NCBI GenBank assembly: GCA_028875875.1
Contig: JAGWUV010000002.1
Span: 62,001 to 126,000 of the forward strand
Source: Bacteroidota bacterium
GTDB lineage: Bacteria; Bacteroidota; Bacteroidia; Chitinophagales; Chitinophagaceae
Reading direction: 5' to 3'
DNA: 64,000 nt
The notes beneath the pieces were generated by a model. It had not been told where the DNA came from and ran no database searches. It worked only from the letters and a program-made list of their open reading frames with translations. This document shows, one piece after another, positions 1-64,000 of the stretch (its first letter is position 1; every line of letters begins with the position of its first letter). The position numbers and the translations under genes were made by a program.

Positions 1-542
1 TCAGGATAACGATACCCAAAAACCCAGGTATGCATGGCCCCCATTGATGTTCCCATAATTAACCTTGCATGCTGCACATTCAGTTTTTTTGTCAACAACA
101 AATAATCAGCATCCACCATATCATCATACGTGTAAGCAGGAAAATGCATCTTCAACCCATCGCTTGGTTTGCTCGATTTACCATGCCCTATTGCATCCGG
201 TAAGATGATGAAATATTTATTCGCATCTAATATTTGTCCGGTTCTAAATAAATGTCCGGCAAAATTTTCCGTTAGCAAGCTCTCACCGCTTCCACCGGTT
301 CCGTGCATGATTAAAACGGCGTTATCAATGTTCCCTTCTTTATTCAAATGAGGTGTACCCACATAATAATAATGCAATCTCAGAGTATCTAACGAGGAGC
401 CATCCGAAAACTTAAAATTTCGGATCACAAAAAAATCATCCTGGTAAGGAACAACTTTTTGTGCGTAACCAAAATTGAGCATCAAAGAAAACAATACGAA
501 ACATGAGATGCCTTGATAATTCTTCCTGTATTTCAACTTCAT
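1..542 (-). CDS. exported alpha/beta hydrolase (3' end missing)
   Basis: About 180 residues are visible; the C-terminal part runs off the left edge. The ATG at 542 is followed by a short basic segment, a hydrophobic stretch and GYAQ, a signal peptide with a likely cut after Ala, so the protein is exported. The alpha/beta-hydrolase fold is indicated by the oxyanion-type motif MHGTGGSGES, the segment LPDAIGHGKSSKP and the nucleophile elbow GTSMGAMHTW. The last resembles homoserine O-acetyltransferase-like hydrolases. The catalytic Asp and His would lie in the missing part. It is divergent from the acetamidase at 679. The substrate cannot be read from the sequence; an esterase or acyl-hydrolase role is inferred. 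Confidence 0.85.
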   Translation of the reverse strand, partial: MKLKYRKNYQGISCFVLFSLMLNFGYAQKVVPYQDDFFVIRNFKFSDGSSLDTLRLHYYYVGTPHLNKEGNIDNAVLIMHGTGGSGESLLTENFAGHLFRTGQILDANKYFIILPDAIGHGKSSKPSDGLKMHFPAYTYDDMVDADYLLLTKKLNVQHARLIMGTSMGAMHTWVFGYRYP

Positions 543-678
543 TGTATTTAATTTGAAGAATACTTTTTCTTATTAAAAATACAAGTTGTTTGGTAAGAAG
601 GCAACTACCCTTTACCGTTTTCATCTTTCATGTGTTATATTTATATTCAAACCAATTCATCACACCATTTATACACCA

Positions 679-1722
679 ATGATATCGCCCTTTAAATACA
701 GAATACCTGCTTTCGTGTTTTTGTGTGTAGTTTATAATTTGGTAACTGCACAGAAAACTGGCTCTGCAACAAACCCTTATGTTTTAAACCCAACGCCAAC
801 AACAGTTGTGTGGGGCAACTATTGGTCGGAAGCAAAACCTGCCCTGCATATTCAATCGGGAGATTATGTTACAGTAAGAACTTTAATTACTTCCAATCCC
901 GAAAGACTCGAAGCTGCCGGTGTTCCACCAGATCAGGTTGAAAAAGAATTAAGAGATGTTCAATCCATTAAAGAAAAAGGGCCCGGCGGGCATGTATTAA
1001 CCGGCCCCATTTATATTGAAGAAGCAGAACCAGGTGACGTACTGGAAATAAAAATCAAGAGTATTGACCTGGCCATTCCTTATGGTTATAATGCTATCGG
1101 ACAGAGCGGCTATTTATCAGATGAAATATTTGATCGAAAAATGAAGATCATTCCTTTAGATAAAGATAAAATGATTGGGCATTTTGCTGATGGCATTGAT
1201 GTTCCGTTGCATCCTTTTTTTGGAAGTATGGGTGTTGCACCGCCAAAGGAAGTTGGCAAGTGGAACAGTGCACCACCATGGATTCATGGAGGAAATTTAG
1301 ATAATAAGGAACTGGTAGCGGGCTCTTCTTTATTTATTCCTGTTCATGTAAAAGGTGCTTTGTTTGAAATTGGTGATGGGCATGCTGCGCAGGGTAACGG
1401 TGAAGTTGATATTACGGCCATTGAAACTTCTTTGATCGGCCATTTACAGTTTATTGTTCATAAAGGTAAAACCATTCGCTGGCCGAGAGCAGAAACTGCA
1501 ACACATGTTATTACGATGGGTTGCGACAGAGATTTAAATGCTGCAACACATATCGCTATCCGTGAAATGATCCAGTACTTGATGGAAGAAAAAAATTTAT
1601 CGCAGGCAGAGGCTTATATGCTTTGCAGTATTGCTGTAGATGTAAACATCACTGAGTTGGTTGATGGCAACGTTGGAGTACATGCCATGCTTCCCAAAAA
1701 CATTTTTACAAAGCATCCGTAG
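679..1722 (+). CDS. exported acetamidase/formamidase family protein
   Basis: The product of about 347 residues matches the FmdA/AmdA family, which hydrolyses short-chain amides to ammonia and a carboxylate. Family-type segments are visible: EAEPGDVLEIKI, HPFFGSMGVAPP, HGGNLDNKEL, VHVKGALFEIGDGHAAQGNGEV and, near the end, DVNITELVDGNVGVHAMLPK. The frame is open upstream to a TTG at 586, but the ATG at 679 begins a clean signal peptide ending in VTAQ, so this start is preferred. Export is unusual for a formamidase but fits the other secreted hydrolases here. It is convergent with the amidase at 1960-3606; a long inverted repeat lies between them. Confidence is high for the family and low for the substrate. 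Confidence 0.88.
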   Translation: MISPFKYRIPAFVFLCVVYNLVTAQKTGSATNPYVLNPTPTTVVWGNYWSEAKPALHIQSGDYVTVRTLITSNPERLEAAGVPPDQVEKELRDVQSIKEKGPGGHVLTGPIYIEEAEPGDVLEIKIKSIDLAIPYGYNAIGQSGYLSDEIFDRKMKIIPLDKDKMIGHFADGIDVPLHPFFGSMGVAPPKEVGKWNSAPPWIHGGNLDNKELVAGSSLFIPVHVKGALFEIGDGHAAQGNGEVDITAIETSLIGHLQFIVHKGKTIRWPRAETATHVITMGCDRDLNAATHIAIREMIQYLMEEKNLSQAEAYMLCSIAVDVNITELVDGNVGVHAMLPKNIFTKHP

Positions 1723-1844
1723 ATCCATTAAAAGAAAGAATAGTTACTACTTTTTTGTAACGCCTGTTTCAAATTTGATTTTAAAAACTATAGCTTATTT
1801 GAAGCTAAAGGTGCATACCATCTTATCACTTCAGGCCAACAGAT

Positions 1845-1929
1845 AACCACATTGAAAACATGAGCTTCACATTTTTCAGTTCTGATAAATTGGAACCAAG
1901 ACCGCTGTTGCTCAGCTTTCAATGTGGTT
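1845..1929. repeat. long imperfect inverted repeat between convergent genes
   Basis: The left arm (1845-1865) starts AACCACATTGAAA. The right arm (1910-1929) ends TTTCAATGTGGTT, a perfect 13-bp complement. Pairing continues inward through TGAGC/GCTCA with one mismatch and one bulge, giving a stem of about 20 bp around a loop of about 44 nt. It sits between the ends of two convergent genes, so a bidirectional terminator or an mRNA-stabilising hairpin is possible. There is no clear T-tract, so a REP-like or miniature-element remnant is also possible. Confidence 0.6.
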
Positions 1930-1959
1930 AATGTTGAAATGAATAGTTAGGGTTTTCTG

Positions 1960-3606
1960 TTAGTTATAAAATTTAGGAGGATGCTTGGTATAAAAACCTG
2001 TGGCTTCCTGGTATTTTTTTACAAAAGCCAGCAATGTTGCTTCACCAAAATGTTTTCCGATAAATGATATACTGGTTGGCATTCCATTGTTATCAAATCC
2101 GTTGGGGATGGTAACAGATGGATTACCAGTTAGATTAGTGATAGCTAATTGTTCTCCTATTTCAGGAGGAGCAATGATAACATCATAGGCATCAATCATC
2201 GGATCCATCTTTTTCATGATCTCATAGCGCAACCGGCAGGCATTAATATATTCAACAGCCGGAACAAATCTTGATGTTCTGAAAGTATTAGGCCAGCGGT
2301 CTTTATTTTGTTGTACCATCTCATCATCTTTATTGGATCGTGTCAACGGATCAAATGCAGCAGCAGATTCTACCCCGATAATTAAAGAAAGAATCTCATC
2401 TGCATGAAGGCTGTCGGGAAAATCAATTGCTTTTATTTTTGCCCCCATTTTTTTCAATACAACTAAAGTTTGCTTTTCTGTACTTTTAGCAGGAAGTGTG
2501 TCGATATAATTTTTTATGTATGCAATTTTAAGTTTGCTCATATCAACAATCCCGGTATAGTTAAATGCGAAGTTGACCGATGACCTATCATGATTATCTG
2601 CACCGTGAATGTAATGGAACACAATAGCCGCATCTTCTGCGGAATGGCAAAGCGGACCGATCTTATCAGAACTCCATGCTAAGTTCATAGCACCGGTCTT
2701 AGCAATACTTCCATAAGTAGGGCGAAGTCCTGTTACCCCACAACGCATAGAAGGATCTACAATAGAGCCATAGGTTTCTGTTCCGATTGCAAAGGGCACC
2801 AATCCTGCTGCAGTTGCAGAAGCAGAGCCGGCGGAAGAGCCCCCGGAACCTTTAGAAGTATCCCAGGGATTGCGGGTCAATCCACCAAACCAAACATCAT
2901 CCATTGCTAATTCACCTAACGATAATTTCGCTACCAGCACAGCACCTGCTTTTTCTAACTGTGCTGCAACAAAACAGGTTTCATCAACAACCTGATTTTT
3001 ATAAGGCGGTGTTCCCCATGTAGTATGGGTTCCTTTCACTGCAAAAAGATCTTTAATGCCATAAGGTATCCCATGCAACAACCCCCTATACATTCCTTTT
3101 GCTATTTCCTCATCTGCTTTCTTTGCCTGCGTCAAAGCAATACTATCGGTGTACTCGATCACACAATGCAAAACCGGTCCATATTTTTTCAATCGATCTA
3201 AAAAGAAAGCTGTTAGTTTCTGCGAAGAAATTTTTTTATGCTTGATCAGTGATGCCAACTGAGGAATACTATAAAAAGCAAGCTCATTCATGTTCTTAGG
3301 CAACGCTACATTCTCCGGGATGATAAAATTTTGAATAGCTGTTTTGTTAGGAATCATCATTCCCGGAAGAACAGGATTAAACCAAAGCGGAAAGGGAACG
3401 CTATTATCAAGATTAGCTGAATGTATGTAACTATAGGTCTTTATTTTATCGGATAGTATGCTTAACATAGAATCTCTTTTAGCTTCACTAAAAGAAAGCC
3501 CGAACATTTTTTCTGCACTAGCTATTTGCGGAGAGGTCACTTTTGTTTGACCAAATAAGGAAAGTGCATGAACAGATAAAAAAAGAAAAAGAAAATACTT
3601 ACGCAT
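1960..3606 (-). CDS. exported amidase-signature family enzyme
   Basis: About 548 residues. The amidase-signature Ser-cisSer-Lys triad is visible: Lys in GIPYGIKDLFAV (about residue 185), the cis-Ser in KGSGGSSAGSAS and the nucleophile Ser in GTETYGSIVDPS (about residue 281). The family hydrolyses amides, as do GatA, aryl amidases and peptide amidases. The frame is open to 3687, but the ATG at 3606 opens a signal peptide ending in SLFGQ, so that start is used. Starts at 3669 or 3687 would add a basic tail and bring the gene next to, or into, the upstream peptidase stop at 3662. There is no GatB or GatC nearby and the protein is exported, so a tRNA amidotransferase role is unlikely. It is probably co-transcribed with the M42 peptidase, suggesting peptide or amide scavenging. 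Confidence 0.9.
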   Translation of the reverse strand: MRKYFLFLFLSVHALSLFGQTKVTSPQIASAEKMFGLSFSEAKRDSMLSILSDKIKTYSYIHSANLDNSVPFPLWFNPVLPGMMIPNKTAIQNFIIPENVALPKNMNELAFYSIPQLASLIKHKKISSQKLTAFFLDRLKKYGPVLHCVIEYTDSIALTQAKKADEEIAKGMYRGLLHGIPYGIKDLFAVKGTHTTWGTPPYKNQVVDETCFVAAQLEKAGAVLVAKLSLGELAMDDVWFGGLTRNPWDTSKGSGGSSAGSASATAAGLVPFAIGTETYGSIVDPSMRCGVTGLRPTYGSIAKTGAMNLAWSSDKIGPLCHSAEDAAIVFHYIHGADNHDRSSVNFAFNYTGIVDMSKLKIAYIKNYIDTLPAKSTEKQTLVVLKKMGAKIKAIDFPDSLHADEILSLIIGVESAAAFDPLTRSNKDDEMVQQNKDRWPNTFRTSRFVPAVEYINACRLRYEIMKKMDPMIDAYDVIIAPPEIGEQLAITNLTGNPSVTIPNGFDNNGMPTSISFIGKHFGEATLLAFVKKYQEATGFYTKHPPKFYN

Positions 3607-3661
3607 AGTACTGATGATTTTGAAAGGTGTTTTGAAGTGTTTTGAAATTTTAATACGTCTG

Positions 3662-5800
3662 TTATTCATGTTTTGCTGAACGATCAAACATAATAGCCCT
3701 GATCAATTGAACTAAACTCTTCATATCGTTGAAATCCATTACTTCTACAGGTGAATGAGAATATCTCCCGGGCCAGGATAAAGGAATAGAAGGTATGCCG
3801 TTACTTAAGAAACCCTGGCCATCAGTTCCGCCGACAGTCATTCCATATTGTATTTTTACAGCGTTTTTGGCAGCAAGCGTTTGCAGGGATTTTAAATTGT
3901 TCCTGCTGATAAAATTGATGCTTTCCAATACACGAATCACCGCTCCTTTACCCAAAGGGCAATAGCCGAATATTTTTGATTCCATAGGTGCATCGGATGA
4001 AACATAGGTATCAATCGGATAACCAATACTTACATCCTTTAAATATTTTTCTGCATAAGTAGATCCCACCAAACCAATTTCTTCTCCTATCGACCAAACA
4101 AATGTTACGGTAAATGGTAAGTCATCCGGTTTTACACTCTCCAGTGCCAGTAATAAAGCAGCGCAACCCACTCTATCATCAAATCCTCTTGCAGTAGCTT
4201 TTGTTTCGCTCAACCTGATCATCTTTTTAGGCATGGTTACAGAAGTAAGTCCTGGCTTAACACCTGCGGCTATCGCTTCTTCTTTCGAATGAAATCCTGC
4301 ATATACCAAAAGCGGCACTCCATTATTAAATCTTTTTGTTGCCTGCATATAATTGTTGCGTGGTTCAAATACAGCAGCAATATCTCTATCAGCAACATGA
4401 ACCAGGGCACTATGTGCTTCCCAAATCCAATTAAAAAATCCACCAATATCTTTTACTGCTAACCTTCCATCATTCAAAATCGAATCTACCAGGAAGCCAA
4501 CTTCATCCATATGAGCCACAAAAGCAATATGCTGCTTCCCTTTTCCAAAAGTGAGTACAATATTTCCTTTTTCATCAATAACAGGCCTGGCCCATGTAGG
4601 TAATTGTGTTAGAATAAAATCCCGTACAGGTTTTTCATCAGGATTAACTCCGTATTTAGATATGAGGGAAGATAATAAACCTGCTTCCTTATGAAAACCG
4701 GAAAATGATTCTTCTTTAACAACATCCTGAAGTGGTTTTAAAGAGTGAATATTCCATTGCTTATCTTCTACACATTTTAACCAGGCTTGGGTAAGTTGTT
4801 CAACACTTGTTACAGAGATCATTTCTACAGGAGTAGCTGTGTAATTGGAAGGCAGTCCTATATCATATACCGATGCCTGCTTCCACTCCGATGCATTGGT
4901 GGAAGGGTGACGAAAAGCTATAACCGGCTTGACCAATTTTTGAACTGTGCTGTTACCTGGAATCTCTTTATTGACCAGGATTTCATTTTCATTATTGATA
5001 TCACTATTCAAGAAACGATTAAAACGAACTACCTTTTCAAACGGGCCGTATTGATTAACAATTGCTTCCATCCCTTTTCCATTGATTAATTCCAAAGAAG
5101 TGAATGCAATAACAACCGTTCCTGCAATTTTTTGCTGTAATAAAGTATGTGCAACAGTTGCTAAAGCTATCACCGCAGCTTTTGAAGCAGCTGATGGTGC
5201 AGCGATATATTTTCCATTAATGACGGATGGCTTTTTATTGAGTGTTAACGGGTCTAATAAATGAATCCCTTTTTCAGCAACAGCATTAGCGGATGAAGCC
5301 CCTACATCAATAAAAGCTTCCTGCCATTGAAATACATTTTTATTTTTTTCGGGTATTGCTCGTAAGCCATCATAATGTGAAGAAGGTACCGTTGATACCC
5401 CTATTTGAATTTTATTTTCCGTATTTATTTTTACTTCATTGCCTTCGAGAAATTGATGAAACATAGTTCCCTGCTGCCCATAACCCACAGGAGTAATTCT
5501 TAAGTAACCATCTTCCTGAATCTGACTGATCACATAACCGGGTTCATCCATGGGTGCTACGAATAATCTTTTAGGGAAACCATCGCCAATAGTAATGATA
5601 AGGTTCCCCAATTTATCCTGCCTGCAAATTCCCTCTTCAAATAGTTGATTGATAAAGCGTCTTGCCTCCTCTTCTCTGCCTGTAACAGCACTTGTTTTTG
5701 AAAAGGATACGATATTTTTTAATAGCCCTTCCTGAGTTTGAGAAAGCTGGGCCGTTGATTGACGAAAGCAGAAGATAAAAAAGATAAATACTTTTTTCAT
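3662..5800 (-). CDS. double-length M42-type aminopeptidase with a degenerate N-terminal copy
   Basis: 712 residues, about twice a normal M42 peptidase (about 350). A signal peptide ends in STAQ. The C-terminal copy (about 370-705) has every expected metal or catalytic residue of the M42 family: His430 in AHMDE, Asp541/542 in GFDDRVG, Glu573-Glu574 in GEEIGLVG, Asp603 in SSDAP and His682 in YSHSP. The N-terminal copy (about 20-350) has the same layout but has lost the equivalents: APMDEP (Pro83 for His), PSAASKAA for DDRVG, TSLELING for GEEIG and YTATPVE for YSHSPVE. One active and one pseudo-enzyme half are therefore inferred. The stop is separated from the amidase start by about 55 nt, so an operon is likely. 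It may trim peptides in the periplasm. Confidence 0.88.
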   Translation of the reverse strand: MKKVFIFFIFCFRQSTAQLSQTQEGLLKNIVSFSKTSAVTGREEEARRFINQLFEEGICRQDKLGNLIITIGDGFPKRLFVAPMDEPGYVISQIQEDGYLRITPVGYGQQGTMFHQFLEGNEVKINTENKIQIGVSTVPSSHYDGLRAIPEKNKNVFQWQEAFIDVGASSANAVAEKGIHLLDPLTLNKKPSVINGKYIAAPSAASKAAVIALATVAHTLLQQKIAGTVVIAFTSLELINGKGMEAIVNQYGPFEKVVRFNRFLNSDINNENEILVNKEIPGNSTVQKLVKPVIAFRHPSTNASEWKQASVYDIGLPSNYTATPVEMISVTSVEQLTQAWLKCVEDKQWNIHSLKPLQDVVKEESFSGFHKEAGLLSSLISKYGVNPDEKPVRDFILTQLPTWARPVIDEKGNIVLTFGKGKQHIAFVAHMDEVGFLVDSILNDGRLAVKDIGGFFNWIWEAHSALVHVADRDIAAVFEPRNNYMQATKRFNNGVPLLVYAGFHSKEEAIAAGVKPGLTSVTMPKKMIRLSETKATARGFDDRVGCAALLLALESVKPDDLPFTVTFVWSIGEEIGLVGSTYAEKYLKDVSIGYPIDTYVSSDAPMESKIFGYCPLGKGAVIRVLESINFISRNNLKSLQTLAAKNAVKIQYGMTVGGTDGQGFLSNGIPSIPLSWPGRYSHSPVEVMDFNDMKSLVQLIRAIMFDRSAKHE

Positions 5801-6041
5801 AAGCGAATTAGTTATGCCTTGGATGAGGACTGTGTTTCACTAAAGCTAAACAAATCTTTTACGGAATGGTTGTAAGCCGTTATTTTATCAATGATTTACT
5901 AGGGCTTGAACGGTAGTTTTTCAAAAATTTCGATAAGGTGATATACCCTTAAATACAAAAAGCGATCTTCAGCAATTCAGTTTTTTTCAGTATTGACATT
6001 TATCAAATTAAATATCAAAACAACAGGCTTTTTATAACTTT

Positions 6042-6064
6042 AGATACAATCAAAGCTTGTATCT
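6042..6064 (+). promoter_or_regulatory. perfect 8-bp hairpin or operator abutting the GH20 start
   Basis: AGATACAA (6042-6049) and TTGTATCT (6057-6064) are perfect complements around a 7-nt loop, ending 2 nt before the GH20 ATG. A -7-like TAACTTTA lies at 6035-6042. The palindrome could be a dimeric repressor site overlapping the transcription start, or an mRNA hairpin next to the start codon. The function is inferred only. Confidence 0.4.
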
Positions 6065-6066
6065 GT

Positions 6067-7977
6067 ATGAAAAAAAATCTACTCACTTTCCTTTCATTTC
6101 TATTAGCATCAACACTTACAGTTAAAGGCCAGAGCAGTGAGCCTGAAATTGCTGTTATTCCTAAGCCCGCTGAAATTAAAACCCAAGCAGGTTATTTTGT
6201 ATTACCGGATCATCTCCAGGTAAGTATAACAAACTACCCGGGATCTGATTTTTTATTGACCTCACTCAGTAAAAAATTATCTGTTGCAGGTATACATGTA
6301 ACGCACTCTTCACAAGGAAGTATTAGTTTTTTACTAAACAAAAATTATGATCCAACAATTGGGGATGAAGGTTATTCACTATCAGTATCTGCGAAAGCCA
6401 TACAGGTAAAGGCTAATAAACCGGCAGGTATGTATTATGCTATGCAAACGATATTTCAATTATTACCCAAAGAGATAGAAAGTAAAGCTCCGGTTAAGAA
6501 CATTCACTGGAAAATGCCTTGTGTGAACATAGTGGATTATCCAAGGTTTGCATGGAGAGGATTGATGTTTGATGTTGCGAGACATTTCTTTACTAAAAAA
6601 GAAGTGGAAGATTTTATTGATAACATGGCTATGTATAAATACAATCTTTTGCATTTACATTTAACTGATGACGAAGGTTGGAGGATACAAATAAAGAGTT
6701 TACCAAGGTTAACTGAAGTGGGTGCCTGGAATGTAAAAAAGGTAGGTACTTTTGGCAACTTTACTCCACCTACTCCTGATGAACCAAGAAACTACGGTGG
6801 CTTTTATACACAGGATGATATTAAAGAACTGGTACAATACGCCAAAGACAGGTTTGTAAATATCTTACCGGAGATAGATGTACCCGGTCATAGCCTTGCT
6901 GCCATCGCTTCATACCCCGAATTATCTTGTACACCTGGTGCTGAAAATTATAAAGTACGTTCCGGTGAAAGTATTATGAACTGGAGTGCTCATGGTTTCA
7001 CCGCTAAAATAGACAATACCCTTTGCCCTGCTAATGATAAGGTATACACATTTCTCGATAAGGTATTTACAGAAGTAGCTGCATTATTTCCTTTTGATTA
7101 TATACATGTTGGTGGAGATGAATGTGCTAAGAATTTCTGGGAACAGAGCGATGCCATAAAACAATTAATGACCAGGGAAGGATTAAAAAATTACGAAGAA
7201 GTACAAAGCTATTTTGAAAAGAAGGTAGAGAAGATTATTCTTTCAAAAGGAAAAAAGTTTATTGGATGGGATGAGATCTTAGAAGGAGGACTTGCACCAA
7301 GTGCTATCGTAATGAGCTGGCGTGGTATGAAAGGAGGTATTGAAGCAGCGAAGATGGGCCACCAGGTGGTGATGAGCCCTACTACTTTTGCCTACCTCGA
7401 TTATATGCAAGGAGATAAAGTAATTGAGCCTCCTGTATATGCTACATTAAGGTTAAATAAAGCATATGAGTTTGAGCCGGTGCCCGATAGTGTTGATGCC
7501 AAACTTATTATAGGCGGGCAAGCCAATTTGTGGAGTGAGCAAGTATATAATACAAGGCATTTACAATACATGGTATGGCCAAGGGCTTTTGCTATTGCAG
7601 AAGCAGTCTGGAGCCCACGAAATGCACGCAACTGGAAAGATTTTGAAAAAAGAGTTGAAAAACATTTTGCCCGTTTCGATGAAGCAGAAATAAAATATGC
7701 ACCTAGTATTTTCGATCCTTCATTTTCTGTTTCTACAACTGCTACTAATGAACTGAAAGTTGAAATGGCTACCGAAGTTGATGATCTTGATATCTATTAC
7801 AGTTTTGATAATTCATTCCCAGACAGGTTCTATCCAAAATATACCGGCCCGCTGATCGTTCCGAAAGATGCCGTAAACTTAAAGGTAATCACATACCGTG
7901 GTACACAAAAAATTGGAAGGGATATAACCATGCCTATTGAAGAACTGAAAAGCAGGTTACCAAAAGCGAAGAAATAA
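6067..7977 (+). CDS. GH20 beta-N-acetylhexosaminidase
   Basis: 636 residues. A signal peptide ends in TVKGQS. An N-terminal GH20b-type alpha/beta domain is followed by the catalytic TIM barrel, which starts near YPRFAWRGLMFDVARHF and includes HLHLTDDEGWRI and LPEIDVPGHS. The substrate-assisted Asp-Glu pair is in HVGGDECAKNFWE (Asp351-Glu352). WRGMKGGIEAAKMGH, GGQANLWSEQV and WPRAFAIAEAVWSP are also family-typical. A C-terminal beta domain (about 535-636) resembles the CHB_HEX_C type. It should remove terminal beta-GlcNAc or GalNAc from chitin oligomers, glycans or peptidoglycan fragments in the periplasm or outside. It is monocistronic and ends at a strong bidirectional terminator. Confidence 0.95.
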   Translation: MKKNLLTFLSFLLASTLTVKGQSSEPEIAVIPKPAEIKTQAGYFVLPDHLQVSITNYPGSDFLLTSLSKKLSVAGIHVTHSSQGSISFLLNKNYDPTIGDEGYSLSVSAKAIQVKANKPAGMYYAMQTIFQLLPKEIESKAPVKNIHWKMPCVNIVDYPRFAWRGLMFDVARHFFTKKEVEDFIDNMAMYKYNLLHLHLTDDEGWRIQIKSLPRLTEVGAWNVKKVGTFGNFTPPTPDEPRNYGGFYTQDDIKELVQYAKDRFVNILPEIDVPGHSLAAIASYPELSCTPGAENYKVRSGESIMNWSAHGFTAKIDNTLCPANDKVYTFLDKVFTEVAALFPFDYIHVGGDECAKNFWEQSDAIKQLMTREGLKNYEEVQSYFEKKVEKIILSKGKKFIGWDEILEGGLAPSAIVMSWRGMKGGIEAAKMGHQVVMSPTTFAYLDYMQGDKVIEPPVYATLRLNKAYEFEPVPDSVDAKLIIGGQANLWSEQVYNTRHLQYMVWPRAFAIAEAVWSPRNARNWKDFEKRVEKHFARFDEAEIKYAPSIFDPSFSVSTTATNELKVEMATEVDDLDIYYSFDNSFPDRFYPKYTGPLIVPKDAVNLKVITYRGTQKIGRDITMPIEELKSRLPKAKK

Positions 7978-7990
7978 AAGATAATTAATA

Positions 7991-8032
7991 ATATAAATGG
8001 CCTGCTCATTATTTTGAGCAGGCCATTTATAT
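7991..8032. terminator. strong bidirectional terminator hairpin
   Basis: A perfect 18-bp stem (7991-8008 and 8015-8032, core AAATGGCCTGCTCA) encloses a 6-nt loop. It sits between the converging ends of the GH20 gene and the haloperoxidase-like gene and can fold from either strand. Confidence 0.85.
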
Positions 8033-8078
8033 TTCCAGTGATTTAAGCGTTACAAGTCTATTTTTAACGAATAAGTAT

Positions 8079-9410
8079 TTATTGTAAATGCAGTTTGTTT
8101 AATAATGCATGGCCCACACTTTTACCTAAAGTCATACCTACTCTTATACTATTATGGAAATGAATTCCACCATACAGCCTGCTGATGCCTGTTTCCTCAG
8201 AAGCCTTTACAAAAGAGGCAAAGTCTCTTGTTAATCCAGTATACGCTTCATCACTATTATCATGAAAAGCAAAGTTATCACCAAATTCGTGTGTTAGTAT
8301 TACAGCTGCAGCACTTGAAATAGTGCAATGCCCGCAAGTATATTCAGGATGTGCAGGTGTTTGTAAAATAGGATCCCAATTCTTTTCAATCACATCGTTA
8401 ATAACAGTAACAGGGCGGATAGAGTTATAAATATATTTGGTATCCCAGCAGGCAATAAAAGCATCAAGTAGTCCTATAGAAGTTAAAGCATAAGCTTCGG
8501 CACTTTTCACTTCATCTGCATTACTCTTACGACATGCAATAGTAGTAATGCCCATCCAGTGACCACCGGGTGTTATTTTCTTTGTAGCATACATAAGGTG
8601 CCCGCTATGCTCAACAATAAAGGCATTGTCATCCCAAAATTTGGCAATGGTTGTTTGTTCTTTTGTTATGTGTTTATTAATATCATACAACTCCTTTACA
8701 TCTTTAAAAAAGGCACTTGCAGTATCTGTACTAAAAGTTGGTGGAGGCCCCGGCCTGAACTGTGCAGCAGAGTCCAATGCAAATGTTTTAATCATGGCCC
8801 AATAAGGCTCCACTCCATCAGCATAATCAGGTGGTGTTGGCCTCCATTTACCAGGATCATGGCTACCCAAATATTTAGGCATGCTGCGGGTAATGGCATA
8901 ATTATCTTTATCTGCCCTTTCGAGTATTGCATTGCCAACAGCTTCTCCAAAAGCAACAGAACGTTGATAGGTTGAATCATCCATCGACTCTTTGAAAAGA
9001 GAGAAAAGAGAATCTTCATAAGACTTTAATGAATCTACTGCAAAAACCATTTTATGAGCAACAGTAAAAAAAGCTTTTGAAGACGCAAGTGTATAATTAT
9101 AAGTTTTACTGGGCTTTGGTTGTGGCATTTTTGTAAAGCCATTCATTTGTTCGGCAATGGATGGCGCATTGCTCTTTTTAAATCGTATGGCCTCATATGC
9201 GGCAAGAGATGTGTAAGCATATATCCTGCTGGCCACGGGTGGATTGAAAACATCATAAATGATAACCTGCGTTACCTGATCGAGATTCTGATGAATTACT
9301 TCTGCATCATTGATCTTGGGCTTTTTATTAAATGAAGTACAACCAATAAACATTATACTGGTTAATGTTAAAAGTAAAAACAGACGGCAAGGGGAAAGTA
9401 AATTTTTCAT
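8079..9410 (-). CDS. vanadium-haloperoxidase-like PAP2 lipoprotein (Cys variant)
   Basis: 443 residues. A lipoprotein signal peptide has its lipobox at FIGC24. The C-terminal half has the vanadate/phosphate pocket of the vanadium haloperoxidase/PAP2 superfamily: Lys325 and Arg332 in KYIYNSIRP, C359-G360-H361 in YTCGHCTIS, and Arg411 with His417 in SRLYGGIH. Spacings match the fungal chloroperoxidase pattern. The position that is normally Ser (PSGH) is Cys here. It may be a haloperoxidase or an acid phosphatase; sequence cannot decide, since both share the pocket. It is the last gene of the SusCD, ASPIC and DUF1573 run, 6 nt after the DUF1573 gene. A second family member with the normal Ser lies at the right window edge. 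Confidence 0.85.
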   Translation of the reverse strand: MKNLLSPCRLFLLLTLTSIMFIGCTSFNKKPKINDAEVIHQNLDQVTQVIIYDVFNPPVASRIYAYTSLAAYEAIRFKKSNAPSIAEQMNGFTKMPQPKPSKTYNYTLASSKAFFTVAHKMVFAVDSLKSYEDSLFSLFKESMDDSTYQRSVAFGEAVGNAILERADKDNYAITRSMPKYLGSHDPGKWRPTPPDYADGVEPYWAMIKTFALDSAAQFRPGPPPTFSTDTASAFFKDVKELYDINKHITKEQTTIAKFWDDNAFIVEHSGHLMYATKKITPGGHWMGITTIACRKSNADEVKSAEAYALTSIGLLDAFIACWDTKYIYNSIRPVTVINDVIEKNWDPILQTPAHPEYTCGHCTISSAAAVILTHEFGDNFAFHDNSDEAYTGLTRDFASFVKASEETGISRLYGGIHFHNSIRVGMTLGKSVGHALLNKLHLQ

Positions 9411-9416
9411 GTTGGG

Positions 9417-9863
9417 TTATTGCTTTATTATTCCGTAAAACTGAAGGGTATGATAGATACCATTAGAGGTATTTGATGATACACGTACTGATTTATGAAC
9501 AGTTCCAATTTGCCCCTGCGTTTTAAACACTGCTGTTAAGGTATTTTCTTCTCCCGGTTCTATCAGCTTCCTTGGGTAATCCGCAACGGTACAACCACAG
9601 TTAGGTTTTACGCCTGTGATGAATAGTGGATTTTTGCCAATATTTTTAAAAATAAATTTTATACTTACAGAATCGCCGGGTTTGATAGTACCAAAGTTTT
9701 GAATAGAATCACTCCACAACACTTCAGTATAATGTACAACATCGGCCTGTGCCAACTGAGCAGGATTGATACCGGCACTATTTTCATATGGATTCTTTTT
9801 AGTGTTATTACAAGCAACAGATAACAACATTAAAAAGAGCATTATACAAGCATTCGTTTTCAT
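9417..9863 (-). CDS. DUF1573 lipoprotein
   Basis: 148 residues. The signal peptide has a lipobox at LLSVAC18, so it is a lipoprotein. The mature part is a single beta-sandwich domain of the DUF1573 type: FGTIKPGDSVSIKFIFKN, the hallmark PNCGCTVADYP and EPGEENTLTAVF. The function of DUF1573 is unknown; the fold resembles ASH/MSP-like Ig domains. Its ATG overlaps the stop of the upstream VCBS gene (ATGA), so translational coupling is likely, and the haloperoxidase-like gene follows after 6 nt. The tight packing suggests the three lipoproteins act together at the envelope. Confidence 0.9.
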   Translation of the reverse strand: MKTNACIMLFLMLLSVACNNTKKNPYENSAGINPAQLAQADVVHYTEVLWSDSIQNFGTIKPGDSVSIKFIFKNIGKNPLFITGVKPNCGCTVADYPRKLIEPGEENTLTAVFKTQGQIGTVHKSVRVSSNTSNGIYHTLQFYGIIKQ

Positions 9864-12800
9864 TGTACTTCTATTTTTCTATCCTGGCCTTGAGTGTTAT
9901 GAACTATAATATAAGCCACTTTATTACTTAACGACACAAAACGGGCAGATTGAGATAAAAAAGAGTTACCGTAATAACATTCCTGTTTTTGTATCGCACC
10001 ATTTCTAAAATGAATCATTACATACTCGTCATTGGGTTGCAAGGGTATATTCCTGCAAAAGTTTTTTAGTTGAAATATTTTTAGCGGACCACGGTTCTGC
10101 GAAGCTGCAAGCAGGTAGTTATTATTACTGTTTCTAAACTTCACCAGCGATTTTCCATTGCCCGGAATAAAAATACCGCTTTGTAAAATTGTTTGTGGCG
10201 TAAAGTTTCCATGCCCGTCGCCTTTTAACAATAATCCATTCAATGCATCGTACCTTCCAACATTTACTTCCGTTCCGTAATCATTTCCATTAATTAGAAC
10301 ATCTAAGTTTCCGTCTCCATCATAATCATCTGCACACATCCCATTCAACATTGATAGCTGAGCTTCTTTAGGTAAAGGCATCATAGTAAATTTCCCCTTC
10401 CCATCATTTCTTAAATAAACAGAATTAAAATTATTCGCATGTAATATCAATGCATCCTGTAATTGTTCTTTAGACAATACTTTGTCCATGGTTGCTGTTG
10501 CAAATGACTGATAAGTTTGAAATTTTCTCCGCATACTTATCATCTGCCTGATAATATCATCTCTTACCTGTGCCGGATATTCTTTCTTCTCTTTACTTTC
10601 TGCTGTAGGTAGAAGGTAAAGGGAAGGAAGCGCATCAAAAACCCCATCTTTATCAAAATCTTTTGCATATACCGATACAGGATATTGATGACTAGCTTTG
10701 TAAAAAGAATTAAGGCCCAGGTTCCCGACTATATAATCGATATCTCCATCATTATCAAAATCACCTGCGGTTATAGAATTCCACCAACCGATTTCCCTTT
10801 CTGCACCTGTTTGTTCTGTGATATTTTTAAAATTACCATGATCATTTTTTAAAAAAGTAACAGGCATCCATTCTCCGGCAAGAATGAGGTCTGTCCAACC
10901 ATCATTATCAAAATCTGTGAATAAGGCATCGCATACCAACCCGATATTCTTTAATTCCGGTGCAACCTGCTCTGTAACATCAGTAAATTTTACCACTCCA
11001 TTTTTTGAATCATTTCTTAAAATAAAACTAGATACAGGCTTGGGATAATTCCATGGATCTATACGTCCGGAAACAAACAGATCAAGATCACCATCTTTAT
11101 CATAGTCAATAGCTCTTACACAAAACTTACTGGTTAAGTTTTTAGGCAAAGCCAAACTATCCTGTTTAAAATTTCCTTTCCCATCATTTATATAAAGCCT
11201 GTCCTGGTAAGGAATTGAATTGGGTGCATTGGCATATCCTCCACTTGCTACATATAAATCATTATCACCATCCCCATCCGCATCAAATAACAACATACCC
11301 ATATCTTCATTATATTTTTCTGAAAGATGGGTAGTATCGCTCATAAAGCTTTTTTGAATAAATCCTTTGTTCTTATCCTGCAGGAAAATAAATGCGGTTT
11401 TATTGAAAGCACCACCTACAATTATATCATCTAATCCGTTACCGTCAATATCTCCAACAGCCATACCAGGCCCATATTCCGATAGTTTATGAGGCAAGAG
11501 CTTCTGAATATTGAAATCGATAAAATCTCTCTGTTGATGAATGAAATGAACTTTTGCAGAATCTGTTACTTCTTTGAACAATGTATGCTTAGCAAGCAGG
11601 GGGGGCGCATCATGAGCTGCATCAGTTGCGTTTGCAAAATCCAGCTTAAACAATTGATCTGCGGGAATATGCTTTACTGTTTGTTCTTTTCCACCCGGCC
11701 ATTTTACAACAATTGAATCTATCAACTTTGTTTTTCCCAAGCCAAATAATGCCCTGTTGTCAATTGTTGTAAGGTAACCGCGGAATGGTGTGTTTTCCCA
11801 AACTTGTTTCTGCCCGTGGTTATAGTAGAGCTCGGCTAAAACACCCAGGCCATTGATATTATCCTTGTTGCCATGAAACCGAAGTTGGATATAATGACTG
11901 CTATCTTTATTCTGTTCCCTTGCATTATTTTTATAAACCAAAGCTTCATCATTGATATTATTAATGATGATATCGAGATCACCATCATTATCAAGATCAG
12001 CATAGGTTGCACCGTTTGAAAAAGTTGGTAAGGTTAACCCCCATTGCTCTGTTGCATTGGTAAAAGTAAGATCCTTGTTATTCTTATACCCATAATTATG
12101 GAGCTTAACCTGTGGTATCTGATCTAATATACTTCGCTTGGATGCAATGATGTACGCCTTTTTTCTATAGGCCATAAAATCATGATCATTTACATCTTTG
12201 GCAAATCCGTTGGTAATGATAATATCCCTGTAACCATCATTGTCAAAATCGGTTACCATAGGTGTCCAGCTCCAGTCTGTTTCAGAGATACCGGAAAAGA
12301 ATCCAATCTCACTGAATATTGGCACACCAATAGAATCATTCTGCCCAACCCTGTTACCCTGGTTAAGCTGCAACGTATTTCTTACATACTGATAATTATA
12401 ATTGTAGGCATCACTGTTCTGATAATTCTGATACTTGTTTATATTAAGATTCATTTTTTTCCTGAAGTTATCTTCAGGGTTCATATCCAATACCACTACA
12501 TCTTTTAAACCATCATTATTGATATCTTCAATATCAATACCCATTGCATTCGCAGAAGTGTGTTTGAAATAGGTTGATAGCTGGTTACTGAATGTACCAT
12601 CATGATTATTGATCCATAACAGGTCGTTGGTTACAAAATCATTCGTTACATAAATGTCTTTCCAGCCATCATTATTAATATCTACAATATTTACCGAATG
12701 CCCGTAACCTTCTGTTTGTATGCCTGCTTCTTTCGAAACATCGGTAAATACAGGATGATGGAGCTTTTCATTCCAATCGTTTCTAAATAATTTTCCAGTG

Positions 12801-13471
12801 CTGGGATTTTCACCCTCTTTCATGATGGGATGAAAGTCGTCCGGGTAGCGATGCTTATTAATTTCATTCACTACCAGATACATATCAAGGTCACCATCAT
12901 TATCATAATCGAAGAATGCAGCCATAGTAGAATGAACTGAATCATCCAGGCCATATTCATGAGCCATCTCTTTAAAATGCGGTACTTTATTTTTATCTAT
13001 TCCCTGGTTGATGTATAATAGGTTTTTCCTTTCAGAAGGATTATCTTTTAATGTACAGCATACGTACATATCCATCCAGCCATCATTATTAATATCTACA
13101 ACAGCAACGCCCCTGCACCATCTTCCATTGCCATCTACACCTGCGGCTGCGGTAACATCATCAAATTTAAAGTTGCCTTTATTCAGGTATAGTTTATTGG
13201 GTACCAAATTGCCGGTAAAATAAATATCCTGTAAGCCATCATTATTAAAATCACCTACGCCAACACCTCCACCGTTATAAACATTGGTTACATCAATGAT
13301 ATTCATTGAATCATTATCGATGATCGAATTGTTAAAATGAATGCCCGATTGAGAGGATGGAATTTGTTCAAAAAGTACTTTTTGTTTGCGGCAGGAAAAA
13401 ACAAGAGGAAGCAACAGTAAAATGTAAACTTTTTTTAAGTTGATGTACCGTGTATAGAATAATGTGATCAT
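9860..13471 (-). CDS. giant VCBS/FG-GAP repeat lipoprotein with ASPIC/UnbV domain
   Basis: 1203 residues. The N-terminus reads as a lipoprotein signal with its lipobox at LPLVFSC. At least fourteen calcium-loop repeats of the form DxDxDGxxD are spread along the chain (for example DFNNDGLQDIYF, DYDNDGDLDMYL, DADGDGDNDLYV), indicating two beta-propeller-like FG-GAP/VCBS modules. An ASPIC/UnbV domain lies between them (about residues 540-615, with PFRGYLTTIDNRALFGLG and VVKWPGGKEQ). The protein resembles CRTAC1-like surface proteins, usually assigned to adhesion or glycan binding. The ATG at 13471 is supported by the signal peptide. It follows SusD after a terminator-like hairpin at 13518-13550 and is translationally coupled to the DUF1573 gene. 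Confidence 0.9.
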   Translation of the reverse strand: MITLFYTRYINLKKVYILLLLPLVFSCRKQKVLFEQIPSSQSGIHFNNSIIDNDSMNIIDVTNVYNGGGVGVGDFNNDGLQDIYFTGNLVPNKLYLNKGNFKFDDVTAAAGVDGNGRWCRGVAVVDINNDGWMDMYVCCTLKDNPSERKNLLYINQGIDKNKVPHFKEMAHEYGLDDSVHSTMAAFFDYDNDGDLDMYLVVNEINKHRYPDDFHPIMKEGENPSTGKLFRNDWNEKLHHPVFTDVSKEAGIQTEGYGHSVNIVDINNDGWKDIYVTNDFVTNDLLWINNHDGTFSNQLSTYFKHTSANAMGIDIEDINNDGLKDVVVLDMNPEDNFRKKMNLNINKYQNYQNSDAYNYNYQYVRNTLQLNQGNRVGQNDSIGVPIFSEIGFFSGISETDWSWTPMVTDFDNDGYRDIIITNGFAKDVNDHDFMAYRKKAYIIASKRSILDQIPQVKLHNYGYKNNKDLTFTNATEQWGLTLPTFSNGATYADLDNDGDLDIIINNINDEALVYKNNAREQNKDSSHYIQLRFHGNKDNINGLGVLAELYYNHGQKQVWENTPFRGYLTTIDNRALFGLGKTKLIDSIVVKWPGGKEQTVKHIPADQLFKLDFANATDAAHDAPPLLAKHTLFKEVTDSAKVHFIHQQRDFIDFNIQKLLPHKLSEYGPGMAVGDIDGNGLDDIIVGGAFNKTAFIFLQDKNKGFIQKSFMSDTTHLSEKYNEDMGMLLFDADGDGDNDLYVASGGYANAPNSIPYQDRLYINDGKGNFKQDSLALPKNLTSKFCVRAIDYDKDGDLDLFVSGRIDPWNYPKPVSSFILRNDSKNGVVKFTDVTEQVAPELKNIGLVCDALFTDFDNDGWTDLILAGEWMPVTFLKNDHGNFKNITEQTGAEREIGWWNSITAGDFDNDGDIDYIVGNLGLNSFYKASHQYPVSVYAKDFDKDGVFDALPSLYLLPTAESKEKKEYPAQVRDDIIRQMISMRRKFQTYQSFATATMDKVLSKEQLQDALILHANNFNSVYLRNDGKGKFTMMPLPKEAQLSMLNGMCADDYDGDGNLDVLINGNDYGTEVNVGRYDALNGLLLKGDGHGNFTPQTILQSGIFIPGNGKSLVKFRNSNNNYLLAASQNRGPLKIFQLKNFCRNIPLQPNDEYVMIHFRNGAIQKQECYYGNSFLSQSARFVSLSNKVAYIIVHNTQGQDRKIEVQ

Positions 13472-13517
13472 AAAAGCAATCTGGAACTTTACTCAATTTA
13501 TTGAAATATCTGTTCAC

Positions 13518-13550
13518 GAAAAAAGAGGCAGAGTGAAAACTCCACCTCTT
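13518..13550 (-). terminator. terminator or attenuator after susD
   Basis: Read on the minus strand, arms of 12 nt (AAGAGGTGGAGT and ACTCTGCCTCTT) pair fully if two G-U wobbles are allowed, around a 4-nt loop, followed by six Ts. On the plus strand the wobbles become mismatches, so it is directional. It lies between susD and the VCBS gene and could lower downstream expression relative to SusCD. Confidence 0.7.
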
Positions 13551-13594
13551 CAATTTAGAAACACTTGTTCTTGCTTGTCCGAACGGTAAGAATC

Positions 13595-15403
13595 TTAATA
13601 GCCGGGATTCTGTTTCAAAACAACCTTACCGCCAGAATTAAGTATATCAATCTGACTTTGAGGAATAGGGAATAACTCAGATTTACCTTTAATGAACTTA
13701 GCACCAACACTTACCAATGATACTTTCGCAATTCTATCTGTAGCCAGGTAATTATTCAATACAACATCTGCAATACCCCAACGTACAAGGTCGAAGAAGC
13801 GATGCCCTTCCATACCCAACTCCATGTATCTTTCTCTTTGAATAGCAGCTAAAGCAGTTGCTTTATCTGTGAAAGAACCTGTAGGATAAGCTGCTACATT
13901 ATAATTATCTGCTGGTGTTGTTTGCGGAGAATATTGAGATTTAGTAGCATCATAAGTTGCGCCACCTGCGTATACCCAACCTGTAGGATCTGCAGCCCTT
14001 GTTCTTACCATATTAACATACGTTAAAGCCTGGCTCAATGAGCCTACCTGCACTTCAGTTTCAGCAGCTAGCAATAACAAATCGGCATAACGCATGAGAT
14101 TGTAGTTGTTTGCTGTTAACTCTGTATTGGCCCAGTAGTTTTCAGTGCTTGTATAGGTACCTTTCTGGCTTTGTGCGTACGTGTTTTTCTTTGGACTAAA
14201 ATGGCCATCATTTCCCGGATCACGAACCCAAGCATCACCAGGATGCGGACCCCAATCGTAATAAGGAATACCCGGTCTTCCCATTGTCCAGTCGATCCTC
14301 GGATCCAAAGAGCCTGTATAAGGTGAGGTTGTGGCACTTACATCATTTCCTGAGTTGTAGTTAGCTACTGGCAAACCGTTAGCATCTGTTTTGTATGCAT
14401 TTGCAAGGCTCTGCGATGGATTGAAGAAGCCGCAACATGCACCCGGACCACCATTGTATGGAAAGTTTAAGTTATCTCCCCAGTTACCATTAGAAGCTCC
14501 TGCAGCAGTTGCAGAGCCATCATTTACAGACATCTGAACAGCAAATACAGATTCGGCACTGTTTTTAGTAGCCGGATTAAAATTCTGAGCATAAGGTACC
14601 AGTGCATATTTTAAACCGCCTGCTGTTTTTCCGCTGGCAATCAATTGATCGAATAAAGGTTTGGCCTGACTGTATTTTCCTTCAAACATATATACTTTAG
14701 CCAGGAAGGCCATTGCAGCCCATTTGTTAGCTCTTCCGATCTGGGATTGTGTTTCGGGCAGATTAGCAGCAGCAAAAGCAAAATCGGCTTCTATCTTCGG
14801 CCAAATATTTACGTAAGCACCGGATCCATCGATATTAGAAAGGGTAGATGGAGCCGTAGTATCAGAAACCGTTTCATCAACAAACGGAACATTACCGAAT
14901 ACTTTCTTCAATTCAAAGTGATAATGTGCTCTTAAAAATCTTGCTTCAGCCGCATATTCATTAGCATTTCCAGTTGGAACATCTTTAGCAATTTTCAACA
15001 TCCGCAACACATCATTGGCTCTTTGAGCACCCTCATAACAAGTAGCCCATTTCTGTGCTACATAGCCATTGGCAGCATTTGCTGTGTATGTTTCAAGACC
15101 AAGTATATCACCCTGGTCTGAAGGAGTTGAACCTTTATAAGCATCATCTGCAGCTACGCTTCCGTAAGTCCAGTTATCACATGCAGAACCCCATCCGCTG
15201 TTCACGTTTCCACCTTCTCCATCCAATAATGCATAGGCGCCGATAAGCAATCCCTGAACACCATTCTCATTTGCCAGGATGGTTTGATTGAGTGTTCCAA
15301 CGGGAGGTTTGTCTAAAAAACCTTGTTTACAAGAAGAATAAATAACAGCAAGGGCTACAATGATCGCCGGTATGATTATTTTATTTGAATGTATTTTCTT
15401 CAT
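13595..15403 (-). CDS. SusD/RagB outer-membrane nutrient-binding lipoprotein
   Basis: About 602 residues. The ATG at 15403 starts a basic N-terminus, a hydrophobic stretch and the lipobox VIYSSC, followed by KQGFLDKPP, the typical SusD mature start. The helical TPR-like scaffold is visible in GAQRANDVLRML, EARFLRAHYHFELKKVFG and AAMAFLAKVYMFEGKYSQAKPLF. The C-terminal RagB hallmarks are IQRERYMELGMEGHRFFDLVRWG and LFPIPQSQID. The open frame continues to 15436, but that would place 11 residues before the signal peptide. It forms the surface lid of the SusC/SusD transporter encoded 38 nt upstream. The ligand cannot be read from sequence; the nearby beta-mannan operon makes mannan oligosaccharide a candidate, but a role with the ASPIC and haloperoxidase genes is equally possible. 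Confidence 0.95.
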   Translation of the reverse strand: MKKIHSNKIIIPAIIVALAVIYSSCKQGFLDKPPVGTLNQTILANENGVQGLLIGAYALLDGEGGNVNSGWGSACDNWTYGSVAADDAYKGSTPSDQGDILGLETYTANAANGYVAQKWATCYEGAQRANDVLRMLKIAKDVPTGNANEYAAEARFLRAHYHFELKKVFGNVPFVDETVSDTTAPSTLSNIDGSGAYVNIWPKIEADFAFAAANLPETQSQIGRANKWAAMAFLAKVYMFEGKYSQAKPLFDQLIASGKTAGGLKYALVPYAQNFNPATKNSAESVFAVQMSVNDGSATAAGASNGNWGDNLNFPYNGGPGACCGFFNPSQSLANAYKTDANGLPVANYNSGNDVSATTSPYTGSLDPRIDWTMGRPGIPYYDWGPHPGDAWVRDPGNDGHFSPKKNTYAQSQKGTYTSTENYWANTELTANNYNLMRYADLLLLAAETEVQVGSLSQALTYVNMVRTRAADPTGWVYAGGATYDATKSQYSPQTTPADNYNVAAYPTGSFTDKATALAAIQRERYMELGMEGHRFFDLVRWGIADVVLNNYLATDRIAKVSLVSVGAKFIKGKSELFPIPQSQIDILNSGGKVVLKQNPGY

Positions 15404-15441
15404 ATAATTTTTTATTTCTTGGTTATTAAGGAACATTAGAT

Positions 15442-18400
15442 TTAGAAACCTACATTCACGCCAATATTAAAGTTCTTTTGATTGGCCGGGTAGTTTCCAA
15501 AATCGATACCGAAATTACTGTTGTTGTTAAGGTCTGATCCCTGTAACTCAGGATCTAATCCTGTGTACTTAGTAATAGTAAAGAGGTTAGCTACCTGTAA
15601 GTAAACCCTTAAGCGGTCTATGCCGGCCTTCCTCAGATTTGCTGCTGGAATGGTATAGCCTAATATTAAAGACTTACATCTTAAATAACTTCCTTTTTCT
15701 ATATAGTAAGAGTTAAATACTGTTGTATTACTGAAGTTGGCTGATTTTTCAAGTATGGGTACTGTGGCATTAGGATTATTAGGTGTCCATGAATTATACA
15801 CCGCATTTTTACTTACGTTACCACCAAATACTTGCGGAAAGTCAGTCCAGTATTTCACATAGTTCACAACATCATTTCCTGCAACACCGTATAAGAACAT
15901 TGAGAAATCGAAGTTTTTATAAGATGCTGCTATATTCAAGCCATAAGAAAACTTGGGGTTAGGATTGCCAATGAAAGTTCTGTCTGCATCAGAAATCTTT
16001 CCATCACCATTCATATCAGCATATTTAAACCTTCCGGGAGCTGCACCATCCTGCGTTGGAGATTTAGCAACATCAGATGCATCTCTAAACAAGCCCAGCA
16101 CTTTATATCCATAGAATGCACCGATGGCTTGCCCGGGTTGTAATCTTGAAAACGCACCAATACGTGAGGAGCCAGCACTATATTCATCTATGTATTTATA
16201 ACCGGTAGGTAAGCTCATCACTTTATTGTTATAAGAAGTGAATGTACCTGTCAGGTCAAGTTTAAAGTCGCGTTTAATCGTAGCATGGTAAGTTGCAGCG
16301 ATATCAATACCGGTGTTTTGTACATCACCAAGGTTAATGAATGGCTGGTTAGCTCCTCCATTAAAGTTACCGATCGCAGATACCTTTTGGAATAACAATC
16401 CGCTGATCGCTTTCTTATACCATTCGATAGAGAGGTCTAACTTATCCTTAAAGATCGTTGCATCGATACCTATATTGGTAATGATATCAGATTCCCATGT
16501 AGTACTGGTATTTCCCAGTTGATTGTTGAAAAATCCCTGAGCAGAACTGTTGCTGCTTCCAGTAATTGGATAATAAGATAATCCTGCACCTGAAGCATAA
16601 AGCGTATAAGAGTTAGTGGGGTTAATGTTATTTAAAGAACCTAATTTACCCCAGCCACCACGAAGTTTCAACTGGTTAATCCATGTTATATTCTTCATGA
16701 AATTCTCATTAGAAATACGCCAGCCTGCTGTTAAGGAAGGGAAGGTTCCATATTGATGACCATCAGCGAATACTGAGGCACCATCACGGCGAAGCGTAAA
16801 GGCGAATAAATACTTATCATCATAACTATAATCTAACCTTCCAAATAAAGAAGAGATGGCCAGCTGATAAGGTGTACCACCGCTATTGCTTTGTGTACCC
16901 GGATCACCTGTATTTAAAATCCAGTAGTTAGGATTGGTAGAGTAATAATTACTTCTACCTGCTGCAATACCTCTTTGATAAACATTCTTAGCTTCAGAAC
17001 CTATTAAAGCTTTTACAGAGTGTTTTCCAAACACATTGGAATAATTCACGGTGTTTGTCCACAACCACAAACTATTGTATCCACCACCTTCTGTAAATGA
17101 GTTAGGGTTGGTATTACCTTCCGCATTTTCATACGCTGTGTAATTAAAGTAGTAGTAGTAGTAGTTATCGAATGATCCGCCAAAACTTGTTCTTGCCGTA
17201 AAGTGCTTTAAGAAATCTACTTCAGCAAAAACATTTCCGTTTACCTGCCAGTCGTTACCCCTGTTATTGGCAGTTCTTTCCATATTAGCCACAGGGTTTT
17301 GAGAGTTACTCAAATAGGCAGACTTGGTACCTGCATAATTACCCATGATATCATGCACGGGAATAATGGGCGGTTCCCTATAGCTCATTGATATCGCATT
17401 ACCCTCATTCTGGTTAGTAATTTGCGGGTTTTGCTTATATACTACGTAAGCATTTTCACCAATGCGTATATGGTCTTTTACATTGAATGTTGTATTAAGC
17501 CTGGCTGTGTACCTTTTCAAATAACTATTAATAAGGGTACCTTCCTGGTCTAAGTATCCTACAGAAAACAAGTAAGATGATTTATCGCCACCGCCACTTG
17601 CTGTAACAGTATGGCTTTGAATAATGGCAGGTTTGAAAATTTCATGAAACCAGTCTGTTCCTGCTTTATTGGCTTTGGTGATTTGGTTGGAATTGATATT
17701 GTATGCAGAAGGATCTGTACCGGGATCTCCTGCCTTTGCTGCCGTTGGTGTGATGTAATCTGGAATAGTAGGAACATCACCCTGACCAAACTGCTGGTTC
17801 CTGGAACCTGCCGGAACACCAGAGTTAATTTCCATCTGCCTTATTGCAGTAGCATACTCCATTGTATTAGCCAGGTTAAAACCTTTTGAAAGAGGCTGTT
17901 GCGTACCAACATAAGCATCATAAGTTATTTTTGATTTTCCCGGTTTTCCTTTTTTAGTAGTAACGATAATTACACCATTGGCACCCTGCACACCATAGAT
18001 GGCAGCAGCACCGGCATCTTTTAATACTTGAATAGATTCAATATCATTGGCATTAAGATCATGTAAGCTGCCCTGTACACCATCAATTATTACAAGAGGA
18101 GTAGTATTACCGGGAGAAGTAATACCCCTAATTCTTAAATTACTTCCTCCACCAGGTTGGCCAGAGTTAATTACTGTAACACCAGAAGCTTGACCTTGTA
18201 AAGCAGCTTCTGCAGTTCCTGAAGGAATTGACTTCATGTTACTAACATTAACCACGGCAACAGAGCCGGTGATATCTTTCTTACGCTGCGAAGTATAACC
18301 GGTAACCAGTACAGCATCTAAAGCAGAGTTCATTTCGGATAAGCGAACCGTTATCATTTCAGATCCGGATGGAGCCGCCATTTCTACAGGTTCATATCCA

Positions 18401-18642
18401 ACAAATGAAAATACCAGTACACTGTTTTGGTTCGGAACCTTAATGCTGAATAAACCTTCAGGATTGGTAAGTGCTCCTGTTTTACTACCCTTGATCTGAA
18501 CAGCTGCTGAAGCAATGGGCTGGCCGGTAACTTTATTAATTACTTTACCTGTTATTGTCTTTTGGGCAATTAGACTTAAACTGGAAAAAAGTAGGAAAGT
18601 AACAAGCATAATACTCCTTACGGAGTTGCATGTGCATGACAT
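15442..18642 (-). CDS. SusC/RagA TonB-linked outer-membrane transporter
   Basis: About 1066 residues. The signal peptide ends in SLSLIAQ. A carboxypeptidase-D-regulatory-like domain follows (TITGKVINKVTGQPIASAAV), then the TonB plug with NLRIRGI and the SusC signature LKDAGAAAIYGVQGANGVIIVTTKKG. The beta barrel ends in an aromatic residue (NVGVGF), as required for outer-membrane insertion. The longest frame starts with TTG at 18648; the ATG at 18642 is preferred. It imports a substrate across the outer membrane using TonB energy, together with SusD. No anti-sigma factor is adjacent; the AraC gene 420 nt upstream is the nearest regulator. Confidence 0.96.
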   Translation of the reverse strand: MSCTCNSVRSIMLVTFLLFSSLSLIAQKTITGKVINKVTGQPIASAAVQIKGSKTGALTNPEGLFSIKVPNQNSVLVFSFVGYEPVEMAAPSGSEMITVRLSEMNSALDAVLVTGYTSQRKKDITGSVAVVNVSNMKSIPSGTAEAALQGQASGVTVINSGQPGGGSNLRIRGITSPGNTTPLVIIDGVQGSLHDLNANDIESIQVLKDAGAAAIYGVQGANGVIIVTTKKGKPGKSKITYDAYVGTQQPLSKGFNLANTMEYATAIRQMEINSGVPAGSRNQQFGQGDVPTIPDYITPTAAKAGDPGTDPSAYNINSNQITKANKAGTDWFHEIFKPAIIQSHTVTASGGGDKSSYLFSVGYLDQEGTLINSYLKRYTARLNTTFNVKDHIRIGENAYVVYKQNPQITNQNEGNAISMSYREPPIIPVHDIMGNYAGTKSAYLSNSQNPVANMERTANNRGNDWQVNGNVFAEVDFLKHFTARTSFGGSFDNYYYYYFNYTAYENAEGNTNPNSFTEGGGYNSLWLWTNTVNYSNVFGKHSVKALIGSEAKNVYQRGIAAGRSNYYSTNPNYWILNTGDPGTQSNSGGTPYQLAISSLFGRLDYSYDDKYLFAFTLRRDGASVFADGHQYGTFPSLTAGWRISNENFMKNITWINQLKLRGGWGKLGSLNNINPTNSYTLYASGAGLSYYPITGSSNSSAQGFFNNQLGNTSTTWESDIITNIGIDATIFKDKLDLSIEWYKKAISGLLFQKVSAIGNFNGGANQPFINLGDVQNTGIDIAATYHATIKRDFKLDLTGTFTSYNNKVMSLPTGYKYIDEYSAGSSRIGAFSRLQPGQAIGAFYGYKVLGLFRDASDVAKSPTQDGAAPGRFKYADMNGDGKISDADRTFIGNPNPKFSYGLNIAASYKNFDFSMFLYGVAGNDVVNYVKYWTDFPQVFGGNVSKNAVYNSWTPNNPNATVPILEKSANFSNTTVFNSYYIEKGSYLRCKSLILGYTIPAANLRKAGIDRLRVYLQVANLFTITKYTGLDPELQGSDLNNNSNFGIDFGNYPANQKNFNIGVNVGF

Positions 18643-18673
18643 AGGCAATCGTTAGTTTAGTTAAAATGATAAC

Positions 18674-18681
18674 CAAAACTA
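18674..18681 (-). promoter_or_regulatory. candidate -7 element of the susC promoter
   Basis: Minus-strand TAGTTTTG matches the Bacteroidota -7 consensus TAnnTTTG. It leaves a leader of about 25 nt to the susC ATG at 18642. No convincing -33 element was found at the usual spacing. Confidence 0.45.
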
Positions 18682-19062
18682 TTTTTTGTAATCAACTTTT
18701 GATAATCCTATTTTAACAATTCATTGTACTTTTTTATCCCCTCAATGTGTCTTACATACACATTACTTTTTTTGAATTTAAAAAAATTATATTTCATTCT
18801 ATTCCAAGTATTAGAAGGATAAGATGAACAGAAACATAATAAAGCAGGAGACCGAAGATTGCATTCAGTAATGCCGGCAAAGCAGAATGATGTAAACCCA
18901 TAACAGGTTGCTAAAGGAAGGGGTGAAGCATAAGAATATCAAACAGAGTATACCAAAATTTTAAATAATAAAACATCAACAAGGCAGTAAAAGAATAATG
19001 CCCGGTTTAGGTTTCACTTTTGGTAGGGTACATGCTTTAAGTACAAGCCTGATAAAAAAATT
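18682..19062. other. intergenic region between susC and the AraC gene
   Basis: About 380 nt without a supportable gene. It contains a 7-bp inverted repeat (AATGTGT at 18744-18750, ACACATT at 18758-18764) followed by a T-run, which could be an operator or a weak terminator. Nothing else was recognised. Confidence 0.5.
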
Positions 19063-19944
19063 TTAGAAGAATAACTTGTTAACAGATGTATATCCTTCTT
19101 TAAATTCTTTCGGTGTACAACCTTTTTTCTGTTTAAATATTCTATTGAAATTAGAAATATTATTAAATCCGCATTCATACGCAATTTCTGCGATTGACTT
19201 TTGCGTATCGATCAGTAAGCGGGTAACATGCCCTATTCTAACATCTATCAAATATTCTGAAAAAGTTATCCCTGTAGTTCGTTTAAAGAAACGGCTGAAC
19301 GAAGTTTCTGCCATATTCATCTGCTTTGCCGCTTCTAAAAGTGTTATATCTCTTTCAAAATTTTTGGTTACATAATCTAATACAACATCAAGCCTGTTGT
19401 TTTGGCTGAAGGATCGGCTTGTTTTATTAAATGTATCGCTGGATAATAACCTGTAATTATCTGAAACAGACAATTCATGTAAAACAAACATAAACTCCAG
19501 TACTGAAGCAAAGCCTTTGCTTTCATTTATTCTGTTCAGGTTTTTGGCAACTTTCTTTGCAGTTTCTTTATCAAATAAAATACCCTGAGCCGATAGTGCC
19601 AGCATATTCCTAATAAGGCTTAGCTGATTTTTTTGCAACAACTTTTCATCAAAAAGATCCCTGTGAAATTGTACAGTAACCTCTTTTATCTCTTCGCTCT
19701 TACAATCCCCGTCGAACCAGCCATGCATAAGCCCTGGCCCTAGTAAAACCAGATCGTAATCATCAATCAGTTCAACACTGTTCCCAACAATGCGTTTGGC
19801 CCCTTTGCCGTTATAAATGAAGTTGAGTTCAAGTTCATCGTGAAAGTGCAAAGGAAAAGTAAAATGGCTTTTGCTTCTGGTTGCAATAGTGAAGCAATCG
19901 GATGGAATCAAAGGTGTGATTTCCTTTAAAATGTTGGTGCTCAT
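19063..19944 (-). CDS. AraC-family transcriptional regulator
   Basis: About 293 residues. An N-terminal cupin-like sensing domain (FPLHFHDELELNFIYNGKG, GPGLMHGWFD) is followed by the AraC HTH pair in the last 100 residues: DITLLEAAKQMNMAETSFSR as the first helix-turn-helix and SIAEIAYECGFNNISNFNRI as the second, ending in the family signature KQKKGCTPKEFKEGY. The frame opens with TTG at 19971; ATGs exist at 19953 and 19944, and 19944 is chosen by similarity of length. The gene lies between SusCD (same strand) and the divergent mannan operon, so it is the likely activator of one or both. The cupin suggests direct sugar sensing. Confidence 0.92.
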   Translation of the reverse strand: MSTNILKEITPLIPSDCFTIATRSKSHFTFPLHFHDELELNFIYNGKGAKRIVGNSVELIDDYDLVLLGPGLMHGWFDGDCKSEEIKEVTVQFHRDLFDEKLLQKNQLSLIRNMLALSAQGILFDKETAKKVAKNLNRINESKGFASVLEFMFVLHELSVSDNYRLLSSDTFNKTSRSFSQNNRLDVVLDYVTKNFERDITLLEAAKQMNMAETSFSRFFKRTTGITFSEYLIDVRIGHVTRLLIDTQKSIAEIAYECGFNNISNFNRIFKQKKGCTPKEFKEGYTSVNKLFF

Positions 19945-20028
19945 TGAGATCATGCAGTTAGTATTAGGCAATCAAAATTGTTAGTTTAAGGAAAAAAGCC
20001 TGGGTTACATTATAAACTAAACAATTTA

Positions 20029-20042
20029 CGCAATCGTTTGCG
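20029..20042. promoter_or_regulatory. LacI/PurR-like palindromic operator
   Basis: CGCAATCGTTTGCG is a CGCAA-N4-TTGCG palindrome with a central CG, close to the known PurR/LacI-family operator core. It lies between the AraC gene and the mannan operon, about 70-80 nt upstream of the operon's candidate -7 element. No LacI-family gene is in the window, so the regulator would be encoded elsewhere. Confidence 0.5.
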
Positions 20043-20112
20043 GTAATCACAAGTTTAAAGAAAAATATTGTAAATGGGCAAAATAGTATTATTAAAATGT
20101 CCTTATGGAAAA

Positions 20113-20120
20113 TAATTTTG
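20113..20120 (+). promoter_or_regulatory. candidate -7 element of the mannan operon
   Basis: TAATTTTG matches TAnnTTTG and lies 44 nt before the GH26 ATG. A -33 TTTG-like element is not obvious. Confidence 0.45.
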
Positions 20121-20164
20121 ATTAGGATCAAATTCCCGAAAAAAAGTCCTTTTTATAAAAATGT

Positions 20165-21328
20165 ATGCTTAAATTATCTGTCTTATTTAAGGTAGCATTC
20201 TTTCTTCTTATCACTTTATTTACAGGAAAAGGGACGAGTCAAACTTTTCAAACTGCAGATAGAAAAGCCATCAATAAAGCACAGCTGTTAGCACAACATT
20301 TATCAGCATTAAGCGGCCACGGAATTTTATTTGGCCACCAAGACGATCTGGCCTATGGTATGGGATGGGCCTATGAAGAAGGGAAAAGTGATGTAAAGAA
20401 AATTACAGGAGATTACCCGGCTTTGTACGGTTTTGACCTGGGGCATCTTGAATTAAATAGCACTTACAATTTAGATAGCGTTCCTTTTAGAAAAATAAGA
20501 GAATACATTAAACGTGTGTACGGAAAAGGTGGAGTGATTACTCTTTCATGGCATGCTAACAACCCTTTTAACAAACGATCTGCATGGGATATTGATAGCT
20601 CAACAGTTGCTTCTATATTACCCAATGGCAGCAATCATTATCTGTTCAGAGAATGGCTTCACACAATTGCTATTTTTCTCAAAAGCTTAAAAACGGGCTC
20701 CGGTGAAGTTATTCCGGTTCTTTTCAGACCTTATCATGAATGTACCGGTAATTGGTTTTGGTGGGGTAAAAGTGCTTGCACAGACGAACAGTTCAAAGAA
20801 CTATGGAAGTTCACCTTCCGGTTTTTAACACAAACGGAACAAGTACATAACCTCCTTTATGTATTCAATACAGCAGATTTTAGTACAGCAGAAGATTTTG
20901 AAAGAAGATATCCCGGCGATGCCTATGTGGATGTTGTAAGTTTTGATGCTTATCAGAACAGTGCTTTGCCAGATGCTAAAAAAGCATTTATAGCTACCAC
21001 ACAACAAAAACTGTTATTACTTACCTCCTTTGCAAAAGAGCATAAAAAACTTTCCGCTATTGCAGAGATTGGCTTTGAAAACATTCCGGATACTAACTGG
21101 TGGACCGGCACGTTTTATTCTATCATAAAAGATTATTCCATCAACTATATTCTAACCTGGAGAAACGGCGGATTAAAAAAAGCTACCGGAAAATGGCAGT
21201 TTCAGCCATCGTACTCCTACTTCACTCCCACAAAAGAAAATGCTTCAGCTACTGATTTCATTCGTTTTAAAAACATAGAAAAAATAATTTTCCAACAAAA
21301 ACTAACAGCACTAAAAATTTACCAATAA
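20165..21328 (+). CDS. GH26 endo-beta-1,4-mannanase
   Basis: 387 residues. A signal peptide ends near GTSQ, so the enzyme is periplasmic or surface exposed. The GH26 clan-A barrel is shown by GILFGHQDDLAYGMGW and GVITLSWHANNPFN, by the acid/base Glu192 in FRPYHECTGNWFWWG and by the nucleophile Glu301 in AIAEIGFEN, near the tryptophans of TNWWTGTF. A small single-domain GH26 next to a GH130 and an epimerase matches the mannobiose-forming mannanase (ManA) of the Bacteroides fragilis mannan pathway. It is the first gene of a four-gene operon; the symporter ATG follows 29 nt after its stop. No carbohydrate-binding module is present. Confidence 0.94.
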   Translation: MLKLSVLFKVAFFLLITLFTGKGTSQTFQTADRKAINKAQLLAQHLSALSGHGILFGHQDDLAYGMGWAYEEGKSDVKKITGDYPALYGFDLGHLELNSTYNLDSVPFRKIREYIKRVYGKGGVITLSWHANNPFNKRSAWDIDSSTVASILPNGSNHYLFREWLHTIAIFLKSLKTGSGEVIPVLFRPYHECTGNWFWWGKSACTDEQFKELWKFTFRFLTQTEQVHNLLYVFNTADFSTAEDFERRYPGDAYVDVVSFDAYQNSALPDAKKAFIATTQQKLLLLTSFAKEHKKLSAIAEIGFENIPDTNWWTGTFYSIIKDYSINYILTWRNGGLKKATGKWQFQPSYSYFTPTKENASATDFIRFKNIEKIIFQQKLTALKIYQ

Positions 21329-21357
21329 GTACTGTTGCTTGCTTCTGAAATACAGAT

Positions 21358-23181
21358 ATGAAATTGAATGCTTTAGATCTTGTCATACTAACAGCTTACC
21401 TTCTATCCATGCTTTTTATCGGCTGGTTTTTGAGAAAAAAAGCCAGGGAGAATAAAGAGAATTATTTATTGGGTGGAAAGTCGTTACCATGGTACTTATT
21501 AGGATTAAGCGATGCCTCAGACATGTTTGATATAAGCGGCACTATGTGGATGGTTACGCTTTGCTTTGTATATGGAATGAAAAGTATTTGGATACCCTGG
21601 TTATGGCCCGTATTCAACCAGGTTATTTTAATGATGTTTCTTTCTAAATGGCTTCGCCGTTCTAATGCAACAACAGGAGCCGAATGGCTGGCAACACGTT
21701 TTGGTACGGAGGGAAAATCAATTAAAGCTTCTCATAATATTGTGGTGGTATTTGCCTTGTTAAGCTGTCTTGGTTTTTTAACCTATGGATTTATTGGGCT
21801 AGGCAAATTCACGGAAATTTTTATTCCCTGGAATATTGTTCAGCCTTATCTTCCTTTTACGGTGGCTCCTCAATATGTAGCACATTTCTACGGGATAGTA
21901 TTTACACTCTTCGCTATGTTCTATTCTATTTTAGGTGGCATGCATAGTATTGTTTTAGGTGATTTGATAAAGTATATAATAATGACCATCGCCTGCATTA
22001 GTATTGCAGTAATAGCCATGCATCATTTACATGGCAAAACCCTTAATGTACCAAACGGATGGTATTCTCCACTTTTTGACTGGAAATTAAACCTGGATTG
22101 GAAGAACATCATACCCGCAGTAGAAGAAAAAATTCAGGACGATGGATTCAGTTTATTCGGATTGTTTTTTATGATGATGCTTTTTAAAGGTGTATTTGCA
22201 AGCCTCGCAGGGCCGGCACCTAATTATGACATGCAAAAGATCCTTTCTACCCGTTCACCTAAAGAAGCTTCGAAAATGAGCGGGTTTGTTTCCATCATCT
22301 TATTGCCAATAAGGTATAGCATGATCATCGGTTTAACCGTGCTGGCACTTTTACACTTTAATACACTTAACCTTCAATCAACCGGCGGCACCGATTTTGA
22401 AAAGATCCTTCCCGAAACGATCAATCGGTTTTTGCCACATGGTATTTTAGGCTTGGTACTTACCGGTCTTTTAGGCTCCTTTATGGGAACCTTTGCAGGA
22501 ACGTTAAATGCGGCACAGGCTTACATTGTAAACGATATTTATCTTAAGTATATTAATCCCGGAGCATCTAATAAAAAAATCATCTCATTAAATTACCTGG
22601 CTGGAATATTAGTAGTAACCATAGGCATTATCCTGGGCTTTTTTGCCAGGAACGTTAATACCGTTTTACAATGGATCGTTGGTGCATTATACGGAGGATA
22701 CATTGCTGCGAACATTCTGAAATGGTACTGGTGGCGTTTCAATGCCAATGGGTTTTTCTGGGGTATGATCAGTGGTATTATTGCTGCACTTATATTTCCA
22801 TATCTATTTTCAGGATTACCATTATACAACTGGCCGCTGTTATTTTTAATATCACTGGCAGGAAGCATTATTGGCACATACACAGCCCCTCCCACAAACA
22901 AAGATGTACTTATAAAATTCTACGCAACAGTTAAGCCATGGGGATTTTGGAAACCCATACATAATGAAGTACTACTTGCAAACCCATCATTTAATGGTAA
23001 TAAAAGATTTGGATTAGACATGTTCAATACCGTGATCGGTATTATAGCACAACTATGTTTAACCATCATGCCGATGTACTGGGTACTGGGTTTACAAAAA
23101 CCATTTATAATTAACGCAGCCGTTTTAGCAATCATTATATGGATATTGTATAAAACATGGTGGAAAAAATTAGAAAATTAA
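21358..23181 (+). CDS. sodium:solute symporter (SSS family), probable mannobiose importer
   Basis: 607 residues with about 13-14 hydrophobic segments and no cleaved signal peptide. The SSS family is indicated by the N-terminal LLGGKSLPWYLLGLSDASD segment, by FYSILGGMHSIVLGDLIKY and by the SLAGPAPNYDMQKILS segment. The segment GTFAGTLNAAQAYIVNDIYLKYI is also typical. The family imports sugars, amino acids or ions with sodium. Its place between GH26 and GH130, as in the B. fragilis mannan operon, points to uptake of mannobiose across the inner membrane. The start ATG is unambiguous. The substrate is inferred from context. Confidence 0.92.
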   Translation: MKLNALDLVILTAYLLSMLFIGWFLRKKARENKENYLLGGKSLPWYLLGLSDASDMFDISGTMWMVTLCFVYGMKSIWIPWLWPVFNQVILMMFLSKWLRRSNATTGAEWLATRFGTEGKSIKASHNIVVVFALLSCLGFLTYGFIGLGKFTEIFIPWNIVQPYLPFTVAPQYVAHFYGIVFTLFAMFYSILGGMHSIVLGDLIKYIIMTIACISIAVIAMHHLHGKTLNVPNGWYSPLFDWKLNLDWKNIIPAVEEKIQDDGFSLFGLFFMMMLFKGVFASLAGPAPNYDMQKILSTRSPKEASKMSGFVSIILLPIRYSMIIGLTVLALLHFNTLNLQSTGGTDFEKILPETINRFLPHGILGLVLTGLLGSFMGTFAGTLNAAQAYIVNDIYLKYINPGASNKKIISLNYLAGILVVTIGIILGFFARNVNTVLQWIVGALYGGYIAANILKWYWWRFNANGFFWGMISGIIAALIFPYLFSGLPLYNWPLLFLISLAGSIIGTYTAPPTNKDVLIKFYATVKPWGFWKPIHNEVLLANPSFNGNKRFGLDMFNTVIGIIAQLCLTIMPMYWVLGLQKPFIINAAVLAIIIWILYKTWWKKLEN

Positions 23182-23196
23182 TTATAATTATTTTTA

Positions 23197-24387
23197 ATGG
23201 AAAAGATTTTTCAGCAAAGACTATTTGCACTCAACAATGAATACAATCATCTGATCAATAAACCTAATCACAAAGTTTTACCGGGCAACGGTTTATTTGA
23301 AAGATATAAAAACCCCGTGTTAACATCGGCTCATACTCCTTTGTTCTGGCGGTACGATTTAAACGAACAAAGTAATCCATTCCTGATGGAACGTTTTGGC
23401 ATCAATGCGGTATTTAATGCAGGGGCCATTAAATACAATCATAAATATATCTTGTGTGCAAGAGTTGAAGGATTAGATAGGAAATCATTTTTTGCTTTAG
23501 CCGAAAGTGAGAATGGTATTGATGGATTTAAATTCAGTGACTTTCCACTTATCATTCCTGAAACTGATATTCCCGATACGAATGTATATGATATGCGTTT
23601 GGTACAACACGAAGACGGTTGGATCTATGGTTTATTTTGCACAGAAAGAAGAGATAATTCGGCACATGAGGCAGATCAGTCCGCAGCTATTGCCCAATGT
23701 GGAATTGTGCGTACAAAAGATTTACAACAATGGGAGCGTTTACCGGATCTTGTTACCGCTTCTCCCCAACAGCGAAATGTTGTTTTGCATCCTGAATTTG
23801 TTGATGGCCATTATGCGTTTTATACAAGGCCGCAAGATAGCTTTATTGAGGCTGGAAAGGGCGGCGGTATAGGTTTCGGGCTAAGTAAACACATTAATCC
23901 TGCAATTGTAAAAGATGAGGTAATAATCGATCATAAAAAATATCATACCGTTTATGAATCAAAAAATGGGCTTGGTCCCGCTCCTATTAAAACAGCATAT
24001 GGCTGGTTACATCTTGCGCATGGGGTAAGAAATACTGCTGCCGGATTACGTTATGTACTGTATATTTTTATGACAGACTTACATGATCTTACAAAAGTTA
24101 TATACAAGCCGGCCGGTTATTTTTTAGCTCCCGATGGTGAAGAACGAGTAGGTGATGTTTCAAATGTGGTTTTCAGCAATGGCTGGATATTGGATAATGA
24201 CGGTACTGTATTCATTTACTACGCTTCATCAGATACAAGAATGCACGTTGCTACAACTACTATAGAACGGTTGCTTGATTATACCATGCATACAAGACAG
24301 GATAAATTTACTTCCGCAGAATCTGTTCAGCAAATACATCAACTGATCAGGCAAAACAAGTCTATCGAAGAAAAGGTAACAGCATGA
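23197..24387 (+). CDS. GH130 4-O-beta-D-mannosyl-D-glucose phosphorylase
   Basis: 396 residues, cytoplasmic (no signal). The five-bladed propeller family GH130 is shown by the catalytic-Asp segment [16 protein letters not shown], by FCTERRD, by the phosphate-contact region [20 protein letters not shown] and by [21 protein letters not shown]. Length and motifs fit subfamily 1, which phosphorolyses mannosyl-beta-1,4-glucose to alpha-mannose-1-phosphate and glucose. It starts 15 nt after the symporter stop and its stop overlaps the next gene's ATG (ATGA). With the epimerase it makes up the cytosolic branch of mannan catabolism. Confidence is high for the family and good for the specificity, given the neighbours. 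Confidence 0.94.
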
Positions 24388-25604
24388 ATGCTATAGAGCT
24401 ATTACAAAGCTTACGCTCAACGCTTGAGGTTGAACTGGAAAGTATATTGACTTTTTGGATCGACCATATGATTGATGATAAACATCAGGGATTTATTGGT
24501 AAACTCGATCATGAAAATAAAAGATACGAAGATGCACCTAAAGGTGTTGTATTAAATGCGAGAATACTATGGGCTTTTTCTGCAGCATTCCATCTCACCA
24601 AAAAACCGCCGTATTTAGAAACTGCAAAAAGAGCATATCATTTTTTGAATGACTTTTTCTACGATCCCCTAAATGGCGGCTATTACTGGACTGTTAGCAG
24701 CACCGGAATTCCATTAGACACAAAAAAACAAATCTATGCACAGGCATTTGTACTGTATGCCTTTAGTGAGTTTTATAAAATTACATTAGACAATGAAGTA
24801 CTGGAACGGGCCAGTGCATTGTTCCATCTCATAGAAACCAAAAGCTTTGATAAAAAGCAAAGTGGCTATGCGGAAGCCTTTTCTGCAGATTGGAATTTAT
24901 TAACTGATCTAAGGTTAAGTGAAAAAGATAACAACGATATTAAAACTACCAATACACACCTGCATATTATAGAAGCCTATTCTAACTTATACAAGGTGTA
25001 TAAACACAGTTTACTGAAAGAACAAATCATCAATCTATTAAATGATTTCCGAAACCACATTATTCATCCTTCCACTCACCACCTACAACTATTCTTTGAT
25101 GAGCAATGGAATGTTACTTCCGGTTTAATTTCTTATGGGCATGATATTGAAGCGGCATGGCTGTTGCATAAAGCAGCGCTATGCGTTGATGATGCTGAAA
25201 GCATTCGCTGGTATAGTGAAAACGCCTGCGCTATGACGGAAGCAGCTGCAAAAGGACTGGATGAGAATGACGGAGGTTTATGGTATGAATATTTGCCGGA
25301 GAAGAATAAACTGATCAAAGAAAAACATTGGTGGCCGCAGGCAGAAGCTATGATAGGTTTTTTCAATCAATGGCAAATCACTAAAAAACCTAAGCCGTTG
25401 GAACAATGTTTTAATAGCTGGAATTTTATTAAAAATCATATTTTAGATAAAACCGGTGGCGAATGGGTTTGGGGAGTTTATGAAGATTATTCCATCATGT
25501 ATCACGAGGATAAAGGAGGGCTATGGAAATGCCCCTACCATAATTCCCGTGCATGTATTGAAATCATTCAAAGAATAAAAGAAGTAAACGGTAACTTACA
25601 TTAA
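24384..25604 (+). CDS. AGE-family mannobiose/cellobiose 2-epimerase
   Basis: 406 residues, cytoplasmic, with an (alpha/alpha)6-barrel pattern. Family residues are visible: [15 protein letters not shown], the catalytic-His segment [25 protein letters not shown] and the C-terminal [21 protein letters not shown]. The family converts the reducing-end sugar of beta-1,4-disaccharides between glucose and mannose. With GH130 beside it, it should turn mannobiose into mannosyl-glucose. The ATG overlaps the GH130 stop, so translation is coupled. A GlcNAc 2-epimerase role is less likely because of the neighbours. Confidence 0.92.
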
Positions 25605-25618
25605 CATTGCGCAATTAT

Positions 25619-25936
25619 ATGAAAAAAATAGTCATTGCATCATTATTATTCCTTGCTATCGCCTGCAAAAAAAAATTATCCAGAGAAGAGGTACAATCTC
25701 ATTTAACTGAAACAATGTCCGAGTATTTAAACAACGAACCTAAAACTAAGGGTATCATAGACTTTGAAGTTAAATCAGTTGCTTTCTTTGAAGAGAATGA
25801 TTTCTATCTATGTGAGTTTAAGGTGAGAATGCGTAATCATTCAACTAGTGTAAATGAACAGCAAAAAATAGATACAACAGGTGTGATGAAAGCCAAGATT
25901 GATAAGAACTTCATATCGGTTAACCGTATCTATTAG
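25619..25936 (+). CDS. small lipoprotein of unknown function
   Basis: About 105 residues. The ATG at 25619 starts MKKIVIASLLFLAIAC with a lipobox Cys, followed by a Lys-rich stretch. The mature part of about 85 residues has a helical start (EEVQSHLTETMSEYL) and alternating beta-like segments (FEVKSVAFFE, FYLCEFKVRMRN). I recognise no family. It follows the epimerase by 14 nt and could be the last gene of the mannan operon, but its role there is not evident. The longest frame begins at 25607. Confidence 0.75.
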   Translation: MKKIVIASLLFLAIACKKKLSREEVQSHLTETMSEYLNNEPKTKGIIDFEVKSVAFFEENDFYLCEFKVRMRNHSTSVNEQQKIDTTGVMKAKIDKNFISVNRIY

Positions 25937-26101
25937 ATAACTCATCGTTCCATACAATCTATCTAATAAAAGAGAAGTAGTTTTAGAACTGTCTGATTCT
26001 TTCAATTATGTAAGCGGTTAAAAATCTAATAGTAGACTTTACAAGTTTATTACAACTCAATTCATTCAGAATACCGAATTTTAAAGATAATTTCAGTTAC
26101 T

Positions 26102-26878
26102 ATGAACTTAGGTATTCAGCAGCAACTTTTCATTACTATTGGTGCTACCTCCGGATTAGGCCTGGCCACAGCAAAAGCTTTGGTAGAAGAACAAGCCCGT
26201 ATAATTGTGGTGGGCAGAAATAAAGAAGCTTTACTCACATTACAACAACAATATCCCGAACAGGTAGAAATAGTTGAAGGGGATATTACAGAAGAAGCAA
26301 CACAGCAACAACTCTATGCTTTAATTGCCGAAAGAACTATTCATGGTATGCTGATCAATGCCGGAGGACCCCCTGCAAAAACATTCCTGGAAACAACACT
26401 TGAAGATTGGGATACAGCTTATCAACAAATTCTAAGATGGAAAGTAGCAGTAACAAAACAATTCATTCCACTCTTTATAAAAAACGGGTATGGAAGAATC
26501 GTATATATCGAAAGTGCTTCGGTTAAGCAACCGATGGAAAACCTTGTGTTAAGTAATTCACTGCGTGTTGCCGTTACAGGCTTTGTAAAAACATTATCCC
26601 AGGAAATAGCCAAGAGCGGTGTTACATTGAACATACTTGCTCCCGGGCCACATGATACTCCTGCTATTAAAAGAGTTTACCAAAAAAAATCTGAACAAAC
26701 TGGAATTGCTTTTGATGAAGTGAAGTTACAGGGCATAAAACAAATACCGGTTGGAACATTGGGACAAGCCAATGATTTTGCTGCCCTTGCTACATGGTTA
26801 TTAAGTCCTGCTTCAAAGTTTATCACCGGGCAAACCATTGCAGTGGATGGCGGAACCGTAAAAGGAATATTTGGGTAA
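26102..26878 (+). CDS. SDR-family oxidoreductase with a non-canonical active site
   Basis: 258 residues with a Rossmann fold: the dinucleotide loop GATSGLGLATA, NAGG in LINAGGPPAKT and the C-terminal TGQTIAVDGGTVKG typical of FabG-like SDRs. The usual catalytic YxxxK is absent; the aligned stretch reads LSNSLRVAVTGFVKT, with S-N-x-x-R where Tyr and Lys are expected. An SNxxR subgroup of SDRs is known to me as a recurrent type, so this is probably a subfamily trait rather than decay. The reaction and substrate are unknown. The gene stands alone between the mannan operon and a convergent kinase gene, whose stop is 10 nt away. Confidence 0.85.
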   Translation: MNLGIQQQLFITIGATSGLGLATAKALVEEQARIIVVGRNKEALLTLQQQYPEQVEIVEGDITEEATQQQLYALIAERTIHGMLINAGGPPAKTFLETTLEDWDTAYQQILRWKVAVTKQFIPLFIKNGYGRIVYIESASVKQPMENLVLSNSLRVAVTGFVKTLSQEIAKSGVTLNILAPGPHDTPAIKRVYQKKSEQTGIAFDEVKLQGIKQIPVGTLGQANDFAALATWLLSPASKFITGQTIAVDGGTVKGIFG

Positions 26879-26888
26879 CAGGTTATTT

Positions 26889-28310
26889 TTATTCATCTAA
26901 AATAGTATGGTTAAGGCCAAACTTTACCGTTAACACACAGCCTTTACCGGGTGCTGACTGAATATCAACAAAGCCGTTATACATTTCGGATCTTCTGAAA
27001 ATATTACTGAGGCCAACGCCGCCGCTTTTAGAGTTAGTATCAAATCCAACACCGTTATCCATGATCATGATTTTGATTTCATGGCGACCCCTTGTTAAAT
27101 GAATTTCGGCATGCGTTGCTTTGGAATGTTTAATAATATTATTCAGTTGTTCCTGAACAATCCGATATACATTTAGTTTAAATTTTTCATTAATATCATC
27201 CTCTACCAAGGAAGTAACGATTGTTTTAATTTTAACCGGATTTGCCATCACAATATCCTTTGCCAGGGATTCAACCGCTGCCTGAAGACTCATGTTATCC
27301 ATCATTGGCGTATTCAATGCCTTGGATAATTTTCTTATCTCTTCAATAGCTTTCAATACAAAATGAGATGACTGATCTAAGAACTCTTCTTTGTTTTCTG
27401 TATTCTTTCGGGCCGATTCAATATAAATCCTTGATGCGATCAGCAACTGGTTAACATTATCATGAAGTTCCTGGCTGATCTCTGCACGTTCTTTCTCCTG
27501 TGCTGATACAACTGCTTCGGTAATTTGCTTTTGCTTTAAAGCCCTTTCTTCTTCTAGGCTTTTTGCCAATCGCATTTTTTCAGAAACATTGGTACTCATA
27601 TCCATAACCGCCAGGCTTTCACCAAATTCTATTTTATGAGAAACTACTTCCATCAAGAGTGTTTGCTTTTGCTTATTCAACTGCTTCCAAACACCCGAAA
27701 CCTGCTTTTGATCTGTTCGTGCAAACTGGTCTGCAAACTGTTTTAAAATATCCCATTCTATTGATGGCTTTATATCCAATGCACTCAATTGTAAAAATTC
27801 TTCTTTCGTGTATCCATATTCCCTGCATGCTGATTCATTCACATCTAAAATCTTTAAACTGAATAAATCCCATATTATGATGCACATTGGATTATTCAAA
27901 AACAATTGAAGATATTTTTCTTCACCACTAATGATCTCTGAAAGCATTTTTACTTTATCAGAAACATCCGTAATGCAATACAGATTAAAGCTGCTACCAT
28001 CTTCCGTATTTATAAAGGAAGTATTAATTTCTACAGGGATAGCTTGTTTATTTTTTTTACGAATGGAATAAAGCTCTTGCTGATATTGCAGTACACGTTG
28101 CAATTGTTTTACGTATTTTTTATCAGTTAGAGGAAAGCACAACTCATTCCAATTTATGTTGTAAACATCTTCCTTGGTATACATTATTAGTTGGCACAGG
28201 GCATCATTGGCAAACACTATTTTACCATCAGGCTGAACAATAACATACGGAACAGCAAGCCCATCTATAACAGATGAGTATGTGCTCAACTGAATCTTCA
28301 TATCATTCAT
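26889..28310 (-). CDS. PAS-domain sensor histidine kinase (HisKA_3 type)
   Basis: About 473 residues, no transmembrane segment, so cytoplasmic. Two PAS domains (about 10-120 and 135-250; the second contains LFLNNPMCIIIWDLFSLKI) are followed by a NarL/DegS-type dimerisation region with the phospho-acceptor His in EISQELHDNVNQLL. A HATPase_c domain follows: N-box EQLNNIIKHSKA, G1 DNGVGFD, G2 GGVGLSNI, then SAPGKG. The frame opens with GTG at 28322; the ATG at 28310 is preferred. The C-terminal two-thirds is paralogous to the next gene upstream. No response regulator is encoded in the window, so the partner is elsewhere. Confidence 0.93.
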   Translation of the reverse strand: MNDMKIQLSTYSSVIDGLAVPYVIVQPDGKIVFANDALCQLIMYTKEDVYNINWNELCFPLTDKKYVKQLQRVLQYQQELYSIRKKNKQAIPVEINTSFINTEDGSSFNLYCITDVSDKVKMLSEIISGEEKYLQLFLNNPMCIIIWDLFSLKILDVNESACREYGYTKEEFLQLSALDIKPSIEWDILKQFADQFARTDQKQVSGVWKQLNKQKQTLLMEVVSHKIEFGESLAVMDMSTNVSEKMRLAKSLEEERALKQKQITEAVVSAQEKERAEISQELHDNVNQLLIASRIYIESARKNTENKEEFLDQSSHFVLKAIEEIRKLSKALNTPMMDNMSLQAAVESLAKDIVMANPVKIKTIVTSLVEDDINEKFKLNVYRIVQEQLNNIIKHSKATHAEIHLTRGRHEIKIMIMDNGVGFDTNSKSGGVGLSNIFRRSEMYNGFVDIQSAPGKGCVLTVKFGLNHTILDE

Positions 28311-28594
28311 AATTCCATTCACTTCCTTTTTTTTATAAAGAAGTTATTCAACTGAAAAAAAATTTCAGGCATATCGGGATTGAACCACAGGCAGCAATTG
28401 ATCGAGAAAATATTCAGGGGAGGTTAGCAGATAGGTTTTTCAGGGATATTTTCTTGGCTCAATTAAAATAACATTGCTACCTATACGCTAAGTTGTAAAA
28501 GTTAATTAATATATCCAAATTCTTGTAACAAAATATTTATGGCACCTCGTGTTAATTCTATCTGTATGCCAAATTTATTACCACAAAACGTGCC

Positions 28595-31327
28595 TCAGGA
28601 TATACTACTTAGTAAATTAAATTTAACTTTTATTGCTGTTCCTTTACCGGGAGAAGAAGTTATTACTGCCTGGCCATTGTATAGGTTAGCTCGGCGTAGG
28701 ATATTACTTATACCAAGGCCTTTTCTTTGTATGCTTGTATCAAAACCTACACCATTGTCTTCTATTTGAAGGGATACAAAATCCTCATTCATTGACAGGT
28801 TGATTATGGCACGGCTTGCGGCGGCATGTTTAATTATATTGTTCAACTGTTCCTGAATGATTCGGAAAAGGTTTAGCTTAAATTTATCATTCAGCATTTC
28901 CTCCCTGAAAGTATCAGTGGTTACTTCTACTTTCAATGACCCATCAAGCGTCATATCTGCCACCAGGCCTTTAATAGCATCTTTCATGGTTTTATCACTG
29001 AGGAATGGAGTTACAAGTGACCTTGAAAGTTTTCTTATCTCTTCAATAGCATCAAGTATATAATTGGAAGAATTGCTGAGCAGATCGTTTACCGAGCCTT
29101 CTGTTTTCCTTTTAGCCGATTCCAGGTAAATGCGTGCAGCAGTTAATAACTGGTTTACATTATCATGCAGCTCCTGGCTTACCTCATACCGTTCTTTCTC
29201 CTGCCCCTGTATCATAGCCTCAGTAATTTGCCTTTCTTTATCTGCCCTTTCTTCTTCGAGTTTTGCAGAAAGTCTTGTTTTTTCTGTAACATTTTCAGCG
29301 AGCACTAAAACAGCAGGTCTGCCTTCAAAATCTATTCTTTGCTTCAGCACTTCCAAATACACCGTTTCGCCTGATAGTGTACTATATTCCCATACTTCTT
29401 CAATTTTAAGCTCGGTTTTATTTAGTAAGCGCTGAACGGTAACTTTTGCTTTTTCATGTTCCGAAACCGGTCTCAACTCCAGTACATTCTTTTGCAGAAA
29501 AGCTTCCCGTGTAAATCCAAAGGTTTCAAGTGCTTTATCATTTACGTCGAGTATTTTAAATGTTTCAAGATCCCAAACAAATATGTTGAGAGGATTATTT
29601 AAGAATAAGGTTCTGTACCGTTCTTCCGAAGCTTTTAAAAGACCATCTGCCTTTTTTCTTTCTGTAATATTTCTTGCAGCGCCAACAAGCCTTACAGGTT
29701 TTTTGTTTTTATCACGAATGATAAAACACCTGTCTATTATATCGGCATACGAATGGTCGTCATCTCTTTTAAACCTGTACTCTACAAAAAACTGGTTATT
29801 GACTTCATCCTTCAACGCAAAAACCAACTGTTCTTCAACATTTAATTTGTCATCAGGATGAACGTATGTCATCCAGCTTTCATGCGTATTTAACTTTTCC
29901 GCATCAGTAAGACCATAAACCTGCTGAAGATTTTCTTTTGATCGAAAAATTATATCGGTTTCCAGATCCCAATCCCATATTAAATCCTGTGTTGCTTTTG
30001 TAACCCATTCATACCTTTCATTCGATATCCTGTTTGCTTCAGTTGCTTTTCTTGTACTAACGAGAATACCAATTAAATGACTTAATTTTTGAATGGTATG
30101 CAACTCATGCTCAGAAGGAGATTTTATTTTTTGATAGTAGAAAGCAAGGCTTCCAAACACAATATTATCGTTGAGCATGATGGGCACCGACCAGCAGGCA
30201 CGTAAAAAAAATTGTTCGGCCAGATCTTTAAATAATTCCCAGCGATGATCTGTTTGAATATCACTTACAATAACAGGTTCTTTGTGATACATAGCCGATC
30301 CGCAGGAACCTACAGAAGGACCAATGGATAAGCCATTGATTTGAAAAAGATAGTCTTTAGGTAATGATGGTGCTGCAAAATGTTGCATGGTTTGATTGGG
30401 CTGCAAAGTCAATACGGAAGCATACATTCCGTTATGAATTTTTTCAAGCTCTACCAGCAAGAAATGAATAATATCCTGAAGTGATTTTGAAGTATTAAGA
30501 TTCAATTCGTAAATCTTACTTTCCAGTTCCAGCATTAAGCGCTGGTAATGTTCATTAGTTATATCTTGCATGCTACCGATCATTCGGTAAGGCTTACCGC
30601 TTTGATCGTATAAAATAATGCCGCGGTCTTTAATATAAGCTACTTCACCATTTGCTTTTATAAACCTGTATTCATCTTCCCAAAACTCATCTTTATTTTC
30701 TATTACTTTTTTCAACTTATCAATTACTCTTTCTGCCTCATCGGGATGAATATGTTCTTTCCAAAAGGTTTTACAGCAATATTCATTTTCAAGATAACCC
30801 AGCACTTCACTACATACTTCGCTGAAATAACAAACATCAGTATCCAGGTTCCAATCCCACACAATACCATATGCAGCCTTCGCAGCAAAAGCAAAGCGTT
30901 CATTGGCTTCACTTAATTTTTTTTGAAAATTTTTTTCTTCAGTAATATTTCTTGAAGTGATAACAATTGTATCTACTTTACCCTCCTGAGTAGTTATAGG
31001 TGTATAAGTAATGTTGTAAGAACTTTCCGGGTTATTTTCATTGGCAGGATAGGTAATATCAAAATTAAGCTGGTTACCGGCTAATACTTCGGCAAATACT
31101 GCTTTCGCCTCATCCAGCGATTGCCGGGTTGAATAGTTAAGGATGGATTCCCCTGTTTTTAATTGCTTTCCAAACAATTCCCAAATTCCCTTCTCAGCTT
31201 TGGCATTAAAATTTTGGATAAGAAGATGTGAATTTATTACCAGAAAAGATTCGTTTGTATGATCTAAGATCATACGTAAATAATCGGCAGAAGTATGGGC
31301 CGGAGAAGCTCCTTTTTTTCCCAACAT
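28595..31327 (-). CDS. multi-PAS/GAF sensor histidine kinase (HisKA_3 type)
   Basis: 910 residues, no membrane segment. Visible order: a PAS domain at about 15-130, a PAS/PAC at about 140-265 (FRMIGSMQDITNEH-type end), a GAF domain at about 270-430 (GPSVGSCGSAMYHKEPVIVSDI), a PAS at about 445-565 ending ARNITERKKA and a PAS at about 575-690. A kinase core follows with the His in EVSQELHDNVNQLL, N-box EQLNNIIKHAAA, G1 DNGVGFD and GLGISNI. The GAF motif GSCGSAMYHKEPVIV is common in GAF sensors linked to PAS kinases; the ligand is unknown. The last PAS plus kinase core closely resembles the neighbouring kinase at 26889-28310, so one arose from the other by duplication. Confidence 0.93.
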   Translation of the reverse strand: MLGKKGASPAHTSADYLRMILDHTNESFLVINSHLLIQNFNAKAEKGIWELFGKQLKTGESILNYSTRQSLDEAKAVFAEVLAGNQLNFDITYPANENNPESSYNITYTPITTQEGKVDTIVITSRNITEEKNFQKKLSEANERFAFAAKAAYGIVWDWNLDTDVCYFSEVCSEVLGYLENEYCCKTFWKEHIHPDEAERVIDKLKKVIENKDEFWEDEYRFIKANGEVAYIKDRGIILYDQSGKPYRMIGSMQDITNEHYQRLMLELESKIYELNLNTSKSLQDIIHFLLVELEKIHNGMYASVLTLQPNQTMQHFAAPSLPKDYLFQINGLSIGPSVGSCGSAMYHKEPVIVSDIQTDHRWELFKDLAEQFFLRACWSVPIMLNDNIVFGSLAFYYQKIKSPSEHELHTIQKLSHLIGILVSTRKATEANRISNERYEWVTKATQDLIWDWDLETDIIFRSKENLQQVYGLTDAEKLNTHESWMTYVHPDDKLNVEEQLVFALKDEVNNQFFVEYRFKRDDDHSYADIIDRCFIIRDKNKKPVRLVGAARNITERKKADGLLKASEERYRTLFLNNPLNIFVWDLETFKILDVNDKALETFGFTREAFLQKNVLELRPVSEHEKAKVTVQRLLNKTELKIEEVWEYSTLSGETVYLEVLKQRIDFEGRPAVLVLAENVTEKTRLSAKLEEERADKERQITEAMIQGQEKERYEVSQELHDNVNQLLTAARIYLESAKRKTEGSVNDLLSNSSNYILDAIEEIRKLSRSLVTPFLSDKTMKDAIKGLVADMTLDGSLKVEVTTDTFREEMLNDKFKLNLFRIIQEQLNNIIKHAAASRAIINLSMNEDFVSLQIEDNGVGFDTSIQRKGLGISNILRRANLYNGQAVITSSPGKGTAIKVKFNLLSSIS

Positions 31328-31427
31328 AGGACACGGTTGTATAATTTCGTAATTATTACGAAAGCTAAATGTAGTAAAAGAATTTACTTATACCACATTT
31401 AGTGCAGCATTTTGAAAGAAGATCATT

Positions 31428-33215
31428 TTAAGAGTTATAGATGTTTTCGATTACATTTTTATATTTATCCATGATCACTTTTCGCTTAAGGCTCATTTTA
31501 GGTGTCATCTCCCCATTTTCTATGCTCCATTCCGCAGCCAGTAGCTCAAATTTCTTGATCTGCTCTACATGGTTAAAAAATTTGTTGAAGCTTTCTACCA
31601 GTTCCTCATATAATCTTTTAACCTGTTCATTTCTAATCGCTTCTTCATTCGTTGTAAACTGAATTCCTCTTCCACGCATCCATTCCCGCAGGGTTGGAAA
31701 AGAAGGAACAATTAATGCACCTACAAATTTTTTCTCAGGACCCACAACAATCACCTGCTCTACAAAGGGGCTTTCTTTTAGCTTATTCTCAATAGGTTGT
31801 GGTGCTACATATTTACCGCCACTTGTTTTAAAAAGTTCTTTTTTTCTGTCGGTGATCTTTAAAAACTTTTCATCTTCCCAAACACCAATATCACCGGTAT
31901 GCAACCAGCCATCAATTACAGTTTCGGCGGTAAGGTCGGGGCGTTTATAATAGCCTTTCATAACGGTAGGCCCCTTTACGCATATTTCACCATCTTCCTC
32001 CAGCTTTACTTCAATGCCATTGATAGGCGGACCAACTGTTCCGAATTTAGTTCCGAAAGCTCCTTTACGATTGATGCTGATAACCGGGCTGTTTTCAGTA
32101 GGGCCATAGCCTTCATATACCGGAATACCAGCTGCATTAAATATCCGCAACAATTTCACCTGGCAGGCGGCGCCTCCTGTAATAATATATTCAATATTAC
32201 CTCCCAAGGCTTCTCTCCATTTACTGAATACAAGCTTATTTGCAATATTCAGTTGAAAATCATACCAGGCACCTTTGCTTACATTATTATCGTATTGTTC
32301 TGCCAGCTCCAATGCCCAGAAAAAGAGTTTACGTTTTACACCCGTTAATTCATTCGCCTTAAGCATTATTTTTTCGTATACTTTTTCAAGTAAACGTGGT
32401 ACCGTGCTAAATCCATTAGGCTTAACTTCCCTAAGATTATCAGCAATGGTATCAAGGCTTTCGGCATAATAAATACCAATACCACTATACAAATAAATAT
32501 AAGTAATGATCTTTTCGAAGATATGATTCAGAGGCAAAAAGCTTAACGCTTTGTTGTGCGGTGCATCTTCAAAAGGAACACTTTCTTTACTGTAATGCAA
32601 ACAGCTGTATATGTTGGCATGAGTAAGCATTACACCTTTAGGTGTACCGGTTGTGCCGGATGTATAAATGATGGTTGCCAGGTGGGAAACAGGAATGGAA
32701 GATTTTATTAGTTCAACCTGTTGGATCGTTTGCTCATCAGCAGCATTGGTTAGTTGAGTCCAATGATCACAGCCCTTTACTTCATCAAACGAATAGATAT
32801 TTTGCAGTGAAGCAACACGTTCTTTCAGTATATCAATTTTATGAAACAACTCTTCATTGCTCACAAACATATACTTCACCTTCGCATCATTCAAAATAAA
32901 CTCGATCTCATTCACATTCGTGGTAGGATATAAAGGCACCAGCACGGCACCTAATTGCTGCACTGCCAGATCGGTGAATACCCACTCAGGCCTGTTATTA
33001 CTAATGATGGCAATTTTATCACAACCTTCATCTGTCATATCATTGCCACTCACACCGGCTTTTAGAAGCCCGGCGCTTAAGCGGTTCACAGTATCTTTTA
33101 CTTCTGCAGTAGCATACTGTTTCCATTGACCGCTTACTTTGGCGTTTAGCATATCCGGTTTCGGAAAATGTTGCAGCTGAAATTCTACAGCATCAAATAA
33201 TCTTTTCATCTCCAT
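31428..33215 (-). CDS. long-chain acyl-CoA synthetase (AMP-binding)
   Basis: About 595 residues. The adenylate-forming P-loop is IIYTSGTTGTPKGVMLTH. Further motifs are YGPTENSPVIS, GWLHTGDIG and the hinge/catalytic Lys region ITDRKKELFKTSGGKYVAP, all typical of bacterial FadD-like enzymes that charge fatty acids with CoA. The frame is open to a GTG at 33278; a Cys-rich preface (TCCGC) would result. ATGs at 33239, 33215 and 33209 are possible, and 33215 or 33209 best fits the family start MKRLFD. It is preceded by the 2TM gene on the same strand. It probably feeds fatty acid activation for beta-oxidation or lipid synthesis. Confidence 0.93.
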   Translation of the reverse strand: MEMKRLFDAVEFQLQHFPKPDMLNAKVSGQWKQYATAEVKDTVNRLSAGLLKAGVSGNDMTDEGCDKIAIISNNRPEWVFTDLAVQQLGAVLVPLYPTTNVNEIEFILNDAKVKYMFVSNEELFHKIDILKERVASLQNIYSFDEVKGCDHWTQLTNAADEQTIQQVELIKSSIPVSHLATIIYTSGTTGTPKGVMLTHANIYSCLHYSKESVPFEDAPHNKALSFLPLNHIFEKIITYIYLYSGIGIYYAESLDTIADNLREVKPNGFSTVPRLLEKVYEKIMLKANELTGVKRKLFFWALELAEQYDNNVSKGAWYDFQLNIANKLVFSKWREALGGNIEYIITGGAACQVKLLRIFNAAGIPVYEGYGPTENSPVISINRKGAFGTKFGTVGPPINGIEVKLEEDGEICVKGPTVMKGYYKRPDLTAETVIDGWLHTGDIGVWEDEKFLKITDRKKELFKTSGGKYVAPQPIENKLKESPFVEQVIVVGPEKKFVGALIVPSFPTLREWMRGRGIQFTTNEEAIRNEQVKRLYEELVESFNKFFNHVEQIKKFELLAAEWSIENGEMTPKMSLKRKVIMDKYKNVIENIYNS

Positions 33216-33321
33216 GACACAATCGTTAGGGGTTTGCATACATCCGCAGCAGGTTTGCTGCTGCTTAATTCTATTCACTAGCCGAAAAAGTCTATCAGAT
33301 CTTACTGATTAAAACAAGCAG

Positions 33322-33603
33322 TTAATTGCCCTGCTCATTCTTTAAGCGTTCGTATTCTCTTTCTGCCAAATCTCTTTTATCTCCATTATAAGCTTTAAAA
33401 TACTGGAAAGCAAGGCCGAGGCCCCATCCTAACATAGGCCAAATAGGCCAGGGATATCCATCAAATCCTGCTTCGCGACCAATAGTAAAATACCAGATGG
33501 CCCACAAAAAAGAATTCACAATAATATAGCTGTACAAACCTTTTTTAAAATCTGCCCGTTGTTTGGCAATGCGCCATAAACGTTCATCCTTTTGTTGTTC
33601 CAT
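33322..33603 (-). CDS. 2TM-domain small membrane protein
   Basis: 93 residues. A basic N-terminal helix (LWRIAKQRADFKKGLYSY) leads into two transmembrane helices (about 25-43, and about 50-66 around PIWPMLGWGLGLAFQY), then a charged tail with REYERLKNE. This is the layout of the 2TM domain family, common in Bacteroidota and sometimes fused to LytTR or kinase domains; its function is unknown. It lies between the TPR gene (separated by a terminator) and the acyl-CoA synthetase. Confidence 0.8.
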   Translation of the reverse strand: MEQQKDERLWRIAKQRADFKKGLYSYIIVNSFLWAIWYFTIGREAGFDGYPWPIWPMLGWGLGLAFQYFKAYNGDKRDLAEREYERLKNEQGN

Positions 33604-33641
33604 AACAAAAATTTATTTCTACAAATTAAACAATCGGGAAC

Positions 33642-33671
33642 AAATAAAAAAGCCGTTACAAAAGCAACGGC
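33642..33671 (-). terminator. rho-independent terminator after the TPR gene
   Basis: On the minus strand GCCGTT and AACGGC form a 6-bp stem with an 8-nt loop, followed by TTTTTTATTT. It ends the serC-DUF1015-TPR unit. Confidence 0.8.
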
Positions 33672-33680
33672 GTTAAATTT

Positions 33681-34700
33681 TTACCAGTAATATTGGCTCT
33701 TAGGAATTTTAAATATCCTGCTTTGCTGAAATTGTTTAAATGAAGCTGCCTGCTTATCGTGTGTATCTACCCAAACCTGGTAGGCTGAAGGACTTGCCGC
33801 TGCACCAAATATCCATTGATTGTAGGCTTCAAATAAACCCTGGCGTAACAAGTATTGCTGGTGATCGAATAAACGATAAGGAAACTTTTCATTGCTTTTG
33901 CTGCTGAACCAATCAAGTATAAAACGTGCCCTTATGGAAGTGAGGTTATCTGGTGTAATACCATCTTCGGCAACAGAGGCACTATGACTTAATATTTCAA
34001 GAAACTGTTTTACAAAAGGGCTATTGCTTTTATCGTTCGACTGTTTCAGTAAATCGCCTTTGAGATATAACTTCTTCCAGGCTTCCAGCAAAATACCTTT
34101 TACATCTGCGGAACGGGTAGTATAACTTTCCAGGTTTAAAAATAACTCACCATACAATAACACTTTCACATAATCGGTTCCGGCCTGCGCATAATACTGA
34201 ACAGCGTTATAATAATTACTACTGTATTCAGGGTCTACCGAAATGCCTTTTTCCCATTCTGTAATAGATCCATTCACATCTTTATCCATGGCCAGTAATT
34301 CACCCCACTCATTATACAACACACCACTATTGGGGAACGATTTTATGGCCTTAGCGTATAGTTTAGCACATTCCTTATATTCTGCAATGGCCTTGTAACT
34401 CATGCCTAATATCTGGTAGGTTTGTTCATCTGCATCAGTACGGTCTGTTAGTTTTTTCCCTAAATCGATCGCATTGGAATAATCCCTTTTCAGAAAATAG
34501 GTAAAAGCAAGATCCTTTTGCATATCAATATTATTGGGATCTTGTTTCAATGCATTTTGTAAAACAAGTACAGCATTATCATAATCGGCCTGCCGCATCA
34601 GTGTTTTTGCTGTTTCGTATAACTGTTTCGCATCCTGCGTTTGCTGTGCAAAAGAGGTGTAAGTAAGTGCTACGAAAAAAACAATAAGTAACGGCCTCAT
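33681..34700 (-). CDS. exported TPR-repeat protein
   Basis: 339 residues. A signal peptide ends in SFAQQ. From about residue 22, TPR repeats are visible: AKQLYETAKTLMRQADYDNAVLVLQNALKQDPNN, then DLAFTYFLKRDYSNAIDLGKKL, YQILGMSYKAIAEYKECAKLYAKAI and LYNEWGELLAMDKDVNGSITEWEKGI. The C-terminal 150 residues are not clearly repetitive. TPR domains bind proteins; the partner is unknown. The ATG at 34700 lies 31 nt after the DUF1015 stop, so co-transcription with it and serC is likely. Confidence 0.85.
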   Translation of the reverse strand: MRPLLIVFFVALTYTSFAQQTQDAKQLYETAKTLMRQADYDNAVLVLQNALKQDPNNIDMQKDLAFTYFLKRDYSNAIDLGKKLTDRTDADEQTYQILGMSYKAIAEYKECAKLYAKAIKSFPNSGVLYNEWGELLAMDKDVNGSITEWEKGISVDPEYSSNYYNAVQYYAQAGTDYVKVLLYGELFLNLESYTTRSADVKGILLEAWKKLYLKGDLLKQSNDKSNSPFVKQFLEILSHSASVAEDGITPDNLTSIRARFILDWFSSKSNEKFPYRLFDHQQYLLRQGLFEAYNQWIFGAAASPSAYQVWVDTHDKQAASFKQFQQSRIFKIPKSQYYW

Positions 34701-34731
34701 AACAATGCTTTCTGTATACTTAAAAGTACGC

Positions 34732-35967
34732 TTATTCGTAAATCAAATGTGTTAATAATCCATCTCTCAGTTTAGGTTCAAACCAGGTACTCTTCGGAGG
34801 CATCACATTACCACTGTCGGCAATATCGAACAACTGATCGATGGTTACGGGATAAAGGCTGAAAGCTACTTTCATATCACCATTGTTCACCCTCTTTTCC
34901 AACTCACCCAAACCTCTCATACCACCAATGAAATCTATTCTTTTATCTGTACGCTGATCTTTGATGGCTAAAATTTCATCCAGTACATTATTCTGTAAAA
35001 TGGTTACATCCAGTACGCCAATGGGATCGGTTGTAAAGGTTCCTTCTTTCGCAGTAAGTTTATACCATGCACCTTCAATAAATAAACCAAACTCATGTGG
35101 ATGTTGCGGACGGTAAGCTTCTGTTCCTTTCAGTTCTACAGAAAACTTATCCTGCAGTTTTTGCAAGAAAGCTTCAGCAGTTAAACCGTTCAGGTCTTTC
35201 ACTACGCGGTTATAATCCATGATGTATAATTGGTTGGAAGGAAATAGCGTAGTTAAGAAATAATTACTTCCTTCTGTAGCTTTGTCACCCAATGCCTTAC
35301 GCACTTTAGCTGCAGAGGCGGCACGATGATGGCCATCGGCAATATACGTGCAGGGCACTTCTTTATCAAAGAGGTTTGATATCTGTTCTATAGTTGAAGA
35401 ATCATTTACAATCCAGATAGTATGTTGAATGGTATCTTCTGCAATAAAATCGTACACAGGGCTTTTCGCAGTTTTCCAGTTTTCAATCAATGTATCCACT
35501 GTAGCATGATTGCGATAGGCTAAAAATACATTACCTGTTTGGGCACCGGATGTTTTGATATGATTGATTCTGTCCTGCTCTTTCTCCGGCCGGGTAAACT
35601 CATGCTTTTTGATGATATCATTTTCATAATCATCTACAGAACTTACGCAAACCAAACCCGTTTGGCTTCTGCCATTCATGATCAGTTGATAAATGTAATA
35701 GCACTCTTTGTTCTCACGGAAAAGAATATCTCTTTTCACAAAAGCCTCCAGATTTTCTTTTGCCTTTTCATACACTTCGTGTGAATGAATATCGACGCTT
35801 TCAGGAAGGTCTATTTCACTTTTGGTAATATGTAAAAAAGAATTGGGGTTTCCCTGTGCTTCTACTTTCGCTTCTGCACTGTTCATTACATCATAAGGCC
35901 TGCTGGCCACTTGTTTTGCAAACTGTGGCTGGGGACGTAAAGCTTTAAACGGCTTAATAACACTCAT
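34732..35967 (-). CDS. DUF1015 family protein
   Basis: 411 residues, cytoplasmic. It starts IKPFKALRPQPQFAKQVASRPYDV, the family N-terminus, and contains the conserved TYIADGHHRAASAAKV and FIGGMRGLGELEKRV segments. DUF1015 has no firmly established function, but its genes are recurrently next to serC or serA, which suggests a link to serine metabolism. Here it follows serC by 47 nt on the same strand. Confidence 0.92.
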   Translation of the reverse strand: MSVIKPFKALRPQPQFAKQVASRPYDVMNSAEAKVEAQGNPNSFLHITKSEIDLPESVDIHSHEVYEKAKENLEAFVKRDILFRENKECYYIYQLIMNGRSQTGLVCVSSVDDYENDIIKKHEFTRPEKEQDRINHIKTSGAQTGNVFLAYRNHATVDTLIENWKTAKSPVYDFIAEDTIQHTIWIVNDSSTIEQISNLFDKEVPCTYIADGHHRAASAAKVRKALGDKATEGSNYFLTTLFPSNQLYIMDYNRVVKDLNGLTAEAFLQKLQDKFSVELKGTEAYRPQHPHEFGLFIEGAWYKLTAKEGTFTTDPIGVLDVTILQNNVLDEILAIKDQRTDKRIDFIGGMRGLGELEKRVNNGDMKVAFSLYPVTIDQLFDIADSGNVMPPKSTWFEPKLRDGLLTHLIYE

Positions 35968-36014
35968 ATAATTATTGTACGGATGGTTTAAATGATAAGA
36001 TCAACGATGCTATA

Positions 36015-37082
36015 TTAATGTTGCTCACTGAATTTTTTCATCAGATCGCAAAATGCCTGAACACTCTCCAATGGTAAGGCGTTGTACATGCTTACACGTA
36101 AGCCTCCTACGGTTCTGTATCCCTTCACACCAATCATTCCGTTGGATTTACATTCTTCCAGGAACAGGTTCAGCAAATGTTCATCATGCATAAAAAATAC
36201 AGCATTCATGTTACTGCGGTCTTCCTTAGCAATTGGGCAGTAGAACTGCGGTAAAGCATCAATGGTGGAATATAAAAGATTTGCTTTTTCTATGCTTCTT
36301 CTTTCCATCTCTGCCAGTCCACCTTCCTTTTTAATCCATCTAAGTGTGAGCATAGCAACATATACGGCAAACACAGGCGGTGTATTCATTAAAGAACCTG
36401 CGTCAATATGTTTCTGGTAATCCATGATCACGGGAATAGGTCGTTTTATCTTTCCCAACAAGTCCTTCTTCACTACCAAAAGGTTTACACCGGCAGCTCC
36501 CATGTTTTTTTGGGCACCGGCATAAATCAATGAGAACTGTTTAAAATCAATCGGCCTGCTGAAAATATCACTACTCATATCTGCTACAAGCGGAATATTC
36601 ACTTTCGGAAATGTATGCCACTGTGTGCCTTCTACAGTATTGTTAGAAGTGATATGCAAGTATTTATCAGTAGGAGAAACAGTAAAGTTTTTAGGGATGT
36701 AAGTATGGTTTTTATCCTTGGAAGAAGCCACCACATTCACTTTTCCGAACAAAGACGCTTCTTTAATTGCCTTACTTCCCCATACACCATTATCGCAATA
36801 AGCTGCAGATTCATCTGTATCCAGCAAGTTCATTGGGATTTGCATGAACTGGGTTGTAGCACCGCCGTGCAGGAACAATACTTCATAAGTATCATCCAGT
36901 TGCATCAATTCCTTTACAAGGTTTTTTGCTTCTTCAATTACATCGATAAACCAATTGGTGCGATGGCCTATTTCAAGAATAGATAAACCTGTGTTGTTGA
37001 AATTAAGAACGGCAGCTGATGCCTCCTGCAATACTTCCTGTGGAAGGATAGACGGACCTGAGTTAAAATTATGTTTCTTCAT
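36015..37082 (-). CDS. serC: phosphoserine aminotransferase
   Basis: 355 residues, full length for SerC. It opens HNFNSGPSILPQEVL; the PLP-binding Lys lies in IYAGAQKNMGAAGVNLLVV. Conserved segments include EVLFLHGGATTQFMQIPMNLL, DMSSDIFSRPIDF and the C-terminal KGYRTVGGLRVSMYNALP. It converts 3-phosphohydroxypyruvate and glutamate to phosphoserine and 2-oxoglutarate, and can also serve the PLP pathway. No serA or serB is in the window; serA is often adjacent in Bacteroidota and may be elsewhere. It is the first gene of a unit with DUF1015 and the TPR protein. Confidence 0.96.
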   Translation of the reverse strand: MKKHNFNSGPSILPQEVLQEASAAVLNFNNTGLSILEIGHRTNWFIDVIEEAKNLVKELMQLDDTYEVLFLHGGATTQFMQIPMNLLDTDESAAYCDNGVWGSKAIKEASLFGKVNVVASSKDKNHTYIPKNFTVSPTDKYLHITSNNTVEGTQWHTFPKVNIPLVADMSSDIFSRPIDFKQFSLIYAGAQKNMGAAGVNLLVVKKDLLGKIKRPIPVIMDYQKHIDAGSLMNTPPVFAVYVAMLTLRWIKKEGGLAEMERRSIEKANLLYSTIDALPQFYCPIAKEDRSNMNAVFFMHDEHLLNLFLEECKSNGMIGVKGYRTVGGLRVSMYNALPLESVQAFCDLMKKFSEQH

Positions 37083-37558
37083 TGCCTGCTTAAAAGGCGC
37101 AAGATAATCAATCGTTAGGAAAGGCTACGCTATGTAGGGTAATTATAGGAAACATTAATGCCTGATTATATCTTTTCAGATTGATTTTCGATAGCCCATT
37201 GTTTTAAAAGGCTTTACAAAAAACCAATTTCCCGGTTATTAAACGAATGCCGTTGCCTGCAGGTATAATGATAAGTTACACTTACACCGGATTAACCATA
37301 CATCATAGCCTCATTCTAAATACAACAAACCACAAAAAATGTGGGTTTAATGTGGATTTGATCCATTACGATATTGATATTGAGTAACTGTAGGATTAAA
37401 GCTTAACATAGTAAAAGAACTGAAACGAAAATATTGATTTTCAATGTATTAAGAAAATAAAGACCTAGTATGAAAAAGCAAAGACTTATATGCTTCTTAT
37501 ATTGAAATGGTTGTAAAAACCTCAAATCAGACTAATCTTAATAGAATAGATGCACCGC
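37083..37558. other. long intergenic region upstream of serC
   Basis: About 476 nt with no supportable gene or tRNA. It holds the serC promoter region (minus strand) and the 3' end region of the DUF502 gene. A small hairpin-like ACCACA/TGTGGGT pair lies near 37330-37351. Nothing else was recognised. Confidence 0.5.
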
Positions 37559-38203
37559 TTATTCACTTACATCCGATACACCGCCACTTACGGCAAACTT
37601 CATCGCATCGGCTGCGCTGATCTTACGCAGAGGTTTTACTTTTTCTTTTGGAACGATGTAAGTAATACCACTGATAGCATAGGAATGCGGAACGTAGACT
37701 ACAATATGGTCTTCCAGGTCAAAATTATCTGCATCGCTTTGGGTTACAAACCCAATACGCCAAACATCAGTAGCATCTACATTCACAAGCACAGGCTTAT
37801 CAAATTTCTTTTTATTTCCGGCAAAAGCTTCAAAGAAATCTTTCACAGATGAATAAATGAATTTAATGCCAGGCGTATGCTCCAGTATATTATCAAAACC
37901 ACTTACAATTCTACTAAACAGGAAGGAAGAAGAAATACGGCCTACCAGCAATACAAATACAATAACCACTAAAGACCCGAAACCCGGGAACCTACGCAGG
38001 TTACCAGCTGCATCTTTCTCCATCCAACCGGGAAAAAGGGAATGAATAACATTGGGAAGAATACCATCAACAAAGTTGAACAAAGTAATTACCACCCATA
38101 TGGTAATTCCAATTGGTGCCAGCACTACAAGTCCCTGCAAAAAGTATTGCAGCAGTTTTCGCAGGTATATGCGAAGAATAACAGCGGTGCGGCGATTTTC
38201 CAT
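37559..38203 (-). CDS. DUF502 family membrane protein
   Basis: 214 residues. After a basic N-terminus, two transmembrane segments are visible (about 18-45 with LQGLVVLAPIGITIWVVITLF, and about 75-97 with FGSLVVIVFVLLVGRI). The C-terminal soluble part has TPGIKFIYSSVKDFFEAFAG, FVTQSD and VVYVPHSYAISGITYIVPKEKV, all typical of DUF502. The function is unknown. It stands alone, divergent from the TetR gene, with a TAAACTTTG-like sequence close to its ATG at 38203. Confidence 0.92.
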   Translation of the reverse strand: MENRRTAVILRIYLRKLLQYFLQGLVVLAPIGITIWVVITLFNFVDGILPNVIHSLFPGWMEKDAAGNLRRFPGFGSLVVIVFVLLVGRISSSFLFSRIVSGFDNILEHTPGIKFIYSSVKDFFEAFAGNKKKFDKPVLVNVDATDVWRIGFVTQSDADNFDLEDHIVVYVPHSYAISGITYIVPKEKVKPLRKISAADAMKFAVSGGVSDVSE

Positions 38204-38378
38204 GATACAAAGTTTACGATAAAGTCTTAAACTCTTTCTTTTTACATCGTATTAATCTTTTAATAAGAGGCTTGCTAACAAGCGTAAGCAATAATCGTTC
38301 ATCAAGCCTAATTGCCGTTTAACAAATAGTTCCATCATTTTTTTCTAATGGAAACTCCAGTTACGATAAAAGTTTCCA

Positions 38379-38386
38379 TAGTTTTG
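38379..38386 (+). promoter_or_regulatory. candidate -7 element of the tetR-efflux operon
   Basis: TAGTTTTG fits TAnnTTTG and lies 9 nt before the ATG at 38396. If real, transcription starts a few nt before that ATG, which argues against the upstream ATG at 38348 and implies a nearly leaderless mRNA. Confidence 0.45.
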
Positions 38387-38395
38387 CAGCCAATT

Positions 38396-39010
38396 ATGGA
38401 AAATCAGGAGAGAATAGTACAGAAGGCGCATGAATTATTTATGCGCTACGGTATTAGAAGTGTGAGCATGGATGAAATCGCTGCACACCTCGGTATCAGT
38501 AAAAAAACTATTTATCAGTATTACCAGGATAAGGATGCACTGGTAGAAGCTGTGGTGGATATAGAGATAGGGTTAAATGAGTCGATGTGTAAAACCCATC
38601 GTGAAGCCAGCGATAATGCTCTGCATGAAATATTTCTTGCCACTGAAATGACACAGGAAATGTTAGAGAACATGAACCCGGCCATTTTATATGATCTTGA
38701 AAAATATCATCCTAAAGCCTCTAAAAAATTCTATAACCATAAGAATAAGTTTTTGTACGAAATAATTAAAACCAACCTGGAAAGAGGCATACAAGAAGAG
38801 CTGTACCGCCCCGAAATGAATACAGATATTATCACCAGGCTTAGGCTTGCATCCATTTTTTCTGTTTTTAATCCGGAGTTATTTCCTCACGGAAAAAATG
38901 TACTTGCTACTATCATTGATGAAATAACGGACCACTTCCTGTATGGCATCACAACAGCAAAAGGACAAAAACTTATACTCAAATACAAACAACAACGCTC
39001 AAAAAAATAA
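38396..39010 (+). CDS. TetR-family regulator of the efflux operon
   Basis: About 204 residues. The N-terminal TetR HTH is clear: RIVQKAHELFMRYGIRSVSMDEIAAHLGISKKTIYQYY. The C-terminal ligand domain is diverged, as usual, and ends in a basic tail. An ATG at 38348 would add 16 residues but would place the -7 element inside the gene, so 38396 is preferred. Its stop lies 5 nt before the TolC ATG, making it the first gene of the TetR-TolC-HlyD-RND operon. It should repress its own operon and respond to a pump substrate. Confidence 0.92.
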   Translation: MENQERIVQKAHELFMRYGIRSVSMDEIAAHLGISKKTIYQYYQDKDALVEAVVDIEIGLNESMCKTHREASDNALHEIFLATEMTQEMLENMNPAILYDLEKYHPKASKKFYNHKNKFLYEIIKTNLERGIQEELYRPEMNTDIITRLRLASIFSVFNPELFPHGKNVLATIIDEITDHFLYGITTAKGQKLILKYKQQRSKK

Positions 39011-39014
39011 GTAT

Positions 39015-40421
39015 ATGATGAAGCAAAGAAAAGCTTTGTGGCTGGTAGTTCTCAACTCACTGCTACTGGCTATACCGGCACTGGCACAAAATAAAAAATA
39101 CAGTCTTTCTGCCGATGAGGCGGTAGCCATTGCTTTTAAAAAAATAACAGAGATCAGGAATCTTCAGTTAGACTCTGTGATACAGTTTCAAAAGAACAAA
39201 GAAATCACAGGATCTGCACTGCCCCAGGTAAACGGCACCGTTAGCAGTAGCCATTACTATGGTATCCCGGTTACTGTATTACCCGACTTCTTATCGCCAT
39301 CTATTTATAACGTATTAAATAAAGAAGGAGTAAAAGATGGTAGTGGTAATACTATCCAGGTTCCTTCATCCTTCGGTACATTCCCTGCACAATTTGGTGT
39401 ACCCTGGACCGCAAGTGCGGGCTTTACAGTAAGTCAGTTGCTCTTTCAGCCAGATGTATTTGTAGGCCTGAAAGCAAGAAGTACCTCTATGAAGTATGTT
39501 TCAGGCAATATACAGGTAATGAAAGACAGTATTAAGAGTAACGTATACCGCAGTTACTATGCTGTACTAATCGGGGAAAAAAGACTAGCCTTTTTGAAAG
39601 ATGGTGTTAAGCGACTGGAAAAATTATTGTACGATCAGGAAGTGATGTACAAAAATGGTTTTATAGAAAGGCTGGACCTTGATAAAACACAAGTGAGCCT
39701 TAACAATCTCCGCACTACTGAAATGCAAGTGGAAAACGGTGTAAGCCTCGGATATGCAGCTTTAAAATTTGCAGTAGGCATTGCGCAAAAAGATACACTT
39801 GTTCTCGTAGATACTTTAAGCAGCAGCACTGTGAAAAAAGATATTCTCAGTTACGAAGCATTTCAATATGGTGACAGACCCGAGTACCGGCTCTTAAGTT
39901 CTGTGAAAACACTGCAGGAACTCGACCTGGAAAGAAACAAGCTGCAATTCATTCCAACGATCTCTGCGTTCTGGAGTTACAACAAAAATGCTCAAAGACA
40001 GCAATTCGACTTCTTTAATAAAGGCGATTGGTTCACTACCAACCTCGTAGGCATAAACATGAGTGTTCCTATTTGGAGCAGTGGACAAAGAATTGCAAGA
40101 ATTAACCAATCTAAATTCAGTCTTGATAAAACCAACAACAGCATCGATCAACTAAAACAAGCTATAGATCTGCAGCAGGAAGTAGCAAAAGCACAACTGG
40201 TAAATGCATTGGGCTCTTTAGATATACAGGAGCGTAATCTTGAGTTGGCAGAAAGAGTGTACAATACTACCAAGAAAAAATATGAGCAGGGCTTAGGTAG
40301 CAGCTTCGAACTGTTACAAATAGAACAAAGCCTCGAAGATGCCCAAAGCAATTATTTCCAAAGCTTGTATGATGCAGTGGTAGCTAAAGTAGGCTTGTTA
40401 AAATCAATTGGTAAACTATAA
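39015..40421 (+). CDS. TolC-family outer-membrane efflux protein
   Basis: About 468 residues. The signal peptide ends in PALAQ. Two long helical repeats are visible, each with the outer-membrane efflux protein pattern: VYRSYYAVLIGEKRLAFL and LYDQEVMYKNGFIERLDLDKTQVSLNNL in the first, and AQLVNALGSLDIQERNLELAERVYNTTKKKYEQGLGSSFELLQ in the second. It forms the outer-membrane channel of the tripartite pump. The longest frame begins inside tetR at 38943; the ATG at 39015 starts the signal peptide. It is followed by the adaptor gene after 29 nt. Confidence 0.93.
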   Translation: MMKQRKALWLVVLNSLLLAIPALAQNKKYSLSADEAVAIAFKKITEIRNLQLDSVIQFQKNKEITGSALPQVNGTVSSSHYYGIPVTVLPDFLSPSIYNVLNKEGVKDGSGNTIQVPSSFGTFPAQFGVPWTASAGFTVSQLLFQPDVFVGLKARSTSMKYVSGNIQVMKDSIKSNVYRSYYAVLIGEKRLAFLKDGVKRLEKLLYDQEVMYKNGFIERLDLDKTQVSLNNLRTTEMQVENGVSLGYAALKFAVGIAQKDTLVLVDTLSSSTVKKDILSYEAFQYGDRPEYRLLSSVKTLQELDLERNKLQFIPTISAFWSYNKNAQRQQFDFFNKGDWFTTNLVGINMSVPIWSSGQRIARINQSKFSLDKTNNSIDQLKQAIDLQQEVAKAQLVNALGSLDIQERNLELAERVYNTTKKKYEQGLGSSFELLQIEQSLEDAQSNYFQSLYDAVVAKVGLLKSIGKL

Positions 40422-40450
40422 ATCTAACATCACACTATAAAAAATTATTT

Positions 40451-41641
40451 ATGATACGTTCATTAAAAAACATAACTGCTGTTTCCCTGCTTATTGTTTT
40501 AGCAGCCTGCGGAAATAAACAAAAAGGCTCTCTTGCAGAAAAGAAAGCAGAACTGGAACAACTGAAAAAAGAACAAATAGCAACTGCAGACAAGATCACC
40601 GCTTTGGAAGCAGATATTGCCAAACTTGATACTTCGGCTTCTAAAGATGATGTAGCTAAACTTGTAGGCACATCGGCCATTACAACACAAAAGTTTATTC
40701 ATTATATCGATTTACAGGGAAGGGTTGATGCCGATAATATTTCATATATCACACCACGCCTAGGTGGTGGCCAGGTAAAAGCCATTTTTGTAAAAAAAGG
40801 TGATTTTGTAAAAAAAGGTCAGCTATTACTTCAATTAGATGATGCGGTAATTAAGCAAGCAGTGACTGCTGCGAAGAAAAGTGCTGAAACACTCAAAACA
40901 CAATTATCATTTGCAAAAGACCTGTATAGCCGTCAAAGTAATTTATGGAAACAGGGCATCGGAACAGAAGTGCAGCTGCTTTCAGCAAAGAACAATGTTG
41001 AGTCTTTAGAAAAACAGGTAGAAGCTTCTGAAGCAAATGTTAGATCTGCCGAAGAGCAACTGCATGCCACCAATGTTTACAGTGACGTGGAAGGAATTGC
41101 AGATGAAGTAAATGTAAAAGTGGGAGAACTATTTGCTGGTATGGGACAAATAAAAATTGTAAACACCAGATCATTAAAAGTAGTTACCGATGTTCCTGAA
41201 AACTATGGCGGTAATGTAAAAATGAGCGCCCCTGTAATTGTTGTACTGCCAGACATCAATAAAACTTACAACACAGCTATTTCTGTTTTAGGTAAAACCA
41301 TCAATGTCAATAACAGGAGTTTTTCAGTAGAAGCAAAACTTCCTTATGATGGAATCGTTAGGCCCAACCAAATGGCGCAAATAAAAATACAAGACTATTT
41401 ATCTGATAATGCTATTGCCATTCCTGTAAATACCATGCAAACAGATGATAAAGGCAAATATGTTTTCATTGCTGTGAAGGAAGGCAATAAACTGGTAGCC
41501 AGAAAAAAACAGATTATTGTGGGAGAACTCTACGGCCAGCTTATAGAAGTAAAAAGCGGCCTTGCTGCCGGTGATATGCTGATCACTGAAGGGTACCAAA
41601 ACATTTATGATGGCCAAAGGATTACCACAGATATAAAATAA
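40451..41641 (+). CDS. RND efflux periplasmic adaptor lipoprotein (HlyD/MFP family)
   Basis: 396 residues. A lipobox lies in LLIVLAACGN (Cys about 18). A charged coiled-coil stretch of about 35 residues follows (AEKKAELEQLKKEQ onwards), before the barrel-sandwich/biotinyl-lipoyl domain (YITPRLGGGQVKAIFVKKGDFVKKGQLLLQLDD). The alpha-hairpin (about 140-200), the second lipoyl half (SDVEGIADEVNVKVGELFAG) and the beta-barrel and membrane-proximal domains come next, ending GLAAGDMLITEGYQNIYDGQRI. It links the RND pump to the TolC protein. The N-terminal coiled coil before the lipoyl domain is an addition relative to AcrA. Confidence 0.93.
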   Translation: MIRSLKNITAVSLLIVLAACGNKQKGSLAEKKAELEQLKKEQIATADKITALEADIAKLDTSASKDDVAKLVGTSAITTQKFIHYIDLQGRVDADNISYITPRLGGGQVKAIFVKKGDFVKKGQLLLQLDDAVIKQAVTAAKKSAETLKTQLSFAKDLYSRQSNLWKQGIGTEVQLLSAKNNVESLEKQVEASEANVRSAEEQLHATNVYSDVEGIADEVNVKVGELFAGMGQIKIVNTRSLKVVTDVPENYGGNVKMSAPVIVVLPDINKTYNTAISVLGKTINVNNRSFSVEAKLPYDGIVRPNQMAQIKIQDYLSDNAIAIPVNTMQTDDKGKYVFIAVKEGNKLVARKKQIIVGELYGQLIEVKSGLAAGDMLITEGYQNIYDGQRITTDIK

Positions 41642-41751
41642 CGATGGTGAATATATGAAATTGATGCAACTGTATGGTACACTGTTTCTACTTACCTGCA
41701 GGCTAACAGTTGCTGAAGAAAGAACCTTATGCTGACTACAAAAAAACTTTT

Positions 41752-44700
41752 ATGCAAATACTAGAAGGTATAGCCAAAAAATTCAAACAGTTTAAACCCA
41801 CTTCATGGGCTGTTGATAACCGTACGGCTATTTATATTGTAACAATACTTATTTCCCTGTATGGGTTAACTAAGTTTAATACTTTACCCAAAGAACAGTT
41901 CCCGGACATTGTGGTTCCCACCATTTCGGTTACAACGGTGTACTTTGGTAATTCGCCCAAAGACATGGAAAACCTGGTAACCAGGCCCATCGAAAAACAA
42001 TTGAAAGGTATCAGTGGTGCTAAAGTGAAGAAGATCACATCTACTTCACAGCAAGATTTTTCACTGATCATCGTTGAGTTTGACACAGATGTAAAAACCG
42101 ATATTGCCAAACAAAAAGTAAAAGATGCGGTAGATAAAGCACAGAGCGATCTTCCCACCGACCTCACCCAACAGCCCAACGTACAGGAATTTGATTTCAG
42201 CGAAATGCCTATCATGTACGTTAACGTAAGTGGCGACTTCGATGGCATGACACTGAAAAAATATGCCGATAAACTTCAAGACAGATTTGAAGAATTAAGT
42301 GAGATTAGTCGTGCAGATATTGTAGGTGCTCCCGAAAGAGAAATTCAGATCAATGTTGATCCATATAAAATGCAGGCAGCTAAACTTACATTCACAGACA
42401 TTAGCAATGCCGTGAGTTATGAAAACCGTGATATCAGCGGTGGTTTGATTGAAGTGGGAGAAATGAAAAGAAATATCAGGGTGAAAGGCCAGTTTGCCTC
42501 TGCTTTGGATATACAAAACATCATTGTAAAAAATATTTCAGGCGGCCCTATTTACCTGAAAGATATCGCTGCAATAAAAGATACAGTAAAAGAAGCCGAA
42601 AGCTTTGCACGCCTGAATGGAAAAAATGTTGTTACCCTGAACATTGTTAAACGCAGTGGTGAAAACCTGATTGATGCAGCAGACAAGATCAAGGGTATTG
42701 TTGCTGAAATGAAAACAAGGGAAATCCTGCCTAAGAACCTCGATGTTGTAATCACCGGCGACCAGAGTAAGCAAACAAAAACTTCTTTCAACGATCTAGT
42801 TAATACCATCATCATTGGTTTTATACTGGTATTACTGGTACTCATGTTCTTCATGGGCGTTACCAATGCGTTCTTCGTTGCATTAAGTGTTCCGTTAAGT
42901 GTATTCGTTGCGTTTTTATTTCTTCCTGTGGCAGACTTTATCGTAGGCACACACGTAACGCTCAACTTTATTGTACTTTTTGCCCTGCTATTCGGCTTAG
43001 GTATTATTGTAGATGATGCGATTGTAGTAATTGAAAATACGCACCGTATTTATGGCAATGGTAAAGTAAAAATTACAAGGGCAGCCAAAGAAGCAGCCGG
43101 TGAAGTTTTCATACCGGTACTGGCCGGAACATTAACTACACTGGCCCCATTCTTCCCATTACTTATGTGGAAAGGATTGATTGGTAAGTTCATGATCTAC
43201 CTGCCAACCATGCTTATCCTAACACTAGCGGCATCATTGATCGTAGCATTCATCATCAACCCTGTATTCGCTGTAAGCTTTATGAAACCCGAAGGAAGGG
43301 AATATGAAACACCAAAGAATGCCATCTTCCGCAAGTGGTGGTTCTGGACATTCCTTGCCTTTGGCCTTCTTTTCAACCTTGCTTCATGGCATGGACTTGG
43401 CAACTTCCTCATCTTCATAGATATAGTTGTAGTGCTGGAGCGTTATGTGTTACGCGATATCATTCATTTCTTCCAGGAAAAATTATTACCGGGATTAATG
43501 AACAGGTATGAAAAACTATTACGCTGGGTATTGTATCGCAAAAGACCTGCAATTATGCTGGTAGGATTATTTATACTTTTTCCGGTTGCATTGATATTAC
43601 TCGTATTACGTAATAACCCCAAGCCATTTTTCCCCAGCGGCGATCCTAATTATATTTATGTGTACTTAAAAATGCCGGTAGGTACAAAAACAGTTACAAC
43701 CGATTCTATTACACATATTTTGGAACAACGCGTATATAAAGTGTTGGATAAAGAAAAGCCGGGAACGGAAGGATCCATTGTTGAAAGTATTATAGCTAAC
43801 GTTGCAGTAAGCGCCAATAATCCTAATGACAATAACAGAAGTACGCAATCGAACCTCGGAAGATTACAGATCTCTTTTGTAGAATATGAAAAAAGGCATG
43901 GCCACTCTACTGCACCTTATTTAACAGCAATCAGAGATGCAATGAAAGGCATACCAGGGGCTGAAATTACAGTTGATAAAGAAAGCAGCGGACCTCCAAC
44001 AGATCCCCCTGTAAACATTGAGATAGCCGGTGATAATTTTGATGAGATCGCTAAAGTATCAACCGATCTGAAAAATTATCTTGATACAAATCGTATTTAT
44101 GGCATCGAAAAATTAAGGATGGATGTAGACTTGAACAATCCCGAAATCACCATCAATATAGACAGGGAAAGGGCATTGCGTGAAGGTTTAAGCACCGGCC
44201 AGATTGGTATGGAAATTCGCAGTGCCGTATTTGGTAAGGAATCAAGCAAGCTAAAAGATGGTGAAGACGAATACAAGATACAAGTTCGTTATAACGAGTT
44301 GCAACGTAACAATATCAATGACCTGATGAACATGCGAATTACTTTCCGCGACTTTAATACAGGCGCTATTAAACAAATTCCTTTAAGCACCGTAGCAACA
44401 GTTGATTACACCAATACTTCAGGAGGGGTAAAACGTAAGAACGTAAAACGTACCATTCAAATACAATCTAACGTTTTAGATCCATCATTAACAGGACCAG
44501 TAAATACTGAGATTGCCAAGAAGATTGAAGTATTTAAACGCCTGAGCCACATGCCTTCGGATGTAACCATCAGGCAAACAGGTGAAGGAGAACAGCAGGC
44601 CGAAACATTGAGTTTCTTAGGAACCTCTATGATAACCGCGTTGTTGCTTATCTTCCTGATCCTTGTTTTGCAGTTCAATAGTTTAAGTAAGCCGTTCATC

Positions 44701-45300
44701 GTTTTAACCGAAATATTTTTCTCCATCATTGGTGTATTCATGGGGTATGCCATCACCGGTATGAGCATGGCAACCATCATGGTGGGTGTAGGTATCGTTG
44801 GTTTAGCAGGTATTGTAATTAAGAATGGTATTCTGTTGATAGAATTTACCGATGAACTAAAAGGCCGTGGCTATCGTGTACGTGAGGCCGCTATCCAAGC
44901 AGGAAAAATTCGTATTGTTCCCGTAATGCTTACCGCAATGGCCACTATATTAGGATTATTGCCATTGGCGGTTGGATTTAATATAGATTTCGTTGAAATG
45001 TTCAGCAAACTAGAACCGCACATTTTCTTTGGAGGAGACAGTGTGGTATTCTGGGGACCTCTAAGCTGGACCATCATCTTTGGTTTGCTCTTCTCTTTCT
45101 TCCTAACACTGGTAATGGTTCCAAGCATGTACCTGATGGCAGAAAGGCTGAGAAGACCTATGGAGAAATTCTATGGCACTAAATGGGTAGCCGTACTTGG
45201 CTTCTCAGGCCCCTTCTTCTTCATACTCGTTGGCATCATGTTCCTGGTAAGAAAAATACAGGGCCGCAAAGTATGGATGGGGCAACTTAAACAGTCTTAA
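41752..45300 (+). CDS. RND-family multidrug efflux permease (AcrB-like)
   Basis: About 1182 residues, longer than AcrB (about 1050). TM1 is followed by the porter start LPKEQFPDIVVPTISVTTVYFGNSPKDME. The proton-relay Asp pair is in GLGIIVDDAIVVIENTHR (TM4). There is extra hydrophobic sequence mid-protein (about 525-620, with WWFWTFLAFGLLFNLASW), which accounts for the added length. The second half has LLLIFLILVLQFNSLSKPFIVLTEI and GIVIKNGILLIEFTDELKGRGY. The longest frame starts with TTG at 41710; the ATG at 41752 is better. Substrates are likely hydrophobic toxins or drugs; this is inferred. A strong terminator follows. Confidence 0.95.
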   Translation: MQILEGIAKKFKQFKPTSWAVDNRTAIYIVTILISLYGLTKFNTLPKEQFPDIVVPTISVTTVYFGNSPKDMENLVTRPIEKQLKGISGAKVKKITSTSQQDFSLIIVEFDTDVKTDIAKQKVKDAVDKAQSDLPTDLTQQPNVQEFDFSEMPIMYVNVSGDFDGMTLKKYADKLQDRFEELSEISRADIVGAPEREIQINVDPYKMQAAKLTFTDISNAVSYENRDISGGLIEVGEMKRNIRVKGQFASALDIQNIIVKNISGGPIYLKDIAAIKDTVKEAESFARLNGKNVVTLNIVKRSGENLIDAADKIKGIVAEMKTREILPKNLDVVITGDQSKQTKTSFNDLVNTIIIGFILVLLVLMFFMGVTNAFFVALSVPLSVFVAFLFLPVADFIVGTHVTLNFIVLFALLFGLGIIVDDAIVVIENTHRIYGNGKVKITRAAKEAAGEVFIPVLAGTLTTLAPFFPLLMWKGLIGKFMIYLPTMLILTLAASLIVAFIINPVFAVSFMKPEGREYETPKNAIFRKWWFWTFLAFGLLFNLASWHGLGNFLIFIDIVVVLERYVLRDIIHFFQEKLLPGLMNRYEKLLRWVLYRKRPAIMLVGLFILFPVALILLVLRNNPKPFFPSGDPNYIYVYLKMPVGTKTVTTDSITHILEQRVYKVLDKEKPGTEGSIVESIIANVAVSANNPNDNNRSTQSNLGRLQISFVEYEKRHGHSTAPYLTAIRDAMKGIPGAEITVDKESSGPPTDPPVNIEIAGDNFDEIAKVSTDLKNYLDTNRIYGIEKLRMDVDLNNPEITINIDRERALREGLSTGQIGMEIRSAVFGKESSKLKDGEDEYKIQVRYNELQRNNINDLMNMRITFRDFNTGAIKQIPLSTVATVDYTNTSGGVKRKNVKRTIQIQSNVLDPSLTGPVNTEIAKKIEVFKRLSHMPSDVTIRQTGEGEQQAETLSFLGTSMITALLLIFLILVLQFNSLSKPFIVLTEIFFSIIGVFMGYAITGMSMATIMVGVGIVGLAGIVIKNGILLIEFTDELKGRGYRVREAAIQAGKIRIVPVMLTAMATILGLLPLAVGFNIDFVEMFSKLEPHIFFGGDSVVFWGPLSWTIIFGLLFSFFLTLVMVPSMYLMAERLRRPMEKFYGTKWVAVLGFSGPFFFILVGIMFLVRKIQGRKVWMGQLKQS

Positions 45301-45330
45301 CTTTTTTTCTTTATAGTTGGTTTTGGTTAG

Positions 45331-45360
45331 GCCACTCTTAGTTATAAGAGTGGCTTTTTA
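45331..45360 (+). terminator. rho-independent terminator of the efflux operon
   Basis: GCCACTCTTA (45331-45340) and TAAGAGTGGC (45345-45354) form a perfect 10-bp stem with a 4-nt loop, followed by TTTTTATT. Confidence 0.92.
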
Positions 45361-45468
45361 TTATAAAGCACAGGCAAGCATTTCTGTTCATACTTTTAAA
45401 AAACCATTCACATCAAAAAGCAATCAGTTGAATCATATCTTTTTTACATTGCGACAAACAAATGAATC

Positions 45469-46260
45469 ATGATACAAAATCACGAAATAGACTATAGAAT
45501 TTTTGGTGAAGAGATGCAGTATGTAGAAGTAGAACTTGATCCCACTGAAACTGCCATTGCCGAACCCGGTGCTTTTATGATGATGGAGGATGGCATAGCC
45601 ATGGAAACCATCTTTGGTGATGGAAGCCAGCAAACAGGCGGATTATTGGGCAAACTGCTGAATGCAGGAAAACGTGTTTTAGCGGGTGAGAATTTATTTG
45701 TAACAGCTTTTACAAATGTTAGCAGCGGCAAAAGGCACGTAAGCTTTGCATCGCCTTATCCCGGCAAGATCATTCCCCTGAACTTACAGCAATTAGGCAA
45801 CCGCATCATTTGCCAGAAAGATGCTTTTTTATGTGCTGCCAAAGGCGTGAGCATCGGTATAGAATTTCAAAAGAAGTTGGGTACAGGTTTGTTTGGAGGC
45901 GAGGGTTTTATCATGGAAAAATTAGAAGGTGATGGAATGGCTTTTATGCATGCCAGCGGTTATGTTCAGCAAAGAGAGCTGCAACCCGGTGAACTACTAA
46001 AAATAGATACAGGCTGTATAGTTGGCTTTACTGCAGGTGTGGATTATGATATCCAGTTTGTGGGTGGTATTAAGAATACATTATTCGGCGGCGAAGGGGT
46101 ATTTTTTGCCACTCTTCGGGGGCCGGGCATTGTATGGATACAAAGCTTACCTATCAGCCGCCTTGCAGGAAGAATTCTGCAGTATGCCACTGTTCAAAGA
46201 AGGGAAGAGGGCAGCGTATTAGGCGGATTAGGTAATTTATTGGATGGAGATGGTTGGTAA
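45469..46260 (+). CDS. AIM24/TIGR00266 family protein
   Basis: 263 residues, cytoplasmic. Family segments are visible: EVELDPTETAIAEPGAFMMME, GGLLGKLLNAGKRVLAGENLFVTAFTN, FQKKLGTGLFGGEGFIMEKLEG and GAGVDYDIQFVGG-like FTAGVDYDIQFVGGIKN. The last 60 residues include GPGIVWIQSLPISRLAGRI. The fold is a trimeric beta-prism-like TRAP-like structure in known members; the bacterial function is unknown. It stands alone after the efflux terminator, with a plain intergenic region on both sides. Confidence 0.92.
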   Translation: MIQNHEIDYRIFGEEMQYVEVELDPTETAIAEPGAFMMMEDGIAMETIFGDGSQQTGGLLGKLLNAGKRVLAGENLFVTAFTNVSSGKRHVSFASPYPGKIIPLNLQQLGNRIICQKDAFLCAAKGVSIGIEFQKKLGTGLFGGEGFIMEKLEGDGMAFMHASGYVQQRELQPGELLKIDTGCIVGFTAGVDYDIQFVGGIKNTLFGGEGVFFATLRGPGIVWIQSLPISRLAGRILQYATVQRREEGSVLGGLGNLLDGDGW

Positions 46261-46348
46261 CCCATCTTTCAAACTAAGTTGATAAAGCACTGCACCTATG
46301 CAGTTCTTTTCTTTTTATAACAAGCTGCAATTCTCTTATTTTTATGGC

Positions 46349-46912
46349 ATGCAAGCGCTGCTGAACAGAATACAATCCACATCCGCCCTATCGCCACAAA
46401 CGCTTACAACTTTCGCAAATGCCTGGCAGCATTGGTCTGTTCCAAAAGATTATGTACTACTGAAAGAAAATACAGTTTCCGATTATATCTATTTCGTTTC
46501 AAAAGGGGTGGCGAGAATCTATTATTACAAGAATGGCAGAGAGATTACAGAATGGATCGCTATGGAAGATACATTTCTTCTTTCCATCATCAGCTTTTTT
46601 AAACGTACCCCCAGCAAGCTCATCATTCATACAGTAGAAACTTCTGAAATAATGGGCATCCATCATGATACACTAATGGAGCTTTGCAATCAGCATCACG
46701 AAATAGAAAGGTGGTTGCGCAAACTGGTAACAAGTTCCCTCATACTTTCTCAATACCGAATGGATTCTATCCAGTTCGAACCGGCACAACAACGTTATGA
46801 AAGGCTGATGGAGAAAAATCCTTCTATCATCCAGCGAGTACCACTTTCCTACATCGCTTCTTTTCTTGGTATCACACAGGAAACCCTAAGCCGCATAAGG
46901 GCTAACCGCTAA
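46349..46912 (+). CDS. Crp/Fnr-family transcriptional regulator
   Basis: About 187 residues. The cyclic-nucleotide-binding-like domain is indicated by WSVPKDYVLLKENTVSDYIYFVSKGVARIYYYKNGREITEWI. The residues that bind cAMP in Crp are not obviously kept, so the effector is uncertain. The C-terminal HTH is short but clear: VPLSYIASFLGITQETLSRIR. An ATG at 46298 gives a longer form with an aromatic-rich start; 46349 fits the family better. This short CRP-like type is common in Bacteroidota. It precedes the GH3 gene by 72 nt and may regulate it, but the link is only positional. Confidence 0.88.
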   Translation: MQALLNRIQSTSALSPQTLTTFANAWQHWSVPKDYVLLKENTVSDYIYFVSKGVARIYYYKNGREITEWIAMEDTFLLSIISFFKRTPSKLIIHTVETSEIMGIHHDTLMELCNQHHEIERWLRKLVTSSLILSQYRMDSIQFEPAQQRYERLMEKNPSIIQRVPLSYIASFLGITQETLSRIRANR

Positions 46913-46984
46913 AATGATTATTTGATAATAATCAAGTCAACCAAGCACAATCCTTGAGAACTTTGAATTACTCAACGATTGTAT

Positions 46985-49318
46985 ATGAAGACAAAATTTC
47001 TATTCCTTTCCTTCCTGCCATTATCTGTATTTGCTCAACAAAGCATTCACGAAAAATCGAAAGCCTTGGTTACCAAAATGAGCCTTGAAGAAAAAGTTCA
47101 TTTGGTAGTAGGTATGGGAATGAAACTACCCCCGGGTATTACCTTACCCGATGGCAGTAAAACAGGCCCGGTGGTTGGTCAAACTGCCGATAAAGTAGAA
47201 GGTGCTGCAGGCACAACATTCGCCGTTTCCCGCTTACATATTCCTTCAATGGTTGTTGCAGACGGCCCGGCAGGTGTGCGTATCAGTCCAACCCGTAAGA
47301 ATGATCCCAATACTTATTATGCCACAGCATTTCCTATTGGTACTTTATTGGCCTCTACATGGGATACTGCCACTGTTAAAAAAGTAGGTGCTGCTATGGG
47401 TAATGAACTGAAAGAATATGGTATTGATATTCTACTGGCTCCTGCATTGAATATACACCGCAATCCATTAGGTGGAAGGAATTTTGAATACTATTCAGAA
47501 GACCCGCTGGTAGCGGGAAGAATAGCTGCTGCTTATGTGAATGGCATACAATCCAATGGTGTTGGCACTTCCATTAAACATTATGTTGCCAACAACCAGG
47601 AAACCAATCGTAATACTGTAAATACAATTGTAAGTGAAAGAGCCCTGCGTGAAATTTATTTACGTGGATTTGAACTTACAGTAAAAGAAGCACATCCATG
47701 GACGGTAATGAGTTCTTATAATAAAGTCAACGGAACCTACACTTCCGAAAGCTACGATCTGCTTACTACCATTTTGCGAAAAGAATGGAAGTATAAAGGT
47801 TTTGTAATGACGGATTGGTTTGGCGGAAAAGATGCCGTAGCACAAATGAAAGCTGGAAACGATTTGCTAATGCCAGGTACACCCAAACAAATTGAAACGA
47901 TTGAAGAAGCCATAAAAAATAAAACTTTATCGGAAGATGTGCTGAATGAAAATGCAGCAAGAATCCTTGATATTATCCAGGAGTCTCCTGCCTACCGTAA
48001 TTACAAGTATAGTAATATACCCGACTTGAAAGCACATGCACAGGTAGCAAGAGCCGCTGCTGCAGACGGAATGGTTTTATTAAAAAATGAAAGCAATACC
48101 CTTCCTGCAAAAGCATCTCAAAAAGTGGCAGTATTCGGGGTTACTGCATATGAAATGATCACTGGTGGAACAGGTAGTGGTGACGTAAATAAAGCCTATG
48201 CTGTTTCTTTACCTGAAGGGCTAACCAAAGCTGGCTTTACTATTGATGAAGCATTACAAAAAGAACATTTGAGTTATTTGGAAAAGGCGAAAGCGGCACA
48301 GCCCAAGAAACGTATGTTCTTTGAACCAATGATCCCAATTACCGAGATATCAATTGATCAAAATGAAATAGAACAGAAAGCGAATGATTGTGGTATTGCA
48401 TTTGTAACCATTGGCCGTAGCTCCGGTGAATTCTTCGACAGGAAATTAGAAAACGATTTTTATTTATCGAAAGAAGAAAAACAGTTGTTAAATAAAGTGA
48501 GCAAAGCTTTTCATGCCAAAGGAAAGAAAGTAGTGGTAATTCTGAATATTGGTGGTGTTATTGAAACAGCAAGCTGGCAGAATGATGCAGATGCCATTCT
48601 TCTGGCATGGCAACCCGGTCAGGAAGCCGGTAATGCAGTTGCGGATGTGATCAGTGGAAAAATAAACCCATCCGGTAAACTCGCTACCACATTTCCTGTA
48701 GACTATAAAGATGTTCCCTCCGCTAAAAACTTCCCCGGAAAAGAACTGCCCAGCGATTCAAAAGTTGATTTTGCCATTGTAAAAAATGTACCGGCAGAAG
48801 TAACTTACGAGGAGGGCATTTACGTAGGATACCGCTATTACAATACATTTAATGTTCCCGTAGCTTATCCTTTTGGATATGGGCTTTCTTACACCAGCTT
48901 TAAATACAGTAACCTGCAATTGAGCTCAAAAATCTTCAACGGTAAATTAACGGCAACAGTAACAGTAACCAATACAGGTAAAAGTGCAGGTAAAGAAGTG
49001 GTGCAACTCTACATCAGTGCACCGCATCAAACCATTGACAAGCCTGAAGAAGAATTAAAAGCTTTTGCCAAAACAGGTTTATTGCAGCCCGGTCAGTCGC
49101 AAACCATCCGGTTTACCATTGATGGTAAATTACTTGCCTCCTTTCATACCGATGCTTCTGTATGGATAGCAGATGCCGGCACTTATACAGTAAAAGCTGC
49201 CAGCAATGCCAATACTGTTTTGCAAAAAGCGGGGTTCAGCATTGTGAAAGATATTGTTGTTGAAAAAGTAAATAAAGTTTTAGTACCGCAGGTAAGTATA
49301 AATGAGCTGAAAAAGTAG
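46985..49318 (+). CDS. GH3 beta-glucosidase-type glycosidase
   Basis: About 777 residues. The signal peptide ends in SVFAQQ. The N-terminal TIM barrel (about 20-350) carries VVADGPAGVRISP, LLAPALNIHRNPLGGRNFEYYSEDP, GTSIKHYVANNQE and the nucleophile Asp277 in FVMTDWFGGKDA. The alpha/beta sandwich (about 360-580) has GMVLLKNESNTLPAK and ILNIGGVIETASW. The C-terminal fibronectin-III-like domain carries YPFGYGLSYTSF and VTVTNTGKSAGKEVVQLYIS. It hydrolyses terminal beta-glucosides or related sugars in the periplasm. The ATG at 46985 is chosen over a TTG at 46979. It is followed by a terminator. Confidence 0.95.
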   Translation: MKTKFLFLSFLPLSVFAQQSIHEKSKALVTKMSLEEKVHLVVGMGMKLPPGITLPDGSKTGPVVGQTADKVEGAAGTTFAVSRLHIPSMVVADGPAGVRISPTRKNDPNTYYATAFPIGTLLASTWDTATVKKVGAAMGNELKEYGIDILLAPALNIHRNPLGGRNFEYYSEDPLVAGRIAAAYVNGIQSNGVGTSIKHYVANNQETNRNTVNTIVSERALREIYLRGFELTVKEAHPWTVMSSYNKVNGTYTSESYDLLTTILRKEWKYKGFVMTDWFGGKDAVAQMKAGNDLLMPGTPKQIETIEEAIKNKTLSEDVLNENAARILDIIQESPAYRNYKYSNIPDLKAHAQVARAAAADGMVLLKNESNTLPAKASQKVAVFGVTAYEMITGGTGSGDVNKAYAVSLPEGLTKAGFTIDEALQKEHLSYLEKAKAAQPKKRMFFEPMIPITEISIDQNEIEQKANDCGIAFVTIGRSSGEFFDRKLENDFYLSKEEKQLLNKVSKAFHAKGKKVVVILNIGGVIETASWQNDADAILLAWQPGQEAGNAVADVISGKINPSGKLATTFPVDYKDVPSAKNFPGKELPSDSKVDFAIVKNVPAEVTYEEGIYVGYRYYNTFNVPVAYPFGYGLSYTSFKYSNLQLSSKIFNGKLTATVTVTNTGKSAGKEVVQLYISAPHQTIDKPEEELKAFAKTGLLQPGQSQTIRFTIDGKLLASFHTDASVWIADAGTYTVKAASNANTVLQKAGFSIVKDIVVEKVNKVLVPQVSINELKK

Positions 49319-49350
49319 TGTGACATTTTTCCTATCCCCATCAAGTGAAG

Positions 49351-49380
49351 CGGCAGCCCATCAAAAGGTTGCCGTTTTTT
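49351..49380 (+). terminator. rho-independent terminator after GH3
   Basis: CGGCAGCC (49351-49358) pairs with GGTTGCCG (49367-49374) through one G-U, with an 8-nt loop and a run of six Ts. It overlaps the stop of the convergent aminotransferase by 2 nt. Confidence 0.88.
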
Positions 49381-50524
49381 ATGTAAGTTTTACCAATCGC
49401 TCAACAGCTTTTTCCAGAGTAGATTCCTGCTTGGCAAAACAAAAACGCAACACTTTATGGTCTTCCCCTTCTTTATAAAAAACAGAAACAGGAATAGCTG
49501 TTACACCAAATTCTTTTGTTAAGCGAATAGCAAACTCCGTATCTTTTTCTTCACTAAAGTGAGCATAACTGTAACACTCAAAATAACTACCATGAGAAGG
49601 GATACCTTTAAAGGGCGTAGCTTTCATCAGATTCCTGAAATAATCTCTTTTTTGTTGCAATAGTTTTGGTAATGATAAATAGGCTTCTTCACGTTGAAGG
49701 TATACCGCAAGCGCAACTTGTTTTGGCGTATCGCAGCTGAAACAATTGAACTGGTGCACTTTCCTGAATTCTTTCATTATAGAAGCAGGTGATATGCAGT
49801 AGCCTAGTTTCCATCCGGTACAATGGTAGGTTTTTCCGAAAGAAAAACATACAAAACTTCTTTCCAATAAATCTGGGTAACGTAGAATGGATTGATGAAG
49901 GATACCATCGTAAATCAGGTGTTCATATACCTCATCACTCAGAATAAAAATATTGGTTCCGCTAACGGTCTTTCTTAACTGTTCAATATCATCCGAACTC
50001 AATACAGCCCCTGTTGGATTATGCGGTGTATTGATCATGATCATTTTTGTTTTACTATTCACTTTCGATTGCACTTCCTCCCAGGGAATGGAATAATCAG
50101 GAAAGCGTAAAGAAATGCGAACAGCCTTGGCTCCGTTTACTTCTATGTTAGGAATATAACTATCGTAAGCGGGTTCAAAAACGATTACTTCATCGCCGGG
50201 CTGCAATACGGTGGTGAGCGCAGTGTAAATTGCATAAGTACCACCGGGTGTTACGGTTATCTGTGTATCAGGATCAACGCTTGTTTGATATAACTTTTCT
50301 ATCTTCTCTGCTAACCTCTCTCTCAATAAAGGCAATCCATTCATATGAGCGTATTGGTTATGCCCATCCTGCATAGCTTTATTTACCAAAGCAATTAACT
50401 CCTCACTCATCATAAAATCGGGGAAGCCTTGTCCTAAATTTACTGCATTGTATTGCTGAGCCAAAGAACTCATCACAGTAAATATCGTAGTGCCAACATC
50501 GGGAAGTTTTGAAACGATCTGCAT
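49379..50524 (-). CDS. PLP-dependent aminotransferase (methionine/kynurenine type)
   Basis: 381 residues, fold type I class I aminotransferase. It opens SKLPDVGTTIFTVMSSLAQQYNAVNLGQGFPDF, the pattern of YbdL-like methionine and kynurenine aminotransferases. Further motifs are MINTPHNPTGAVLS, LSDEVYEHLIYDG and the PLP Lys in SFGKTYHCTGWKLGY. The C-terminal Arg for the carboxylate is in VLRFCFAK. It probably transaminates methionine or aromatic amino acids; the specificity is not certain. It follows the orphan TolC gene by 8 nt on the same strand. The pairing is probably positional rather than functional. Confidence 0.92.
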   Translation of the reverse strand: MQIVSKLPDVGTTIFTVMSSLAQQYNAVNLGQGFPDFMMSEELIALVNKAMQDGHNQYAHMNGLPLLRERLAEKIEKLYQTSVDPDTQITVTPGGTYAIYTALTTVLQPGDEVIVFEPAYDSYIPNIEVNGAKAVRISLRFPDYSIPWEEVQSKVNSKTKMIMINTPHNPTGAVLSSDDIEQLRKTVSGTNIFILSDEVYEHLIYDGILHQSILRYPDLLERSFVCFSFGKTYHCTGWKLGYCISPASIMKEFRKVHQFNCFSCDTPKQVALAVYLQREEAYLSLPKLLQQKRDYFRNLMKATPFKGIPSHGSYFECYSYAHFSEEKDTEFAIRLTKEFGVTAIPVSVFYKEGEDHKVLRFCFAKQESTLEKAVERLVKLT

Positions 50525-50532
50525 ATACTGAA

Positions 50533-51831
50533 TTAAAATCGTAGCCTGTTAATAAGCCTTTGCAGCTGTACTTCAGCAGACTTTGCTGCATAGCTCAGGT
50601 TTACCAGCTGATACGCTGCATTCTCATAACTCTGTTGTGCCAGTTTTACATCAATGATCGTAGCCTGCCTTAACTGAAATCTTTGCATTACAAGATCCAA
50701 CAATTGTAGGGATAATTCATAATTCTTTTGCTGTGTTTCCAACTGTTCCAGGTTACTCTTGTAAGCCTGCCAGCTTTTAATAGCCAATGCATTATATGCT
50801 AGTACCAAAGTATCTCTCAACAATTTTGAATTACTTGTATTCATACCGGCAATCTGCGATTGCTTCTTAAAAATACTACCGTTATAAATGGGTAGTGATA
50901 AGCTTAAACCGATATAGGGACCGTAGTTTTGGTTGAAGATAATATTACCCGCGGAGTTCTGTGTGCGGTTATAATTATAGCCTGTAGCAGCAAGAACGGA
51001 AGGGTATCGTTGAGCAAGTGTTTCTCTCTCCAGCAATGCATTCACCTGTATCTGCTTTTCAGCAACGCTAATATCAGGGTTCATTTGCAGGTTATTAAGA
51101 ATAGAATCCAACCGAATATGCTTATTTACAAGAATGGTATCGTTAATGGTGATTGCGGAATCTCCTTTCAGCGTTAATAAGGTTAGCAGGTCTGTTTTTC
51201 CCTGGTCAATTACCAGTTGCTGTGCACTTAATGTTTGCAACTGTGCATTCAGATCAAGTTGGGCCTGAAAAAGATCTGCGTTATTGGCAAGGCCAATTTC
51301 TTTTTGTGTTTGAATAATAGAAAGTTTTTGCCTCGATACTTCTATAGATTTCTCAAGTGTTTTAGCGTAAGATTGCTGGCGAACAATATCATAATATTTC
51401 AAAATTACATTACTCGCAAGAATGAGCCCTTTTGAACTTAGCTGGTATTCACTGATCGTCTGCACATTTTCCAAGCGTTTTTTCTCAGCCACAATTCTTC
51501 CGCCATTATATACCAACACATTGGCCGTAAGGCCTACAGATGCTGCATTGTTTATATTTCCATTACGCTGGATCTTTACACCACCATTAAGTGTTTGATT
51601 CAGGTTAGAGGTTTGCTCATTATCTGATGCATTGAATGCCACAAAGGGTAAGCCGCCTGCAATACCATAGTCGTTATTAACCGTAGCTATGGCCACATTA
51701 TTTTTTGCTAATTGTATTCCTAAATTGTTTTTCAGCGCAGTACTTACTGCATCAGAAAGTGTTAACCGTTGTTGTGCAAAACATGCAAAAGGCAGTAATA
51801 CAAGCAGGTGCAGAAATACTTTCTTCTTCAT
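50533..51831 (-). CDS. TolC-family outer-membrane protein (orphan)
   Basis: 432 residues. The signal peptide ends in CFAQQ. It starts LTLSDAVSTALKNNLGIQLAKNNVAIA, the classic N-terminus of outer-membrane efflux proteins. A second helical repeat has KSWQAYKSNLEQLETQQKNYELSLQLLDLVMQRFQLRQATIIDVKLAQQSYENAAYQLV. There is no adaptor or pump gene adjacent, so it may pair with a transporter elsewhere. It lies downstream of pyrH (57 nt gap), with its own expression signals unclear. Confidence 0.92.
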   Translation of the reverse strand: MKKKVFLHLLVLLPFACFAQQRLTLSDAVSTALKNNLGIQLAKNNVAIATVNNDYGIAGGLPFVAFNASDNEQTSNLNQTLNGGVKIQRNGNINNAASVGLTANVLVYNGGRIVAEKKRLENVQTISEYQLSSKGLILASNVILKYYDIVRQQSYAKTLEKSIEVSRQKLSIIQTQKEIGLANNADLFQAQLDLNAQLQTLSAQQLVIDQGKTDLLTLLTLKGDSAITINDTILVNKHIRLDSILNNLQMNPDISVAEKQIQVNALLERETLAQRYPSVLAATGYNYNRTQNSAGNIIFNQNYGPYIGLSLSLPIYNGSIFKKQSQIAGMNTSNSKLLRDTLVLAYNALAIKSWQAYKSNLEQLETQQKNYELSLQLLDLVMQRFQLRQATIIDVKLAQQSYENAAYQLVNLSYAAKSAEVQLQRLINRLRF

Positions 51832-51888
51832 AACATGAAATTACCAACGCAGGGTTTGCAGGAATAAATAATTTGATTAGTGGGTGAA

Positions 51889-52605
51889 TTAGCTAACCAA
51901 GGTTCCCACATTCATACCCTGAACAACATTCAACAGGTTGCCGGGTTTATTCATATCGAATACAATGATGGGAAGCTTGTTTTCCATACAGAGTGTAAAA
52001 GCCGTCATATCCATCACTTTCAGGTTCTTGCTGATACAATCCTGGAATGAAATTTTCTCAAATCGTGTAGCTGAAGAATCTTTTTCAGGATCTGCAGTAT
52101 AAATACCATCTACCCTTGTTCCTTTCAAAATCACATCAGCCTTCATTTCAATGGCACGTAAAGAGCCGGCGGTATCTGTAGTGAAATAGGGGTTTCCGGT
52201 ACCAGCACCAAATATTACCACACGGCCTTTTTCCAAATGCCTGATGGCTTTACGTCGAATATAGGGTTCTGCTACCTGCTCCATATTAATGGCACTTTGC
52301 AAACGGGTGTATACACCTATCTTTTCGAGCATGGCCTGCATAGCCATTCCATTAATTACAGTTGCCAGCATTCCCATATAATCGCCATGGGCCCTTTCAA
52401 TTCCGCTATCCGCCTCATTCATACCTCGGTAAATATTGCCACCCCCAATAACAATGGCCACCTGCACACCTAAATCTGTTACCAGTTTAATGTCGTGTGC
52501 ATATTGTTCAATGATTTTGGGATTAAATGGATCTCCGTTTTTTTGGTCACCTAATAAAGCTTCGCCTGATAATTTTAATAAGATTCTTTTGTACTTCGGG
52601 AGCAT
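51889..52605 (-). CDS. pyrH: UMP kinase
   Basis: 238 residues, the usual length. Amino-acid-kinase fold: [16 protein letters not shown] at the N-terminus, [33 protein letters not shown], the ATP-loop [14 protein letters not shown] and [16 protein letters not shown]. It phosphorylates UMP to UDP and is allosterically controlled by UTP in known members. It is downstream of tsf, the conserved rpsB-tsf-pyrH order, but a terminator separates tsf and pyrH. Confidence 0.97.
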
Positions 52606-52659
52606 GAGGGATAGTAGATTGATTCGATTGCAAATAACCTGAATTTTTAGTGATGCACC

Positions 52660-52694
52660 AAAACGAAAAGGGCCATCGTTTCCGATAGCCCTTT
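52660..52694 (-). terminator. terminator between tsf and pyrH
   Basis: On the minus strand AAAGGGC and GCCCTTT, extended by ATCG/CGAT across one mismatch with a 4-nt loop, are followed by TTCGTTTT. Partial read-through would still allow pyrH expression. Confidence 0.78.
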
Positions 52695-52716
52695 CTTATG
52701 CTGATATTTTGAATGA

Positions 52717-53559
52717 TTATCCTAATGCAACACGTTTGAAAGCAAGCACTTTCAGGTTAGCATCTACGCTTTTCAGGTAATCGCCAACTGATTTACTGCC
52801 ATCTTTAACGAAAGCCTGGGCCAATAAAGTTTGCTCTTTGAAAAAGGCATTCAATTTACCTTCAGCAATTTTAGCCAGCATTTCGTCGGGCTTACCTGCC
52901 ATTTTAGGATCCTGCTTCATTGTATCGATAACAATGCTTCTTTCTCTTTCTACTGTTTCAGCAGGAACTGAATCTGCATCTACTGCTACAGGATTCAATG
53001 CGGCAATTTGCATCGCTACATCTTTACCGGCTTCAGTAGCTTCGCTGTTTAAACCTACCAATACACCTAAACGGAAAGCACCGTGAATGTAAGAAGCAAC
53101 ATAAGGCGCTTCGATTCTTTCGAAACGGCTAACACCGATCTTTTCGCCGATAGCTGCGAGTTTATCGTTGATGAGGTCTGAAACTTTAGCACCGTTTACA
53201 GTTACTTCGTTCAGTTCTTCAACAGATTTTACATTGTTGGCAACTGCTGCATCGGCAATGCTTTGTGCAAAAGCAACGAAATCAGCATTTTTAGATACGA
53301 AGTCTGTTTCGCAGCTAATGCAAATAATGAAACCTGTTTTGTTATCTGCAGTTGTTTTAGCAATTACTACACCTTCTTTTGCTTCACGATCGCTGCGTTT
53401 GGCGGCCACTTTCTGGCCTTGTTTACGCAACCAATCGATCGCTGCTTCAAAATCGCCGTTTGTTTCAGTTAATGCTTTACGGCAATCCATCATTCCTGCA
53501 CCTGTAGCCTGACGTAATTTGTTTATGTCGGCCGCTGTAATAGCTACACCTGTACTCAT
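52717..53559 (-). CDS. tsf: translation elongation factor Ts
   Basis: 280 residues. The N-terminal UBA-like part has ITAADINKLRQATGAGMMDCRKAL and EAAIDWLRKQG. The core has the TDFVSKN motif in ISCETDFVSKNADF, and the C-terminal part has ILAQAFVKDGSKSVGDYL-type sequence. It is the nucleotide-exchange factor for EF-Tu. A good -7 element lies upstream, so tsf may have its own promoter besides read-through from rpsB. A dispersed repeat copy lies in the rpsB-tsf gap. Confidence 0.97.
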   Translation of the reverse strand: MSTGVAITAADINKLRQATGAGMMDCRKALTETNGDFEAAIDWLRKQGQKVAAKRSDREAKEGVVIAKTTADNKTGFIICISCETDFVSKNADFVAFAQSIADAAVANNVKSVEELNEVTVNGAKVSDLINDKLAAIGEKIGVSRFERIEAPYVASYIHGAFRLGVLVGLNSEATEAGKDVAMQIAALNPVAVDADSVPAETVERERSIVIDTMKQDPKMAGKPDEMLAKIAEGKLNAFFKEQTLLAQAFVKDGSKSVGDYLKSVDANLKVLAFKRVALG

Positions 53560-53608
53560 AGTATGTTATTTTTAAAAATTCAGTGATTAGTTCTCCAAGA
53601 TTGTGCCG

Positions 53609-53616
53609 CAAAATTA
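53609..53616 (-). promoter_or_regulatory. candidate -7 element of a tsf promoter
   Basis: Minus-strand TAATTTTG fits TAnnTTTG, about 50 nt before the tsf ATG at 53559. No clear -33 element was found. Confidence 0.4.
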
Positions 53617-53664
53617 ATACTACAATCTTGTCAGTTATTATTATGAAATGATGAACTGAGCGGT

Positions 53665-53687
53665 GCAGTACAAGTGTGCGACGCAAC
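53665..53687 (+). repeat. dispersed intergenic repeat, copy 1
   Basis: Core AAGTGTGCGACGCAAC preceded by GCAGTAC, in the rpsB-tsf gap. The same 23 bases occur at 58103-58125, and the 16-bp core occurs inverted at 55818-55833. Confidence 0.85.
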
Positions 53688-53769
53688 GATGTGGAAAAGC
53701 GATATAAAAGATGGGCCAATAGTCAAACAGATCACTGAATGACTTATTGACCCAATGACTTTTGTTTAA

Positions 53770-54663
53770 TTATTTACCACCACCTGCAGGTCTGCGGCTG
53801 TTAGCCACACGGCGCTTAGGCTGGCCGGCACCCGGAGCAGCATCGCCGCCACCACGGTTACCACCTCTTCTGCCACGGCCGCCTTCCGCCTGTGCTTCAG
53901 CCTCTAAACGGCGGGCTTTAGCTTCCAGTTCGTTGGCTTCATCAGCTGATTCATCTTCATCTTTGCTGGCCTGGCGTTCAGCTAAACCTTCTGCAATGGC
54001 AGCAGTGATGTAATTTGTAATGATGGCGATAGATTTAGTAGCATCATCATTGGCTGGGATAGCAAAATCTACTTTGTTAGGATCGCAGTTAGTATCCACC
54101 ATACCAAAAGTGGTGATTCCTAAACGTTTAGCTTCTGCTAAAGCAATGTGCTCGTGACCAATATCTACCAGGAATAAAGCAGCCGGCAAGCGACCTAATT
54201 GAGCGATACCGCCCAATACTTTTTCCATTTTTTCCTTATCACGTGTTAAGGTTAAACGCTCTTTTTTAGTAAGACTTTCAGCACTGCCATCAGCCAGCAT
54301 TTTTTCAATGCTCTGCATTTTTTTAACGCTCTTACGAACAGTGTTGAAGTTGGTTAACATACCACCTAACCAACGCTCAGTAGCGAAAGGCATGTTTACT
54401 TTTTTAGCACACTCGCTAACAATTTCTTTCGCTTGTTTTTTAGTGGCTACAAACATGATCTTTTTACCGCTCTTGGCAATCTGCTTCATAGCAGCTGCTG
54501 CTTCCTGTAAATGATCAACAGTTTTATTAAGGTCTATGATATGTATACCTTTTTTCTCTGCAAAGATGTAAGGTAACATCTTAGGATTCCACTTCTTACG
54601 CAGGTGGCCAAAGTGAACACCGGCTTCGAGTAATTGCTGTTGCAATGAAGTGTTATTTTCCAT
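53770..54663 (-). CDS. rpsB: 30S ribosomal protein S2
   Basis: 297 residues. The S2 core (about 1-230) is clear: LLEAGVHFGHLRKKWNPKMLPYIF, IHIIDLNKTVDHL, RWLGGMLTNFNTVRKS, LFLVDIGHEHIALAEA and DTNCDPNKVDFAIPANDDA. A C-terminal tail of about 60 residues is first acidic (DEDESADEANELEAKARRLE) and then Gly/Arg-rich (GRGRRGGNRGGG), beyond the E. coli length of 241. Such tails are frequent in Bacteroidota. It forms an operon with rplM and rpsI upstream. Confidence 0.97.
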   Translation of the reverse strand: MENNTSLQQQLLEAGVHFGHLRKKWNPKMLPYIFAEKKGIHIIDLNKTVDHLQEAAAAMKQIAKSGKKIMFVATKKQAKEIVSECAKKVNMPFATERWLGGMLTNFNTVRKSVKKMQSIEKMLADGSAESLTKKERLTLTRDKEKMEKVLGGIAQLGRLPAALFLVDIGHEHIALAEAKRLGITTFGMVDTNCDPNKVDFAIPANDDATKSIAIITNYITAAIAEGLAERQASKDEDESADEANELEAKARRLEAEAQAEGGRGRRGGNRGGGDAAPGAGQPKRRVANSRRPAGGGK

Positions 54664-54673
54664 CGTATGAATT

Positions 54674-54701
54674 TGAAATTTGTGATTTGAAATTTGTGAT
54701 T
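54674..54701. repeat. two tandem 14-bp repeats upstream of rpsB
   Basis: TGAAATTTGTGATT occurs twice in perfect tandem (54674-54687 and 54688-54701) in the 45-nt gap between rpsI and rpsB, with a partial third unit before it. It probably arose by slippage. Confidence 0.75.
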
Positions 54702-54708
54702 GCCAAGA

Positions 54709-55098
54709 TTAACGCTTACTGAACTGGAAGCTTCTACGTGCTTTCTTATGACCGAATTTCTTACGCTCAACACCACGAGGATCACGTTTCAGGTGACCAG
54801 CAGCTTTCAGTGAAGGACGGAATTCAGCATTTACTTCGAGCAATGCACGGGCAATAGCCAGTTTAGTTGCCTCAGCTTGTCCTTTTAATCCGCCACCTTG
54901 TGCATTCACAACGATGTCGAATTTACCCACTACATCAGCGCTTTTTAAAGGAGCTTCTACCTGGTTTTGTAAATAAACCAGTGGAAAATATTCTTTGTAA
55001 TCTTTGTCGTTCACGGTAATCTTACCTTCACCCTTGCTGATAAACACACGGGTTACAGCTTCTTTACGGCGACCAACTGCATTTTTTTGCTTTTCCAT
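54709..55098 (-). CDS. rpsI: 30S ribosomal protein S9
   Basis: 129 residues, full length. Family segments: AVGRRKEAVTRVFISKGEGKITVN, KDYKEYFPL, VVNAQGGGLKGQAEATKLAIARALLE and the basic C-terminal GVERKKFGHKKARRSFQFSKR, whose last Lys-Arg reaches the P site. It follows rplM after 58 nt and precedes rpsB. Confidence 0.97.
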   Translation of the reverse strand: MEKQKNAVGRRKEAVTRVFISKGEGKITVNDKDYKEYFPLVYLQNQVEAPLKSADVVGKFDIVVNAQGGGLKGQAEATKLAIARALLEVNAEFRPSLKAAGHLKRDPRGVERKKFGHKKARRSFQFSKR

Positions 55099-55115
55099 TT
55101 ATTTTTTATTTGGAA

Positions 55116-55131
55116 CCTGTCTGCCGACAGG
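55116..55131. repeat. small palindromic hairpin between rplM and rpsI
   Basis: CCTGTCTGCCGACAGG is a 6-bp stem (CCTGTC/GACAGG) with a TGCC loop, GC-rich in an otherwise AT-rich gap. It may be an intergenic palindromic repeat or an mRNA-processing hairpin. Confidence 0.6.
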
Positions 55132-55156
55132 CGGTTTTGAAATTTGATGTTTAGAA

Positions 55157-55600
55157 TTAGAATTTTAATTCTTTAGGCTGTTGTGCAATATGCGGATGCT
55201 CTGCACCGGCATACACAAACAACTTCTTAATCATTTTACGGCCTAAGCGGTTTTTAGGTAACATACCTTTTACAGCTCTTTCCATTACCACCTCAGGGCG
55301 GCGTTTTAATAAATCTTTAGCAGCCTCTTCTTTTTTACCGCCTGGGTAACCAGAGAAGTTGATGTACTGTTTGTCTTCCAATTTATTACCGGTAAAAACA
55401 ACTTTATCGGCATTAATTACAATTACATAATCACCACAGTCTACGTGAGGTGTGTAATAGGCTTTGTTCTTACCACGAAGAACAGCAGCAATCCTGGAAG
55501 CAATACGTCCTACGGTTTGATTAGTACCGTCCACAACATACCAGTTGTGCTTAACGGTAGCCGCATTCGCATGCTTGGTAGTGAAATGAAGTTTACTCAT
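55157..55600 (-). CDS. rplM: 50S ribosomal protein L13
   Basis: 147 residues. Recognised by [48 protein letters not shown] in pieces, then [28 protein letters not shown] and [11 protein letters not shown]. It is the first gene of the minus-strand rplM-rpsI-rpsB-tsf-pyrH block. Its promoter is probably the TACCTTCG element at 55669-55676. Confidence 0.97.
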
Positions 55601-55668
55601 GATATTATTTGTTTAAATTGAACCGGCGCTATCCCACCGGCATAAATACCCCAAAATTTTCGGGAGTG

Positions 55669-55700
55669 CGAAGGTAGGCAGTAATTGGCCGATTTTCCAA
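55669..55700 (-). promoter_or_regulatory. candidate promoter of the rplM operon
   Basis: Minus-strand TTGG (55697-55700), 20 nt spacing, then TACCTTCG (55669-55676). This resembles the -33/-7 architecture of Bacteroidota sigma factor promoters with one base off the TTTG consensus. The leader to the rplM ATG would be about 60 nt. Confidence 0.45.
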
Positions 55701-55817
55701 CAAAAAACACAAGTATTTTTAATCGACTCTTTACAACTAATTGATTTTCAATAAAAATTTTGACAATTATTTTTAATAGACTTATGAAACCGGCACCAAA
55801 ACAAGCATTTAGCTCAC

Positions 55818-55833
55818 GTTGCGTCGCACACTT
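55818..55833 (-). repeat. dispersed intergenic repeat, copy 2 (inverted, core only)
   Basis: GTTGCGTCGCACACTT is the reverse complement of the 16-bp core found at 53665-53687 and 58103-58125. It lies upstream of the amidohydrolase gene; the adjoining GTACTGC of the other copies is not kept here. Confidence 0.8.
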
Positions 55834-55896
55834 CAACCGCAGAAAGGTATTTCGGCAAACCAAAAAAACAGAACTTTAAGCTCTAAATACATTCCA

Positions 55897-57072
55897 TTGA
55901 GCTATCAGAAATTCAGGGCAGATTTTCTTTTTACCGGAACGGAAATGCTCGGCAGTCATCATGTTGTAATAACCAATGAGCAAGGTATTATTCAGTCCAT
56001 CGTACCCGAAGAGGAAGCCGGAGAGGGGGTACACTATTTTGAGGGATTACTTTCGCCGGGCTTCATCAACACGCATTGCCACCTGGAACTGAGCCATATG
56101 CGTGGCTTGATTCCCGAACATACGGGATTAGTAGATTTTGTTTTCAATGTAGTTACCCAACGCCATCAAACAAACGAAGAGATAGTAGAAGCCATTGCCC
56201 GTGCCGAAGATGAAATGCTCACAAACGGAATCGTAGCGGTTGGGGATATTTGTAACAATGCCATTACCAACCAACAAAAGCGGAAAGGCCGTTTACGCTA
56301 CTATAATTTCATTGAAACAATGGGCTGGCTGCCTTTCATAGCACAACAGCGGTTTGAAACGGCACAAAAAGTACGCGACATTTTCAGTGAAATACCATCG
56401 GCTATTGTACCGCATGCACCTTATTCTGTTTCGCAGGAATTATGGCATTTGATCGAACCGGGGTTTTCAAATAGTGTCATTTCCATGCATAACCAGGAAA
56501 CAGCCGATGAAAATGCTTTCTTCCTGAACGGAGGTGGCGACTTTAAACGTATGTACCAGTTGATGAAACTGGATAATAGTTTCTTTCAACCTTCCGGTAA
56601 AACAAGCCTTCAAACCGTAGCAAAACATTTTGTTACTGCCAAAAATGTGCTGCTCGTGCATAATGTATTTACCACCGAAGAAGATATTCAATTCATTAGC
56701 AATCAATCAAAGCAATACGATCAACAATTTTTCTACTGTTTCTGCGTTAATGCTAATACCTACATCCAAAACGCAACCCCACCGATAGAGCTGATGCGGC
56801 GTTCCCGCTGCAACATAACCCTCGGAACTGACAGCTTAGCCAGTAATTGGAGCCTTAGCCTTCTGGATGAGATAAAAGCCATACGGCTGAAATTTCCAAA
56901 TATCCCAACGCAGGAATTATTACAATGGGCCACTCATAATGGTGCTGTGGCTTTGTCGCTGCACGAGGAGCTAGGCAGTTTTTCTGTCGGCAAAAAGCCC
57001 GGTGTAATATTGATCTCTTCCCTCGAAAAAGGGGAGATATCGCCATCTTCATCAGTAAAAAGATTGTTATGA
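55897..57072 (+). CDS. amidohydrolase-superfamily deaminase-like enzyme
   Basis: About 391 residues. Metal-ligand motifs of the ATZ/TRZ-guanine deaminase group are visible: HCHLELSH after LSPGFINT, a His in VPHAPYSVS, SMHNQETADE and the Asp in TLGTDSLASNWSLS. It may be a nucleoside or nucleobase deaminase; similar Bacteroidota proteins are often named aminodeoxyfutalosine deaminase-like, but no mqn gene is nearby. No ATG precedes the conserved start: the frame opens with TTG at 55819 inside the repeat, and a TTG at 55897 before SYQKFRADFLFTG fits the family, so a TTG start is inferred. The stop overlaps the next ATG. Confidence 0.85.
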   Translation: MSYQKFRADFLFTGTEMLGSHHVVITNEQGIIQSIVPEEEAGEGVHYFEGLLSPGFINTHCHLELSHMRGLIPEHTGLVDFVFNVVTQRHQTNEEIVEAIARAEDEMLTNGIVAVGDICNNAITNQQKRKGRLRYYNFIETMGWLPFIAQQRFETAQKVRDIFSEIPSAIVPHAPYSVSQELWHLIEPGFSNSVISMHNQETADENAFFLNGGGDFKRMYQLMKLDNSFFQPSGKTSLQTVAKHFVTAKNVLLVHNVFTTEEDIQFISNQSKQYDQQFFYCFCVNANTYIQNATPPIELMRRSRCNITLGTDSLASNWSLSLLDEIKAIRLKFPNIPTQELLQWATHNGAVALSLHEELGSFSVGKKPGVILISSLEKGEISPSSSVKRLL

Positions 57073-57347
57073 TAAAGTATGCATCGATTGCTTCACTGGT
57101 AACTGTAATCACTTTTGTATCGGTAACCTTTACCGCAGGTAAATTTCAAACCTTCAGTAATAATATCCGCTTTGGCTGGCCGTTCAACTTCTTTACCTCA
57201 GAACCCGAATACATTATTGGGGCAGAAAAACAGTTTTCATTATTAGGACTTACAGCAGACCTCGTAATCTGTTTTATATTCAGCCTGTTGGTGGTACAGA
57301 TCATTGCGATTGGCAAGAAGCCGGCAAAAAAAATGGTAAAGGCCTAA
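57069..57347 (+). CDS. small two-TM membrane protein of unknown function
   Basis: 92 residues. A hydrophobic N-terminal helix (about 5-24, IASLVTVITFVSVTFTAG), a polar loop containing NNIRFGWPFNFFTSEPEY and a second helix (about 57-80, LTADLVICFIFSLLVVQIIAI) precede a Lys-rich tail. I recognise no family. Its ATG overlaps the amidohydrolase stop by 4 nt and its stop overlaps that of the convergent recO by 3 nt. This tight fit supports it being a real gene coupled to the amidohydrolase. Confidence 0.72.
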   Translation: MIKYASIASLVTVITFVSVTFTAGKFQTFSNNIRFGWPFNFFTSEPEYIIGAEKQFSLLGLTADLVICFIFSLLVVQIIAIGKKPAKKMVKA

Positions 57348-58084
57348 CTCAGCACCTCCTGTAGAATGGTTAAGCTGCGCAGGTCGCCAAAATCGGCTAT
57401 ATGCAAAGCAAAATAATTTTTGAAGGAGTGCAGCAAAGCCCTTCTTGTGTTCCTGTTAAGCAGGAGATGGCCCAATGCTGTAATATTGCCTGCATTTACA
57501 ATTTGCGAAGTAAAGGCAGCCTGTTCATCCTGGAGATATTGCGGATGCTGGGGTGCTTGAGGTACAAAACATCCTTCCTGCAGATCAAAGAAAGGCGTTT
57601 GAGCCGAATATTGGCCCTGCATCCTGAAGCCTAACTCCGCAGCTAATTGTAATGAATAATACAAAGGCATATTGGCCAATGTTGCAGCAGAACAATCATC
57701 AATTTGCAGCAAAGCCTCTTCGGTAATGTAAAACAATTCGGGATTGGCTTCCGGTTGTTTGATGCTGTGTTGCAAGAGCTCAACTATATAAAGTGCTACT
57801 GCATTGCGTATCACATCGGTAAGTACGTTCTTATATAAAACAGCCCACTGAAATTCTTTAATGAATTGAAGATTCTTTAGTTCATTATGATAGACCTGCA
57901 GATCTAAAATGGCTGCAGGCTGAAAATAGCCGGCCTTACCCTGCGATTTTTTAGAAGATTGTCTTACACCTTTTACAATATAGCTCTGCACACCAAATAA
58001 CTCGGTGTACACGGTGGTGATAACACTTGTATCGCCATACTTTACCGTACGGAGCACAATGCCTTTTGTATGATGGATCTGCAT
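57344..58084 (-). CDS. recO: DNA repair protein RecO
   Basis: About 246 residues. An N-terminal OB-fold (HHTKGIVLRTVKYGDTSVITTVYTELFGVQSYIVKGVR) is followed by an all-helical C-terminal part. No zinc-binding Cys cluster is seen, unlike in Deinococcus RecO. The protein anneals DNA and loads RecA with RecR in recombinational repair. The longest frame starts at 58141, but its first 19 residues are encoded by a dispersed repeat; MQIHHTKG at 58084 is the real start. Neighbouring genes are unrelated. Confidence 0.9.
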   Translation of the reverse strand: MQIHHTKGIVLRTVKYGDTSVITTVYTELFGVQSYIVKGVRQSSKKSQGKAGYFQPAAILDLQVYHNELKNLQFIKEFQWAVLYKNVLTDVIRNAVALYIVELLQHSIKQPEANPELFYITEEALLQIDDCSAATLANMPLYYSLQLAAELGFRMQGQYSAQTPFFDLQEGCFVPQAPQHPQYLQDEQAAFTSQIVNAGNITALGHLLLNRNTRRALLHSFKNYFALHIADFGDLRSLTILQEVLS

Positions 58085-58102
58085 AAGGCGAAGAGAATGG
58101 TT

Positions 58103-58125
58103 GCAGTACAAGTGTGCGACGCAAC
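58103..58125 (+). repeat. dispersed intergenic repeat, copy 3
   Basis: GCAGTAC followed by core AAGTGTGCGACGCAAC, identical over 23 bases to the copy at 53665-53687. It lies 19 nt upstream of the recO start, between pheS and recO. Confidence 0.85.
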
Positions 58126-58165
58126 AGGTGTCTGGTAGCATTACTGCAGCCGGTAACCTAATTAA

Positions 58166-59194
58166 TTATACAACTCCCGTAAACTGTTTGAGAAAACGCA
58201 CATCATTTTGAGAATACAAGCGAAGGTCGTTCACCCGGAACTTCAGCTGGCAGATCCTTTCCACCCCCATACCGAAAGCAAATCCGGTATATTTATTAGG
58301 ATCAATGCCGAAGTTTTCCAACACTTTAGGGTGCACCATACCACTTCCTAAAATCTCAACCCAGCCGGTGTGTTTACAAACAGTACAGCCATCGCCACCG
58401 CAGATCAGGCAACTGATATCCATTTCTGCACTGGGTTCTGTAAAAGGAAAATAAGATGGGCGGAAACGTACTTTGGTATCCTTTCCAAACATTTCCTGTA
58501 CAAAAAAGTATAAGGTTTGTTTCAGATCGGCAAAACTTACATTCTCATCAATATACAAGCCTTCTACCTGGTGAAAGAAACAGTGTGCCCTTGCACTAAT
58601 GGTTTCGTTACGGTAAACGCGGCCGGGGCATATAACACGAATCGGAGGTTTTTGCTTTTCCATTACACGAGCCTGTACACTGCTGGTATGCGTACGCAAT
58701 AACCAAGCGGGATCCTGGTTAATGTAAAAAGTATCCTGCATATCACGGGCAGGGTGATCTTCCGGCAGGTTCATGGCACCGAAATTATGCCAGTCGTCTT
58801 CAATTTCAGGGCCTTCGGCAACTGCAAAACCAAGGCGTTTAAAAATGGAAACAATTTGGTTACGCACAATACTCAAAGGATGGCGGGTGCCCACCAGCAC
58901 AGGATCGCCGGGCAACGAAAGATCAATATTAGCCAGTGCAGAACTGCTTTCTACTGTAGCTTCTTTCAGTATTTCGTATTTGTTCTCTACAAACTGTTTG
59001 AACTCGTTGAGTATTTGGCCGAACTCTTTTTTACGTTCATTCGGAACGTTCTTCATTTCACCCATCACGGTTTTCAGAAGTCCCTTTGTTCCGAGGTATT
59101 TGATACGAAAAGCTTCTACCGCTTCTGGTGTTTTTGCTTCTGCAGCTGCGATCTCTTGCTTGTATTGTTCTAATTGTTGTAACAACTGTTCCAT
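58166..59194 (-). CDS. pheS: phenylalanyl-tRNA synthetase alpha subunit
   Basis: About 342 residues, the usual length. The N-terminal coiled coil (about 1-85) for tRNA contact is followed by the class II core: RTHTSSVQARVME, the motif-2 region VYRNETISARAHCFFHQVEGLYID, FRPSYFPFTEPSAEMDI and motif 3 in FGMGVERICQLKF. The frame is open to a TTG at 59257; the ATG at 59194 fits the family start MEQLLQQL. A -7-like TATCTTCG lies only 4 nt upstream (59199-59206), which would imply a near-leaderless transcript. pheT is not in the window. Confidence 0.96.
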   Translation of the reverse strand: MEQLLQQLEQYKQEIAAAEAKTPEAVEAFRIKYLGTKGLLKTVMGEMKNVPNERKKEFGQILNEFKQFVENKYEILKEATVESSSALANIDLSLPGDPVLVGTRHPLSIVRNQIVSIFKRLGFAVAEGPEIEDDWHNFGAMNLPEDHPARDMQDTFYINQDPAWLLRTHTSSVQARVMEKQKPPIRVICPGRVYRNETISARAHCFFHQVEGLYIDENVSFADLKQTLYFFVQEMFGKDTKVRFRPSYFPFTEPSAEMDISCLICGGDGCTVCKHTGWVEILGSGMVHPKVLENFGIDPNKYTGFAFGMGVERICQLKFRVNDLRLYSQNDVRFLKQFTGVV

Positions 59195-59246
59195 GTGGCG
59201 AAGATAGGAAAAGGCTAAGGGAATTTTGAAAGTTGGATTTGGGGCA

Positions 59247-60740
59247 TTAGTTTCCAAGCCATTGCTTCATGGCAAGGAATACACCGTTTGTCCATCCAAA
59301 ACCATCCTGGCCAGGATATTCACCACCACCTGCTTCGAGGTGTGTGTCTATTACATTGTACTTTTCCATGAATTTGCCAGTACGCCTATACACTTGTTCA
59401 TTCAATGCAATCCACCTTTCCGCAATCTCTTTTGCCAGTGCTTGCTGTTGGTATTGTTGTAACCCTTTTACGGCCATCCATTGCAGTGGGGCCCAGCCGT
59501 TGGGTGCATCCCATTGCTGACCACTGAACAAAGGCGTGGTAACCAATCCGCCTTCTTTCAAAAAAATAGTTTTCAGTTGTGCTGTAATAAGATCCGCCTG
59601 TTGCTGAGTGGCTATTGAAAAATACATAGGGAATACTGTTGCCAGTGTAGCATGACCGGTACTTTTTTGCCTGGGAAAATCATAATCTGTGAACAGTTGC
59701 AATGCCTCATCCCAGCAATATCGCTGTATTGCCTGTTTTCTTTTGTTAGCCATCTTGGCAAAAGCTTCTTCTTGTATCTTATCTAGCTTTAGCCGGTACG
59801 CCTCACACAATGTTTGCTCCAGGTAATACAACAGGCAGTTCAAATCAACCGGAATAATATCCGTGGTATGAATAGTGGCCAATGACAGGGGATCACTGCA
59901 CCAGCGGCTGCTAAAATCCCATCCTGATTCTGCTGCAGCCCGCAGATGGCGGTACAGTTTATGTTGAGGCAGAACAGATGCATGCGACAATTCAACATCA
60001 ACTTTATATGCTTCCGGCCTTGGCGAATCATATTCATCCCAATACCTGTTCAATACAATATTTTCTTCCAGCCACACACAACGGTGTTGGGTTCTGTTTG
60101 CAGCATTCAACCCATCGGCGCCTTTCATCCAAAAAGCATATTCTTTTTCAAGTTGTGGCAGGTATTGCTGCAAAACATTATCTCCTTTCCCTGCCCGAAG
60201 TAACTGTACCATCAGGGCAAAGAAAGGTGGCTGCGATCTTCCTAAAAAATAGGTTCTGTTACCGTTGGGTATATAACCGATATGATCAATGAGGTAAGCA
60301 AAATTGCTGATCATGTTTTCAACCAGATCCGATCTTCCCGATGCTTGTAACCCGAGCATGGTGAAATAGCTATCCCAATAATAAATCTCCCGAAACCGCC
60401 CGCCGGGAACAATATACGGATGCGGCAACGGAATAAGAGAAGACGACGACTGATTAAGATCGGCAGTTCTTGTTAACACCTGCCAAAGGCTTTGTAAATG
60501 TTCTTCAGCGGATGCTTCGGAAGAATGATATTCTTCTTTAGCAGCGGGTGGTATTTCAAAATGCTCCTGTATGAATTGCAGCAAACTAAAGCCAGGATTA
60601 TGTTTCTCCTGATCAAACTTTTGTTGTATCAGGGCTAATTCTTCTTTAGCGATACAATCGGGAAAGGTTTTTCCATCGGGCAATAAGCCGCTCATTTGTA
60701 CTTCGTGAAATAGTTCTTTTAAATCGTGTATGTTTTTCAC
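59247..60740 (-). CDS. GH37 trehalase (cytoplasmic, TreF-like)
   Basis: 497 residues, no signal peptide. Trehalase signature 1 is PGGRFREIYYWDSYF (about 112-126) and signature 2 is QWDAPNGWAPLQW (about 430). The catalytic Asp is in ESGWDFSSRW and the catalytic Glu is in AGGGEYPGQDGFGW. It hydrolyses alpha,alpha-trehalose to two glucose. The start is a GTG at 60740, 12 codons before the conserved PDGKTF stretch; an ATG at 60695 would cut into the family domain. It is 23 nt downstream of an MFS permease, so trehalose import plus cytosolic cleavage is inferred. Confidence 0.94.
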   Translation of the reverse strand: MKNIHDLKELFHEVQMSGLLPDGKTFPDCIAKEELALIQQKFDQEKHNPGFSLLQFIQEHFEIPPAAKEEYHSSEASAEEHLQSLWQVLTRTADLNQSSSSLIPLPHPYIVPGGRFREIYYWDSYFTMLGLQASGRSDLVENMISNFAYLIDHIGYIPNGNRTYFLGRSQPPFFALMVQLLRAGKGDNVLQQYLPQLEKEYAFWMKGADGLNAANRTQHRCVWLEENIVLNRYWDEYDSPRPEAYKVDVELSHASVLPQHKLYRHLRAAAESGWDFSSRWCSDPLSLATIHTTDIIPVDLNCLLYYLEQTLCEAYRLKLDKIQEEAFAKMANKRKQAIQRYCWDEALQLFTDYDFPRQKSTGHATLATVFPMYFSIATQQQADLITAQLKTIFLKEGGLVTTPLFSGQQWDAPNGWAPLQWMAVKGLQQYQQQALAKEIAERWIALNEQVYRRTGKFMEKYNVIDTHLEAGGGEYPGQDGFGWTNGVFLAMKQWLGN

Positions 60741-60763
60741 AACCGCTCAATTATAAAATTGAA

Positions 60764-62044
60764 TTAATGAATAGATGATGAATGAAATGAAACTGTTTTA
60801 CCGGAAACATTTTTTTGTTGCAGCTTCCTGAAAATGATCAATGCAACGGCTAATACAATTACAGGAATCAAAGAAAAATAAAAAGCAGTTTGCCCGCCAT
60901 AATGTTCAAAAATATTACCGGTAATAAGTGATCCTGTAGATCCGCCCAGTGCAGAAAAAACAATGATCAAGCCCGCCATCAGGCCATGTTGCGGCTTGGG
61001 CAAAGAACTTAAGATGACCGAGTTGATAGCAGGATATACAGGCGCCAGCACCAGTCCGATTAAAGGAAATACAAAAGCGATCAATGGAACATCTTTTAAC
61101 AATGTAATACCAGAACCTTTGTAACTGTTTAAGAAGTTTTTGATCTCGGGCATGGCAAACAGTACAAGGGCGGCTGCGAAGAATAAACAAATCAGCAACA
61201 CGATAAGCCAATTCAATTTCTTTAATACCAAACCGGCAAGAAACCTGCCCAATGCTATAGAGCCCGAAAGTATGGCGGCCATTTGAATACTCAGCACTTC
61301 GCCCAGTTTTAATACATCGTGATTGAAAGTTGGTAGCCAGCTCATAATGCTTTGTTCGAGCAACACATAAAAGAAGGCACATACGATAAACACAAGTACC
61401 AGCGGAGACAATAAAAGCCGGAACATTCTTCCGATATCCGCCAGCATATTCTCCGGATGCTCTGTTTTAGCGGCAGATTCATCCAAAGATGAAGTTAGCA
61501 ACAACACAAATGCGGTTACCGTTATAGCACCGAGCAGGTAATATACCCGCAGCCATGCCGATGAACCCGGATTATCCTCATCAATGAACAAGGGGAAAAC
61601 GAAATAGCTGATTACGATACCCACTCCAAAAAAAGATTCTACAAAGTTCATCAGGCTGATATGTTCTTTTTCACTTGTTGTAATTAATCCGATAGAACCA
61701 TACACCGACATTTTAATTAAAGCAAAACTCGATCCTATGGAAGCAAATAACAGCTCTACCATCAATAAGCCATGTGTAAATGGCATGAGAAAGCAAATGA
61801 TGCTGATAAAAGCCAAAGCAGTAAGCATAGCTTTTTTATAACCAATACGGGTAATAAATGAAGTGACCAAAAAAGAAACAATAGCTATACTCATGTCTTT
61901 AAAAGGTTCCAGCACCGCCACTTCCGATTTGGATACATGGTATGTTTTCTGCACCAGCAGTATTACGGTACCAACGCTGTTCAGCAGCATGGCAAATACA
62001 AAATAATTCAGGAAGAGGGAAAGCTTAATTTTCAAATGACGCAT
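60764..62044 (-). CDS. MFS transporter (FHS-type), possible trehalose permease
   Basis: 426 residues with about 12 hydrophobic helices and no signal peptide. It resembles FHS/fucose-permease-like MFS proteins: LNYFVFAMLLNSVGTVIL at TM1, FIVCAFFYVLLEQSIMSWLP at mid-protein and LVLAPVYPAINSVILSSL with GSTGSLITGNIFEHYGG near the end. The trehalase follows directly in the same operon, so a sugar substrate such as trehalose is likely. The ATG is unambiguous. Confidence 0.88.
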   Translation of the reverse strand: MRHLKIKLSLFLNYFVFAMLLNSVGTVILLVQKTYHVSKSEVAVLEPFKDMSIAIVSFLVTSFITRIGYKKAMLTALAFISIICFLMPFTHGLLMVELLFASIGSSFALIKMSVYGSIGLITTSEKEHISLMNFVESFFGVGIVISYFVFPLFIDEDNPGSSAWLRVYYLLGAITVTAFVLLLTSSLDESAAKTEHPENMLADIGRMFRLLLSPLVLVFIVCAFFYVLLEQSIMSWLPTFNHDVLKLGEVLSIQMAAILSGSIALGRFLAGLVLKKLNWLIVLLICLFFAAALVLFAMPEIKNFLNSYKGSGITLLKDVPLIAFVFPLIGLVLAPVYPAINSVILSSLPKPQHGLMAGLIIVFSALGGSTGSLITGNIFEHYGGQTAFYFSLIPVIVLAVALIIFRKLQQKNVSGKTVSFHSSSIH

Positions 62045-62115
62045 CGTTAGATATTTGATGGCTGAAAATACAGGTTAATTGATAGACCAGGAAGTAATCT
62101 TAATTCAAAATTTAT

Positions 62116-62146
62116 TAAAAAAGAAACCCCGCTGAAAACGGGGTTA
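62116..62146 (-). terminator. rho-independent terminator after the first DoxX-like gene
   Basis: On the minus strand AACCCCG and CGGGGTT form a 7-bp stem with a 7-nt loop, followed by TTCTTTTTT. It lies just after the DoxX-like stop at 62172. Confidence 0.88.
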
Positions 62147-62171
62147 GTTTGTGTAATTCAAAAACCATATA

Positions 62172-62639
62172 CTATTTTTTCTGTTTGAGAAAAACATAAA
62201 ATACAGTTGCTGCGCTGGACAGAAACACTACATTCTTTACTATATACTGGCCAGGTAAGGTAAGTACACCTGTGGTTTGCCAAACATCATGCGGCAGATA
62301 AAACAAAGGCAGAAACGTAGTGAACATTTGCAGTGCAAATAAGGTGAAAGCCACTTTGGTAACACCGGGTATAAGCCATAAGATACCAATGGTACATTCT
62401 ACTATACCCAATAGAAACATAAATGTTTGAATAGGGATATACCGTACAATGGTAACATCATGCAAGCTGGTTACCAATGGCTCAGCGGGAGAAGCATGTA
62501 TTAACTTTAAAAAGCCAAACCATAAAAAGCAGGTTGCCAAAGCCAGGCGGTTAGCCCAAATGATCTTAGTAAACACCAGTGCAGTGCTCTGTTCATAGAT
62601 TTCGTTTTTCTGTTGGTCTGTTACATAATGCTGTATCAT
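62172..62639 (-). CDS. DoxX-like small membrane protein
   Basis: 155 residues with four predicted transmembrane helices (about 30-48, 72-92, 98-118 and 130-150). The segments ALATCFLWFGFLKLIHASPAEP and FMFLLGIVECTIGILWLIPG resemble DoxX/DUF417-like proteins such as YkgB. The DoxX superfamily is linked to quinone or thiol redox chemistry in some members; here the role is unknown. It is 82 nt downstream of another DoxX-like gene on the same strand. Confidence 0.8.
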   Translation of the reverse strand: MIQHYVTDQQKNEIYEQSTALVFTKIIWANRLALATCFLWFGFLKLIHASPAEPLVTSLHDVTIVRYIPIQTFMFLLGIVECTIGILWLIPGVTKVAFTLFALQMFTTFLPLFYLPHDVWQTTGVLTLPGQYIVKNVVFLSSAATVFYVFLKQKK

Positions 62640-62721
62640 AGTATAGTAGTTATAAGGGTTACAAAAATTAATGAGTGAATAAGATATTCTTTATACGGCT
62701 ATTTTTAATGATGAAACTGAA

Positions 62722-63537
62722 TCAGGTACTTAAGGTGTTTCTTACCAAAATTGCATCTCTCCTATTTATTTTTTGATTTGAAGAGTATTCCAAAATCAGT
62801 AAAAGAGCCAATAAAGTTCCATAGCTACCTCCCCGTTCAATCCATTCAAATAACTCATATTTTGGATAAAATAGTTCGCTTAACATCTTCCATACAAAAA
62901 AAGAAAAGACCAAAATGCGGAAGGGCTTTATTAAAATAAACAATGCACCAAATACTTCTGCTAAGCCTATCCATAAAGCAGTTTTATCAGGATTAGAAAG
63001 GCCTATATAAGCGTATTGGTCTAACAAGGCTTTTTTATCAATTAAGTTCAACCAGCCATGTCCTGCTAAAAGAAGAAAAACTATTATTCTAAGCTGATCC
63101 TTAAGTAAATACTGCCTTTTAAAATCTATTTCACCATTAAGTTGAATAGGAGAAAATAACTCTTTGAAGTTTTTTGGAAGGCCTGCTAAAATTAATAGTG
63201 CCATTGGAGCTCCAAAATTACCTGCACGCTCAATAAGCTCTGCAAACGGTTCACCGGAAAGTGGCCTTAAAGAGGCAGTACATATTCCCCAGATTACCAG
63301 CCAGAGTGCAATTATCCTCATTGGTCTGAATAGCATTATTACACCCAGTAATACATCTATTGCGCCAACCCATGGCATTAGTGAATATGAAAGAGTATGA
63401 TCAATACCAAATACAGCAAAGTAGTTACACCATATGGGTTTTGTTATAATACCAAATGATCCATGCCCTATAAAACACATGGCTACTGAAATACAAAGCA
63501 CATGAAGTATATAATTTTCAACCTTATAGTTACTCAT
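62722..63537 (-). CDS. DoxX-like membrane protein with two tandem halves
   Basis: 271 residues with about eight hydrophobic helices. Two halves of similar pattern are visible. The first half (about 15-120) has CFIGHGSFGI, YSLMPWVGAIDVLLGVIMLF and LIERAGNFGAPMALLIL. The second half (about 150-255) has LLAGHGWLNLI, ALWIGLAEVFGALFILIKP and WIERGGSYGTLLALLLI. GHG and W/LIER-GxxG are repeated at the same spacing, so an internal duplication is likely. No function is known. It lies just downstream of a vanadium-haloperoxidase-like gene. Confidence 0.78.
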   Translation of the reverse strand: MSNYKVENYILHVLCISVAMCFIGHGSFGIITKPIWCNYFAVFGIDHTLSYSLMPWVGAIDVLLGVIMLFRPMRIIALWLVIWGICTASLRPLSGEPFAELIERAGNFGAPMALLILAGLPKNFKELFSPIQLNGEIDFKRQYLLKDQLRIIVFLLLAGHGWLNLIDKKALLDQYAYIGLSNPDKTALWIGLAEVFGALFILIKPFRILVFSFFVWKMLSELFYPKYELFEWIERGGSYGTLLALLLILEYSSNQKINRRDAILVRNTLST

Positions 63538-63584
63538 TTTTATATTTTTTTAAATTCAGAAACTGAGTTTTTCAAACAGACATT

Positions 63585-64000
63585 TTATTCTGCGCCATCT
63601 GTTTTAGCTCTTGCTACAGCATAATTGCCAACACTTGCCCCAACCAGCAAACCCACATTACAATCGCTTCTATAATGTAAGCCACCTACCAGCCGTGATA
63701 AAGAGGCTTCATTTGCCATAGCCGTATAACTACCGGCTTTTTCAGGAATTATATGCCCTAAAATAGTTGCAGCAGCACCACTGAATGTAGAATGACCTGA
63801 AATGTAGGAAGGGAAATTAGGTACGCCGGTTAATGTTTTAATATCTGAGTCCAATTGTGTTGGCCTGGCATTGTAATAAAAATATTTTGTATCCCAGCAA
63901 ACGATAGCGGCATCCATGAGTGACATATTCAGTAATGCCATATTCCTTGCCCATCGTACTTCGCTAAAATTCTTCGGTATAAAATCTTCTGAAGCAATAG
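63585..64000 (-). CDS. vanadium-haloperoxidase-like PAP2 protein (5' part missing)
   Basis: About 138 C-terminal residues are visible; the N-terminus is beyond the right edge. The pocket is complete: Lys and Arg in KYFYYNARP (spacing 7), SGH in SYISGHSTFSGAAATIL, and Arg and His in SRLVGGLHYRSD (spacing 6). This is the vanadium haloperoxidase/PAP2 phosphatase signature with the normal Ser, unlike the Cys version at 8079-9410. Whether it halogenates or dephosphorylates cannot be told. The internal ATG at 63941 is not the start: the frame continues to the edge without a stop. Confidence 0.85.
   Translation of the reverse strand, partial: IASEDFIPKNFSEVRWARNMALLNMSLMDAAIVCWDTKYFYYNARPTQLDSDIKTLTGVPNFPSYISGHSTFSGAAATILGHIIPEKAGSYTAMANEASLSRLVGGLHYRSDCNVGLLVGASVGNYAVARAKTDGAE

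Follow-up and report, generated by a model that had tools for sequence, protein, structure and literature searches.

The window analysed here is a 64,000-nucleotide stretch of a Chitinophagaceae genome. It contains five consecutive minus-strand genes that an earlier note had named from the sequence, and open reading frames combined with Pfam and NCBIfam searches confirm that all five are present and were correctly identified. The first encodes a SusC/RagA TonB-dependent outer-membrane transporter (15442..18642; NCBIfam TIGR04056, E 6e-249, 829 bits), for which the proposed start codon, the ATG at 18642, is also correct. It is followed after 38 nt by the gene for a SusD-family lipoprotein (13595..15403; PF07980, E 3e-43; PF14322, E 4e-21; lipobox IYSSC), this spacing being counted to the likely SusD start at ATG 15403 in a frame that opens at 15436. 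Next comes a 1203-aa lipoprotein with VCBS/FG-GAP repeats and an UnbV_ASPIC domain (9860..13471; PF13517, PF07593), hereafter the VCBS protein, then a DUF1573 lipoprotein with a conserved CGC motif, an optional accessory (9417..9863; PF07610, E 4e-25), and finally a vanadium-haloperoxidase lipoprotein of the Zobellia iodoperoxidase type (8079..9410; PAP2 domain PF01569, E 4e-9; phmmer match to 4CIT). The last three genes are packed exactly as described before: the stop codon of the VCBS gene and the start codon of the DUF1573 gene share a 4-nt overlap (ATGA, 9863-9860), and 6 nt separate the DUF1573 stop codon from the haloperoxidase ATG. Lipobox-like signals are found in all three frames, as well as in SusD. 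Upstream of SusC lies an AraC-type gene (19063..19971, minus strand; PF12833, E 2e-24), a candidate regulator that is also found in the closest relative (locus L034). At the other end, a 19-bp perfect inverted repeat (7990..8033, not assigned to a strand) is a probable terminator between the haloperoxidase and a converging GH20 gene.

The locus resembles polysaccharide utilisation loci in its SusC-SusD tandem, its adjoining AraC regulator and the presence of glycoside hydrolases outside the run. It differs from them in what the run holds: as stated in the earlier note, there is no glycosidase among the five genes, and the downstream genes instead encode a CRTAC1-like propeller, DUF1573 and the haloperoxidase. 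No glycan-degrading enzyme was found in the same operon; GH20 converges on it, 101 nt past the haloperoxidase, and GH26 and GH130 diverge from it. The latter belong to a plus-strand set (20165-25604) of a GH26, a sodium symporter, a GH130-like phosphorylase and a cellobiose 2-epimerase, which is divergent from the AraC gene, is kept in L034 and is a probable beta-mannan pathway. A YdjC-type deacetylase gene lies between the haloperoxidase and GH20 in L034 (L034:15669-16679, plus strand) and is missing from the window. The nearby hydrolase families vary from locus to locus (GH20, GH92, GH30, GH3, GH2), and the module is therefore not tied to a single glycan.

The 123-nt gap between the SusD and VCBS genes contains a feature absent from the earlier note, a terminator-like hairpin with a U-tract (13519..13551, minus strand; MFE -20.2 kcal/mol and z -2.6 for the surrounding 71 nt). 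An equivalent hairpin with a T-run is present in 34/40 SusD-VCBS gaps, compared with none in shuffled sequences and none in 36 SusC-SusD gaps. We rejected the idea that it is specific to this cassette, as terminator-like hairpins occur 3' of SusD in 43/53 co-directional cases, whichever gene comes next, making this a general SusD 3' feature. The hairpin may lower downstream expression or end the transcript, and since it follows SusD in so many loci, full co-transcription of the five genes appears doubtful. A separate promoter for the lipoprotein genes was also rejected, as the search for one gave no signal above chance.

The earlier note had proposed an enzyme with a vanadate or phosphate pocket, and this can now be narrowed. 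The haloperoxidase matches the crystallised vanadium iodoperoxidase of Zobellia galactanivorans (4CIT, 4USZ) over its full length in a phmmer search of PDB sequences (E 1e-134), with 46.9% identity to the 4CIT sequence over 439 aa. Its AlphaFold2 model (pLDDT 93.5) likewise finds 4cit/4usz as the best Foldseek matches (TM 0.91), followed by other haloperoxidases. Six of the seven vanadate-pocket residues (K, R, G-H, R, H) are kept, while the pocket Ser is replaced by Cys359. Within a 39-member clade of related enzymes, K325, R332, H361, R411 and H417 are invariant and G360 is found in 38/39, whereas the Ser position varies (S in 29, A in 8, C in 2). By sequence and predicted fold, the enzyme belongs with the Zobellia iodoperoxidase, with which it also shares a lipobox, and apart from the phosphatases, to which its kinship is distant; this family assignment is well supported. 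The two enzymes are nevertheless not equivalent: the window enzyme is only about 47% identical, falls in a separate clade, carries the Ser-to-Cys change and a Tyr-to-Phe change at 264, and sits in a SusCD-VCBS context. The flavobacterial relatives of the Zobellia enzyme (62-80% identity) mostly follow tandem VCBS genes. Zobellia enzymes of this kind are presented as iodide-specific in PDB titles and in papers that cite Fournier et al. 2014, the reference for the Zobellia galactanivorans vanadium iodoperoxidase.

The same genome has a second haloperoxidase cluster, which occupies 63585-63998 of the window (minus strand) and continues in G000:C54:125621-129566 (L033). Its order is GH65, a 187-aa protein, a haloperoxidase, a 320-aa protein and a haloperoxidase of a second type (516 aa). 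Three tandem UnbV genes lie nearby, and similar GH65-haloperoxidase clusters are found in relatives. Beside a flavobacterial haloperoxidase locus, we also observed an HD plus Pycsar-effector transmembrane (PycTM) protein (L115:17030-18220, plus strand), and related loci contain similar-sized genes.

Conservation of the neighbourhood in relatives, a check suggested in the earlier note, was assessed in 80 loci and 40 stretches picked by haloperoxidase similarity, regardless of their neighbours. A VCBS/UnbV gene lies directly upstream on the same strand in 58 of 122 haloperoxidase genes, with a median gap of 8 nt. The full SusC-SusD-VCBS-haloperoxidase order was widely kept, recurring in about 30 loci (a few genomes contributing twice, e.g. 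L036/L077 and L041/L098) across Chitinophagaceae, Mucilaginibacter and Dyadobacter. A co-occurrence test gave a Fisher p of 4e-13, although this statistic ignores phylogeny. In a tree of 121 sequences, the window enzyme falls in the 39-row clade (SH-aLRT 98), whose members are mostly SusCD-VCBS-linked, and the Zobellia enzyme lies in another clade. Because the gene order recurs in many related bacteria, this is a real and conserved association of known parts and not a set of chance neighbours; co-function, as the earlier note rightly indicated, goes a step further.

Distances between the proteins of 28 syntenic loci were most strongly correlated within two pairs (Mantel r=0.96 for SusC-SusD and 0.90 for haloperoxidase-VCBS, against 0.62-0.74 for the cross-pairs); linkage alone could raise every one of these correlations, and the lower cross-pair values serve as an internal comparison. 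In three loci (L037, L081, L084), SusCD is of another type, with about 28-30% identity, but the VCBS protein and haloperoxidase are still 56-62% identical. From the Mantel values and these swaps, we read the locus as two coupled pairs, SusC-SusD and a tightly paired propeller and enzyme, of which the SusCD pair would be exchangeable.

The VCBS protein itself is predicted to be a CRTAC1-like double beta-propeller. Its model (pLDDT 92.7) has CRTAC1 (9etn) as the best Foldseek match (E 7.5e-26, TMt 0.70), a partial resemblance, and the two share the combination of an FG-GAP propeller and an UnbV_ASPIC domain that characterises the CRTAC1/ASPIC-UnbV family. Unlike CRTAC1, the window protein is a bacterial lipoprotein of about twice the length, with a second propeller. 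Its description in the earlier note as a multivalent Ca-loop binder is plausible on the model, the binding being putative.

We also approached the cluster from the VCBS side, searching 101 relatives and comparing the coordinates of VCBS and haloperoxidase matches by eye. This search found 26 orthologues at about 50% identity or more, of which 12 adjoin a haloperoxidase and 14 do not (one of these at a contig end). The loci without haloperoxidase consist of SusC-SusD-VCBS alone, or continue with DUF1573 and a CxxCH FG-GAP protein, as at L163:4909-6903 (minus strand), where the VCBS gene is followed by a DUF1573 and a CxxCH FG-GAP lipoprotein gene. VCBS-haloperoxidase pairs without SusCD also exist. 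A VCBS tree built on haloperoxidase-locus rows had hinted at a propeller dedicated to the haloperoxidase, an idea we rejected after this reciprocal search. Since more than half of the close orthologues lack the enzyme, the propeller does not need it, and, judged by gene content, SusC-SusD-VCBS forms the core, to which the haloperoxidase is often added as an optional module.

DUF1573 was likewise rejected as a core member, as among haloperoxidase-linked loci it is found only in five (the window, L034, L038, L074 and L075), with CGC in 5/5. Of the proposed five-gene cassette, then, the SusCD-VCBS-haloperoxidase order stands, whereas DUF1573 is rare and the haloperoxidase is often missing beside close VCBS orthologues. 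The window protein has the PF07610 domain with a Cys pair and scores below the cut-off for NCBIfam OS_HP2 (64 of 100 bits). Selenoproteins with a DUF1573 domain and a UGC motif are listed in reviews (PMC9312934; PMC13188914); the window protein shares their PF07610 domain but is a Cys form, with CGC where UGC is reported. These selenoprotein members suggest a putative redox role for DUF1573. Other redox-type proteins occur near the relatives' clusters, including an FG-GAP-repeat lipoprotein of about 500-540 aa with a heme-type CxxCH motif in 22/22 examples, and, beside some clusters, redoxin-like proteins, two GMC oxidoreductases and planctomycete-type cytochromes.

In other Bacteroidota, acidic residues after the lipidated Cys mark lipoproteins for surface export. 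Such residues follow soon after the Cys in 88% of SusD proteins, 64% of haloperoxidases, 60% of VCBS proteins and 14% of DUF1573 proteins. In the window, SusD has one, while the VCBS, DUF1573 and haloperoxidase lipoproteins have none (0/3). Their display at the surface, as the earlier note envisaged, is therefore not supported, and the three may instead face the periplasm.

In the explanation we favour, with a probability of roughly 55%, SusCD loci carry an attached envelope redox module whose enzyme is a halide-dependent peroxidase. SusCD would import a glycan-like ligand, as its family suggests, and downstream of it the lipid-anchored CRTAC1-like double propeller and the lipid-anchored vanadium haloperoxidase would act as a matched pair, perhaps in a physical complex in which the propeller probably scaffolds the haloperoxidase or presents its substrate. 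For the haloperoxidase, we infer H2O2-dependent oxidation of iodide and/or bromide to a hypohalous species as the most likely reaction. Any physiological role would then be the removal of H2O2 at the envelope, or the oxidation or halogenation of nearby organic matter. The CGC DUF1573 protein and, in relatives, the CxxCH lipoprotein, redoxins and GMC oxidoreductases would be optional redox partners. This reading is supported by the iodoperoxidase homology and fold, the pocket residues, the VCBS adjacency, the clade, the Mantel results, the SusCD swaps and the redox neighbours. Against it stand the Ser-to-Cys change, the VCBS loci without haloperoxidase, the lack of acidic signals, the hairpin, and the five-gene run encoding no source of H2O2.

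The enzyme matches the PAP2 superfamily, in which phosphatases and haloperoxidases share pocket residues, and an apo-chloroperoxidase phosphate intermediate (3bb0) is among its structure matches. Together with the changes of the pocket Ser to Cys or Ala, this could fit an acid-phosphatase-like hydrolase whose substrates would be organic phosphate or phosphorylated glycans and whose product SusCD would take up. We find this quite unlikely, as sequence and fold group the enzyme with the iodoperoxidase over the full length, and its similarity to single-domain acid phosphatases covers just a portion of it (query-normalised TM ~0.35). Redox proteins also recur among the neighbours, where no genes for phosphate uptake turned up. 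Less likely still is a haloperoxidase homologue that has lost halide oxidation and performs another reaction, such as the ketol-type rearrangement of keto-sugars that GMC oxidoreductases would have produced. The next fold match after the iodoperoxidase, NapH3 (8cxl), is a haloperoxidase homologue that carries out an alpha-hydroxyketone rearrangement, the pocket Ser is variable, and GMC oxidoreductases adjoin one cluster (L094) together with GH30 and GH3. However, identity to NapH3 is 16%, compared with 46-47% to the iodoperoxidase, and the window genes examined include no GMC oxidoreductase.

It could also be that the genes are independent, a SusCD locus having come by chance to lie beside a general envelope lipoprotein operon. 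The hairpin between SusD and VCBS would suit such an arrangement, as would the occurrence both of VCBS-haloperoxidase pairs without SusCD and of VCBS genes without haloperoxidase. Given that the order is kept in many genera, and given the Mantel results, this too seems improbable, and we retain the halide-dependent peroxidase as the preferred reading. More broadly, one might imagine a Bacteroidota-wide class of SusCD loci with an oxidative module, comprising a CRTAC1-like double-propeller scaffold, a peroxidase acting on halides and a varying set of redox lipoproteins that can stand in for one another (CGC DUF1573, heme-type FG-GAP protein), that performs hypohalous modification or detoxification at the envelope during polymer feeding. 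This generalisation is speculative, and we would not expect it to hold.

A literature search joining haloperoxidase with SusD, VCBS or polysaccharide utilisation loci found no description of this cluster, which is apparently an undescribed combination of known parts. Haloperoxidases of the Zobellia type are abundant in Bacteroidota, yet to our knowledge the physiological role of such bacterial enzymes is unclear. The conserved pairing with a specific propeller and SusCD transporters gives the haloperoxidase a testable partner and context, and offers a candidate setting for UnbV_ASPIC and DUF1573, two families of uncertain function. In soil, freshwater and marine bacteria, halide and peroxide chemistry could in this way be linked to feeding on polymers.
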